DNA of 37,544 nucleotides from positions 1 to 37,544 of IMG/VR virus record IMGVR_UViG_3300050821_001813. The stretch is one strand, 5' to 3'. The position numbers were made by a program, and so were the translations under genes. How positions within the stretch are numbered: position 1 is the stretch's first letter; each line of letters opens with the position of its first letter. The notes under the pieces were generated by a model, which was not told the origin of the DNA, searched no databases, and saw only the letters and a list, made by a program, of their open reading frames with translations. Source of the DNA: a virus. Below, piece after piece: positions 1 through 37,544 of the stretch.

Positions 1-100
1 TCTGTCTAACAACTAAACCAATACAGAGCAAGAGTAAACCCAACATCCACAATGTTGCTAGATTCGCCATTTTGAACGTTTCCAATCTCTACTAATGTTA

Positions 101-219
101 TTAGAATTTAATAGCCGCTATAGTCCCGATCTGCAATCTAATCCGCAGCCAATAGAAGTATGTTAACCCGTACTCGGCGCAGTTGTCGTAAACGCATTAT
201 AGCGGCTATTAAATTCTAA
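101..219. repeat. 22-bp perfect inverted repeat around a 75-nt core
   Basis: Arms at 101-122 and 198-219 are exact reverse complements, beginning TTAGAATTTAATAGCC. The core holds a small CTGC/GCAG hairpin. The element lies beyond the last gene of the leftward operon, so it could be a transcript-end structure, a recombination site or a small mobile element. No open reading frame is seen in it. The repeat is certain; its role is unknown. Confidence 0.85.
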
Positions 220-225
220 CTAGGC

Positions 226-249
226 CGGTGCGCTTTGGGTGTCGCACCG
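226..249. repeat. 7-bp hairpin between the larger inverted repeats
   Basis: CGGTGCG (226-232) is the reverse complement of CGCACCG (243-249). It sits between the 22-bp and 12-bp inverted repeats, so positions 101-331 form a chain of three hairpins with no coding content. It may be the structured 3' end of the leftward transcripts. Confidence 0.6.
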
Positions 250-290
250 TTTAACTATGGGCCTGTCCCTTAGCACCTAGCAGGTTAGGA

Positions 291-331
291 GTCTAGTAGA
301 TATCGGCCCGATTACCAAGTATCTACTAGAC
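291..331 (-). terminator. 12-bp inverted repeat after the leftward operon
   Basis: GTCTAGTAGATA (291-302) is exactly complementary to TATCTACTAGAC (320-331). It lies 16 bases beyond the stop of the last leftward gene. No T-run follows, so an intrinsic terminator is likely but not typical. The CTAGTAG core also recurs at about 5.1 kb. Confidence 0.5.
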
Positions 332-346
332 TAGTTAGAAAACTTA

Positions 347-604
347 TTAGTTGACGGTATAGCTGCCAGCCGTCGCCGGATTCGGCTCCGTTGCGGCATC
401 CGTGAGCGCACGTTTTGCGGAACCATGCAGGATGGCCAAGGGCTCCTGAGACTCGACCAGAGCAAGCATGACCAAAGTTGCCAGTACCGGGTTGTCGGTA
501 GCGATCTTTTCGGCCACATTGCCGACTTCGACGATTGACTCGTGTACGGCCTGAAGCTTATCGATAAGCTCCTGAGTCAAGATTTTGCGTTCGGTAACGT
601 TCAT
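347..604 (-). CDS. Small hypothetical protein, last gene of the leftward arm
   Basis: This 85-residue protein has no recognised family. The first half is predicted helical and amphipathic (ELIDKLQAVHESIVEVGNVA), the middle is hydrophobic (LATLVMLALVE), and the tail is small and polar. The start is supported by AGAAGGAG 6 bases upstream. It has its own candidate promoter (640-668) and ends just before strong inverted repeats, so it is probably a separately transcribed accessory gene. Function is not inferred. Confidence 0.6.
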   Translation of the reverse strand: MNVTERKILTQELIDKLQAVHESIVEVGNVAEKIATDNPVLATLVMLALVESQEPLAILHGSAKRALTDAATEPNPATAGSYTVN

Positions 605-639
605 TTTGTTTCTCCTTCTAAATTTGCCTTACATTTTCA

Positions 640-668
640 AGAGTAACGCAGATTGGGTAATTTGTCAA
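640..668 (-). promoter_or_regulatory. Candidate sigma70 promoter TTGACA-N17-TACTCT
   Basis: On the minus strand, TTGACA (663-668) is 17 bases from TACTCT (640-645). The -10 is weak, but the -35 and its flanks (CTTGACAAA) match the other promoters of this phage. It would drive the 85-residue gene at 347-604. Confidence 0.5.
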
Positions 669-699
669 GACTTTTTTTAAATTTATCTGTGGAAAACTT

Positions 700-1029
700 T
701 CAAACTTTGGTAATTGGGTTGTCTTTTAACTCTTGAAAATCACCCTTTGATTCGCACCATGTTGTATGTATATCCGTCTCTGTTACGGCGAAGATAACCC
801 CGTATCGATCCTTCAAGTCGGGGAATTCATCCCGCTCACTGTCGCCTATAACAATGAAGTGTACGACCATCCCCACATCATAGACGGACTCGCAATCACC
901 GTTCTGGATGCAATCCCAGAAGTAAGGAATCGAAATGTGTTCACCTTGAAATATTCCGGGTGAGGTAATTGTATCGTCCGAATCAACTTCATACTGCTCG
1001 CGATATTCGCTTGCAATTGCGATAACCAT
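700..1029 (-). CDS. Hypothetical acidic protein
   Basis: This 109-residue protein is acidic with no signal peptide or membrane segment. It has alternating beta-like stretches (VVHFIVIGD, YGVIFAVTETD). No family is recognised. The start has ATAGGAGA upstream, and a good promoter lies immediately before it (1050-1078). The rightward frame inside it (766-963) is a shadow. Function unknown. Confidence 0.65.
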   Translation of the reverse strand: MVIAIASEYREQYEVDSDDTITSPGIFQGEHISIPYFWDCIQNGDCESVYDVGMVVHFIVIGDSERDEFPDLKDRYGVIFAVTETDIHTTWCESKGDFQELKDNPITKV

Positions 1030-1049
1030 TTGAATTCTCCTATCCTAAA

Positions 1050-1078
1050 TTTGTACCAAACTTATGAGAGATTGTCAA
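1050..1078 (-). promoter_or_regulatory. Sigma70-type promoter TTGACA-N17-TACAAA
   Basis: On the minus strand, TTGACA (1073-1078) is 17 bases from TACAAA (1050-1055). It lies about 20 bases before the start of the 109-residue gene, and its -35 context GCTTGACAA is shared with the other leftward promoters. Confidence 0.6.
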
Positions 1079-1090
1079 GCATTTTCTTTG

Positions 1091-1126
1091 AGTACCAAAG
1101 TACCATTGAGTACCAATGAAGTACCA
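1091..1126. repeat. Four AGTACCA repeats
   Basis: AGTACCA occurs at 1091, 1099, 1109 and 1120 (spacings 8, 10 and 11). TACCAAAGTACCAT here is the reverse complement of a sequence at about 4.50 kb. The array lies upstream of the promoter at 1050-1078 on the minus strand, which fits a regulator-binding cluster. The repeats are certain; the role is inferred. Confidence 0.6.
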
Positions 1127-1235
1127 GTACGGTTTTGTTAGCGTTTTAGCTCTAGGACAGCCAAGCCACAATAGCGCGTTATAGCGCAAGGTAAAGCGAT
1201 TTAGTTAACAATACCGATTTCACAGGGAGAATAAC

Positions 1236-1322
1236 ATGCTCGCGTATCTGCAAAATCTGCACTTGATCGTTCCGGTTATCATTGCGGCATTCGGGCTGCT
1301 CTACTGCAACGGGGCATTTTAG
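1236..1322 (+). CDS. Possible 28-residue membrane peptide
   Basis: ATG follows GGGAGAATAAC, giving a good SD. The peptide reads MLAYLQNLH followed by one hydrophobic helix (LIVPVIIAAFGLLYC). It is the only rightward candidate in an otherwise leftward region. Size and shape suit a tiny phage membrane peptide, but length alone gives little proof. Confidence 0.4.
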   Translation: MLAYLQNLHLIVPVIIAAFGLLYCNGAF

Positions 1323-1331
1323 GCAATAGGT

Positions 1332-1415
1332 TTAGTACTCCCGTTGACGTGCAAGCAAGAGCAAGAGAGCAATTGCGAGTAGTTGCGGTATGGCGACATA
1401 GCCAAGTGTAATCAT
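1332..1415 (-). CDS. 27-residue membrane peptide
   Basis: The start ATG overlaps the upstream gene's TGA (ATGA) and follows GAGGAGGT, an unusually strong SD. The peptide is almost entirely one transmembrane helix (PQLLAIALLLLLA) with a basic end (RQREY). The coupling and SD make it a credible gene. A small membrane effector is possible, but no family is recognised. Confidence 0.6.
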   Translation of the reverse strand: MITLGYVAIPQLLAIALLLLLARQREY

Positions 1416-1534
1416 TTGCTTTTTACCTCCTCGTATTCAGTGACCGTTGCCTTGACTATGCGCGTTGAGCCCCGACTTAGGATGGTAGGTCCATTGTCGG
1501 GATACGTGTACTCAACAATCCAGATATGTTTCAT
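1412..1534 (-). CDS. 40-residue hypothetical protein
   Basis: This small soluble protein (MKHIWIVEYTYPDNG...) resembles a short beta-hairpin. Its ATG overlaps the stop of the 73-residue gene upstream (ATGA), and its own stop overlaps the start of the membrane peptide at 1332. Three genes are thus chained by four-base overlaps, which supports translation. Function unknown. Confidence 0.6.
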   Translation of the reverse strand: MKHIWIVEYTYPDNGPTILSRGSTRIVKATVTEYEEVKSK

Positions 1535-1752
1535 TGAGCTATACCTTCCCCTCTGGTAGCGCGTACCGAACTTGTAGTCATTGGTTGGCCCTTGGACCGC
1601 GAGACAATCCAGTTGCAGACATTGCTTTCCATGCGTCCAAGTGAGTCATAGACAGCGCTCACTAACTCATGGGTGAGATATGCCGTTTCCTTGGATGCGC
1701 GTAATGTCTCAATCCGATTAAGCGCTCCGTCGATTGTATCAAAGCTTTCCAT
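1531..1752 (-). CDS. Small helical hypothetical protein
   Basis: This 73-residue protein is predicted alpha-helical over residues 1-50 (IDGALNRIETLRASKE, ELVSAVYDSLGRM) with a polar basic tail. It is the first member of the ATGA-coupled trio 1332-1752. It follows the two-helix membrane protein at 1765 by 12 bases, and an SD-like AGGAGA lies before the start. No family is recognised. Confidence 0.6.
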   Translation of the reverse strand: MESFDTIDGALNRIETLRASKETAYLTHELVSAVYDSLGRMESNVCNWIVSRSKGQPMTTSSVRATRGEGIAQ

Positions 1753-1764
1753 TGTCCTATTCTC

Positions 1765-1974
1765 CTAGTAGTTGATATTGATTACTGTTTTCTTGTTTGT
1801 CTTGATTGCCTGTGAAATCTCTTCACCGGTTAACAAGACAGCGACTGTTAGCAGGGTAATGTAATCGTGTAATGGCTTGTCATGTATAGCGCAATCGATC
1901 AATCCGCAACTTAGACTGAGCCACATAAGACTAACTAAGACTGACTTGAATCCTTCCCATATAGCCTTGAACAT
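1765..1974 (-). CDS. Small membrane protein with two predicted helices
   Basis: This 69-residue protein has two hydrophobic stretches, about residues 10-27 (FKSVLVSLMWLSLSCGLI) and 38-50 (DYITLLTVAVLLTG), with a polar lysine-rich tail. It should sit in the inner membrane. A 15-bp palindrome (1989-2003) lies directly upstream of its SD (AGAATAGG), so it may be controlled by whatever binds there. Function unknown. Confidence 0.6.
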   Translation of the reverse strand: MFKAIWEGFKSVLVSLMWLSLSCGLIDCAIHDKPLHDYITLLTVAVLLTGEEISQAIKTNKKTVININY

Positions 1975-1988
1975 ACCTATTCTCCATT

Positions 1989-2003
1989 CTGTATAATGTA
2001 CAG
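1989..2003. promoter_or_regulatory. 15-bp palindrome, candidate operator
   Basis: CTGTATAATGTACAG lies 15 bases upstream of the start of the membrane-protein gene at 1974. It belongs to a set of near-identical palindromes also found at 2868, 3861, 4661, 4760, 4889, 5705, 6245, 6415 and 34486. Confidence 0.55.
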
Positions 2004-2022
2004 AGCGGCTTTCCCGCTCTGC

Positions 2023-2856
2023 TTAAGCTTGCTTGACTTCAATCCCTTGTTTGGTCAGTTGATCGATAATGAATTGCTCTGGATTCTTATACCATTGCTC
2101 ATTCTGCTCATAGTGCATCTTTCCAAAGTACACGTCACCCCAATCGCATTGCTGTAGGTCATGGGGCATTCCGTAAGACATACCGCATTCTCTATGCTCT
2201 TTAGGATTTAGTTCCAATGCGCGAAACAAGAGACGCCTTAACATGGAAGGATGCCCCGACATGAACATTAACCGCGCCATGTCCAAGGGTTGATTAGCTG
2301 TCTTGACGATTGTACGGAATTCAATCTTGCCGGTGTGGAATGGGGTATGCGAGATAATCTCTACTTTCTTATGTGAGTACTCAAGTAACTCAACCAATGC
2401 AGCTATGACAGCGCCACGTCTAATGATTGATTCCGTTGATATGCCGCATGAGGCAATGTTATTGATAACAATTCTGACAACATTATCGCCATCGTTCTCT
2501 ATGATGTGTTCTTCGAATCGATACCATACTTCGGGTTCCCCACGGTGGACACGTGCCATATCGAAGTCAATACCTTCCACGTCGTAATGAATAACCGGTG
2601 TCGCAATCTTGTCTAGTACTTTGTTGATTAATCCTTCAGAGAGTACACGTGCCTCTGATACCTTTTCTTCCCACCCTGATACCGCTAGAGACAATGCAGC
2701 GCTGTAGTTTGGCGTACCGGTAAATTCAGAGTCATTCTTTTCGCTAGCATCGTTATAATGGTTCGAGGGGAGATTTTGCTTACAGTATTCTAGCCAATCT
2801 CCCCATGAGTCAAAGTCTAGTAACTTTGCGCCATTCGTGTTTACTGATTCGATCAT
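2023..2856 (-). CDS. DUF7192-like phage protein, partner of the AAA+ ATPase
   Basis: This 277-residue protein has the pattern I associate with the DUF7192 phage family: GWEE near residue 62, a central VEGIDFDMARVHRGEPE segment, then VRIVINNIASCGISTESI and a hydrophobic RRGAVIAALVELLE helix. Such proteins are commonly encoded beside MoxR/CobS-like ATPases, as here (next gene upstream, 39-base gap). That suggests it is a substrate or partner of the ATPase; the biochemical role is not known. A 15-bp palindrome sits 12 bases before its start. The family call is from memory of the motif, not a search. Confidence 0.7.
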   Translation of the reverse strand: MIESVNTNGAKLLDFDSWGDWLEYCKQNLPSNHYNDASEKNDSEFTGTPNYSAALSLAVSGWEEKVSEARVLSEGLINKVLDKIATPVIHYDVEGIDFDMARVHRGEPEVWYRFEEHIIENDGDNVVRIVINNIASCGISTESIIRRGAVIAALVELLEYSHKKVEIISHTPFHTGKIEFRTIVKTANQPLDMARLMFMSGHPSMLRRLLFRALELNPKEHRECGMSYGMPHDLQQCDWGDVYFGKMHYEQNEQWYKNPEQFIIDQLTKQGIEVKQA

Positions 2857-2867
2857 AAATCCCCCGT

Positions 2868-2882
2868 CTGTACAGTGTACTA
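2868..2882. promoter_or_regulatory. 15-bp palindrome, candidate operator
   Basis: CTGTACAGTGTACTA, an imperfect copy, lies 12 bases upstream of the start at 2856. The placement resembles the copy at 1989, directly before a leftward gene. Confidence 0.5.
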
Positions 2883-2895
2883 TGGATTCCCTGAA

Positions 2896-4128
2896 TTAAA
2901 ACTTAGGGAGAGGATTATTCTTGAGGATACGGATTACGCTGTCTTTATCGTATCCACGGAATACAAGCATGTGGGCGCATTCTTCAGGGGAGAATTCATC
3001 CAGCAACCTTGCACCCTTGATCGACGCGCGGGGAGTAACAGGTAACTTAGGGTCATATTGTGCGCAATACGTACGTGTAGCCTGTACCCAAGCGACCCAT
3101 TTGATTGTACGTGCCTTGTCATCATGCTGTGCGAGGGATAATTCCCGCTCAAAACCTGTGTCATAGGTCCAATTGAGGAATACGAACCTATCACGGATTG
3201 CGCCGGATAGTACTTGCCGCTCGGGGAACATTGGGTTATGTCCAAAGCCTGTAGTATTACCCGTTGCGATGCAAATGAAATCGGGATGCCGCTTGACTTG
3301 GCCGCAAGGGAATGCCCCGTTACCGTTCGCTAGAGCAGAATTAAGCGCTGTAAGCAAGTTACCCGAAGCGTTGTCGATTTCATCGATAAGGAAAATCCCC
3401 CCCTCTGTATAGCGCTTGTAGAATTCCGTTGCAACGTACTCGCCATTGGCATCGTTGTAACCAATCAAACGGGATTCACTTGTCTGGATTGTCAAGGCCA
3501 CATACCCGAATGGCAGATTCAAAGCTTTCGCCACATACTCCCCTGCTGTACTCTTACCTGTACCGGGCTCACCGTACAAGTACACATCCATACCGGACGT
3601 TACCAGTTTGAGCAACTTTTCAAATGACTCATGCTGTCTACCGATATCAACCTTGTCACCCGTTGCGCGATTTTCGACAACGATAGTATGAACCGCGTTA
3701 TCGATCATAGCTTGTAAACGGGGTTCAATACCGCTCAAAGCGGAGTCTATCTTCGCCGTCAATCCGTCGACATTGGCCGTGAGTCTACCGGTTAGATGTG
3801 GCACTAATGCCGTTGCCATACTCGAAAGAAAATCGCCATTATCAGGCATTGCTTTGCTCTCCGTATATTGTACAGGGTCATGTGTTGAAGGGTGTTCAGA
3901 CGGGTAGGGAATGTCACCCGCACGTTTATCTTGACGTGCACGCAATAGGCTAACGGTATAAGGATTGTCTACCTTGCCATCACATGCAATGTGCCATGCG
4001 GCACGCTGTAACCCATCCGGCCTAGGTTTGCGAGTCCATGCGATTTCATCGGCATCCAAGGGATGATTAGTAAATCCTTTGATTGCCCGTCCACACTTGA
4101 CGCATAATCCGTCGAATCGTGCTTTCAT
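2896..4128 (-). CDS. MoxR/CobS-like AAA+ ATPase
   Basis: This 410-residue protein has a typical Walker A (GEPGTGKST, residues 186-194) and Walker B (IFLIDEID, 245-252), a sensor-1-like ICIATGNTTG (about 285-294) and a GAIRDRF arginine-finger region. The N-terminus carries a Cys pair (CVKCG, residues 9-13), probably zinc binding, then a helical linker. MoxR/dynein-type ATPases remodel partner proteins; in phages they often pair with the neighbouring DUF7192-type gene. Start: ATG overlapping the end of the 83-residue gene region by close spacing (2 bases). A palindrome copy lies inside the gene at 3861. Confidence 0.9.
   Translation of the reverse strand: MKARFDGLCVKCGRAIKGFTNHPLDADEIAWTRKPRPDGLQRAAWHIACDGKVDNPYTVSLLRARQDKRAGDIPYPSEHPSTHDPVQYTESKAMPDNGDFLSSMATALVPHLTGRLTANVDGLTAKIDSALSGIEPRLQAMIDNAVHTIVVENRATGDKVDIGRQHESFEKLLKLVTSGMDVYLYGEPGTGKSTAGEYVAKALNLPFGYVALTIQTSESRLIGYNDANGEYVATEFYKRYTEGGIFLIDEIDNASGNLLTALNSALANGNGAFPCGQVKRHPDFICIATGNTTGFGHNPMFPERQVLSGAIRDRFVFLNWTYDTGFERELSLAQHDDKARTIKWVAWVQATRTYCAQYDPKLPVTPRASIKGARLLDEFSPEECAHMLVFRGYDKDSVIRILKNNPLPKF
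3861..3875. promoter_or_regulatory. 15-bp palindrome inside the ATPase gene
   Basis: CCGTATATTGTACAG differs by one base from the copy at 4661. Its position within a coding sequence argues against a simple promoter operator and is more like dispersed regulator sites. Confidence 0.45.
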
Positions 4129-4130
4129 GA

Positions 4131-4382
4131 CTATTTAACCTCCGTGGGGGGAAAGTCATAGCATTTGATACTAACCGATTTAATCGGACGCCTATAATGC
4201 GCCATACGATTGATGCTGGCATCCCATCCAAATTGCTTTGCAAATTGCGAATCTAATGACTCACCTAACGCGATTGCCTCATTCTGCAAGATTGGATTCG
4301 CACTCTTTTGCTTTGAACGGAGAGTGAGTGCAAATAAGATTGTTTCAGCATCTTCGGAGCTAATGTGTAGAGTTATCTGCAT
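4131..4382 (-). CDS. Small hypothetical protein upstream of the ATPase
   Basis: This 83-residue protein begins MQITLHISSEDAETILFAL and continues with a helix containing EAIALGESLDSQFAKQF. It ends 2 bases before the ATPase start, so both are probably co-translated. No family is recognised. It is the first gene of this leftward operon; the long non-coding region at 4383-5442 lies upstream and must hold the operon promoter. Confidence 0.6.
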   Translation of the reverse strand: MQITLHISSEDAETILFALTLRSKQKSANPILQNEAIALGESLDSQFAKQFGWDASINRMAHYRRPIKSVSIKCYDFPPTEVK

Positions 4383-4660
4383 TGATTTTTACTCCTGTGC
4401 TTGATTAGGCAAGCGAACCAATTAGGGGAATTCCCCTGTAATGAAGATACGCTTCTATATGTAGATTGCAAGCGAAAAATACAAAATTGCCAAAAATAAT
4501 TATGGTACTTTGGTATTACCCGTCTATCAGACTTTGGCACGATAATTGCTTACAAGCGCTTGCCGATAGGCTCAATTATTCGCTAGTTATTCGCTTTTAT
4601 ATATGCTGAATGAAATAGTTTGGCAGAGTGATTGCATACAGCGTCCGGTACTTTCGTGTT

Positions 4661-4675
4661 CTGTATATTGTACAG
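4661..4675. promoter_or_regulatory. 15-bp palindrome, best-conserved copy
   Basis: CTGTATATTGTACAG, in the non-coding region upstream of the leftward ATPase operon. It is the closest copy to the consensus. Confidence 0.55.
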
Positions 4676-4759
4676 AATGGCAGGATGATTGCTTGCACTG
4701 TCTAGTACTTTAGTGCATAGCATATTTGCCTGTTTGGTTAGTCAATTGCTTGTCACAAT

Positions 4760-4774
4760 CCGTATATTGTACAG
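4760..4774. promoter_or_regulatory. 15-bp palindrome
   Basis: CCGTATATTGTACAG lies about 100 bases from the copy at 4661, within a repeated unit of similar length. Confidence 0.55.
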
Positions 4775-4888
4775 AGTGAGACGCGCATTGGCTTGAAATA
4801 GATCATATAGAGTGAAACACGGGGAGGAACAAGACAGACAGATAGACAGAAGGATTAAACACGGGTAGCCGGATAAGAGTTAACAAGT

Positions 4889-4903
4889 CTGTACAACGTA
4901 CTA
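4889..4903. promoter_or_regulatory. 15-bp palindrome, diverged copy
   Basis: CTGTACAACGTACTA, a more distant member of the set in the same non-coding region. Confidence 0.4.
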
Positions 4904-5382
4904 GAATCTAGTGGAATGAGGAGGAGGGGAAAGCTACGCTTTAACTAATTTATTAGTTGATAGACTACTTAAACGACATGTGTTGTTAAGATTCATTATG
5001 TAGAATTGAATACATGAGGGGAGTTTCCATTTAAATTCAATAACTTACAGCGCTCAAATCTTGACACTAAAACAAGATGCCCCGAATACTCCCAGTCGAG
5101 TCAGAATCTAGTAGAATTAGAATCCAAATTAAGTCTAGTAGTATCAAGCAGATGCCAAACCAACCCTACAATTTAGACGACGCGGCAGGAGCCCGGTACC
5201 CCATAGCGGCAGCGGCGGCAACGGACCCGGCCAACCAACCCTTTCCTACCTATTACAACTAGTTAATTAGTTTTTAGCTAACCATCCCTATTTACACATA
5301 CTTAGGGTACTCTATATAGGATACCGACCAGTAGTTATGGAGATTCGTTACAGGCAAGGCTATACAAGGTAGATAATAGACA

Positions 5383-5423
5383 CAAAAAGACCCCTACCAG
5401 ACCGGTTAGGGTCCAATAGGGGT
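5383..5423 (-). terminator. Intrinsic terminator of the leftward RlpA operon
   Basis: Read leftwards, ACCCCTA (5417-5423) pairs with TAGGGGT (5390-5396) and is followed by CTTTTTGT. It lies 20 bases after the stop of the coiled-coil gene at 5443 and matches a standard Rho-independent terminator. Confidence 0.8.
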
Positions 5424-5442
5424 TCGTTTAGGACAGGATAGG

Positions 5443-5550
5443 TTAGTTACGGTACAGTTTGATACCTACAACGGCTAGGAGACGATCCACAAGGGTTTCT
5501 AGTTCCTTTACACGGGCTTCCAGTATCCTGATACGCTCGTACGGTTCCAT
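5443..5550 (-). CDS. 35-residue coiled-coil peptide
   Basis: This short protein reads MEPYERIRILEARVKELET with a heptad pattern of I/L/V through residue 29. GAGAGGT lies 5 bases before the ATG, and the start is 1 base from the stop of the previous gene. A terminator follows. The SD, coupling and heptads support a real small gene. The role is unknown; oligomerisation is likely. Confidence 0.65.
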   Translation of the reverse strand: MEPYERIRILEARVKELETLVDRLLAVVGIKLYRN

Positions 5551-5551
5551 G

Positions 5552-5896
5552 TTAACCTCTCTGGTTCCTAGTCATAAAGTCTCTGTACTTCTGTTTAAGG
5601 GTACGCACATCGAATAGATCATATTCAAGATCGTCAATACAGTCCCTTACGATATTACCGGCTTCGACGTAGTCTATGATCCTATCTAGGTCTGTAGCTG
5701 TAGTCTGTACAGTATACAGATAGGCCCGGATAGACCATAACTTCTGTATAGCTATAATTAAACGATCCTTCTCTGAGATTTGATCCCATATGACTTCTAC
5801 AGGGAAACTTGATACAAATTCAGTAGGTTGCCAACTCTCAGTCCACTTTTGCATAGAATTCTTTGGTATATTATACGGTTTAATAAGTTCTGTCAT
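5552..5896 (-). CDS. Hypothetical protein
   Basis: This 114-residue protein is mostly helical (DRLIIAIQKLWSIRAYLYTVQ; YVEAGNIVRDCIDDLEYDLF) and contains no recognisable motif. It belongs to the leftward operon ending at the terminator at 5383, with a 1-base gap to the gene upstream. A 15-bp palindrome copy (5705-5719) lies within it. Function unknown. Confidence 0.65.
   Translation of the reverse strand: MTELIKPYNIPKNSMQKWTESWQPTEFVSSFPVEVIWDQISEKDRLIIAIQKLWSIRAYLYTVQTTATDLDRIIDYVEAGNIVRDCIDDLEYDLFDVRTLKQKYRDFMTRNQRG
5705..5719. promoter_or_regulatory. 15-bp palindrome inside a gene
   Basis: CTGTACAGTATACAG, within the 114-residue gene. It is the same palindrome type as at 4661. Confidence 0.45.
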
Positions 5897-5897
5897 G

Positions 5898-6116
5898 TTA
5901 CTCCTCTCTTATTTCATTTATAATAGGTTGGACATTTCCTAGTCGAACCCAATCGTATATTGGTTGTCTCCAGAACCCTTTTGTAGCGTCATACTTAATA
6001 TACACAACTTTATCAGAGATTCCTACTATGGTTCCGGCATGGGCACCAGTATAAGGAAGTCCTAATAAACTATTACCACTTGTAGATACTACACGATCCC
6101 CTAACTTGAAGTCCAT
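5898..6116 (-). CDS. Small SH3/KOW-like beta-barrel protein
   Basis: This 72-residue protein starts MDFKLGDRVVSTSG and continues with beta-strand pattern (HAGTIVGISDKVVYIKYD). The early GDRV...G.I.G pattern resembles KOW/SH3-type small barrels seen in many phage and ribosome-associated proteins. It is sandwiched in the operon by gaps of 1-2 bases. The fold is an inference from pattern; function is unknown. Confidence 0.6.
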   Translation of the reverse strand: MDFKLGDRVVSTSGNSLLGLPYTGAHAGTIVGISDKVVYIKYDATKGFWRQPIYDWVRLGNVQPIINEIREE

Positions 6117-6118
6117 GT

Positions 6119-6460
6119 TTAATACTCTCCTCTCTTTATTACCTTTACTAGTAAAATACCAGACCCTTTTTTAACAGACAGGCCCAAGTCTATATACAGC
6201 TTCTTGCTTAAATCTAATCCCTTTCCTACTTTCCGGTCTGTAATCTGTACAATATACGATTTACCAGACAAAGGATTTGTAAGTTTAATCCAAGTTCCCA
6301 AGGGATACCGATTGAAGGCTACTGTATATCGATCCTCATGGAACAGTTCCCCATTAGCCATCTTACGATTCTCATATCTAGGGGCGTAATACGTAGCAGT
6401 AGCTTTTACCGCCTCTGTATTTTGTACAGCAAGAACTAGATTAAGTAGATGTATAATCAT
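6119..6460 (-). CDS. RlpA-like double-psi beta-barrel protein, possible cell-wall enzyme
   Basis: This 113-residue protein matches the RlpA/expansin-like double-psi barrel: ATYYAP then KMANGE.F near residues 22-40, FNRYPLGTWIKLTNP (about 49-63), VQITDR (71-76) and LDLSKKLYIDLGL (about 82-94) before a closing GSGILLVKV strand. In bacterial RlpA this fold cleaves peptidoglycan, with a His and an Asp important. Here ITDR holds the Asp; the usual AAH is replaced by VAF. The N-terminus (MIIHLLNLVLAVQ) is a short signal or anchor. It could assist host lysis or wall entry. It overlaps the next gene by 4 bases. Confidence 0.75.
   Translation of the reverse strand: MIIHLLNLVLAVQNTEAVKATATYYAPRYENRKMANGELFHEDRYTVAFNRYPLGTWIKLTNPLSGKSYIVQITDRKVGKGLDLSKKLYIDLGLSVKKGSGILLVKVIKRGEY
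6245..6259. promoter_or_regulatory. 15-bp palindrome inside the RlpA-like gene
   Basis: CTGTACAATATACGA, nearly the reverse complement of the 3861 and 4760 copies. Confidence 0.4.
6415..6429. promoter_or_regulatory. 15-bp palindrome near the RlpA-like start
   Basis: CTGTATTTTGTACAG lies within the first 15 codons of the RlpA-like gene. Confidence 0.45.
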
Positions 6461-6906
6461 GGAGCCTCCTTGAACTTTCTTCCTCTTCGTTCGGTGATGG
6501 TTGTCACGGTTACAGTTTCTTTCTTAATAGTTGCTGAATTTCCCTTGGCTCTAATCTCTTGTAATATCTTAGCCTCTTCATTTGTTAAAAGCATTACGTG
6601 CTGAGTGGCGTCAGTGATTAGTATTGGCGGTTGTTCTGGCAGCGTTTTATAAAACTCTATTTTATTAGTACTAGGATTTGCCGGGACATTAGCAACGCCG
6701 TTAACGATTCCGCTACCGCCTGTTAACCCTGCAACATTTGCCCACAATTTTTGACTATCTTTAGCGTTTTTATACGCCTCAACTTTAGTACCTAATCCAT
6801 TTGGCCCGGTTATCGGATCACCAGCATAGTGACCTATGTTGATATAATCGTCATAGGTTAAATTATCATAATGATATAAATAGTCGTATTTCTCATTAAC
6901 ACTCAT
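6457..6906 (-). CDS. Hypothetical protein with ERRGRKFK tail
   Basis: This 149-residue protein has an acidic N-terminus (MSVNEKYDYLYHYDNLTYDDY), a Gly/Pro/Asn-rich middle (GDPITGPNGLG, VNGVANVPANPSTN) and a C-terminal TTITERRGRKFKEAP. The preceding gene's protein ends with ANERVGRKFK, so the two share a basic tail. It overlaps its neighbours by 4 bases on both sides. No family is recognised; a virion or accessory protein is equally possible. Confidence 0.65.
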   Translation of the reverse strand: MSVNEKYDYLYHYDNLTYDDYINIGHYAGDPITGPNGLGTKVEAYKNAKDSQKLWANVAGLTGGSGIVNGVANVPANPSTNKIEFYKTLPEQPPILITDATQHVMLLTNEEAKILQEIRAKGNSATIKKETVTVTTITERRGRKFKEAP

Positions 6907-7844
6907 TTAAACTTCCTTCCTACTCGCTCGTTGGCGAGAGCTATAGTAGTCTCATGCTTGTGCGCTGTACAAAACACAGTTATATCAGTCCATGTGCTCG
7001 TTGTCTGGTAGTCACCTAATCTAAGCGCTGTATGGTTAATCTTTATTTCCGCATGACAGTTAACACATAATGCCCGATAGTCATAATCCGTTGTCGCCCC
7101 TATAAACTTTCCTTGTAGCTCTACATTGAAGTTTGACAGTTTATAAACTTCCTTTAATATTGCCTGAGATACTGTAATCGGACCTTGCATGGGTACTACT
7201 TTTTCGGCCATATTCTGTGACGATCCTGTATAAGTTTTATAATACAAAGGTTGTATTGACTGAGGATCATCTGTACTAGTAATTTTTCCCGGCCACGGAG
7301 TCTGTGTTTTTAGAATATCTAGGTCTTTCTTTTGATAATACATTGGCTGTTGGTGTAGATGATTCTTAGCAACCAAGTCTATATCTGGTATATAATTCGT
7401 GAACACTGACTCATTATAGACTGGTATATATTGTGAATACTTGCAAGTATGACATTGAATCCACATTGAGATTGCACCGGCATTATTAGTAGGCACTATA
7501 TCGACCGTAACATTCCCGTTGCTTATTTTATTGGCGTATGCGTTTAAAGTGTTAATAGGATATGCGTCTTGTGCCGGATTTGTGGTGTGAAGGTGGCATT
7601 TACCAAATTCTGTTAACTTTAAGCATAATACGTCGAGCATTTGGTTGTTATTTGTAGCTTCATCCCACCCTACTTTAATCGTCTCTGTTTTTGCGCAGAT
7701 TCCGCATGTAACGATATAACGAACAGAATACTCACTGTACGATTCAGATACGTTTGAGATAATGACATTATAATACCCTGCATCTTGCAGGAATTTTGTC
7801 AGCTTATTACTAGTCTGTAAAGCTGTTTTGAAATTATATGCCAC
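6903..7844 (-). CDS. Cys/His repeat protein, putative zinc binding
   Basis: This 313-residue protein has three similar metal-ligand groups. The first is CGIC (about residue 47) followed by CHLH (about 83); the second is CHTC (about 130) followed by HLH (about 164); the third is CVNC (about 260) followed by CTAHKH (about 293). This looks like three diverged copies of one zinc-binding module. The C-terminus (ANERVGRKFK) matches the tail of the next gene's product. No known family comes to mind. Nucleic-acid or partner binding is a reasonable guess but is not shown. Confidence 0.65.
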   Translation of the reverse strand: MAYNFKTALQTSNKLTKFLQDAGYYNVIISNVSESYSEYSVRYIVTCGICAKTETIKVGWDEATNNNQMLDVLCLKLTEFGKCHLHTTNPAQDAYPINTLNAYANKISNGNVTVDIVPTNNAGAISMWIQCHTCKYSQYIPVYNESVFTNYIPDIDLVAKNHLHQQPMYYQKKDLDILKTQTPWPGKITSTDDPQSIQPLYYKTYTGSSQNMAEKVVPMQGPITVSQAILKEVYKLSNFNVELQGKFIGATTDYDYRALCVNCHAEIKINHTALRLGDYQTTSTWTDITVFCTAHKHETTIALANERVGRKFK

Positions 7845-7856
7845 TGGTTTCCCTTT

Positions 7857-8556
7857 CTACAGTTCTAGTATCATAGGCTCGTACACGGGTTTATAACCTT
7901 CATCACAAATTGCAACGTTCGCACACTTGGTTATATAACCTTCTTTAAAATCTGGTTGCTTTAGTTTCATGGGTGCGTAAAAACCACGTCCACTATGTAC
8001 ATGCCCGAATATATGCAGCTTGGGATTTACTTCCCTTAACCTTATGAGTAAATCCGCATCGCCCACATGAGCCCCTTCCCATTTACCGTTTTCAAAGGTT
8101 GCGCCCATACCGTCACCTATTCCTAATGGGGGTCCATGTGTAATAAGAACATCTGTATCTAAAGGAATCTTATCCCAGTGTTGGCGAATTTCGAAACCAC
8201 GTTTACAGTTAAATGCCCCAGTTACAGAACTCAGGCTGATAGGGACTGCCCCAAAACTTAACCCCATCGATTACAATACCGCTATCACGGAGATAATGGA
8301 ATCCTTTCGTTCCCCATTGCTCAAAGAATGACAAACAATGACCTTCATACTTCTCAAAAAGCCTGTCGTGGTTTCCTACGACTAGAATCTTGTGTTTATG
8401 CGGCTGGTGCATGAACCAGTTAGCGAAGTCCGCTATTTCCTTACCTTCTGTTCCCCAATTCATTAGGTCACCGGCAAATACAAGTACGTCTCCATCGGGA
8501 ACCTCTTTGATTCTCCGATGAAGCGTGTGCGTGTCTGACAGGGCTACAATTTTCAT
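7857..8556 (-). pseudogene. Calcineurin-like phosphoesterase, split by a +1 frame change
   Basis: Two overlapping frames together make one metallophosphoesterase. The first (from 8556) has MKIVALSDTHTLH, FAGDLMNWG and VVGNHDR and stops after PEFCNWGI. The second continues as AFNCKRGFEIRQHW, LITHGPPLG and HIFGHVHSGRG to 7857. All metal-binding motifs (DTH, GD, GNHD, TH, GHVH) are present only when joined. The break is at TGGGGC (minus strand, 8216-8219): dropping one G gives the family-like FCNWAFN. This is a frameshift mutation, a programmed +1 shift or a homopolymer sequencing error. The start overlaps the previous stop (ATGA). Confidence 0.85.
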
Positions 8557-8753
8557 AATCCTCCTACATCCCATTTACGATTAATATCATAATGGTCTTG
8601 TGTCATATAGACCTTGGCTACTCTCCACAGGCCGTCAATGCCTACAAGTGACATAACAGTGCCCTCTTTAAACTTAAACTTGCCACGCGGAAGCCAACAC
8701 ACGATCCTAGTGGGGTGACCGACATTTTCTAATTCAACTTGCGTGACTTTCAT
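8553..8753 (-). CDS. Small hypothetical beta-rich protein
   Basis: This 66-residue protein (MKVTQVELENVG...) has a strand-rich pattern (TRIVCWLPRGKFKFKEGTVMSL). The chosen ATG overlaps the upstream TGA and follows a GGAG site, favouring it over an upstream ATG at 8786 that lies inside the previous gene. It sits between two phosphoesterase genes with four-base overlaps on both sides. Function unknown. Confidence 0.6.
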   Translation of the reverse strand: MKVTQVELENVGHPTRIVCWLPRGKFKFKEGTVMSLVGIDGLWRVAKVYMTQDHYDINRKWDVGGL

Positions 8754-9391
8754 CTCAACTCCATTTCTGATCCACATTTGGAACACTTTGTGGGTCTACT
8801 GTGTACTGGGTAGAACTTGTTACCACATTTTTTATTAGGACATATAAAAGATTTACCTGTAAACTTATTAGAGATTTCTTTCATCTTTTTGTCTACATCT
8901 TCTAGACTGATTGGGTAAAAATTTTGGTTGTCTACCCCCACATCCAGTGACAGACTTCCGTCAGGCTGTAATTCAGCATGAGAATGCCCAAACAGGTGAT
9001 AAGAACCTTTGTGCGAGGCTGGCCATACGCGATGCGCGTAATGAGATAACCAAATCGGAGCATAACCGGGAATCTGCAAATTCATTACATCTTGCACCCA
9101 TACAAATGTACTTCTAAGGGTTGAACTGCGAGTCATTTGCTTTTCATGGTTTCCCATAATGTAATAGTGCGTTCCGTTTAGGCGCATTCGGATTTCTAGG
9201 CACTCCTGCTCTGTAAGATTATTCCAATACATATCTCCGATATGAATGACGGCATCTTCTGGTTTAACTACTTCATTATGATTCTTAATTAAAGTTTCCC
9301 GCATATGATAAATATCAGTAAAAGGACGTTTGCAAAAATCGATGATATTGCGGTGCCCATAATGCTCATCGCTTATGAAATGCCAATTCAT
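8750..9391 (-). CDS. Calcineurin-like phosphoesterase with zinc ribbon
   Basis: This 213-residue protein has N-terminal metallophosphoesterase motifs: DEHYGHRNII (residues 8-17), IHIGDMYW (about 49-56), MGNHEKQ (about 80-86), LSHYAHR (about 115-121) and FGHSHA (about 134-139). These are the usual two-metal ligands, with no obvious loss. After residue 170 comes a CPNKKCG...CSKCG zinc ribbon, which is an added domain. Such phage enzymes are usually annotated as phosphatases or phosphodiesterases; the substrate is unknown. It is the second enzyme of the class within 1 kb. Confidence 0.85.
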   Translation of the reverse strand: MNWHFISDEHYGHRNIIDFCKRPFTDIYHMRETLIKNHNEVVKPEDAVIHIGDMYWNNLTEQECLEIRMRLNGTHYYIMGNHEKQMTRSSTLRSTFVWVQDVMNLQIPGYAPIWLSHYAHRVWPASHKGSYHLFGHSHAELQPDGSLSLDVGVDNQNFYPISLEDVDKKMKEISNKFTGKSFICPNKKCGNKFYPVHSRPTKCSKCGSEMELR

Positions 9392-9600
9392 ATCACAACC
9401 TTTCCAATTGCTTCAATATTCTTGTTACGCTGTTTCATTAATGATTTGGATAAAAGCCTAATCAAGAATCTTTGCCATTTGGTCCCATTAAACATGGTCC
9501 CATCAGGAAGTATGGCCCACACAAGATGGGCGGGATCGGCTACAGACGGCTCCCAAATAATCTTAGCAGTATATACTGGTATTGGTTTATAAGATATCAT
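9388..9600 (-). CDS. Small hypothetical protein
   Basis: This 70-residue protein has a hydrophobic N-terminal half (PVYTAKIIWEPSVADPAHLVW) and a basic C-terminal half (KWQRFLIRLLSKSLMKQRNK). Its stop overlaps the phosphoesterase start (ATGA), so it is co-translated. The previous gene's stop is 3 bases upstream. No family is recognised. Confidence 0.6.
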   Translation of the reverse strand: MISYKPIPVYTAKIIWEPSVADPAHLVWAILPDGTMFNGTKWQRFLIRLLSKSLMKQRNKNIEAIGKVVI

Positions 9601-9603
9601 GTT

Positions 9604-9828
9604 TTATTCCTTTGTATGTTTAATAATGTCGATGTATCCATCCGCTTTCGTACTGTTGTTCAAAATTTGTCCAAATACGAAAGGATGAATAAGGATACAA
9701 TCTTCCGGCACGGCGACTGTTTGAATAAACTTTATTCCGGCAAACGGGCCGTCTTTAAACTTAACATGCTCATCGCCTAGTTCCCATTTCTCTTCTTGCA
9801 TCTTTTGTTCTATAAAACTATTACCCAT
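9604..9828 (-). CDS. Small hypothetical protein after tRNA-Ser
   Basis: This 74-residue protein starts MGNSFIEQKMQEEKWEL. An earlier in-frame ATG at 9894 falls inside the tRNA-Ser gene. The ATG at 9828 has AAGGAGGAG upstream and is preferred. The remainder (KFKDGPFAGIKFIQTVAVPE) is beta-like. It is probably cotranscribed with the upstream tRNA. Function unknown. Confidence 0.6.
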   Translation of the reverse strand: MGNSFIEQKMQEEKWELGDEHVKFKDGPFAGIKFIQTVAVPEDCILIHPFVFGQILNNSTKADGYIDIIKHTKE

Positions 9829-9842
9829 ACTACTCCTCCTTA

Positions 9843-9938
9843 TGGCGGGTGCGGTAGGATTCGAACCCACGGAGCCGGGTCTTAACCGGCTCAACGGTTT
9901 TCAAGACCGCCGCCTTAATCCATCTCAGCCACACACCC
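9843..9938 (-). tRNA. tRNA-Ser (anticodon TGA)
   Basis: The minus strand folds as a class II tRNA with a long variable arm (GAGCCGG...CCGGCTC). The anticodon loop reads CTTGAAA. The acceptor is GGGTGTG/CGCACCC, and CCA is encoded. Confidence 0.93.
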
Positions 9939-9943
9939 GTTAA

Positions 9944-10153
9944 TTAGCTAATCAATTCCTTATAACGTTGTTCAAATTTCTTCTTGGCAAAATGTATAAC
10001 CGTAATTCTTTGATCGTTTTCAAATAAACTACGATACACTTCCTCTGCCATTCGTTCAGCAAACTCTTCTATACTGGTAATATCGGCTAGTTCGTTACCG
10101 CTCTGAATTAATGGATTCGAAAATGGATTTATAACAGTCCATTCTGTACGCAT
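9944..10153 (-). CDS. Small hypothetical protein between two tRNA-Ser genes
   Basis: This 69-residue protein begins MRTEWTVINPFSNPL and ends with a helix-rich segment (TSIEEFAERMAEEVYRSLFE ... FAKKKFEQRYKELIS). AAAGGAAC precedes the start. It lies between tRNA-Ser(GCT) and tRNA-Ser(TGA) with short gaps, so it shares their transcript. Function unknown. Confidence 0.6.
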   Translation of the reverse strand: MRTEWTVINPFSNPLIQSGNELADITSIEEFAERMAEEVYRSLFENDQRITVIHFAKKKFEQRYKELIS

Positions 10154-10167
10154 TTGTTCCTTTCTTA

Positions 10168-10257
10168 TGGCGGAAGGTGCAAGATTTGAACTTGCGAACC
10201 CACTTCAGGGTTGCCGCGTTAGCAGTGCGGTGCTTTAAACCACTCAGCCAACCTTCC
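10168..10257 (-). tRNA. tRNA-Ser (anticodon GCT)
   Basis: Class II cloverleaf: acceptor GGAAGGT/ACCTTCC, anticodon loop CTGCTAA, long variable arm, encoded CCA. A good promoter (10279-10307) lies about 20 bases upstream. Confidence 0.93.
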
Positions 10258-10278
10258 ATAAAACTAAACCCTACAGCT

Positions 10279-10307
10279 ATACTACCACCGTAGGGCCAAT
10301 TTGTCAA
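10279..10307 (-). promoter_or_regulatory. Sigma70-type promoter TTGACA-N17-TAGTAT
   Basis: On the minus strand, TTGACA (10302-10307) is 17 bases from TAGTAT (10279-10284). It precedes tRNA-Ser(GCT), so it should drive this tRNA and the genes after it. The flank AAGCTTGACAAA is shared with the promoter at 13584. Confidence 0.75.
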
Positions 10308-10320
10308 GCTTTAATTTCAA

Positions 10321-10476
10321 TTAATCTATGTTTATCAATTCTAGCAATTTTTTTATAAGATTCCTAACTGCTGGATTTTTCATAGCCCTTATTCTAGTTG
10401 CTAGCTCTGTTGCTACTGATATTCCCTCTAATATTTCTTCGTGAGTGGCAGTGCCATAATCTTTTTTCTTTGCCAT
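10321..10476 (-). CDS. 51-residue hypothetical protein
   Basis: This small helical protein (MAKKKDYGTATHEEILEGIS, then VATELATRIRAMKNP and a leucine-rich end) starts at the ATG after AAAAGGATTAT. The longer frame from 10563 crosses the tRNA-Leu and is not used. It lies between tRNA-Leu and a promoter for tRNA-Ser. No family is recognised. Confidence 0.6.
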   Translation of the reverse strand: MAKKKDYGTATHEEILEGISVATELATRIRAMKNPAVRNLIKKLLELINID

Positions 10477-10486
10477 ATAATCCTTT

Positions 10487-10569
10487 TGGTGCCGGTAGAG
10501 GGACACGAACCCCCAATCCTTTCGGCGGCAGCTTCTAAGGCTGCTGTGTATGCATTCCACCATACCGGC
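10487..10569 (-). tRNA. tRNA-Leu (anticodon TAG)
   Basis: Class II cloverleaf with acceptor GCCGGTA/TACCGGC, anticodon loop CTTAGAA, variable arm GCCGCCGAAAGGA, encoded CCA. Confidence 0.93.
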
Positions 10570-10695
10570 TTATCTCTTAAATTCGATATGCCAACCGTCG
10601 CCATATATCCAACCGGAATCCATGTCTTGTTGCATACAATAACCTTTGACATTATTTCTTAGAATACGGGCAGCTAGTAATCTTAACCATTTCAT
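10570..10695 (-). CDS. 41-residue hypothetical peptide between two tRNAs
   Basis: ATG follows AAAGGATTAAT. The peptide reads MKWLRLLAARILRNNV, then a polar Trp/Gly/Asp segment (MDSGWIYGDGWHIEF), and ends KR. Its stop abuts the first base of tRNA-Leu. It fills the gap between tRNA-Tyr and tRNA-Leu exactly, which supports it over an overlapping frame running through the tRNA. Function unknown. Confidence 0.5.
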   Translation of the reverse strand: MKWLRLLAARILRNNVKGYCMQQDMDSGWIYGDGWHIEFKR

Positions 10696-10705
10696 ATTAA
10701 TCCTT

Positions 10706-10794
10706 TGGTGCGTCAGGATGGAGTCGAACCACCTATCCGCGAATGCAGGGCAGATTTACAGTCTGCTGTAACAAGCCGAAGTTACCTCTAACGC
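10706..10794 (-). tRNA. tRNA-Tyr (anticodon GTA)
   Basis: Class II bacterial tRNA-Tyr: acceptor GCGTTAG/CTGACGC, anticodon loop CTGTAAA, long variable arm, encoded CCA. Confidence 0.92.
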
Positions 10795-10800
10795 ATAATT

Positions 10801-10879
10801 TGGTTCGGGGAGTGGGATTTGAACCCACGATAGCTGGCTTATGAGGCCAACGCTTTGAGCCGGACTAAGCTATCCCCGT
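10801..10879 (-). tRNA. tRNA with anticodon CAT (Met or Ile2 type)
   Basis: Acceptor bases 2-7 pair (CGGGGA/TCCCCG), while position 1:72 is A:A, a mismatch. The anticodon loop is CTCATAA and CCA is encoded. The anticodon stem lacks the three G:C pairs of initiator tRNAs, so elongator Met or lysidine-type Ile are the options; sequence alone does not settle it. Confidence 0.88.
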
Positions 10880-11114
10880 ATAAACTTAACGATACTCGCT
10901 ACCGGGACAATATGCAATATACAATTTGCAAAAGTCAATAAACACTTGTGAGGTAGTTGTTCCCGGTGCAATATGCACGTCTAATCCAGTAATGAAACTG
11001 GCAGATTTCAATGGTAATCCGGGGGTCATCCTCAAGCAAGGAGGTTAGCGTTTCCGCTAATCCTTCTCGAATGTAGCCGGTTTCCCGGCAGTTTGGTAGC
11101 GAGTACCGGATGAA
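10880..11114. other. Structured gap between tRNA-Met/Ile and the 187-residue gene
   Basis: No ATG-started gene is seen. ACTCGCTACC near 10893 and GGTAGCGAGT near 11095 are a perfect 10-bp inverted repeat bounding the gap. GCCGG/CCGGC and TTAGCG/CGCTAA hairpins lie inside. On the minus strand, the frame of the upstream gene stays open for about 58 codons after its TAA. It could be a small RNA, a decayed gene or a read-through extension. Confidence 0.4.
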
Positions 11115-11675
11115 TTAGAGGATTTCGTACTTCTTCAGTACGGAAACTTCCTTTTCATCAAGCTCAATTTCTGTTGAAACGTTCAAATGCAAAAGCTTGT
11201 CACTAATGGACTGCTTAGCTTTGCGAAGTTTGTTAATATCTGACTTGTACTTTTCAACAGTTTCCTTGGTCAGAAGACTAACAGTTACAGCATCCTTTGA
11301 GCGTCCATAGGAATCCTTCTGCGCTACCGCGTCCGCAATGATGGCGCTGATTGTCTTAGCATCTAAAGCAAAGGCCGTTGTAGACGCAAGCTGCTTCAAA
11401 AAGGCAGAGGTTTTTTCGTTTAATGCAAGTTCGGTTAGCAGCTTTGCGATTCCCGCGCTTGCACTAGCCTCGCCCACTTTGGTACGTAGTGAATACAGGA
11501 CTTCAATTAGACTAAACTTTTTCGCAATAGTCTGCGCTAACTTCTCGTCGGCTATCTGAAGTGCATCGGAAACTACATCATACTTACTAATAGTTGTAGT
11601 CCCAACAAATCCCTCATTAATTTGTTCATTAATGAGTAATTGCAGCGCATTTGCTTTTCTTAAACTAACCTTCAT
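11115..11675 (-). CDS. Conserved-looking helical phage protein
   Basis: This 186-residue protein begins MKVSLRKANALQLLINEQIN. This KVSLRKANALQ opening resembles a family of small helical phage proteins of unknown role. The start at 11675 has GAGGAG upstream and is preferred to the ATG at 11696, which lies inside the previous gene. The rest alternates helices rich in A, K and L and ends with a charged region (STEIELDEKEVSVLKKYEIL). After its TAA the same frame stays open. Confidence 0.65.
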   Translation of the reverse strand: MKVSLRKANALQLLINEQINEGFVGTTTISKYDVVSDALQIADEKLAQTIAKKFSLIEVLYSLRTKVGEASASAGIAKLLTELALNEKTSAFLKQLASTTAFALDAKTISAIIADAVAQKDSYGRSKDAVTVSLLTKETVEKYKSDINKLRKAKQSISDKLLHLNVSTEIELDEKEVSVLKKYEIL

Positions 11676-11979
11676 TTGTTTCTCCTCTCGTGTCAACCCA
11701 TTGCAGTTTTCCGTCTACTGCGTCATAATGGGGAATTTCTTTAATCTTCATTTCACAGAACTTGATAATGTCTTGGTACATTCCCATTGGACAATTCTTT
11801 GATGTACAACCGTCAAACAAAACTTCTACCACTTCAAAATGATCTGGATCGAATCTTGGACCGTCAAAGTTAAACGTTATAGAAGGATGGTCATTGATGA
11901 TTGTAAGTTCATGGACGGCCCCATCCTCGTCTGTATATGATCCTGTTGGTCCGTATTCGTTTCCTGTCCATTCTGTCAT
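11665..11979 (-). CDS. Hypothetical protein
   Basis: This 104-residue protein starts MTEWTGNEYGPTGSYTDEDG, with beta-like stretches (AVHELTIINDHPSITFNFDG) and one Cys pair (CTSKNC). TAATG overlap with the zinc-ribbon gene upstream and an AGAGG site support the start at 11979 rather than the ATG at 12003. It overlaps the start of the 186-residue gene by 11 bases. Function unknown. Confidence 0.6.
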   Translation of the reverse strand: MTEWTGNEYGPTGSYTDEDGAVHELTIINDHPSITFNFDGPRFDPDHFEVVEVLFDGCTSKNCPMGMYQDIIKFCEMKIKEIPHYDAVDGKLQWVDTRGETNEG

Positions 11980-12179
11980 TAGAATCCTCTTGGGCATCCC
12001 CATTGGGCCGGGGAAGGAACACTTGGTATAATTTTCATTTCGGGTTTAAGTTCTACATAATGACCATTGACTGTGTCTCGTGTGTACACACATGTATCAC
12101 AGAACTGGATAGAATTTAGCTTGGCAAGTCGTTCTTGTACTTTTTTACATAGAGGACATTTATACGTGTATAGCGCCAT
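11979..12179 (-). CDS. FmdB-like zinc-ribbon protein
   Basis: This 66-residue protein begins MALYTYKCPLCKKVQERLAK, with CPLC (residues 8-11) and CDTC (about 27-30) making a typical two-CxxC zinc ribbon of the FmdB type. A short disordered tail follows. Such proteins are thought to be regulators or nucleic-acid binders, but the substrate is not shown. It is co-translated with the next gene (TAATG). Confidence 0.7.
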   Translation of the reverse strand: MALYTYKCPLCKKVQERLAKLNSIQFCDTCVYTRDTVNGHYVELKPEMKIIPSVPSPAQWGCPRGF

Positions 12180-12187
12180 TACTTCTC

Positions 12188-12412
12188 CTAACTAAAGTTT
12201 ACAATTCCATCTGAATCAACAATCGCACTTGAAGCATCTACCCAAAATCCATTAATAGCTTCAAAATCAAACTTGTTCCTTTTTACTACTCTGGTTTCGG
12301 CGCTGCATTTTGTGATTCTAAATCCTTTAGCATGGCCCTTTAACGGGACAATATCATCGTCAAATACTATAGGCCACTCTTCATCTTTAGTAAACATTAC
12401 ACGAAATGCCAT
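12188..12412 (-). CDS. Small hypothetical protein
   Basis: This 74-residue protein has mixed strands (MAFRVMFTKDEEWPIVFDDD; RITKCSAETRVVKRNKFDFE) and one Cys. It lies between tRNA-Pro and the zinc-ribbon gene with short gaps and an SD-like AAAGGA. It is probably on the tRNA/tmRNA transcript. No family is recognised. Confidence 0.6.
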   Translation of the reverse strand: MAFRVMFTKDEEWPIVFDDDIVPLKGHAKGFRITKCSAETRVVKRNKFDFEAINGFWVDASSAIVDSDGIVNFS

Positions 12413-12427
12413 GCGTTCCTTTCAAAA

Positions 12428-12504
12428 TGGTACGGGTTGCTGGATTTAAACCAGCGATCTTCTGCTCCCAAAGCAGACGCGTTATCAGGCTTCGCTAAAC
12501 CCGT
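12428..12504 (-). tRNA. tRNA-Pro (anticodon TGG)
   Basis: Acceptor ACGGGTT/AACCCGT, anticodon loop TTTGGGA, T-arm GCTGG-TTTAAAT-CCAGC, encoded CCA. Confidence 0.92.
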
Positions 12505-12594
12505 ATAAACTCAATGACCGTTGACCGGCCTTTACATCCTGCTGTTACGGTCCAGAACAGGTTCTATGGAGTAAAGGGTTTCCCAGTCCAACAT

Positions 12595-12669
12595 TGGGGT
12601 GTAAGGTAGGATTTGAACCCACATAAACCGACGCCACAGGTCGGCGCATTACCTATCTGCCACTCACAC
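12595..12669 (-). tRNA. tRNA-His (anticodon GTG) without an encoded G-1
   Basis: Acceptor GTGTGAG/CTTACAC, discriminator C73, anticodon loop CTGTGGC, encoded CCA. The base before G1 is T, so the extra G normally encoded at position -1 in bacterial tRNA-His is missing. It follows the tmRNA coding piece by about 10 bases. Confidence 0.9.
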
Positions 12670-12679
12670 AAAACTTAAA

Positions 12680-13165
12680 TGGCCCGTTCTGTTTCCAAGT
12701 GGGCCAATCTCAGGCTGTTTAGGCCAGAACAAGATCATTGCTATTAACTTCAACCGAAGTTGAAACGCCAGCAATCATTTTGTCGTAAATGCTTGTTTCA
12801 GCAGTTACTTGTTTGATTCTCGTATACGGTGAGCATCAATCCCGGCACGTCCACTACACTACATTATACTGTCGAAACCTTGGCACACCCAAATTAATTA
12901 GCCCATGTGCATTACGCATTTGCACTCTCTAGAGGTTGCTGTAAACGACTTGCGAGGAAGTGACCTTGCAACTCAATTTGGGCTAAACTTATTACAAAAC
13001 TTGGTGGATGTGAGCGGACTCGAACCGCTGTCCAATATTACTTCATGTAACTTCATACGTGCGTACTTAAAATGTTTTTCCCGGTAGGATTACTTCTCGC
13101 CAAACTATTGTAATAGATTCAGCCTTTGCCTACGCACCGCTAGCAAGACGGCATGGCTTGGTGTT
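12680..13165 (-). ncRNA. ssrA: Circularly permuted (probably two-piece) tmRNA
   Basis: The 3' half comes first. The T-arm AGCGG-TTCGAGT-CCGCT and acceptor strand CACATCC, then A and CCA, end at 13002. After a 111-base spacer the 5' half starts at 12890 with GGGTGTG and the tmRNA hallmark GGTTTCGACAG. GGGTGTG pairs with CACATCC, including G3:U70, the alanine identity pair. P2 pairs across halves: ACGTGC with GCACGT and ATGTAG with TTACAT. The resume codon GCT (12800-12802, nucleotides 89-91) follows TAACT. A 27-codon tag ends ...NSNDLVLA with TAA at 12719. The outer ends (about 13165 and 12680) are estimates. It would rescue stalled ribosomes and tag their products. Confidence 0.88.
12891..13001 (-). 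ncRNA. tmRNA intervening sequence
   Basis: This 111-base spacer joins the CCA of the acceptor piece to G1 of the coding piece. TTAGCCCA and TGGGCTAA inside it (12979-12986 and 12898-12905) are exact complements and would draw the two ends together for processing. It is expected to be cut out. Confidence 0.7.
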
Positions 13166-13186
13166 TACCACTACGGGAAAAGTTGT

Positions 13187-13459
13187 TTACAGCTTTGCTA
13201 CAGCAGCAGCAAGTGCAGCTACAGCATTCTTAACATCAGTCTTAGTATCGGTAACAACTGTCTCAACAACAGGAACTACCTTTGCCTTGATTGCAGCTAC
13301 ATCAGCCGCAAGGGTTGGTGATACACCAGAAACAACAGACTCAACCTTTGTTTCTACAGCAGACAGTGATGCATTTACCTTTGAGCGAAAGCTAGAGTTG
13401 GAAATATAATCCACCAACGCATATAATCCTGCCGCTCCTAATCCGACTTCAATTAACAT
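13187..13459 (-). CDS. Small membrane-anchored alanine/valine-rich protein
   Basis: This 90-residue protein begins MLIEVGLGAAGLYALVDYIS, a hydrophobic N-terminal anchor, followed by a long amphipathic alanine/valine/lysine helix (VETKVESVVSG, DVKNAVAALAAAVAKL). GGAGATTTAAAAT precedes the start. It lies between the promoter at 13584 and the tmRNA, so all three share one transcript. No family is recognised. Confidence 0.6.
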   Translation of the reverse strand: MLIEVGLGAAGLYALVDYISNSSFRSKVNASLSAVETKVESVVSGVSPTLAADVAAIKAKVVPVVETVVTDTKTDVKNAVAALAAAVAKL

Positions 13460-13534
13460 ATTTTAAATCTCCTATATAGTTATGACAATTAGGGCATCAA
13501 CGATTGTTGAAGCCTCCACCACCTTATGTTTCCG

Positions 13535-13957
13535 TTAAGGAACGGGTTCTATCTGTCGTTCGTCTTCTATGCTTTCAAAACCTATACTAACATCAGTTTT
13601 TATGTTTGTCAAGCTTTTTTTCAAGGCTAATCTTTCAATTGTTCTTTCTCGCTTCTCTTTCATTCTACGTTGTGCCCACTGTTTCTTAGGTAGTGCATCT
13701 TTGTGTTCCCGTGTAACGAATACGCAGAATTCAGCGATTTGTGTTAAACATAAGTTATCGAACAACATTGAATCCAGCGGGAAGAAACAATATTTCTTCC
13801 AAGCTCCATACCATTCAACGTGACCAAGCAAGATATGCTTTAATCCGAATACGTTGAATTTGCGGGTTTTAGCACCCGGTTTTCTAGGCCCATCGTCAAA
13901 AAATACCATGTGGCTACTTTTGAACCACTTCTCGTCGATTCGCTGGATTCCCGTCAT
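13535..13957 (-). CDS. Conserved phage protein of unknown role
   Basis: This 140-residue protein has a WYGAWKKYCFFPLDSMLFD segment followed by LCLTQIAEFC, a pattern I recognise from a common phage/bacterial family of unknown function. The C-terminus is basic and helical (KKQWAQRRMKEKRERTIER). Earlier ATGs (13969, 13996) lie upstream of the promoter-predicted transcript start. The ATG at 13957 is 4 bases downstream of it, so the mRNA is nearly leaderless. A second promoter (13584) lies within the 3' end of the gene. Confidence 0.65.
   Translation of the reverse strand: MTGIQRIDEKWFKSSHMVFFDDGPRKPGAKTRKFNVFGLKHILLGHVEWYGAWKKYCFFPLDSMLFDNLCLTQIAEFCVFVTREHKDALPKKQWAQRRMKEKRERTIERLALKKSLTNIKTDVSIGFESIEDERQIEPVP
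13584..13612 (-). promoter_or_regulatory. Sigma70-type promoter TTGACA-N17-TAGTAT
   Basis: On the minus strand, TTGACA (13607-13612) is 17 bases from TAGTAT (13584-13589). It should drive the 90-residue gene, the tmRNA, tRNA-His, tRNA-Pro and beyond. The flank AAAGCTTGACAAA matches the promoter at 10279. Confidence 0.7.
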
Positions 13958-13967
13958 TTCTAAATAC

Positions 13968-13996
13968 ATGATATCATGGTTTCGGTAACTTGTCAA
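13968..13996 (-). promoter_or_regulatory. Sigma70-type promoter TTGACA-N17-TATCAT
   Basis: On the minus strand, TTGACA (13991-13996) is 17 bases from TATCAT (13968-13973). The predicted start of transcription (about 13961) is just before the ATG at 13957. Confidence 0.65.
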
Positions 13997-14369
13997 GTGC
14001 TTTTTGTAACTTTTTTATTGCGGCACTTTGATCTTTAGTAACCTCTCGGACCAAATATCCTAAATGATATGCAAATAACTCTTCCTCGTGTGTAGCGCCT
14101 ATCCACTTAAATAGTGTCGATACAGCATGGTAGCATTCATGTGTTATCTGGTTACTGTCGGCATTCATCTTGAATACTAAATAGGAATAACTTTGGTTAG
14201 AGAACTTTATATGAAACGCACCTGTGGTTTCATCCCCCATGTCAGTGTTTTTGGCTAATAAACCCTGGCTTATCAACACTTTAGAGGTTTCTTTTAAACT
14301 TTCTGTAAATATGACATAAATACGATAGTCGTATAGAGGAAGGGGTATAAAGGTTTTAAATTCCATCAT
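13974..14369 (-). CDS. Putative HExxH metallopeptidase-like protein
   Basis: This 131-residue protein carries ITHECYHAVSTLF near residue 76, a HExxH zinc-peptidase motif, and further on EEELFAYHLGYLV, which can give the third ligand (E). This layout is seen in small phage peptidase-like proteins. The N-terminal part is beta-like (YDYRIYVIFTESL). It overlaps the DNA polymerase stop by 4 bases. Activity and target are not shown. Confidence 0.65.
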   Translation of the reverse strand: MMEFKTFIPLPLYDYRIYVIFTESLKETSKVLISQGLLAKNTDMGDETTGAFHIKFSNQSYSYLVFKMNADSNQITHECYHAVSTLFKWIGATHEEELFAYHLGYLVREVTKDQSAAIKKLQKALDKLPKP

Positions 14370-17074
14370 TTACTCCAATAAGGTCCAATGTTATAGTCGA
14401 ATTCCATAATAACTTTTTTCATTTTAATAGCTGCTGCTCGTTTAAATGCATCTCCTATTAAAGCTGCAACTAATGAGCCATATTGTTTAGGGCAACTTAC
14501 CACGAGTTCATCGTGTACGAATTTAATAAGCTTTGCACGATACTGCGGTAAAGTATGCCACAAGAACGGTTTACCATCGGGATCATAACCAGCGCCCATC
14601 GCAATCTTTGCAATACTGGCATTAGTTCCCTGAATTCGCATGTTCTTACCTTGGCGCTCAATGCTATTAGACATTTGATAATAGCTTCGAGAAATTTCAT
14701 TCGCTGTCGGCTTTCTATGCGTTAATTCAAACTCTTCATCCTTTGTAGGTTTACGTCCCTTTGCAGTTACGAACGCATTGAGATTACGTTCCTTATCTTC
14801 ATCAGAAAGACGTAACATCTTCTCGTTATATTCTTTACAGTTCTCTGTAGCCCTTGCGTGCGTGGGTTGAGGAAGGATTCTCCTACGACCATATAAATCG
14901 AACGCTTTGAAATCACGCGCTGCTTTTTTACCAGAAGCTTCTAGGTATTTCCAAACACCCGGATTCTTCTGCTCGTGAAGTGCCATTAATTGCTTTGCTA
15001 CTTTTAATGGCTTCTTAATATTAGCAGCAAGCGTTGCAGGACCGCCGCCATAGGCAAGTAAGAAGTTACAAGCTTTGGTATCGTCACGGCGTACTTTATG
15101 ACCCGGACATTTGCACTTCTCTTTTTTAGGATCGCCGGGTTTCGCTTTAGGATATTTCGCTAATGACTTTTCATCGTGTGGAATATAGTACTTGCAATCT
15201 GGCAATGCCTCTTTATGCCATTCTGTTTCGTAAAGCAGTTCGGTTCCGGCAGAGTGTAAATCTTCTCCGCGTTCGAATGCACCTACCCATTGAGGATCGC
15301 CAGAGTCTTCAGCAATGATGCGTAGTTCTGCACCGGACATATCAGCAGTGACGATTACATATTCTTCAGCATGAGTCTTGCAGAAACACGCACATTCACT
15401 GCAAACCAACGGTCCACTAGGGTCAGGAAATACGGACTCATTACAGCAATCACTGAGTTGTATATCTTCATTAGGATCATCGGCAATAAAACAGTGACGC
15501 ACTTCCGTATCTTGTGGAAGATTCTGCCCGTTCGGTTGAGATGAACTACTGCGGCCTGTACCGGCATCATATTGATTAAACGTTGAATGCAAACGTCCAT
15601 CGCCGGGATGTAACCAGCCTTCCTCTTTACCGGGTTTCGTTTTCCATTGTGTCGCCCATGCATCCCCATATGTTCCAATTTCCTTGGAAACACCATGATA
15701 TTCCCGAATTAATTTCATTACAGGAATATGTTCATATTTCTCTAACAGTTCATCGTCAAGTGTTTCAATCTTCGCTAGTTGTTTGAAATTGTCTCGCAAA
15801 CAATGCATAAGCTGTGCGTCTGAACCATAGTTAATTAGTGCTTCGCCTTCGCAGTCGGCTTTGAGTTTATTAATCTTGGTACGTTTCTTTTTTAAGTCAC
15901 CGCATTCTTTCTTAAGAACCTCTTTCAAAGCTTTCCGATCCTGTTCAATCTGTGATAACTTTATCTGTAATTGTGCTGCTTCTGATTGCAATTCAGGCGT
16001 ATCGGGAAACTTTTTAAGCTGTTTGTTTATCTCTTTTATTTTCAATAGTAAAGTAATCTCTTCGTCGAAAGGAATATTATAGGATTTCCACTTAAGTTCT
16101 AGTGCGGCAATCTTCGCATCATCAATAGCCTCATGCTTAGACCCTACAATTGGAATGAAAATCTTATCCAAACTTTTGAGAATTTCTTCTAATCTTACTT
16201 TTGACTTGGCTACACGAGCTAACCAACGTTCTGTGTCGATACGTTCCCCGTGTACGTGCATAAAAACGAATGCGCCCAGTGCCTCGTTCTCAATTTTAAT
16301 AACTTCATGTAGATTATCACCAAGAATCAAACTATCAAGATAACAAAGCTGTTCTGCTAGTTTTGGCTTTCCTGCTTTCTCTAAACTTGCAACGGTTTCT
16401 CCACTTGCAATAATATTTTGGAACATCTTGATTGCTAACGGCATACGTGTATCTAAGGCAGCGTATTCGTACTGAGCGTCGGTTATTTCATCTTCAAGAT
16501 TAAATGAGGTTTGGAGTTCTTTATCTATGATTACACCAAAATAACGCTCGGCCATTGAATCCATTGCGTAAAAATCGTAATTCTTAAGAGATGCCTTTCC
16601 GCCTAAACCCGCGTATAAGCACTTTTCAGCTAATAGACAATCATACCAACCATACGCCGCTATTCCGAACATCCAATATAAACTTTCGCACTCAAAGCTT
16701 AAATTTACACCCGTTTTAATCCACTTATCTGAACATAAATAAGGAGTTAACTTCTGTAATAATTGCTGTAATTTAGGCGCTTTATGGAGATTCTTACCGT
16801 ATTCTCCCTGACAATCATAGAGTAAATCGGCTGAATTATCGCAAAATGCTCTCAAATCTATGACATATTGTTCTTGTGCGGTACCGAATTGCATGGTACG
16901 CATTCTGCGCCAATAAAAGTCGTTAGTGACTGTAGTTTCAACGTCATAGCCGAAATCTGGTGTTTTTTCTAAAAAGTTTAGCAACTTTTCTACGCCGTCT
17001 GCATCTAATACTTTAACGATGTTTGGTGGCGGATTCAAGACCAGTGGTTTTAGTTCGCGTTCTTTAATTAGCAT
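14366..17074 (-). CDS. Family A DNA polymerase with Cys-rich insertion
   Basis: This 902-residue protein carries a 3'-5' exonuclease domain: DVETT (Exo I), NLSFE (Exo II, with Glu where Asp is usual) and YAALD (Exo III). The polymerase motifs follow: DMSGAELR (motif A, about 577), KACNFLLAYGGG (motif B, about 665) and VHDELVV (motif C, about 852). Just before motif A is a Cys/His-rich segment with CC, CSEC and CKTH, probably zinc binding and unusual for the family. A second insertion with CKCPGH precedes motif B. It is the replicative enzyme of the phage. Its promoter places the transcript start next to the ATG, and no SD is present. Confidence 0.95.
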   Translation of the reverse strand: MLIKERELKPLVLNPPPNIVKVLDADGVEKLLNFLEKTPDFGYDVETTVTNDFYWRRMRTMQFGTAQEQYVIDLRAFCDNSADLLYDCQGEYGKNLHKAPKLQQLLQKLTPYLCSDKWIKTGVNLSFECESLYWMFGIAAYGWYDCLLAEKCLYAGLGGKASLKNYDFYAMDSMAERYFGVIIDKELQTSFNLEDEITDAQYEYAALDTRMPLAIKMFQNIIASGETVASLEKAGKPKLAEQLCYLDSLILGDNLHEVIKIENEALGAFVFMHVHGERIDTERWLARVAKSKVRLEEILKSLDKIFIPIVGSKHEAIDDAKIAALELKWKSYNIPFDEEITLLLKIKEINKQLKKFPDTPELQSEAAQLQIKLSQIEQDRKALKEVLKKECGDLKKKRTKINKLKADCEGEALINYGSDAQLMHCLRDNFKQLAKIETLDDELLEKYEHIPVMKLIREYHGVSKEIGTYGDAWATQWKTKPGKEEGWLHPGDGRLHSTFNQYDAGTGRSSSSQPNGQNLPQDTEVRHCFIADDPNEDIQLSDCCNESVFPDPSGPLVCSECACFCKTHAEEYVIVTADMSGAELRIIAEDSGDPQWVGAFERGEDLHSAGTELLYETEWHKEALPDCKYYIPHDEKSLAKYPKAKPGDPKKEKCKCPGHKVRRDDTKACNFLLAYGGGPATLAANIKKPLKVAKQLMALHEQKNPGVWKYLEASGKKAARDFKAFDLYGRRRILPQPTHARATENCKEYNEKMLRLSDEDKERNLNAFVTAKGRKPTKDEEFELTHRKPTANEISRSYYQMSNSIERQGKNMRIQGTNASIAKIAMGAGYDPDGKPFLWHTLPQYRAKLIKFVHDELVVSCPKQYGSLVAALIGDAFKRAAAIKMKKVIMEFDYNIGPYWSK

Positions 17075-17082
17075 CGATTTAC

Positions 17083-17110
17083 ATTATAGCATAAATATTA
17101 AACAAGTCAA
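17083..17110 (-). promoter_or_regulatory. Promoter of the polymerase operon, TTGACT-N16-TATAAT
   Basis: On the minus strand, TTGACT (17105-17110) is 16 bases from TATAAT (17083-17088). The -10 ends 9 bases before the polymerase ATG (17074), giving a nearly leaderless mRNA. Confidence 0.75.
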
Positions 17111-17134
17111 GCTGAAAATAATTAAAAATAACTG

Positions 17135-17163
17135 TTGACAAATAAATAATAGTTTGCTATAAT
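17135..17163 (+). promoter_or_regulatory. Perfect-consensus sigma70 promoter
   Basis: TTGACA (17135-17140), 17 bases, TATAAT (17158-17163). It faces right, back to back with the polymerase promoter, and starts the structured segment at about 17170. Confidence 0.9.
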
Positions 17164-17167
17164 GGAA

Positions 17168-17630
17168 ACATTAGCGTGGATTTTTCACGACTGAGGGGCA
17201 GTGATTGACAGTCCTGCTAGAGCCCTTAGCGCAAATGGTAAGCGGTGAAGTCTTCTGGAATTAACCAGAACTGAGGTTTTGTCCGGTGAGTAGGTACAAA
17301 ACAGGAAACCGTCTCTAATGAATGCGTGATTGTACAAAATGGAGGAATTGGTAGTTCCTTCACGGACCCATATAAGAGTATTTTATATGAAACCGTTTTA
17401 GAGAGAACCACTTAGACGCGCTCAGTGCGGTTGCATACTAAAGCAAAGAACTGAGACGGGAATTAATTTGGTTAAGTTTGAGGCAGGAACCTCTGACCAG
17501 ATGTTCTTATTCGACGGCAAATAATCTATATACTCACAAAAAAAGCGTATACTGTACTTTATCAGGTATATATCACTGGTAAGGTCAAGAGATACGTTTC
17601 TTCTCAGGCAATAATAAATAAGATATTAAA
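17168..17630 (+). ncRNA. Candidate structured non-coding RNA, about 450 nt
   Basis: No ORF with an SD is seen, yet stems are frequent: TTCTGG/CCAGAA, GTTTTGT/ACAAAAC, CATATAA/TTATATG, GAGG/CCTC inside TGGT/ACCA, and a longer-range TCTCTAA (17311) with TTAGAGA (about 17398). The perfect promoter upstream suggests high expression. An HNH-type gene follows. It could be one of the large ornate phage RNAs or an HNH-associated RNA; no known class was matched from sequence. The 3' end is undefined. Confidence 0.55.
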
Positions 17631-17631
17631 T

Positions 17632-18099
17632 ATGTTAAAACTTACTTTTAAATTACCTATAAAATTTAAACAAGTAAAGATAGAGGATAGATTATCCTTT
17701 TTAAAATCACATTTAAAATTAAATGAAGAAAATGTTTATATTGAGACACTTAGGACTAGGCGTAGTGGGTTTAACTGCTCAAAATAATATCTTTTTCCAT
17801 TAAACGGTAAAAGTTGTTACATTTGCCAAGGAAAAGCAGAATTACGTCATCATGTTGTTCCTTTAGTAAAAGGCGGTCGAAATAGGCCATCGAATATTGT
17901 TCCCCTTTGTCATAAGTGTCATTGTTTAGTTCATCCTCATATGCAAAAGGGAGCGAAAAATACAAGATTTAAATTAGAACATCGACCTATTATTAAACCG
18001 GCACTTTGCAAACCAGCACAAGAAATAGTTGTAATCCCGCCTAAGTCAAAGAATATTTTTGAGAATTGTAATACATTTTCTGATGCAGTGATTTTATAA
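17632..18099 (+). pseudogene. HNH endonuclease gene with an in-frame stop
   Basis: From ATG 17632 the frame codes MLKLTFKLPIKFKQVKIEDR to ...RRSGFNCSK, then TAA at 17785, and continues in the same frame as YLFPLNGKSCYICQGKAELRHHVVPL (in two parts) with GGRNRPSNIVPLCHKCH and a second His. These are typical HNH/zinc motifs (CxxC, HH, CxxCH). The joined product is about 155 residues. Either the gene is inactive, the TAA is read through, or the base is wrong. It follows the structured RNA directly. Confidence 0.75.
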
Positions 18100-18108
18100 A
18101 AAGGATAA

Positions 18109-18255
18109 ATGGCAATATATTCCGACCCACAAGGTATGACAAAAAGACAGAACTTAATGAAATTGCGTATTTTAAAGCGAAAAGAACGTAAAATTAATAT
18201 CAATAAAAAATCTTTTTCTCATTTAGAATCAAGACCTTACAATAAAAAGAAGTAA
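18109..18255 (+). CDS. Small basic hypothetical protein
   Basis: This 48-residue protein (MAIYSDPQGMTKRQNLMKLR..., ending PYNKKK) is rich in Lys/Arg and may bind nucleic acid. AAGGA lies 3 bases before the ATG. It follows the HNH gene by 9 bases and is probably its operon partner. No family is recognised. Confidence 0.6.
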   Translation: MAIYSDPQGMTKRQNLMKLRILKRKERKININKKSFSHLESRPYNKKK

Positions 18256-18271
18256 ACATTTCCAAAACTCA

Positions 18272-18280
18272 TGATATAAT
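18272..18280 (+). promoter_or_regulatory. Extended -10 promoter candidate
   Basis: TGATATAAT with no clear -35. The same ATGATATAAT occurs at 31851, before the second HNH gene. It would start the leader of the tail-fibre operon. Confidence 0.5.
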
Positions 18281-18316
18281 TGTAGTTAGAGTTAGATTAA
18301 AACCTTACGAGGGAAT

Positions 18317-18368
18317 AGGGACGTTTTGGCTCCTCTAGCGTGTGAAAGCACGTTCCAAAACGCTCCCT
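18317..18368 (+). terminator. Long hairpin in the fibre-operon leader
   Basis: CGTTTTGG (18322-18329) pairs with CCAAAACG (18355-18362), extended by AGGGA/TCCCT. A CGTG/CACG stem lies inside. A weak T-rich run (TATTTTAAAA) follows. It may end upstream transcripts or be part of the leader structure. Confidence 0.55.
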
Positions 18369-18386
18369 TATTTTAAAACTATACAC

Positions 18387-18441
18387 GGAGGAATAACAAT
18401 GCTAGGGCTAAATCTACAAACGGTTTAGCCCTTTATTTTTT
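18387..18441 (+). promoter_or_regulatory. Attenuator-like leader: SD, 9-codon ORF and terminator
   Basis: GGAGGA, then ATG at 18399 encodes the leader peptide MLGLNLQTV with stop TAG at 18426-18428. The peptide's codons overlap the left arm of a strong terminator: GGGCTAAA (18405-18412) pairs with TTTAGCCC (18424-18431), followed by T-rich 18432-18441. A ribosome on the leader would block the terminator, so translation could control read-through into the fibre genes. Confidence 0.6.
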
Positions 18442-18450
18442 GGAGTAACT

Positions 18451-18714
18451 ATGCCGCTAAACAACTTTGTACAGCAATATACTGTTACAGCAACCGCTAC
18501 GGCGCTTGCAAATAATCCGGTCTACACTTCAGTATTTCTTACTGCAAAGTCTACGAATACCGGTATAGTGTACGTTGGTTTCTCTTCTGCCGTGTCGAGT
18601 AGTAATGGCTATCCCCTTGAGAAAGGAACATCGGTTGTACTTAAACCGGGGAACACTGATGCCATCTATATTGTAGGTACCGCCTCAGATGTTGTCTCCG
18701 CAATAGGGAGTTAA
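18451..18714 (+). CDS. Small beta-rich virion or fibre-associated protein
   Basis: This 87-residue protein (MPLNNFVQQYTVTATATALANNP ... SDVVSAIGS) has alternating beta-strands, Thr/Ser/Val-rich, in the style of small phage decoration or fibre-base proteins. The SD GGAG is 5 bases before the ATG, and the attenuator-like leader precedes it. The next gene begins 3 bases after its stop. The exact role is not inferred beyond a virion surface protein. Confidence 0.6.
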   Translation: MPLNNFVQQYTVTATATALANNPVYTSVFLTAKSTNTGIVYVGFSSAVSSSNGYPLEKGTSVVLKPGNTDAIYIVGTASDVVSAIGS

Positions 18715-18717
18715 CAC

Positions 18718-19251
18718 ATGGCATTTGATAGAATATTTCGAGGCGCACCAATTTCTACAGACGTTACACCAGCAAGTCCAGCGTCACCAAACTTAGGCGT
18801 AGATATTATTAATGATATTGTTTACGTGAATACCGGCAATGGTTGGGTACAAATTGGACCCATGTCTGGTATTACACAACTTACAGGAGACGTTACAGCG
18901 GGACCGGGAAGTGGTTCACAAGCTGCAACACTCGCTAACACAGCCGTTACACCCGGTTCATATACTAGCGCAAACATTACAGTAGATTCAAAAGGTAGAA
19001 TTACTGCTGCCGCTGCGGGCGGTGCAACTGTTAACTTTGCTGACAATGAAATTCCAACTGGTGCGATTAATAGTTCAAACGTAACGTTTACACTTGCACA
19101 TACTCCGGTTGCTGGCTCACAGAGCGTATTTGTCAACGGCATTCTTATGCAAGCCGGTGCAGGAAAAGATTATACCATTTCGGGAGCAACAATTACACTT
19201 GCTGTAGCCCCTACCACGGGAGGTAACGTCCTTGTTAATTACAGATATTAA
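18718..19251 (+). CDS. Tail-fibre-type protein
   Basis: This 177-residue protein begins MAFDRIFRGAPISTDVTPAS. It contains TQLTGDVTAGPGSGSQAATL and ITVDSKGRITAAAAG, repeats characteristic of phage tail fibres. The N-terminal 45 residues resemble those of the gene at 32420, so both may attach to the same virion site. Its last bases overlap the start of the next gene. GVDIIND.VYV..GNGWV is the shared core. Confidence 0.75.
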   Translation: MAFDRIFRGAPISTDVTPASPASPNLGVDIINDIVYVNTGNGWVQIGPMSGITQLTGDVTAGPGSGSQAATLANTAVTPGSYTSANITVDSKGRITAAAAGGATVNFADNEIPTGAINSSNVTFTLAHTPVAGSQSVFVNGILMQAGAGKDYTISGATITLAVAPTTGGNVLVNYRY

Positions 19252-20641
19252 GAATAAACTATTATTCGTAGGCGTGCTTTTACTTGCGAGCGTGACATTA
19301 TCCGCACAAAGTAAAGTTGACCTTACACAAAACGTTAGAGGCGTACTACCTCTTGCAAATGGTGGAACAAATAATACATCAGGAACGGCAACTAACCTAA
19401 CTGGTACTCCTACCCTCCCTAATGGAACTTCTGGTACTACTCAATCTCAAGCTGACGGGACTACAAAGTTAGCAACTGACGCCTACGTAGATACAGGTTT
19501 AGCAGCAAAACAAAACACACTTACTTTACCACTTTCTCCTACAAATGGTGGAACTGGGCAAGATACTCATACATCAACAGGTGTAGCTCAGGTAGCAGCA
19601 GGAACGTGGTCCGTAAGTACCGCACTTGCAAGCGGGACGACAGCGATAACACAAACCCAATTAGATAATTCTACAAAAGTTGCAACAACTGCATATACAG
19701 ATTTAGCAGTAAGTAACGCAGTAGCAGGAGTAAATCCAGCCGTCGCAGTTTTAGCATCTTCTACAGCCAGTATTACAGGAACTTATACCCAAGTTGGGGG
19801 CGGTATAGGGGATACATTTACTGTGACGGCTACTGGAGCTTTCACACTCGACGGAATTTCAATTAATACAATCGGCCAAAGAGTACTACTGAAGGATCAG
19901 TCGCCAGCTTCTCAGAATGGGGTGTATACAGCAACCGTCGTGGGCGCTACAGGAATATCTCCTGTTTTCACCCGTGCCTTAGACTACGACACACCTTCGG
20001 ATGTAAACAACACAGGTACTATTCCTGTACAATCAGGAACATCTAATACTACAACAAGTTGGCTATTAATTTCTCAAGTAACATCAATTGGATCAGCGGG
20101 ATCGTCACTGACTTACGCGAAATTCTCACTTGCACCGTCAACACTAGTGACAGCGTCGTCCCCCGGCGCTGGAGTCGCACACTTTGCAGGAGGCACACAA
20201 GCGGTTACTTCATCCCCGGTAGTTGGTTCTGATATGACTAACAATACTGTGACTGCAAATCAGCTTGCTACTCAGTATAGTAAGGGTTCATGCACGGAAG
20301 CGTGGGGTGGAAGTGGTACATCGTTCGCGCTAACTTCAGGTGATGATGCAATATCAAACAACACTTGCTACAATGATTCAGGTGTAACCCGCACTATCAC
20401 AGCAGTTAAATGCCGTAGCGATAATTCTAGCAATACTACAACGGTTAATCCCACATTTGGCTCAGCCGGAACAGGAACAACTATTCTTAGTGGAGCGTTG
20501 ACTTGCGGAAATAGTTATGCTTATTCATCTACTGGAACAGTAAGTAATGCATCATGGACAACTGGAACAGGAATTGATCCAGTAATGGGTGGTACTTTAA
20601 CTGGAACCTCGATAGCAGTAATTGTGGAGTATACATTCTAA
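19232..20641 (+). CDS. Long fibre-like protein with a signal peptide
   Basis: This 469-residue protein starts at TTG (19232-19234) with GGAGGT upstream, inside the previous gene. It opens MLITDIKNKLLFVGVLLLAS followed by VTLSAQ, a signal-peptide-like segment with a likely cut after SAQ. The body carries LPLANGGTNNTSGTATNL and similar fibre repeats, Ser/Thr/Gly-rich, and beta-rich C-terminal repeats. Phage fibres normally lack export signals, so this may be a displayed or host-surface protein. It ends in TAATG overlap with the next gene. Confidence 0.7.
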   Translation: MLITDIKNKLLFVGVLLLASVTLSAQSKVDLTQNVRGVLPLANGGTNNTSGTATNLTGTPTLPNGTSGTTQSQADGTTKLATDAYVDTGLAAKQNTLTLPLSPTNGGTGQDTHTSTGVAQVAAGTWSVSTALASGTTAITQTQLDNSTKVATTAYTDLAVSNAVAGVNPAVAVLASSTASITGTYTQVGGGIGDTFTVTATGAFTLDGISINTIGQRVLLKDQSPASQNGVYTATVVGATGISPVFTRALDYDTPSDVNNTGTIPVQSGTSNTTTSWLLISQVTSIGSAGSSLTYAKFSLAPSTLVTASSPGAGVAHFAGGTQAVTSSPVVGSDMTNNTVTANQLATQYSKGSCTEAWGGSGTSFALTSGDDAISNNTCYNDSGVTRTITAVKCRSDNSSNTTTVNPTFGSAGTGTTILSGALTCGNSYAYSSTGTVSNASWTTGTGIDPVMGGTLTGTSIAVIVEYTF

Positions 20642-21363
20642 TGAAAAACATGCGCTTTCTTGTTGCGTTATTACTTCTGTGTCTAACAGTCACAAGTGCG
20701 CAGGATACTCAGGTAATTACTACACGCCGTAGGTCCGGGGGTCCTGCTGTAGCTTCTCTAGTTACGTCCAACGGCGCTGCCGCAAACTCCGTTACTTTGA
20801 CGGGCGTGCAGGTGGGTGATCTTGTTGTATGTGCTGTGCAGAATGACTCTCTTACCACTAGCGGTACTATGAGCGATGGAACTTCATCGCTGACACCGTT
20901 AGCTCAATTCAACTCAGGTAGCGCTCCCGGTAATCAGTTTTTCTACATCCTGTCCTCGGTCGCCTCTGGGTCCGTGACCTATACGCCAAGTCTTACTGGA
21001 AGTATTCAAGAATGTTTCGAGTTTCACGTAACAGGGGGCAAGACTTGGCACTTTGATGCTGATAATCAAAACGGGGTCGGGGGTGGGACTTCGGTAACTA
21101 CAGGTAACATCACAACCACTGGAGGCAATAACTTAGAAGCGGTGGTTTTTGTCAATAAGCTGAAGAACATTGCTTCTTCAGTATCGAACCCGTTAATCGA
21201 CGGGATTACACCTATTGAGCCAAGCTGGTCGCCAATTGGCGGGGCTAATCAGCACGAGTATTATCTGATCCCTACTACCGGATCGTTTACCGGACAAGGC
21301 ACCCTGACCTACGGCACGAGCACTAACTGGGTTGCTGGCATCATCGCATTCAAAGCTTCATAA
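20641..21363 (+). CDS. Second secreted beta-rich protein beside the fibres
   Basis: This 240-residue protein starts MKNMRFLVALLLLCLTVTSA, then QDTQ. It is a clear signal peptide with a predicted cut after SAQ. The body is beta-rich (SLVTSNGAAANSVTLTGVQ; VTYTPSLTGS; GTLTYGTSTNWVAGIIAFKA), with no recognised enzyme motif. TAATG overlap couples it to the previous signal-bearing gene. A lectin-like or decoration role is possible but unproven. Confidence 0.65.
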   Translation: MKNMRFLVALLLLCLTVTSAQDTQVITTRRRSGGPAVASLVTSNGAAANSVTLTGVQVGDLVVCAVQNDSLTTSGTMSDGTSSLTPLAQFNSGSAPGNQFFYILSSVASGSVTYTPSLTGSIQECFEFHVTGGKTWHFDADNQNGVGGGTSVTTGNITTTGGNNLEAVVFVNKLKNIASSVSNPLIDGITPIEPSWSPIGGANQHEYYLIPTTGSFTGQGTLTYGTSTNWVAGIIAFKAS

Positions 21364-21410
21364 TAGCTTAAAAAGGGCCACCGAATCGTTAGATTCCTAA
21401 CAGCGTGGTC

Positions 21411-21434
21411 ATGGGGTGTAAAGCCCCATATTTT
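21411..21434 (+). terminator. Terminator after the fibre operon
   Basis: ATGGGG (21411-21416) pairs with CCCCAT (21424-21429), followed by ATTTTAT. It lies about 50 bases after the last fibre gene; the bases between hold another hairpin with GAATC/GATTC. Confidence 0.65.
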
Positions 21435-21440
21435 ATAAAG

Positions 21441-21465
21441 AGGGGTGTCTAAAAGCGCCCCTTTT
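21441..21465 (+). terminator. Second terminator-like hairpin
   Basis: AGGGG (21441-21445) pairs with CCCCT (21458-21462), extended inwards by T:G and G:C, and followed by TTTT. It lies just ahead of the SD (CCGGAGG) of the JAMM gene, so it could also affect that gene's translation. Confidence 0.55.
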
Positions 21466-21476
21466 ACCGGAGGATC

Positions 21477-21896
21477 ATGTTCTCGAAAGTGAAAGTGAAC
21501 AAAGGGGCTTTAAATCACTTTCGGAAACGCGCACGAGAGGCTTTTCCCCTTGAGATTCAAGCCTATTGTATAGGTAGAGTCGTATCTGTTAATGAAATTG
21601 AAATTACAAAGTTTGTTTATCCTAAAGAATACGCCACACAGACTCGTGAAAAAGTACAATGGTATCAAGCTGAATTAGATGAAGTTAAAGCCAAAGCAAT
21701 AGAAATGGAACAAATGATAATCGGTGATATCCACAGCCACCCCTCGTGGGACGCGGTAATGAGTCCATCCGATTACGCTGCATGTCTAGAACAAGCCGCT
21801 CACATAGCGGGAATAGTTTCTGTTAATAATGGAAAAACGAGAGCACGTTTCTGGACACCAACTTCCGCCCTACCTTGTAAGATTATATACACTTAA
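21477..21896 (+). CDS. JAMM/MPN+ metalloprotease-like protein
   Basis: This 139-residue protein shows the JAMM set: an early Glu (PLEIQAY), then GDIHSHPSW and SPSD 9 residues later (about residues 84-101), matching E...HxHP...SxxD. This fold cleaves isopeptide-type bonds, and in phages it is often linked to tail assembly (lambda K type), sometimes fused to peptidase domains. Here it is free-standing, between the fibre genes and the packaging genes. The start has an SD (CCGGAGGATC). Catalytic residues seem complete. Confidence 0.8.
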   Translation: MFSKVKVNKGALNHFRKRAREAFPLEIQAYCIGRVVSVNEIEITKFVYPKEYATQTREKVQWYQAELDEVKAKAIEMEQMIIGDIHSHPSWDAVMSPSDYAACLEQAAHIAGIVSVNNGKTRARFWTPTSALPCKIIYT

Positions 21897-21921
21897 CAGT
21901 AATTCTTTTTGAGGAGAAAGA

Positions 21922-22389
21922 ATGAAATCAAAGAAAGACCTTATAAAAGAAGACTTTTATGAATTTCTTGAAAAATCAGAAATCCCACTAGAAGAATTTA
22001 AAGACTGGTACGCTAAGAACTTTTTAAAGATTCCGGTAGGCGTGTTACGTAAGCTTATGGCACGTATGAATCGAATTGCCGACGACGAGCGTTTAGGTCC
22101 AAATCGCAGACTCTTAGCGACATATCAATCTTCATATTGGTCTGCTAAACTTGCAGGAGATTCTACTGAAGAGGCTTTACTATCTGCTGTAATACTTGGC
22201 GAGTTCGTTAATCGTAACGGCTTTAAACTGTACGATAAATCTGAACAGCCACAGAACGGCGCGGGAGATGGAAGCGGTCAAAGTAAGCTAGAAATTGCAG
22301 CATTATCAAATCTAAAAGAAGCGTTTTCAGTAATGAAGGGAAATCTCAAAGAGGAGGGATTTTTACCCAATGACACAGCCGCAATTTAA
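21922..22389 (+). CDS. Hypothetical protein upstream of packaging genes
   Basis: This 155-residue protein is helical and charged (MKSKKDLIKEDFYEFLEKSE...), with an Asn/Gly/Gln-rich linker (QPQNGAGDGSGQS) near residue 110. Its position before the packaging block would suit a small terminase or regulatory protein, but no HTH or terminase motif is clear. AGGAG precedes the ATG. It overlaps the next gene by 20 bases. Confidence 0.6.
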   Translation: MKSKKDLIKEDFYEFLEKSEIPLEEFKDWYAKNFLKIPVGVLRKLMARMNRIADDERLGPNRRLLATYQSSYWSAKLAGDSTEEALLSAVILGEFVNRNGFKLYDKSEQPQNGAGDGSGQSKLEIAALSNLKEAFSVMKGNLKEEGFLPNDTAAI

Positions 22390-22609
22390 AGTAAATAAAA
22401 GTGAAGCCGATGCCTTCGCTAAAGTATGGAATTATAAAGGTATAGCAATTCATTTAGACGACGCTTCAATACAATTTGCTACAGACTTTTCAAACGTCGT
22501 TCTTCGCAATTTTATAGGGATGTGTCAAGCACAAGCCGAACTAGAGGCAAAACAGAAATCTAATAAAATTATCGTTGAAGGGCTTGACAAAGATATCGTA
22601 ACCAAGTAA
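22370..22609 (+). CDS. Small hypothetical protein before the tRNA pair
   Basis: This 79-residue protein (MTQPQFKVNKSEADAFAKVW...) is mixed alpha/beta with one Cys, and its last bases carry the tRNA promoter (22584-22612). GAGGAGGGA supports the start. It overlaps the previous gene by 20 bases. No family is recognised. Confidence 0.6.
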   Translation: MTQPQFKVNKSEADAFAKVWNYKGIAIHLDDASIQFATDFSNVVLRNFIGMCQAQAELEAKQKSNKIIVEGLDKDIVTK

Positions 22610-22612
22610 GAT
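22584..22612 (+). promoter_or_regulatory. Promoter of the rightward tRNA pair, TTGACA-N17-TAAGAT
   Basis: TTGACA (22584-22589), 17 bases, TAAGAT (22607-22612). The predicted start is within 10 bases of tRNA-Asn. It lies inside the end of the 79-residue gene. Confidence 0.6.
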
Positions 22613-22622
22613 AAAGGTTCAT

Positions 22623-22697
22623 TGGCAAGTCGTATAATGGTAGTACGGCGAACTGTTAATTCGTACGGCATTGGTTCGAATCCAATCTTGTCAGCCA
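22623..22697 (+). tRNA. tRNA-Asn (anticodon GTT)
   Basis: Acceptor TGGCAAG/CTTGTCA, anticodon loop CTGTTAA, T-arm ATTGG-TTCGAAT-CCAAT, encoded CCA. Confidence 0.93.
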
Positions 22698-22698
22698 T

Positions 22699-22774
22699 CT
22701 CTCCTTAGTTCAATTGAATAGAGCAACGGGCTACGAACCCGTAAATGCAGGTTTAAGTCCTGTGGGGGAGGCCA
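22699..22774 (+). tRNA. tRNA-Arg (anticodon ACG)
   Basis: Acceptor CTCTCCT/GGGGGAG, anticodon loop CTACGAA, encoded CCA. Its 3' strand contains GGAGG, which is the only SD of the next gene. Confidence 0.9.
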
Positions 22775-22776
22775 TT

Positions 22777-23289
22777 TTGGAAGAAATATATAGAGCAGAA
22801 AATGGTGCCAGAATATTCGTAGGTGATGATTTAGATTACGAAAAGATTAAAGATAAACCTAATTGGAAGTCCTGTCGTATGTGTAAGTACGGAGCCGGTG
22901 GACACCAACAGACATTAGGTTATACAACCCTAGGCGCTCCAAAAGGTAAACATTATTTATCTATTGAAAAGGGCGATCACATGGCTATAAATATTATAGA
23001 CATGGATGATCCTAATATGATTCCGTGGAAATGTATTACGGATGCATTGACCTATGTTAAAAAGCAAATGGACGAGGGGTATCATGTACTCATTGCTTGT
23101 AATTCAGGTCATAGTCGGGGTCCGACAACTGGATTGATGTTCCTACGGGCTATTGGAGAATTACCGTATCATTTTGTAAAAGCAGAACAAGTCTATAGAG
23201 CCCTTTATCCTAAATACGATCCGGGTATGGGTATGAGACAAACAGCACGATCACGTTGGTCTGAACTTGATAACATGGAGAATAAATAA
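22777..23289 (+). CDS. PTP-like dual-specificity phosphatase
   Basis: This 170-residue protein carries VLIACNSGHSRGPTTG near residue 104, the CX5R active-site loop (Cys108, Arg114), preceded by a beta-alpha pattern typical of small tyrosine/dual-specificity phosphatases. The upstream frame runs into tRNA-Arg, so the start is the TTG at 22777 (MEEIYRAENG). Its only SD, GGAGG (22767-22771), lies inside the tRNA. The substrate is unknown. A CKYGAGGHQ segment near residue 30 is unexplained. TAATG links it to the next gene. Confidence 0.75.
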   Translation: MEEIYRAENGARIFVGDDLDYEKIKDKPNWKSCRMCKYGAGGHQQTLGYTTLGAPKGKHYLSIEKGDHMAINIIDMDDPNMIPWKCITDALTYVKKQMDEGYHVLIACNSGHSRGPTTGLMFLRAIGELPYHFVKAEQVYRALYPKYDPGMGMRQTARSRWSELDNMENK

Positions 23290-23942
23290 TGGCTAATTCA
23301 GAAGATGATGTAAAAGATCAAGTTCGACAGACAAAGCAAAACATCAAAGATGCTGTGACATTAAAGCCGCAACGTCAGGCCGCTTCTGATACCATTTCAC
23401 ACGCCATACAAGGCGCAGAAAACACTGTGAAAGGATGGGCAGGAAAGGCGGCGGATTTTATGCTTGGTCCGGCTGATAAGCGCCCGGACCTTTCTGCAAA
23501 ACCCCAACCTAAAACACCAAGTTATAAAGACGGCACGGATTACGTTCCTAAGACCGGCAAAGCTTTGCTTCATAAGGGCGAAGCAGTACTAAATAAAGAT
23601 GACGCATCGAAACATAGAGAGGCAAAGGGAATGACTGCTAAATACGACGTAGCCGATGAATTAGGCGGAAAGAAAGAAACAAAACCGAAGAAAGAAATCA
23701 AGCATATGCATATCAAACATGCTGCTAATGGCGGACATATTATTAAGCATGAACATACGCACCCTGAGCACCACCCGGATGAAGAACATACTACGAAGAC
23801 TGATGATGAATTAGCGAGCCACGTACTTCAGAATATGGGAACCCCTAATCCCGGTGAAGCCGAAGCGGACGCCGGTCAATCAGGTATCCCCGGAGCAGCA
23901 CCCGGAGCGGCAACACAAGCTCCTCCATCGGCAGGAATGTAA
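23289..23942 (+). CDS. Histidine-rich virion-associated protein
   Basis: This 217-residue protein includes GTDYVPKTGKALLHKGEAVL (about residues 78-97), a motif of phage structural proteins, then a His-rich stretch (KHMHIKHAANGGH, KHEHTHPEHHP) that should bind metal ions, and a Gly/Pro/Ala tail. The N-terminus is charged and helical. The TAATG junction ties it to the phosphatase. It is likely a virion or packaging-associated protein; the exact role is unknown. Confidence 0.65.
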   Translation: MANSEDDVKDQVRQTKQNIKDAVTLKPQRQAASDTISHAIQGAENTVKGWAGKAADFMLGPADKRPDLSAKPQPKTPSYKDGTDYVPKTGKALLHKGEAVLNKDDASKHREAKGMTAKYDVADELGGKKETKPKKEIKHMHIKHAANGGHIIKHEHTHPEHHPDEEHTTKTDDELASHVLQNMGTPNPGEAEADAGQSGIPGAAPGAATQAPPSAGM

Positions 23943-23954
23943 TAGAGGTTTATC

Positions 23955-24164
23955 ATGGCAGATAGTAAACACGAAACAGTAAAATTATCCCATCACCGAG
24001 TTGTGATGCATTTGCATAAAGGCGGACTTCATAGGGCACTTGGAATTAAAGAAGGCGAAACAATTCCGAAAGAGCGCATTGAAGAGGCCATGCACAGTAA
24101 TAATGAACACGTTGCTAAGATGGCTAATTTAGCTCACACAATGGGTGAATGGCATAAGAAATAA
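23955..24164 (+). CDS. Small conserved phage protein near the terminase
   Basis: This 69-residue protein contains VKLSHHRVVMHLHKGGLHRA and GETIPKERIEEAMHSNNEHV. The LHKGGLH...G...IP...I..A.HS.N.H..KMA pattern is common in phages next to terminase genes, though its role is not known to me. It is helical, with His-rich segments. The SD AGAGGT is 9 bases before the ATG. Confidence 0.65.
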   Translation: MADSKHETVKLSHHRVVMHLHKGGLHRALGIKEGETIPKERIEEAMHSNNEHVAKMANLAHTMGEWHKK

Positions 24165-24185
24165 GTAGACAGGAGAATCTACAAC

Positions 24186-26228
24186 ATGAAGTTAGAAAAA
24201 TTAAAACAACTTTATAATGATTGTAGAGTTCTCCCAAATTATCAGTATGCAAATTTACCAGCAGAAGAGTTTCTTAACAAAGCTTTGAAGAGTTTTAGCA
24301 AGGTTTCAGATAAGCAAAAGAAACAAATTTTAGAGTCTTGGGGTAAAGTATTAGGTAAGTCCATAAAAGATTTAACAGTTGAAGAAATCCACGAATTAGC
24401 GAACCTGCGGTTTTTGGCACAGAGCAACCTTTATTTTCTTTGCCATTTACTTGAAAGTTATAATGAGGTAACAGTCAGTACACATGAGGAAATTTGTAAC
24501 GATTTCTTCGTGCAAAAAGACCCCACTTTTACCGTATTCAAAGATTTTGCTAATCAATACACAGAATTAAAAGATAGAATGCTTTTAGTTCCCCGTGGAG
24601 GCTTTAAATCTAGTATTGATATGGCGGATTGTATCCAATGGGTATTATGCTTCCCGGCCATCACTATTCTTATTCTTACAGGAGTTTATGACCTTGCAGG
24701 CGACTTCGTAGGAGAAATTAAGCGTCACTTTACACTCGAAGAGACTGGCGGATTTGGTGCTAAAAATAAAGCCCTGTACGGCCCAAGAAAGATCATGGAT
24801 AAGCAGACAGGTGAATGGTCAGAAAGTATGTTTCAAATACTTTTTCCTGAGCATTGCATTACACCGACTGATGGCACAATGTTTGAATATCAGACGCCTG
24901 CTGAATCAGACAAGAAAGAACCAACAGTTAGAGCGGCATCGATTGAACAAGCACTATCTGGTTCCCACTTTGACATATTAAAACTAGATGACGTTGTGAC
25001 CAACGAGAATAGTCAAACACCTGATAGAATGCTTAAGATCAATAAGCAAATAGAAATCAATAAAGCCATGATGAACCCATATGGGTTTTTCGATGTTATT
25101 GGAACGTGGTATGACGAAAATGATTTCTATGGTATTACCATTCACCAAGAGGAAACCTTTGCAAAAGAGCAAGGTATTGTTGAGGGTATATATGGTTCAG
25201 TAGACAGCGGAAGATTCAATAGCTCAGTCTATTGTAGAATTTACCTCCGCGCAGCATGGTGGCCTACCGAGGCGGCACTTAAAGCTGGAAAGATTGAAGA
25301 TGAAATGACAAAGGAAGATTGGGAACTATGGTTTCCAGATCGTCTTACGTATGAGTTTTTATCAAAGGAAAAGAAGACTGATAAAACCGGAACCACTTTT
25401 GCTATTAAGTATTTGAATGATCCGCGCAAGATGCATAAGGTAAAATTCCCAAGAGAATTGCTTATTCGTCGTACGCTACCCCATCATCAGTTACCACCAA
25501 GCGGAAATGGGATCATTGTAACCGCTGTAGATACAGCCTACAGTACAAAGAATTGGGCAGACTATACAGTTATTTTGACCGGTCTTATCTTCGGTGGACG
25601 TTTCTATATTGTAAATATGGTACGTGGACGTTTCAACGAAGATGATTTACCAAAAGTCATTGCACAGACAGCTTATAAATGGAAGCCAAAAAGGATTTCT
25701 ATTGAAGACTCAGTAGGTGTTAAGTGGTTTGGTAAAGAACTTCGTCGAGAAATGGACAGGCTTCAAATATCAATTCCAGTAGAATATGTATCACTAGGAT
25801 ATGGAAGTAAGTTACGTTCAAAGCAATTAAAAGCAAAACCAGTTCTAAGACTATTAGGCGATGAACGTTTATATTTTCTGAATTCATGCGAAGGGCTTGA
25901 AGATATCTATAATGAAATGTCACAGTTCACAGGAACAAGTGACGATAAACATGATGATATTGTTTCAGCCATTTCTTTGCTAGTAGAACAATATAGCGGG
26001 TATGCAGACGTAGATAGTCGCATCAATTCTGTAAATCAAGATTATGTATTAAATCAGAAATCCATAGAGGTTTATAACAGAACGTATTGTTTAGGTAAGT
26101 ACGCGCAATACAATGAAGTAGGACCGATAGATGAAAACCCTGTAACAAACTACCAAATCGATAAAGCCCAAACGCAAAGCGTCGTACAAGATTCTTATAT
26201 TGATCCCTTGCAAGACTTATTTCGTTAA
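24186..26228 (+). CDS. terL: Terminase large subunit
   Basis: This 680-residue protein has an ATPase domain with Walker A-like VPRGGFKSS (residues 135-143) and Walker B FDILKLDD (262-269). The C-terminal nuclease part starts around VTAVDTAYS (about 444-452, first Asp) and ends at DDKHDDIVSA (about 585-594). This is the packaging motor: it binds the portal, pumps DNA and cuts it. The start is supported by AGGAGA upstream. The length is at the upper end for the family, due to a long N-terminal helical region. Confidence 0.95.
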   Translation: MKLEKLKQLYNDCRVLPNYQYANLPAEEFLNKALKSFSKVSDKQKKQILESWGKVLGKSIKDLTVEEIHELANLRFLAQSNLYFLCHLLESYNEVTVSTHEEICNDFFVQKDPTFTVFKDFANQYTELKDRMLLVPRGGFKSSIDMADCIQWVLCFPAITILILTGVYDLAGDFVGEIKRHFTLEETGGFGAKNKALYGPRKIMDKQTGEWSESMFQILFPEHCITPTDGTMFEYQTPAESDKKEPTVRAASIEQALSGSHFDILKLDDVVTNENSQTPDRMLKINKQIEINKAMMNPYGFFDVIGTWYDENDFYGITIHQEETFAKEQGIVEGIYGSVDSGRFNSSVYCRIYLRAAWWPTEAALKAGKIEDEMTKEDWELWFPDRLTYEFLSKEKKTDKTGTTFAIKYLNDPRKMHKVKFPRELLIRRTLPHHQLPPSGNGIIVTAVDTAYSTKNWADYTVILTGLIFGGRFYIVNMVRGRFNEDDLPKVIAQTAYKWKPKRISIEDSVGVKWFGKELRREMDRLQISIPVEYVSLGYGSKLRSKQLKAKPVLRLLGDERLYFLNSCEGLEDIYNEMSQFTGTSDDKHDDIVSAISLLVEQYSGYADVDSRINSVNQDYVLNQKSIEVYNRTYCLGKYAQYNEVGPIDENPVTNYQIDKAQTQSVVQDSYIDPLQDLFR

Positions 26229-26238
26229 GGAGTGTTCC

Positions 26239-26400
26239 ATGACGGGAAAAACTCTAGGACAGATTAAAGAGTCTATTCTAACGAATTATAAGAAAGATTT
26301 TCCCGGTGAGGCGATAAATGGTAAAGTGTTTGCAACCTACGTCTTAGATAGATACGCAAAATTGTTATATAAAATTTACCAAAAAGCGGAAAAGAAATAG
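26239..26400 (+). CDS. Small hypothetical protein between terminase and portal
   Basis: This 53-residue protein (MTGKTLGQIKESILTNYKKD..., ending KIYQKAEKK) is helical and basic. AAGGAG upstream supports the ATG at 26239 over the frame's earlier ATG at 26200, which is inside terL. It sits tightly between terL and portal, so it may help packaging or head assembly; this is inferred from position only. Confidence 0.6.
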   Translation: MTGKTLGQIKESILTNYKKDFPGEAINGKVFATYVLDRYAKLLYKIYQKAEKK

Positions 26401-26409
26401 GGAGCTACA

Positions 26410-28521
26410 ATGGCGGTAATTCAACCGGATACTGGAAATACACAAAGAGAATTGACTCCGCAGGATTACAAAGCGAACGGAGTACTGAATAATACAGGTG
26501 CAGAAATTGCCCTTGTAGTAGGCTCCGCAACAAAAGCAGAGCAATTCATCCAAAATAAGCAGTACGCATTGCTTTGGAGAGATGCGGATTTGTTATACCA
26601 ATCTCCGCGTCCAATGTCCGTATTTGAAAATACTTACATTTTGGAACCAAACGTACAGCGTTTTACAGTAGCTAAAGTTGTAAACTCAATTGTTCCACAA
26701 TTATACAAGGGTTTATTTTATGAAGACCCGCCAATGGTGCTTCGTCCGCGTCCCGGTGTTTCACAAGATGTAATTGATGCTAAGACGGCTTTATTTTCAA
26801 CACTATTAGATGATTGTAATTTCAAGATCGAAACTAAAATAGGTCTTGAACAAATGGCAACATTCGGTACAGGTATTTGGAAATGGGGAATTAAGTACAA
26901 AGAAATTATTACCAAGAAACGTAAAGCGACAGTAGATAAGGTATCTGGTGGCCCACAAGGTTACGAAGATACTGCAATGATTCCACAAGATAAGCCGCCC
27001 GTTATTGAAATTACCAAACGCTATGCTCCTAGACCTTTTATAGAAAGCAAGCAACTCGATAAGGTTTTAGTTGACCCACATTGCTGTGTAGGCGATATTC
27101 GTAGAGCAGATTTTGCCATCGATCAACGCTACATGGATTATTATCAACTTAGTGATCTTATCAAAGGTATACAAGAATTACCCGAAGGCCATCCAGATAA
27201 AGCAGGATGGATACTACCCTCTGAGAGTGATTTAAAGGCATGGTTCATGCCGCCCACTGAAGCCGGGGAATTAGGAAATTCTGTTACCGATCAAGCGATG
27301 TACATTCGTGGGGTAGTTCACCACGCCGAAGAGATAACGAATCAAGTTTCACCGGATTTACTATTACAGAAATTAGAAGTATTAGAATATTGGGATAAGA
27401 GACGTAAGATTATCATTATCCAGAGAAAGCACAAACTTTACTCTGGCGTGAACAATTTTGGAGTTCTCCCATTCTTTTCAGCTAATTGGTGGAATAGACC
27501 AAAAGCATTTTACGGAATGGGATTGGGCCTGATTGTCGGACAAAACCAGCGCGTTGACCAAGGAACCATCAATGCTATCCTGAAAATCCTGTCATTTGGT
27601 GTTAATCCAATCTACCTGCGTCGTAGAGATAGTAACTCACCTACGCAGATGATTCGTACAGGGATTGGAAAAATCCTGACAGTAGATACGGAAGTTGAGA
27701 AGGCGTTTAAACTGTTGGAAACTCCTAAAGTTCCTACGGATGTTTGGAGTGCGCTGTCAGAATCCGAAAAAGCTACAGAAAGTAGCAGCGGAGCAGACCA
27801 ACAGCTTGTACAAGGCTCTAGTTCCGGCCCAAGATCATCGATGGGACGTACCGCAACGGGTGCAACTAATCTAGCGGGTGCTTCGGCAACCAGACTAGAT
27901 GGACCGCTTGATAACTTTATTGAACAAGTGTTCAAACCGTGGCTTTATGTCTTAGATATGCTCGTATTCGAGAACTTCTCGGATGCCGAAATATACAAAA
28001 TACTTGGCGAGGAAATGGGCAAAGACTTTGAACTGTCGATGCAAGATTTCCATGACGCTATTATTGAGTATGAGGTATTAGCCGGTGCATCGCTCGCAGC
28101 GAAGAGAACCATGTCGCAATCAATGACCCTGATTACGCAGATTTTCGAGAACCCAACGATTCAAGAAAACCTCGCGGATATTAATGAGGAATATATTGAT
28201 TTCAAAGAAATTCTCAAGATGTGGATGCAAGCAAGTGAGTGGAAAGACTTCAACGATATAGTAAAGCCGATGACGCAGGCCATGAAAGATAAACGAAAGG
28301 CTCAGTCGCAGGCAGCACAACAGCAATCAAAACTAGCCACACAGCAAAAGATTAGTCAGCAAAATGCCCAACAGAAGTCACAACTTCAACAAGAGGCAAT
28401 TGATGGCCGTATCAAAGAAAGACTTGCTGTAGGGGCGGTATTAAATAGTACTAAAGCGGAAGCCAATACTGGTGAGCCTGATACTTCAGGTCTTGGCGGT
28501 CAAGAAGCACCCGTAGAATAA
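26410..28521 (+). CDS. Portal protein
   Basis: This 703-residue protein sits directly after the terminase. The central part (SANWWNRPKAFYGMGLGLIV) and GATNLAGASATRLDGPLDNF, with a long helical C-terminal part rich in Q/A/K (KAQSQAAQQQSKLATQQ), match large portal proteins of podovirus-like phages. The portal ring is the DNA entry port and the site of connector assembly. The length suits those phages. The start has AGGGAGCT upstream. Confidence 0.88.
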   Translation: MAVIQPDTGNTQRELTPQDYKANGVLNNTGAEIALVVGSATKAEQFIQNKQYALLWRDADLLYQSPRPMSVFENTYILEPNVQRFTVAKVVNSIVPQLYKGLFYEDPPMVLRPRPGVSQDVIDAKTALFSTLLDDCNFKIETKIGLEQMATFGTGIWKWGIKYKEIITKKRKATVDKVSGGPQGYEDTAMIPQDKPPVIEITKRYAPRPFIESKQLDKVLVDPHCCVGDIRRADFAIDQRYMDYYQLSDLIKGIQELPEGHPDKAGWILPSESDLKAWFMPPTEAGELGNSVTDQAMYIRGVVHHAEEITNQVSPDLLLQKLEVLEYWDKRRKIIIIQRKHKLYSGVNNFGVLPFFSANWWNRPKAFYGMGLGLIVGQNQRVDQGTINAILKILSFGVNPIYLRRRDSNSPTQMIRTGIGKILTVDTEVEKAFKLLETPKVPTDVWSALSESEKATESSSGADQQLVQGSSSGPRSSMGRTATGATNLAGASATRLDGPLDNFIEQVFKPWLYVLDMLVFENFSDAEIYKILGEEMGKDFELSMQDFHDAIIEYEVLAGASLAAKRTMSQSMTLITQIFENPTIQENLADINEEYIDFKEILKMWMQASEWKDFNDIVKPMTQAMKDKRKAQSQAAQQQSKLATQQKISQQNAQQKSQLQQEAIDGRIKERLAVGAVLNSTKAEANTGEPDTSGLGGQEAPVE

Positions 28522-28587
28522 AGCCGGTGGGAGTTAGGTACTTCATCGTCCACTTGAAAACCCTAACGAATTCCATAAAGGAGAAGT

Positions 28588-28941
28588 ATGGAAGTAGATT
28601 TCACATTCAAACCAGAATTAGTTTTAGATCAACAAGAGATAGCAGAACTTGCGGCGGTCATAGGACAGCCCGGATTTAAAGTAGTTGCGAAAATTCATAG
28701 AACTTGTGTAGATTGGTTTGTAAGACAACTGATTAATACAGACGTTAAAGATAAAGACGCAATTATAGCACGGCACATGCAGTCACAAACGGCTGCTCAA
28801 TTATATACATTGGTATTAGATTCGATTAATAACACAGTGGACGAGTATATACACTCGCGCCCATCAGATAAACCAGTAGACGCAGTTCAAGGGTTAGATT
28901 TTGGAGAGGATTCGAACACGGAGGAGGATAGCGTTCTATGA
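28588..28941 (+). CDS. Hypothetical protein between portal and scaffold
   Basis: This 117-residue protein (MEVDFTFKPELVLDQQEIAE...) is mainly helical with an acidic end (GEDSNTEEDSVL). TATGG after AAAGGAGAAG supports the start. It overlaps the next gene by 4 bases (ATGA). Its position suggests head assembly, but no family is recognised. A weak hairpin (GTTAGG/CCTAAC) lies in the gap before it. Confidence 0.65.
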   Translation: MEVDFTFKPELVLDQQEIAELAAVIGQPGFKVVAKIHRTCVDWFVRQLINTDVKDKDAIIARHMQSQTAAQLYTLVLDSINNTVDEYIHSRPSDKPVDAVQGLDFGEDSNTEEDSVL

Positions 28942-29852
28942 GTGAACAACAGGAATTAGAAGTAAAGAAGTACATCTATCAACCGACAGATGAAGACGGC
29001 AGACCAATCGGCGGGAAACAAGTTCTGGAATATACGACCCACGAGGAACTAGCAGACAAGTTAAGGGAACAGAACGTACTATTAATTCGTAAACTACGCC
29101 AAGAGACACGTAAAGTACGTTTAGGGATTGTCGATGACGAGGAAATTTCAGCCGATACACCACGTTTTCAAGGTTTTACGGATTTCCATCCCCGCGATTT
29201 AAGCGATGAAGAACGTTATGATTTGGCTCGGAAACTACAAGACCCTACCACAGCTTTTGAAGCAGTAAATACCATTGTAGAAGCGCAAGTAGGCGCACCT
29301 TTAAGTGATATTGGAGCTAAATTAAGCGCTGGCGAACGGGAAAACTTGTCATTACGGGCAAAAATTGAAGCTAATGCTTTCGTGAATGATAATCCTGATT
29401 ATTACAAGTGTCAGGAAAACTTTGAAGCCATTACTTCATGGATGGTCCGTTATGATTTAGCGCCCATCAAGGCTAACTACCAGAAAGCATATGACACCCT
29501 AAAGGCACAGGGCGTTTTGATTTTAGGAGCCGCGCCGACTCCGGTTGCGACTCCGGTTGCCGAAGCAGCACCAGTTGTAGAACCAGTAGTTGTGGAGCAA
29601 GCACCGCCCGTTTACCCCCGCATTGCGAGTGGGTTAAATAACGATAATAGTTCCTCAGTCGGACCGATTATTCCAACTGGTAGCGATATTGTATACGAAG
29701 TTATTTCTAACGGCCAGAAGCGCATTCTTACAGGTTTACAAGCAATTAAGGCTATGCCAAGTGAGGAGTATAAAAAGCGTCTTCTACAAGATAAGGAATT
29801 CGGTAAGAAAGTCGATAGACTAGAAGCAGAGGCAAGAAAACCGCGAGTATAA
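28938..29852 (+). CDS. Scaffold-like prohead protein
   Basis: This 304-residue protein starts MSEQQELEVKKYIYQPTDED, then GGKQVLEYTTHEELADKLRE and ERYDLARKLQDPTTAFEAVN. These resemble phage scaffold-type proteins encoded just before the MCP. The middle is helical, with a Pro/Ala/Val-rich hinge (about residues 195-220) and a C-terminal KRLLQDKEFGKKVDRL coil. It should guide capsid assembly and leave before packaging. Confidence 0.8.
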   Translation: MSEQQELEVKKYIYQPTDEDGRPIGGKQVLEYTTHEELADKLREQNVLLIRKLRQETRKVRLGIVDDEEISADTPRFQGFTDFHPRDLSDEERYDLARKLQDPTTAFEAVNTIVEAQVGAPLSDIGAKLSAGERENLSLRAKIEANAFVNDNPDYYKCQENFEAITSWMVRYDLAPIKANYQKAYDTLKAQGVLILGAAPTPVATPVAEAAPVVEPVVVEQAPPVYPRIASGLNNDNSSSVGPIIPTGSDIVYEVISNGQKRILTGLQAIKAMPSEEYKKRLLQDKEFGKKVDRLEAEARKPRV

Positions 29853-29853
29853 G

Positions 29854-30282
29854 ATGATCGTTAGAGAATATGACGTTAAAGACTTACGCTCTGTTTTTAC
29901 TATCAATAAAACCTGTCATCAAAAACCACAACCTAATGTAGAACTTTTGGAACAATTGCATAAAGGTCAAACATGGGTTGCTGTGGAAAATAATGAAGTG
30001 GTTGGTTTTTTATTATCTACTTACAAAGAAGGTCCATATGTTTACAACATTGCCGTACTTCCTGAACATAGAGGAAAAGGAATAGCAACGGAATTGTTTA
30101 AAGTATGTCATCAATTTTACAATGGAATGGGTTATATATATCTATACGTAGATGTAACTAATCCAGCCCAAAAACTATACTTCGATTTGGGGTATAGAGT
30201 TAAACGTATCAAAGAGGATTTTTACGGACATATGCAAGATGCATTAGTCATGATAAAACTTCTCAATATTTCCGCTGAATAG
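29854..30282 (+). CDS. GNAT-family N-acetyltransferase
   Basis: This 142-residue protein contains WVAVENNEVVGFLLSTYKE (about residues 43-61) and AVLPEHRGKGIATELFKVCH (about 68-87). The RGKGIA acetyl-CoA site and the beta4-alpha3 region are typical of RimI-like enzymes, with LYVDVTNPAQKLYFDLGY after them. It lies between the scaffold and capsid genes with almost no gap. The substrate (host, phage or small molecule) is unknown. Confidence 0.85.
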   Translation: MIVREYDVKDLRSVFTINKTCHQKPQPNVELLEQLHKGQTWVAVENNEVVGFLLSTYKEGPYVYNIAVLPEHRGKGIATELFKVCHQFYNGMGYIYLYVDVTNPAQKLYFDLGYRVKRIKEDFYGHMQDALVMIKLLNISAE

Positions 30283-30315
30283 ACGACGTGAGTTTTCATT
30301 CAGCAAAAAAAGATT

Positions 30316-30332
30316 CACAGTCGGATTACTGT
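30316..30332 (+). repeat. 17-bp repeat, copy 1, in the MCP leader
   Basis: CACAGTCGGATTACTGT, identical to 30392-30408. ACAGT/ACTGT inside makes a hairpin, and GATTC/GAATC around this copy extends it. Confidence 0.8.
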
Positions 30333-30391
30333 AAGAATCACCAATAGCGTGAGGCAACTTCGGTTAGAGTCTTAACTGAAGTAAATGAACA

Positions 30392-30408
30392 CACAGTCGG
30401 ATTACTGT
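30392..30408 (+). repeat. 17-bp repeat, copy 2, in the MCP leader
   Basis: Exact copy of 30316-30332, 76 bases apart. Between them, ACTTCGGTTA and TTAACTGAAGT form another stem. This structured leader (30283-30497) sits before the MCP and may affect its expression; a small hairpin TTTTCC/GGAAAA lies just before the ATG. Confidence 0.8.
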
Positions 30409-30497
30409 TGTAAGTAGTTTACGCGATAAAGGACATGAAAAGGAAAATCTATAATTTCTGGAGGGAAACTAGCTTTTCCTGAAAAGGAAAACAAAAC

Positions 30498-31439
30498 ATG
30501 GCTAATTATAGCCCGTCGAGTAATAGTCAGTCAAATCTGCCTCAATCAACAGTACGCTATTACGACAAGAAATTCCGCGAAAACCTGAAGGCACAGACTC
30601 CTTTCGTAGCTTGCTCAGAACGTCTTGACTTGCCTATGAAGTCTGGTAACCAATATGAAATGTTCATGTATGTACCTCTGGCCGCTAACACAGCACAAAC
30701 TACAGAAGGTACAGTTGGTTCAGGTATCTCGGTACAAGTACTAACTACAACTGCAACCATCGGTGAGTATGCCGATTACGCAAACTTCTCAAGTCTATCG
30801 CTTGCTACCGCAATTGACAACACTGTTGAGAATGTGGCGCGTGAACTTTCATACCGCCTTGGTGAATCTCTTAGCGCACTTGTCCGTGCAACTGCTGACG
30901 GCGCAAACGCTATCGATTCTTCAGTACTAACACAGCTTGGTGCAACAAGCTTAACCTCATTCACAACTCTGTCATTGAACCAGATTCGTAACTCTGTACA
31001 GAGTCTTGCAGGTCGTTCGGTTCGTCCGTTCGACGAAGCTTCAAAGACATTCTGCGGTGTAATCCATCCGTTTGCGCTTGGTGACGTTCTTGCTGACAAC
31101 AGCAACAATGCTCCAATCGATATCTTGAAGCACACCCCAGTGGGTCTTGCAAGAATGGAAGACTTAATTTCTGTAGACCTTACAGAAATGATCGAACTCC
31201 CTTCAACCGGTGTTCGTTTCTTCCAGACAAACCAAGTTACCAGCACTGCGAACTATAAGAGCGTAACCGGTCTGACCGCGCTTCGTACTTATATCTTCGG
31301 ACGTGATGGTATCTTCTCTATCAAGCTTGGCGCACAAGGCGACACAGGCTTTGGAGATGGTGAATGGTCGAACATAAAATGTAACATCGTGCAAAATGCC
31401 GAGCCTTCTAACTGTGGGCTCGTTATAACTAGTCTATAA
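30498..31439 (+). CDS. Major capsid protein, first frame
   Basis: The first 313 residues of the MCP read MANYSPSSNSQSNLPQSTVR, then YYDKKFRENLKAQTPF and CSERLDLPMKSGNQ, and much later IFGRDGIFSIKLGAQG and ...QNAEPSNCGLVITSL. They match N4-gp56-type MCPs. The frame stops at TAA 31437-31439, but homologous C-terminal capsid sequence (VADPEGLIPGW...) continues in the -1 frame. The stop and a following ATG overlap as TAATG. A structured leader precedes the start, with AAGGA about 10 bases from the ATG. The intact capsid needs a frame change, re-initiation or a corrected base here. Confidence 0.9.
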   Translation: MANYSPSSNSQSNLPQSTVRYYDKKFRENLKAQTPFVACSERLDLPMKSGNQYEMFMYVPLAANTAQTTEGTVGSGISVQVLTTTATIGEYADYANFSSLSLATAIDNTVENVARELSYRLGESLSALVRATADGANAIDSSVLTQLGATSLTSFTTLSLNQIRNSVQSLAGRSVRPFDEASKTFCGVIHPFALGDVLADNSNNAPIDILKHTPVGLARMEDLISVDLTEMIELPSTGVRFFQTNQVTSTANYKSVTGLTALRTYIFGRDGIFSIKLGAQGDTGFGDGEWSNIKCNIVQNAEPSNCGLVITSL

Positions 31440-31767
31440 TGACAGTAGCCGATCCAGAAGGGTTAATTCCGGGCTGGACTAGTTACAGGGTAAAGGTAAA
31501 ATTGCCCTGTCTAAATTTCTCCTGATTGACTTGGAAGCTGAAATGGCTAACAGGGCGCAAGCGTAATGGCAGCGTGAACGACTAAGCGGAGAAACTTCGT
31601 AAGAAGATGCGATAGTCTGAACTGCATGGAAAAACAACATGCAGAGGTAGACAGAAATGATCTACCACTGAGAAATCAGTTAACAAATTTGGCATTTTAC
31701 AACATCTTTAGGCCCCGATACTACGATCAGAATCAGGGAAATTGATGCCGCGAGTGCAATAAGCTAA
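31439..31767 (+). CDS. MCP C-terminal part, second frame, interrupted by intron
   Basis: From the ATG at 31439, MTVADPEGLIPGWTSYR and the first two bases of a Val codon run to 31491. After the intron (31492-31691), coding resumes at 31692 as HFTTSLGPDTTIRIREID (ending AASAIS) and stops at 31767. Joined, this is 42 residues with the ADP...GW...Y pattern and RIRE strand seen near the end of N4-gp56-like capsids. It is one base out of frame with the gene at 30498. It may be a coupled separate peptide, or be fused by a -1 shift. Confidence 0.75.
31492..31691 (+). ncRNA. Group I intron in the major capsid gene
   Basis: P1: exon ACAGGGT (31485-31491) pairs with GCCCTGT (31504-31510), with the last exon base T paired to G31504 (the U:G splice pair). 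P10: exon 2 ATTTTAC (31694-31700) pairs with GTAAAAT (31496-31502). P3 is TTTCTCC/GGAGAAA (31516-31522, 31588-31594), P7 GACTA/TAGTC (31580-31584, 31613-31617), P8 CTTC-GTAA-GAAG, P9 CTGCATG/CATGCAG, then two more stems, one with a GAAA loop. The last intron base is G. It carries no ORF. Splicing joins GT|G (Val) and keeps the frame of the second capsid part. Confidence 0.9.
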
Positions 31768-31782
31768 ACAACTTACAGACAC

Positions 31783-31811
31783 AAGGGTGTTGGTATTTTA
31801 CTAATACCCTT
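31783..31811 (+). terminator. Terminator-like hairpin after the capsid gene
   Basis: AAGGGT (31783-31788) and ACCCTT (31806-31811) pair, with TTGGTA/TACTAA inside, 16 bases after the capsid stop. The T-run after it is weak (GGTTCTGGTTT). Confidence 0.6.
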
Positions 31812-31850
31812 GGTTCTGGTTTATTGTACACTTCTAGGAACTTGACACGT

Positions 31851-31860
31851 ATGATATAAT
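31851..31860 (+). promoter_or_regulatory. Extended -10 promoter candidate of the HNH gene
   Basis: ATGATATAAT is identical to 18271-18280. No good -35 is seen 17 bases upstream. It lies 8 bases before the HNH ATG. Confidence 0.45.
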
Positions 31861-31867
31861 AAGTATT

Positions 31868-32419
31868 ATGCGTAAATTGAATATAGCGGGACAAAAATTC
31901 GGAATGTTAACTCTTATTGAAGTAGTAGGAGTCAACAAAGCTAAACAAAGAATGTGGAGATGTATTTGTGATTGTGGAAAAGAACATTTTGCCGGACAAG
32001 CACACTTAACAACAGGAAAAGTCTCCAGTTGTGGGTGCTTTCGTAAGACAAAAAACCGCACACATGGAATGTGCCGTACTCCAGAATGGTTTGCTTACCA
32101 ACATGCAAAACAACGCTGTAAGGCTAATCATTCAAAGCACGAACACTATTTTGACCGTGGCATACGATTTAATTTTACTTCCTTTGAAGAATTCTTTAAC
32201 GAGGTAGGATTAAGACCTTCCGATAAGCATTCATTAGATCGAATTGACAACGACGGTAATTATGAAGTAGGAAATGTAAAATGGTCTACTAAATCGGAAC
32301 AGGAAAGAAATCGGCGTTGTAACAATTGTACTGCACTAAAACAAAGAATTAAAGAACTTGAGGCGCAAGTCGCTTCACACTTCGCAGACGGGTGCTCTCA
32401 TCTGCAAAAGGAGAAATAA
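31868..32419 (+). CDS. HNH homing endonuclease-like protein
   Basis: This 183-residue protein begins MRKLNIAGQKFGMLTLIEVV, with a zinc site (CICDCG... SCGC), then the HNH core HSLDRIDNDGNYEVGNVKWST and a basic end. This is the type of HNH protein often found as a phage homing enzyme. It is free-standing: 100 bases downstream of the capsid's second exon, not inside the intron. It could mobilise the intron or itself into the capsid locus. It has its own extended -10 signal. Confidence 0.9.
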   Translation: MRKLNIAGQKFGMLTLIEVVGVNKAKQRMWRCICDCGKEHFAGQAHLTTGKVSSCGCFRKTKNRTHGMCRTPEWFAYQHAKQRCKANHSKHEHYFDRGIRFNFTSFEEFFNEVGLRPSDKHSLDRIDNDGNYEVGNVKWSTKSEQERNRRCNNCTALKQRIKELEAQVASHFADGCSHLQKEK

Positions 32420-32923
32420 ATGGGCTTGCTTAATCAAGTATTCCAAGGAGCGCCTTCAACGGCGGCTTCGGGAGGTTTGCCAATTGCCCCTAACGTTGGA
32501 ATTGACACCGTAAACGGTGCTCTCTATATGAGTGCAGGTAACGGTTGGGTTCCTCTGGCAAACATCAACGCTAAGGCGATTGCATCAGCACAGGTTGCTA
32601 ATAATGCAAACGTTCTAACATATACCGCTCCAACGAGCGGACTTTATGAAGTTCAACTTTATGAAGTTTCTACAAACACCCCTACCGCTGCAACTTTGCC
32701 AGCTATTACGGTTGTATATACTGACCTTGATGCCAACGTTTCCGTAACGGATACTCTGGCAAGCGTAGGATCAGTAGCCGCAGCCGGGGTAGTTAACCAA
32801 GGTGTCTTTATTGTAAACGTAAAGGCCGGTGGTACTATTGTAGTTGCAACAACTAGCTATGCAGCCGGAAGCGGTACAGCACTAGCGTACACCGTTAAGG
32901 CTCGCGTGGCATACAGCGGCTAA
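32420..32923 (+). CDS. Virion surface protein with fibre-type N-terminus
   Basis: This 167-residue protein begins MGLLNQVFQGAPSTAASGG, then LPIAPNVGIDTVNGALYMSA and GNGWV, aligning with the first 45 residues of the fibre-type gene at 18718 (F.GAP.....P..GVD.IN..VY...GNGW). After this comes a beta-rich body with VANNANVLTYTAPTSG. It may be a head decoration or fibre protein using the same attachment module. The SD AAGGAG overlaps the HNH gene's end. Confidence 0.7.
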   Translation: MGLLNQVFQGAPSTAASGGLPIAPNVGIDTVNGALYMSAGNGWVPLANINAKAIASAQVANNANVLTYTAPTSGLYEVQLYEVSTNTPTAATLPAITVVYTDLDANVSVTDTLASVGSVAAAGVVNQGVFIVNVKAGGTIVVATTSYAAGSGTALAYTVKARVAYSG

Positions 32924-32953
32924 TTAGAATATAAGGAGAATATAAAAAAAACC

Positions 32954-34147
32954 ATGTCTAATATTCAAGAATCTTATCCTACTCAAACTACAGGTTTGGG
33001 TGTAGCCGCGAAAATCGCTGTCCAAGGTAACTTAGGAACAAGCACGATTCCCGGCAAAAATAACGTAGTCCTTTCAGTTGGTGGAGCTAACGGACAAACA
33101 AGTTTTCAATTAAACCCACAAGTACAGGATGCCTCCGGCGCAGAATATAACCCCGGAACAGCATTCGTTCTTACTAGTGTTGGCACATCTTCACCCGGAG
33201 CATTGACTCTGAGTGCAGTTGCGGCATCAGTGAACGGTACAGCGGTTTACACAGGTACTATTACAAGTGGCGGTTCAAACGCTTTCGTCGGCCTATTATT
33301 TACTGTAGCCGGATTCGTTGGCGCAAACAATAATGGCGTGTTCGTGGCAACAGCTTCAACTACAACCACACTAACATTAGCTAACGTAGCAGCAACAGCG
33401 GAAAGCGCATCAGCTACTGCAACTTCAGAAGAGGGTGTAGCTGTTTATACAGGAACTATTGGTGTAAAAGCTAACAGTCTTGTTGGACAGACTTTCACAG
33501 TCGCGGGATTCGTAACTACTCCGTCAAATAACGGTACATTCATTTGTACAGCGAACAACGGGAGTACTACAATCACACTTGAGAACAACTTCGCGGTTTC
33601 TGAAACACATGCAGCGACAGCAACATCTCAAGAAACTAACGAGAACGTATTCGTTATTAGCTCAGTAGCTTCTACAAGTGGCGGCGTAGCAGTTTACACC
33701 GGAACAATCGGTGTTGCAGCCAGTAGCCTTGTTGGAAAGACATTCGTTGTGACGGGCTTCGTAACTACTCCTGCTAACAACGGGACATTCGTAGCAACCG
33801 CGAATAACGGAAGCACGACATTAACTCTTGCAAATACAGCGGCGGTAGCGGAAACTCATGCGGCAACTGCGACTGGTCAACCAGTTCAGGCTGAGTTAAC
33901 ATATCTAGTTTATCCTGCGAAGACACTGACAGGTAATACCTATCAGCCTTCAGGAACAGCGACAGCAATTGCAACTGTTTCGGCGTCTGGTGTTGTTACA
34001 GCCGTTGCACCGGGTAATGTGGAAGTTGAAGTATCTTATCCAACATTCAGTAACGCAATTGGGGCCATTGTTTCTAGTGGAAACCCCATGAATGGTCTAC
34101 CAATCATGAAGATTTACGCAACTGTAAACGTACAAGTACTACCCTAA
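32954..34147 (+). CDS. Ig-like repeat virion protein
   Basis: This 397-residue protein contains three repeats of roughly 65-85 residues, each with VAVYTGTIG...LVG.TF.V.GFVTT..NNGTF..TANNGSTT.TL (repeats 2 and 3 very close). It ends with a BIG2-like domain (GTATAIATVSASGVVTAVAPG). Ig-like domains are common on phage heads and tails and bind surfaces weakly. It follows the decoration-type gene, and GGAG lies upstream of its ATG. It is probably exposed on the virion. Confidence 0.8.
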   Translation: MSNIQESYPTQTTGLGVAAKIAVQGNLGTSTIPGKNNVVLSVGGANGQTSFQLNPQVQDASGAEYNPGTAFVLTSVGTSSPGALTLSAVAASVNGTAVYTGTITSGGSNAFVGLLFTVAGFVGANNNGVFVATASTTTTLTLANVAATAESASATATSEEGVAVYTGTIGVKANSLVGQTFTVAGFVTTPSNNGTFICTANNGSTTITLENNFAVSETHAATATSQETNENVFVISSVASTSGGVAVYTGTIGVAASSLVGKTFVVTGFVTTPANNGTFVATANNGSTTLTLANTAAVAETHAATATGQPVQAELTYLVYPAKTLTGNTYQPSGTATAIATVSASGVVTAVAPGNVEVEVSYPTFSNAIGAIVSSGNPMNGLPIMKIYATVNVQVLP

Positions 34148-34173
34148 TCATTTGTCTACTTCGGGAGGAGAAT

Positions 34174-34476
34174 ATGCATAATGATAACGACAATGATGAA
34201 TATATAGCGGTCATCAAAAGGCAAAATCGGGTTCTACGGAGAACACATTCTATTCTCCGTAGAAACCTTCAGAAATCTAAGATGTATTCAGATGAATTAT
34301 TCTTACAATTATGTGAGAATCAAAAATCTGATGCTGAAATAGCTATGGAAAAACTGTGGACGCTAGGCGGATTTGAAAACCAGTGCGGTCCAGAGGATTA
34401 TAATTATATCGTCGCGTCCTGTTTAGATCATCTAAATAAGGCAACCGCCTTAAGCCGTAGCTTAGAAATCAGTTAA
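34174..34476 (+). CDS. Hypothetical helical protein
   Basis: This 100-residue protein (MHNDNDNDEYIAVIKRQNRV...) has an acidic start, a basic helix (RRTHSILRRNLQKSK) and Cys at about residues 49, 70 and 82. No family is recognised. It starts after GGGAGGAG, lies among virion genes, and is followed by the 188-base gap that holds a 15-bp palindrome. Confidence 0.6.
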   Translation: MHNDNDNDEYIAVIKRQNRVLRRTHSILRRNLQKSKMYSDELFLQLCENQKSDAEIAMEKLWTLGGFENQCGPEDYNYIVASCLDHLNKATALSRSLEIS

Positions 34477-34485
34477 CAAGTTTTT

Positions 34486-34500
34486 CTGTATATAATACAG
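34486..34500. promoter_or_regulatory. 15-bp palindrome, right-arm copy
   Basis: CTGTATATAATACAG, in the gap after the 100-residue gene. It is the only copy in a right-arm gap. It resembles the left-arm sites, but its centre is more AT-rich. Confidence 0.4.
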
Positions 34501-34664
34501 TAAGGCGGGTGGATTACCCTAATTACCTATTATATACGGTTTTTCTTCAATTCCCGTCAGGTGTGTACATGCCGGGTGAAGAGACTGCTACCAATTCGTA
34601 AATTTCACTCTAGAAGCGTAATTGAATAGCAGACATATATTAATGGCAGATATAGAGGAGATAA

Positions 34665-35324
34665 ATGCCAGAACCAACGCTACAAGAAATACAAGCTTCA
34701 CAGGGAACTAGACTTCAGGAAACTGCACCTTGGGAATCATACGATTCGGAATTAACCGGTCCTAAAATGACCCCGGAATTGGCCGCACAAGTTGCGGAGT
34801 ACGCACAAAAGCGTTATCAAGATGCACCAGTCAGTTCACAAACTCAGGAAGTCTTAGCTGAGAGTCGGGAAATTAACGAAGAAATAGCGAAACAATATCA
34901 GTGGTTAATGCCAGAAGATTATTCCGATGTAGAGGCGAGAGTCGGTAGGGTAATGGATCATGCCGAGTTTATAACCAAGCTACGCCAAGCTAGTATACCT
35001 TGCTATTATACACAACACCCACACGCAGATAAACTTACACTTTTATGGCAACCAAACGGAGTCGAGCAATTAGAGGTTGCATGTTGGGTACAGTTCGGTA
35101 AAATGCCTGAACTATCTATTATGAATTTCGATCAATATGGAGCACCGTTAGCTGAAAGACGCAGAGGGTGGCGTACGCCTCTTCTGCAACTTATACTGAA
35201 AGGCATTATAACTGAAGATAAAGCTAATGAAGTCTTTGGTAAACCACGTTTAGACAAAGCATTTGATAAATACAATTCAACCCTACAAGCATTTAGAAAT
35301 GCAGGTAGTAGATTAGCTGATTAG
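34665..35324 (+). CDS. Conserved structural-type phage protein
   Basis: This 219-residue protein has a Pro-rich, acidic N-terminus, a helical middle, then LAERRRGWRTPLLQLILKG and DKANEVFGKPRLDKAFDKYN. This ERRRGWRT...A..FG.P pattern recurs in phages between capsid and tail genes; its role is not known to me. AGAGGAG precedes the ATG. It is probably virion-associated. Confidence 0.65.
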   Translation: MPEPTLQEIQASQGTRLQETAPWESYDSELTGPKMTPELAAQVAEYAQKRYQDAPVSSQTQEVLAESREINEEIAKQYQWLMPEDYSDVEARVGRVMDHAEFITKLRQASIPCYYTQHPHADKLTLLWQPNGVEQLEVACWVQFGKMPELSIMNFDQYGAPLAERRRGWRTPLLQLILKGIITEDKANEVFGKPRLDKAFDKYNSTLQAFRNAGSRLAD

Positions 35325-35338
35325 GAGGAAATCAACCA

Positions 35339-35962
35339 ATGGGAAATTTACAAGATATTGCAGGGGCATCTGTTCCGCTAGCCGAACCAAATGTTAAAGC
35401 AACGGTAGCATTGCCTGAAACCAAAGCATCTGGTAAGCAGGAATTAGCGAACCTAGAACTAGAAGCAAAGCGTTTAGAAATTGAGGAAAGACGCCTAGCG
35501 GTTCTGGAAAAGAAAGCAAACGTACAAGACTTAGAGGAACGTCTAGCCGAGCGCGAATTAAAGCGTGAAACTGTCAGACAGAGAAGCAAAATTAACGGGG
35601 AAACTTTAAAACAGCTATCTCGTAATGATGATATGGTGCAGAAACGTTGTAACCACAAGAAAGGCGGAAACGGAGCCAATGGCGTTATCGGTGGACAGGG
35701 TGACGATTCACAGTATGCCGTTATGAAGCATACATTTGCCAATGGCGATATGTGGGTACGTTGTTTGCGTTGCGGTAAGACATGGAAGCCTGTAAATCGT
35801 ACTGCCTTTGCCTCAGATGAATTATATCTCAAGGCAGTAGCGCAGTATGAAGCGGCTGTTAACTTTCAGACTCGTAACGTGCCGTCTTCATCGATTCAGT
35901 TCCGATTCAGCGATAATGGCGACTATTACAGACAAGTTACTGACAGTACTAACTTAAGATAA
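35339..35962 (+). CDS. Coiled-coil protein with C-terminal zinc motif
   Basis: In this 207-residue protein, residues 40-85 form a long charged coiled coil (KRLEIEERRLAVLEKKANVQ). Then come CNHKKGGNG (about 104-112), GVIGGQGDDSQYAV and CLRCGKTWKP (about 141-150), which give a Cys/His metal site. This layout is familiar from other phage structural regions, without a firm function. GGAGG upstream supports the start. Confidence 0.65.
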   Translation: MGNLQDIAGASVPLAEPNVKATVALPETKASGKQELANLELEAKRLEIEERRLAVLEKKANVQDLEERLAERELKRETVRQRSKINGETLKQLSRNDDMVQKRCNHKKGGNGANGVIGGQGDDSQYAVMKHTFANGDMWVRCLRCGKTWKPVNRTAFASDELYLKAVAQYEAAVNFQTRNVPSSSIQFRFSDNGDYYRQVTDSTNLR

Positions 35963-35970
35963 GAGGAAAC

Positions 35971-36195
35971 ATGCCAAGCGCAAACGCTACGATTCCATTC
36001 ACAACAACGGCATTTGGTAATTTTACCTTAGCTCATAACTTGGGGATTGTTCCAACAACCGTTATTTTTGAATTTACCGATGGCGGTAGTGTGTGGTTTC
36101 AACCACTACGATACGATGCTACTAACTTATATTTAGTAGCATCGGCTCCCGGCGTTACCGGAGTGGTAATTGTATACGCATCATGCGATTGTTAA
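35971..36195 (+). CDS. Single-domain beta protein, paralogue of the next gene's N-terminus
   Basis: This 74-residue protein (MPSANATIPFTTTAFGNFTL ... VIVYASCDC) is beta-rich. Residues about 8-72 align with the first part of the next gene: GNFTLAHNLGIVP.TVIFE vs GNFTLPHNLGVIPGSVIFE, then YDATNLYLVASAPGV in both. It looks like a stand-alone copy of a domain used as the tail protein's N-terminus. The AAGAGGAAAC SD supports the start. Confidence 0.75.
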   Translation: MPSANATIPFTTTAFGNFTLAHNLGIVPTTVIFEFTDGGSVWFQPLRYDATNLYLVASAPGVTGVVIVYASCDC

Positions 36196-36204
36196 GGAGT
36201 AAAA

Positions 36205-37544
36205 ATGGGATTACCAAGCACCCAAGTAGCGTTTACAACATCAGCATCCGGTAATTTCACTTTACCACACAATTTAGGAGTTATACCGGGTTCTGTTATT
36301 TTCGAGTATACTAGCGGCGGTGCTGTCTGGTTTCAAACCCCAACAAAATATGACGCGACTAATCTTTATCTAGTAGCATCGGCTCCGGGCGTACAAGGCT
36401 ATGCTATCATCTTTGCGAGCACGACTCCCTCATGTGTAGTTTTTGGTAATTCTACTATAAGATTACAAGAAGTTGTGGACGATGCTTCAACGTTAGGTGA
36501 TGTTGCACCAGCCTTATCTACAGGCGGCTTTTCAATGGCTCCTGCTTTGTCAATGGCTAATGATGTAATGCAGCAATTGATTAACGGCGGTCCCGGTGGA
36601 CAGCCTTACAACTGGAAATGGAATCGTTATAATATTGCACCATTTAATACGATTAGTTGCCAGCAAGACTATATGATTCCCGGTCTAGTTAACCTTGGGT
36701 GGATTGAAAGTTCATGGGCAGTTAATATTAATCAAACTTCTGTTCCCAAGCAAAAGATGTTTTTGGAAGTTCATAAAGACTTACTGGTTACGAATAATCA
36801 AAATACGTATCCGGGTAAAATTGGTTGGTTACCTAATAGTATGTTAATGACCGGTACTTGGGGCCAACACCCGCTAGGACCGACAGCAGGTTTCCCATCA
36901 GGTGAAACTACAGTTGCCGGACCCGGACAAACCGGACAGCAAAACCCCGGACCCGGTGTAATCTATACAAACCCACAAGGGAATTTAATTACGCCTATAA
37001 ATGCCACTACAAATATTACCGATCCATACGGGCATTTATGGACATTGACTACTTTCGGCACATGTGGGGCTACGGAACCAATTTGGCCAACCAATCCTAC
37101 ATATCCTACATTCCGTAATCCAAATATTCTTGCCACTACAGTAGTAGATGGTACAAGTGTTTGGACAGCTATTAATCCACAGGGACAAGGATTTAGAATA
37201 TCGCCAATTCCTTCGCAAACTGGAACTGTCTGGAATATCGAAGTAGTTGGGCAAATGCGTGCCCCAAGATTCTTTAATACACAACAGTATATTAATCCAA
37301 TTCCTGATGACTTTGAATGGGCCTTTAAACAAGGGTTCTTTGCTGAGTGCTTTAGACGCAACCCTGATCCGAAAGTTCGTTCAAAGTATCCACAAGAACG
37401 TCAACTATGGTTAGAGTCTCTTGACAAGGCCGTTCGTCAAGCAGACCGCGAGATGGATGACTTCGGTTTTTATCCGACTAATATGATAATGGACACTGGT
37501 TGGGGAATACAACCAATCAATCCCGCACAGCCTTTTGGCCCTTG
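36205..37544 (+). CDS. Large tail/virion protein, partial at the window end
   Basis: An open frame of 446+ residues runs off the right edge. The N-terminal 75 residues copy the previous gene. After this come VVDDASTLGDVAPALSTGGF, a Trp/Gly/Pro-rich middle (TNNQNTYPGKIGWLPNSML-like), two GPG-rich stretches, then a tail-associated helical region ending in ESLDKAVRQADREMDDFGFY. The FEWAFKQGFFAECFRRNPDP segment is familiar from phage virion proteins near the tail. AAGGAG precedes the ATG. Confidence 0.8.
   Translation, partial: MGLPSTQVAFTTSASGNFTLPHNLGVIPGSVIFEYTSGGAVWFQTPTKYDATNLYLVASAPGVQGYAIIFASTTPSCVVFGNSTIRLQEVVDDASTLGDVAPALSTGGFSMAPALSMANDVMQQLINGGPGGQPYNWKWNRYNIAPFNTISCQQDYMIPGLVNLGWIESSWAVNINQTSVPKQKMFLEVHKDLLVTNNQNTYPGKIGWLPNSMLMTGTWGQHPLGPTAGFPSGETTVAGPGQTGQQNPGPGVIYTNPQGNLITPINATTNITDPYGHLWTLTTFGTCGATEPIWPTNPTYPTFRNPNILATTVVDGTSVWTAINPQGQGFRISPIPSQTGTVWNIEVVGQMRAPRFFNTQQYINPIPDDFEWAFKQGFFAECFRRNPDPKVRSKYPQERQLWLESLDKAVRQADREMDDFGFYPTNMIMDTGWGIQPINPAQPFGP

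Follow-up and report, generated by a model that had tools for sequence, protein, structure and literature searches.

A circularly permuted tmRNA gene kept in a family of soil podoviruses related to an Acidobacteriota phage

Introduction

Permuted tmRNAs of phages are already known as such. In a 2022 count of 133 unique structures of phage tmRNAs, 53 were reported as two-piece, and a two-piece molecule was described in phage Melnitz (PMC9004378); the supposition of a sequence-only reading of the locus described here, that a permuted tmRNA is rarer in a phage, is thus not supported. IMG/VR was also scanned with a sequence pattern; 44 of the matches listed were examined, and in most of these the acceptor and T-arm are genuine. 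The Methylophilales phage Melnitz and other aquatic phages (PMC9004378) share with the present case a permuted two-piece tmRNA in a tailed phage. However, Melnitz is a marine myophage with a riboswitch, and its ssrA groups with alphaproteobacterial genes, whereas the DNA studied here comes from a lineage of soil podoviruses to which one phage of Acidobacteriota is related. The ssrA genes of mycobacteriophages Bxz1 and Wildcat and of Bacillus phage G have also been listed (PMC4131195). They resemble the locus described here in being phage-borne and in lying among phage tRNAs. We take these three tmRNAs to be one-piece molecules of standard order, not permuted ones.

The window, which is the whole 37,544-base stretch of an IMG/VR virus record that was analysed, encodes a family A DNA polymerase, a terminase, a portal and a major head protein (PHROG/Pfam), so that phage hallmarks surround the tmRNA locus. 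Among named phages, its closest relative is Tunturiibacter phage Tunturi_3 (terminase identity 55%), a podovirus with an Acidobacteriota host (PMC11924767), and this kinship suggests that the window phage also infects Acidobacteriota. Three tRNAs, one of unknown type, have been given for Tunturi_3 without mention of a tmRNA (PMC11924767). The Tunturi_3 record carries no tmRNA annotation, yet it contains a match of 63.3 bits to the Rfam model tmRNA_permuted (RF04321).

Results

Anatomy of the gene

The minus strand of the window between 13062 and 12680 contains an entire gene of the circularly permuted (two-piece) tmRNA type, with the tRNA-like 3' half ahead of the 5' half (Table 1). The coordinates, acceptor stem, G3·U70 pair, P2 helix and resume codon that had been read from the letters alone are all present on this strand. 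The acceptor stem pairs fully across the break (7/7), G3-U70 included. The 5' half starts with GGGTGTG (12890-12884), which is followed by GGTTTCGAC, and the resume codon GCT occupies nucleotides 89-91 counted from G1 (12890). P2 is formed by GCACGT (13062-13057) and ACGTGC (12850-12845), together with UUACAU/AUGUAG. The layout of pseudoknot PK1 recurs in relatives L156, L158, L161, L174 and L175. The conserved end of the RNA is the pseudoknot at 12680; the outer ends called by ARAGORN (13094 and 12628) overrun into the adjoining tRNA-His.

Table 1 Features of the permuted tmRNA locus and its surroundings in the window
Feature	Coordinates	Strand	Basis
90-aa protein directly upstream of the tmRNA, probably co-transcribed	13187..13459	-	no PHROG/Pfam match
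5' leader, imperfect cloverleaf-like fold closed by UUUUCCCG/CGGGAAAA	13078..13183	-	sequence, MFE fold z=-1.4
Acceptor piece, P2 3' strand (GCACGTATGAAGTTACATGAAGTAATATT) and GGAC	13030..13062	-	RF04321 alignment; P2 outer helix with covariation, 16/17 relatives
Acceptor piece, T-arm AGCGGTTCGAGTCCGCT	13029-13013	-	RF04321 alignment, sequence, pairing across relatives
Acceptor 3' strand CACATCC	13012-13006	-	RF04321 alignment, sequence, pairing across relatives
A73, then encoded CCA	13005, 13004-13002	-	same acceptor piece (13002..13029)
Spacer of 111 nt with predicted excision; hairpin stacked on acceptor stem	12891..13001	-	length, fold
Coding piece, 5' strand of the acceptor (GGGTGTG, 12890-12884) with the D-loop region CCAAGGTTTCGAC	12871..12890	-	RF04321, sequence, pairing
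Coding piece, P2 5' strand with ACGTGC at its end	12845..12870	-	RF04321, covariation
PK1, H-type pseudoknot CGG..GATT-CTC..CCG..GAG-AATC, upstream of resume codon	12815..12844	-	assigned by eye
Tag frame: GCT resume (12802-12800), AETSIYDKMIAGVSTSVEVNSNDLVLA, stop TAA (12721-12719)	12719..12802	-	ARAGORN; relatives' open frames and conserved C-terminus
Post-tag pseudoknot (PK2-like): CUGAG/CUUGG and UGGCCC/GGGCCA, loop AAACAGAAC	12680..12713	-	covarying arms in relatives
Seven tRNA genes (Ser, Ser, Leu, Tyr, Met, Pro, His), downstream	9843..12669	-	ARAGORN, Rfam

Model scores and class

The check with a permuted model that the earlier reading had proposed supports it: RF04321, which merges the alpha, beta and cyano permuted tmRNAs and is built from permuted genes, matches the window with 73.2 bits (E 2e-12) against a cut-off of 47, although a tandemly duplicated standard gene can score with this model too, and ARAGORN calls a tmRNA*. 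None of the clade models named in the same proposal is listed above its threshold on the window. The tmRNA model RF00023 matches partially, on the acceptor side only, with 42.6 bits. The score of alpha_tmRNA (RF01849) is 6.8 bits against a threshold of 50, and no match to beta_tmRNA (RF01850) or cyano_tmRNA (RF01851) is listed for the window, where clan matches overlapped by a better one are not displayed. The best clade model of the relatives is mostly beta_tmRNA, with at most 74.9 bits against a threshold of 84; two relatives, L161 and L170, exceed the alpha threshold, and cyano_tmRNA has no listed match among them, lower-scoring overlapping clan matches again not being displayed. The failure of the clade models on the window raised the idea of a separate fourth origin of permutation. 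Such an origin is not claimed, because the beta scores of relatives go up to 74.9 bits, two relatives are above the alpha threshold, and other permuted tmRNAs of phages share the post-tag CUUGGNAACAGA motif.

The locus is like the RF04321 family in gene order, spacer, acceptor and T-arm, P2, G3-U70, PK1 and tag frame. It differs in its longer tag of 27 residues and in the conserved post-tag pseudoknot with its AACAGA loop. It is a real and well-supported permuted tmRNA gene, of an ordinary type for phages, in a family that has been little studied.

Conservation and covariation in the phage family

Relatives were gathered from IMG/VR with a DNA-polymerase profile, which gave 29 phage contigs and, with Tunturi_3, a family of 30 records. 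No relatives of the polymerase were found in GTDB genomes, and a blastn search of phage records with the tmRNA gave no match. A permuted tmRNA above the RF04321 cut-off is present in 23 of the 30 records, including the isolate Tunturi_3. Six of the seven records that lack a match stop approximately 0.3-1.7 kb past the polymerase; the seventh, L024, extends 2.3 kb past it.

Seventeen distinct genes remain once identical copies are dropped. All 17 form seven of seven acceptor pairs across the spacer. Three types of pair occur at position 4 of the stem and four at each of positions 5 and 6, with changes on both sides, while positions 1, 2 and 7 are always G-C and position 3 is always G-U. When partners were swapped between relatives as a control, complete acceptor pairing was found in only 46 of 272 combinations (17%). 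G3-U70 and A73 occur in every gene and CCA in 16 of 17, L174 having CCC. Two-sided changes are also found in P2 (GCACGU/ACGUGC, GCAUGU/ACAUGC, GCAAGU/ACUUGC and ACACG/CGUGU). Most relatives keep the arms of the post-tag pseudoknot with differing sequences, such as UGGCCC/GGGCCA, GUGGAGA/UCUCCAC and GCCUCUCU/AGAGAGGC, in a list of arms that leaves out the last two genes; four further permuted tmRNAs of phages contain the motif as well. The fold of the spacer onto the acceptor stem has z=-2.9 in the window and reaches -7.8 in relatives. These comparative data are the strongest evidence for a permuted tmRNA. Covariation in the acceptor stem, P2 and pseudoknot arms, together with the spacer fold, marks a selected RNA, produced neither by chance nor by decay. 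Together with the RF04321 score, the conservation across the family and the virus-only gene context, covariation bears out the central proposal that this phage carries a permuted tmRNA.

The T-loops of L173, L175, L161 and L170 are odd, with TAGCATA-like or GGC-containing sequences in place of TTCGANT.

The tag peptide

All 16 genes with a complete tag region have an open frame from the resume codon to a stop. The tags are 12-37 codons long, mostly 26 or more, whereas the most frequent published tmRNA tag length is 10 (PMC11915505). In the branch of the window, YD(K/E)M and LV(L/M)A are conserved while third codon positions vary: variable sites number 3, 0 and 6 by codon position (p=0.04, in a small sample with blocks picked after inspection). 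The tag ends in LAA, MAA or VAA in many other relatives, including Tunturi_3. Some genes have unusual ends, namely LVLA (as in the window), LVMA and, in L154, LVNVS. Tagging for ClpXP is therefore uncertain, because these tags do not end in LAA.

Gene neighbourhood

Short open reading frames similar to that of the 90-aa protein directly upstream (13187-13459) precede the tmRNA in several relatives; in L159, the upstream frame stops a few bases away. The 5' leader is not present in all relatives. A cloverleaf-like leader lies just 5' of the acceptor piece in L174, L166, L002 and L154, and a D-arm-like sequence, TAGTGGTAAACACCAAGCCATG, related to the leader of the window, is found in L002 and L166. 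The leader was rejected as a real tRNA: neither ARAGORN nor RF00005 calls one, and the z-score of the fold is only -1.4 in the window. In L174, where the leader adopts a full cloverleaf fold, yet gives no tRNA call, it is only -2.0. The leader may be what is left of a tRNA, or a signal for processing.

Open reading frames that resemble HNH endonucleases by eye adjoin the tmRNA in L002 (14220-14449), L158 (1850-2143) and L162 (1071-1469). The one in L002 is truncated and lacks a Pfam match; it directly follows the leader, at the expected site of the acceptor piece, and the contig ends there. Upstream of the tmRNA of L166, positions 1231-1334 match YrlA (Y RNA-like) below threshold (31.9 versus 69 bits).

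Rescue partners and the tmRNA of the host class

No SmpB was found in 22 family records, including the complete Tunturi_3. Since the phage records lack it, SmpB of the host must serve, and function hinges on this protein accepting a foreign, permuted tRNA-like domain. Two family phages encode a short RF-1-domain protein above the Pfam cut-off: L006 at 33669-34007 on the minus strand, which is gp125 of Tunturi_3 and contains a GGQ motif, and G026 at 8534-8710. It is possible that this protein is a second ribosome-rescue factor.

A complete standard tmRNA above the cut-off is present in 12 of 14 Acidobacteriota genomes, including Edaphobacter (now Tunturiibacter) lichenicola. The standard ssrA of Terriglobia specifies the same type of RNA and the same mechanism as the phage gene; however, it has the standard order and, in E. 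lichenicola, the tag AEPQFALAA. Because the host class uses the standard form, the phage gene was not copied from that of its presumed present host. Only one of 151 Terriglobia genomes passes RF04321. This match (L309, G133:C13:202144-202387) was rejected as a permuted gene, being a tandem duplication of the standard gene that sets a 3' half ahead of a 5' half and so passes the permuted model, which is a pitfall. Duplications of this type could be the kind of intermediate that might yield a permuted gene. The next-best five Terriglobia matches, all below the cut-off, are standard tmRNA genes according to ARAGORN.

Discussion

The locus is very probably a working phage-encoded circularly permuted ssrA gene that is used together with the alanyl-tRNA synthetase (AlaRS), RNases and SmpB of the host. 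Transcription with the upstream gene would give a precursor with the tRNA-like 3' half ahead of the 5' half. Host tRNA-processing enzymes, with RNase P acting at 12890 and 3'-end trimming at 13002, would remove the 111-nucleotide hairpin spacer and leave two RNAs joined by the acceptor stem and P2. The product would be charged by host AlaRS through G3-U70 and delivered to stalled ribosomes by host SmpB. The ribosome would resume at GCU and add the 27-residue tag ending in LVLA, which would probably be read by host proteases. During lytic takeover, this may keep ribosomes free while host mRNA is degraded. The claim that the phage has its own ribosome-rescue RNA is reasonable to that extent, but the RNA would work with a borrowed SmpB.

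The gene could act instead as a decoy or inhibitor, its RNA titrating SmpB of the host and so blocking trans-translation there; this role has been proposed for the RNA of mycobacteriophage DS6A, which consists of a tRNA-like domain only (PMC4131195, PMC11915505). Besides this precedent, the RNA of phages without their own SmpB must compete for that of the host, and the unusual tag ends would weaken tagging. However, the resume codon, open tag frame, PK1 and post-tag pseudoknot are kept, unlike in DS6A, and a pure decoy needs none of them; the bias of codon changes in the tag towards third positions also speaks against an inhibitor, which we consider quite unlikely. In another, unlikely reading, the long peptide-conserved tag (YDKM...ELVMA/LVLA in the branch of the window, LVNVS in L154) would be more than a ClpXP degron. 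Through an altered tmRNA, the phages could give rescued nascent chains a phage-specific tag with a different fate, such as degradation that is slower or selective, or recognition by an adaptor, and the RNA would meanwhile displace the standard tmRNA of the host from SmpB.

It is highly improbable that the gene is a dead remnant of a host ssrA taken up by transduction. Although ssrA is often the integration site of phages and islands, which carry fragments of it (PMC9004378), decay is contradicted by the covariation across the break in 17 genes and by the presence of the gene in most family records, and the standard form in the host class means that it is no copy of the presumed host gene. That tRNA-like pieces came together by chance, or that a duplicated gene of standard order was mistaken for a permuted one, has hardly any probability. 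One such duplication does occur, in the Terriglobia genome described above; however, ARAGORN finds no standard copy in the window, the RF00023 match there is limited to the acceptor side, and the relatives checked are permuted without a complete standard copy adjoining. The one further call of a standard gene by ARAGORN, in L025, is an overlapping one of low quality.

New in the case described here are the post-tag pseudoknot, the unusually long tags, the lack of SmpB in the phages and the standard form of tmRNA in the host class. Within this family of soil podoviruses, to which a phage of Acidobacteriota is related, the permuted tmRNA is stable and widely conserved. Tunturi_3 is in culture, and so is its host, Tunturiibacter psychrotolerans X5P2; therefore, what a phage may gain from its own tmRNA is testable in a laboratory pair.

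Follow-up and report, generated by a model that had tools for sequence, protein, structure and literature searches.

The major capsid gene of the IMG/VR virus record IMGVR_UViG_3300050821_001813 (positions 1 to 37,544; this whole stretch of 37,544 nt is referred to here as the window) is interrupted by two inserts. The downstream insert is, as judged from its helices and their covariation, a group I intron that is predicted to be self-splicing. The upstream one, a mini-insert, is most probably a group I intron from which the core has been deleted, and we propose that it is excised by the ribozyme of the downstream intron, which would afterwards excise itself (Table 1).

The initial annotation had recognized only the 200-nt intron, for which it had described P1 with the U.G splice pair, a 7-bp P10, P3, P7, P8, P9 and further stems. 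All of these elements lie where it had placed them, and both of its intron boundaries are exact, since intronless relatives possess precisely the joined capsid end: removal of 31492-31691 joins GT|G and yields ..YRVHFTTSLGPDTTIRIREIDAASAIS-stop. The host gene was likewise correctly named; the product of its first exon matches the PHROG major head protein (E=6e-17). However, the unspliced capsid ORF (30498-31439) already ends 54 nt ahead of the intron, and the exon directly preceding the intron is in a frame different from that of the ORF starting at 30498. Hence, the 200-nt intron lies outside the capsid ORF unless the coreless second insert, which had escaped notice, is removed as well, and excision of the 200-nt intron alone does not restore the capsid.

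Intact relatives read without interruption through this region (..NIVQNAEP-TVADPEGLIPGWTSYRV-HFTTSLGP..) and lack both inserts in 60 distinct intact capsid ends. The capsid gene of an isolate, the Tunturiibacter phage Tunturi_3, is intronless, and its protein is exactly identical to the joined sequence. The window therefore holds two inserts, of 35 and 200 nt, that flank a 50-nt exon. We derived their boundaries from a splice-aware protein-to-DNA alignment in which base pairing was ignored; a small tie-break favored a T before, and a G at the end of, the insert. Relative to the nearest intact relative, the sequence following the inserts contains 20 synonymous and no non-synonymous changes over 105 nt, and a similar pattern dominated by synonymous changes was found at other loci. 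Exons 2 and 3 are thus under selection at the protein level, and both inserts must consequently be removed or skipped during expression. Two simpler readings of the interruption were rejected: the TAATG at 31437-31441 does not couple a downstream gene, because the relatives read straight through, and a -1 frameshift was discarded, with a TAG at 31430 in frame +2 and no obvious slippery site.

Table 1. Features of the interrupted capsid gene (a, pairings of the mini-insert; b, pairings of the downstream intron).
Feature	Position	Strand	Remarks and basis
Capsid gene exon 1	30498..31406	+	ends ..NIVQNAEP; ORF, PHROG, relatives
P1a exon strand CGAGCCU	31400..31406	+	U of U.G at 31406; sequence and column counts, 21 loci
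Mini-insert (putative coreless mini-intron)	31407..31441	+	35 nt, omega-G end; missing in intact relatives; boundaries from splice-aware protein alignment
P10a guide strand ACUGU	31411..31415	+	adjoins P1a guide; sequence, pairing statistics
P1a guide strand GGGCUCG	31416..31422	+	7 bp; sequence, pairing statistics
P2a strand in mini-insert, UAACUAGUCUA	31426..31436	+	pairing statistics, fold
TAA ending unspliced capsid ORF	31437..31439	+	within mini-insert; ORF list
Capsid gene exon 2, (T)VADPEGLIPGWTSYR(V)	31442..31491	+	50 nt; same protein in intact relatives; synonymous changes only
P10a exon strand ACAGU	31442..31446	+	start of exon 2; pairing statistics
P2a strand in exon 2, UGGACUAGUUA	31475..31485	+	abuts P1b; pairing statistics, fold
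P1b exon strand ACAGGGU	31485..31491	+	U.G at splice site; sequence
Full group I intron	31492..31691	+	200 nt, without ORF, terminal G; Rfam, relatives, alignment, covariation
P10b guide strand GUAAAAU	31496..31502	+	sequence
P1b guide strand GCCCUGU	31504..31510	+	sequence
P3	31516..31522 / 31588-31594	+	7/7 pairs altered on both sides
P4	31530..31533 / 31551-31554	+	core covariation
P6	31556..31558 / 31572-31574	+	core covariation
P7	31578..31584 / 31613-31618	+	5' strand A[C]GACUA, bulged C; core covariation
P8 hairpin CUUC-GUAA-GAAG	31595..31606	+	core covariation
P9, P9.1, P9.2 stems	31622..31680	+	sequence
Capsid gene exon 3	31692..31767	+	true stop 31765-31767; relatives, alignment, substitution counts
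P10b exon strand AUUUUAC	31694..31700	+	inside exon 3; 7-bp P10 with 31496-31502

The Rfam model Intron_gpI, proposed as a check in the initial annotation, matched the window weakly, at 20.1 bits (E=0.0084) against a gathering score of 50, so that the intron is not detected there at the gathering threshold; a sister intron in locus L205 exceeds this score (60.9 bits). The strong evidence came from covariation. Across 17 related cores, with the P3/P7 pseudoknot and the bulge of P7 counted in, 99.1% of the cells of P3, P4, P6, P7 and P8 are paired, and 17 of the 26 pairs are altered on both sides, a value equalled in none of 500 shuffles; sliding the partners against each other lowered pairing to 36-47%. 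The downstream intron hence combines a covarying group I core with a P1 carrying U.G at the 5' splice site, a P10 and a terminal G. One base of the internal guide sequence plus two exon bases lie between P10 and P1, and the inner pairing of P7, which we take from the established group I structure to be the guanosine-binding helix, is formed by 31580-31584 with 31613-31617. Group I introns are present in phage genes such as Twort orf142, genes of the Bastillevirinae (PMC11878797) and the capsid gene of Cluster J mycobacteriophages (PMC3706429). Within the accessible portions of these reports, the downstream intron resembles the known examples in its standard core, P1/P10, omega-G and residence in a phage structural gene, whereas each of those introns possesses a core and none is described with a coreless companion of the kind present here.

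The mini-insert (CGAGCCU|UCUAACUGUGGGCUCG..AUG|ACAGU) likewise exhibits a P1 with U.G, a P10 and a terminal G, but its 35 nt hold no P3-P8 core of their own. It therefore looks like a group I substrate and not like a complete intron. Its 3' half can pair with the end of exon 2 (UAACUAGUCUA/UGGACUAGUUA), which places P2a directly against P1b, and the predicted fold arranges P1a, P2a and P1b next to one another (z -3.4). A P9.0 partner for the omega-G step is not visible in the mini-inserts.

We scanned IMG/VR for the core and then aligned proteins to the matches; further scans and a combined scanner followed. Protein alignment yielded 13 capsid loci of the same design (mini-insert, 34-98 nt; exon, 41-81 nt; intron, 200-229 nt). 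With scanner matches and inspection included, the number of such loci rises to about thirty, spread over no fewer than four protein families, each with a coreless mini-insert (33-98 nt) and an exon (17-121 nt) followed by a full group I intron. The additions comprise L154, L243, L172, L094, L474, L477 and second pairs in L091 and L093 in the same capsid family, L096 in the capsid family by inspection, and L205 and L482 in less closely related capsids; they also include a MALLEA-type protein (L195, L275, L284, L484 and, tentatively, L253) whose intact relative gave no PHROG match, a portal gene (L270; PHROG portal, E=1.5e-104) and an unnamed gene (L220). At least seven combinations of mini-insert and intron sites occur in the capsid loci alone. 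Since the same inserts recur in relatives from other metagenomes (e.g., L084, L105, L122), an assembly artefact is unlikely. The scanner matches L107, L149, L151, L132 and L446 were dropped as coding or spurious-looking. No such pair was found in a cultured phage: the Tunturi_3 gene is uninterrupted, none was found in the Roseobacter phage CRP-118, and MW202674 is only a weak candidate below threshold (score 32.3). The mini-inserts of L084, L093 and L100 (94-98 nt) contain about 50 nt extra between P1a and P2a, apparently a hairpin. The core pattern matched just two of 84,980 genomes of bacteria and archaea, a Bacteriovorax MAG (L364) and an Acidobacteria MAG (L363), the latter with an intron in a capsid-like gene.

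The guides follow their exons. At the 13 aligned loci, P1a plus P10a reached the strength observed at the boundary in only 0-19 of 3000 shuffles of each mini-insert, and none of 50,000 swaps of guides among exons did as well as the matched pairs, for P1a, P10a and P2a each. When 21 loci are considered, position 1 of P1a is U.G in all of them, positions 2-6 are always paired (2-4 pair types), positions 1-4 of P10a are paired throughout (3-4 pair types) and every mini-insert ends in G; six of these loci stem from a scanner that demanded P1a and P10a, so the tests on the 13 loci represent the unbiased set. Loci at one site are kin, and all these pairing figures therefore overstate independence. 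P2a, which covaries for instance between L077 (GAAGUUGUG/CACAACUUC) and L102 (GAGGUUGUG/CACAACCUC), reached a summed score of 244, whereas the highest value among 2000 shuffles was 171.5; single loci were not significant in every case. In some folds this helix is weak: values are near 0 in L154 and L205 (helix scored), 0.08 in L061 and 0.15 in L284, and P2a and P10a overlap in L205.

These data bear on whether the mini-insert is simply a dead remnant, with a shorter capsid ending in SNCGLVITSL being made and the remainder of the gene decaying. The unspliced ORF is indeed open as far as 31437, and at another locus (L128, reverse strand, 1500-2050) a 74-nt mini-like insert supplies an entire second version of the capsid end, RMRLLDAASAVS-stop, so that there the unspliced message yields a capsid-like end as well. 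Yet exons 2 and 3 change almost only synonymously, and guides that track their exons across about thirty loci are not what decay would leave; we consider a remnant highly improbable. The mini-insert might instead be skipped by the ribosome. The bypass element of T4 gene 60 and the mitochondrial byps are short untranslated hairpin inserts in coding sequences, and elements of the size of the mini-insert are known. The mini-insert resembles them in its length, in having a hairpin where the ribosome would take off, and in its internal stop codon. Bypassing, however, needs neither a pairing of the 3' flank beside the guide nor a constant U.G and terminal G, and the known elements are not known to exhibit such two-sided pairing between exons and guide or a link to introns. 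Moreover, take-off and landing codons are unmatched in the window (CCT before the insert, ACA after it), mini-inserts occur in all three codon phases, and a hop would not account for their association with group I introns. A ribosomal hop is thus very unlikely.

Excision by a group I ribozyme accounts best for the mini-insert in our view, and the capsid transcript would then comprise two group I splicing units with a single catalytic core between them. The mini-insert would have retained the substrate part alone, namely a guide that pairs with the 5' exon (P1a, U.G) and with the 3' exon (P10a), and an omega-G end. P2a would set P1a in the place of P1-P2, ahead of the P3 of the downstream intron; a guanosine bound in the P7 of this intron could then cut after U31406, and exon 1 could attack after G31441, thereby joining exons 1 and 2 and freeing the 35-mer. 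Loss of the 35-mer would take away one strand of P2a, and the downstream intron would then splice 31491 to 31692 via P1b and P10b. The mini-insert would have to leave first, because the core is gone once the downstream intron has excised itself. Splicing, the identity of the acting core and the order of steps are inferred from sequence, the choice of core from P2a and from co-occurrence. The tie of P2a to the core is indirect, as its two strands, in the mini-insert and in exon 2, both lie outside it. With regard to co-occurrence, no capsid gene with a mini-insert alone was found among the loci with readable ends (60 distinct intact sequences and many double ones), and each of the three N-terminal mini-inserts that could be traced downstream precedes an intron (L096 was not alignable). 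The reverse arrangement does exist: L153 carries the full intron at the L205/L482 site without a mini-insert, and the full intron is thus independent of its companion.

A core acting in trans, supplied by the freed downstream intron or by a further phage intron, might also remove the mini-insert. Related phages hold several introns of this family, and any compatible core might serve, since guide and target both reside within the mini-insert and its exons. We nevertheless regard action in trans as unlikely, because no mini-insert was found without a downstream intron, P2a tracks the exon end that adjoins the partner intron, and a single such core was seen in the window, although the record is fragmentary. 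The closest mechanism is an engineered one. In the trans excision-splicing ribozymes of Bell, Johnson and Testa (reviewed in PMC6155759), for which excision of up to 28 nt is reported, and in spliceozymes (PMC4094466), a group I core excises a foreign internal RNA segment via P1 and P10, pairings that are predicted and covary here. These ribozymes carry the guide themselves and act in trans, whereas the mini-insert carries the guide within the excised segment.

Alternatively, both inserts could form one composite intron extending from 31406 to 31692, with exon 2 being skipped. The order P1a-P2a-P1b-P3 resembles P1-P2-P2.1-P3, and the skipping of an exon by tandem group I introns, the closest natural case, is known from Twort orf142 (23-nt exon) and the SIOphi polymerase gene (PMC10136302, PMC11878797). 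There, as far as the accessible text of these reports goes, neighboring introns interact around a short exon as they would here, but both introns have cores and the exon is lost, whereas in the capsid gene it would be kept. P10a fits exon 2 and not exon 3, exon 2 is under selection, and its skipping would lose conserved capsid sequence and join exon 3 out of frame in the window. We rank a composite intron as the least probable reading, although the exon-skipped form may arise as a minor product.

At three sites (aa328; FAKEIP|; GNQY|E), one phage has a mini-insert where another has a full intron, and at GNQY|E the mini-insert (L477) and the full intron (L112) have an unpaired loop start, ATCTAAAAA, in common. 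Because the same sites can hold either form, the mini-inserts probably derive from full introns by loss of the core. In L262 (7770-8013), the cores of two full introns of the family are separated by no more than about 220 nt, which leaves a very short exon between the introns; this arrangement is a possible precursor of a pair of mini-insert and full intron. It is likely, in broader terms, that natural coreless group I introns recur in phages, that the ribozyme of the next intron excises them in an obligate order through a P2 tether, and that full introns degrade into them.

Group I introns are described as bearing their own catalyst. We found no report of natural coreless ones in the open-access literature, and the about thirty pairs suggest, from their sequences, a hitherto unreported mode of catalyst sharing among RNA introns. 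If this holds, they would be the first natural introns found in this literature to borrow the catalyst of a neighbor, and would offer a small system in which to test how introns come to depend on shared catalytic RNA. Within group I, they would parallel the origin that has been proposed for spliceosomal introns. Like the mini-insert, spliceosomal introns have kept splice signals and need a shared catalytic RNA; this parallel is evolutionary, and the mini-insert differs in its group I chemistry, its single neighbor as donor and the fact that proteins are not implied. A lock-in benefit for the element is possible, since loss of the downstream intron alone would strand the mini-insert in an essential gene. 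Annotators should be aware that predictions of capsid and portal genes can be cut short by an insert of about 35 nt.

A free-standing HNH endonuclease gene (31868-32419) is located directly 3' of the capsid gene. Its product could drive homing of the whole block of mini-insert, exon and intron, but the gene is not a marker of such pairs, as it also adjoins intronless capsid genes. Two of the full introns in other pairs contain ORFs that look endonuclease-like by eye (L195, reverse strand, GIY-YIG-like; L093, 6720-7136, LAGLIDADG-like), and some pairs may thus be mobile. The window also encodes a permuted tmRNA on the minus strand (12628-13094; Rfam tmRNA_permuted, 73.2 bits) that is adjoined by a set of tRNA genes and whose tag reads, according to ARAGORN, AETSIYDKMIAGVSTSVEVNSNDLVLA-stop.
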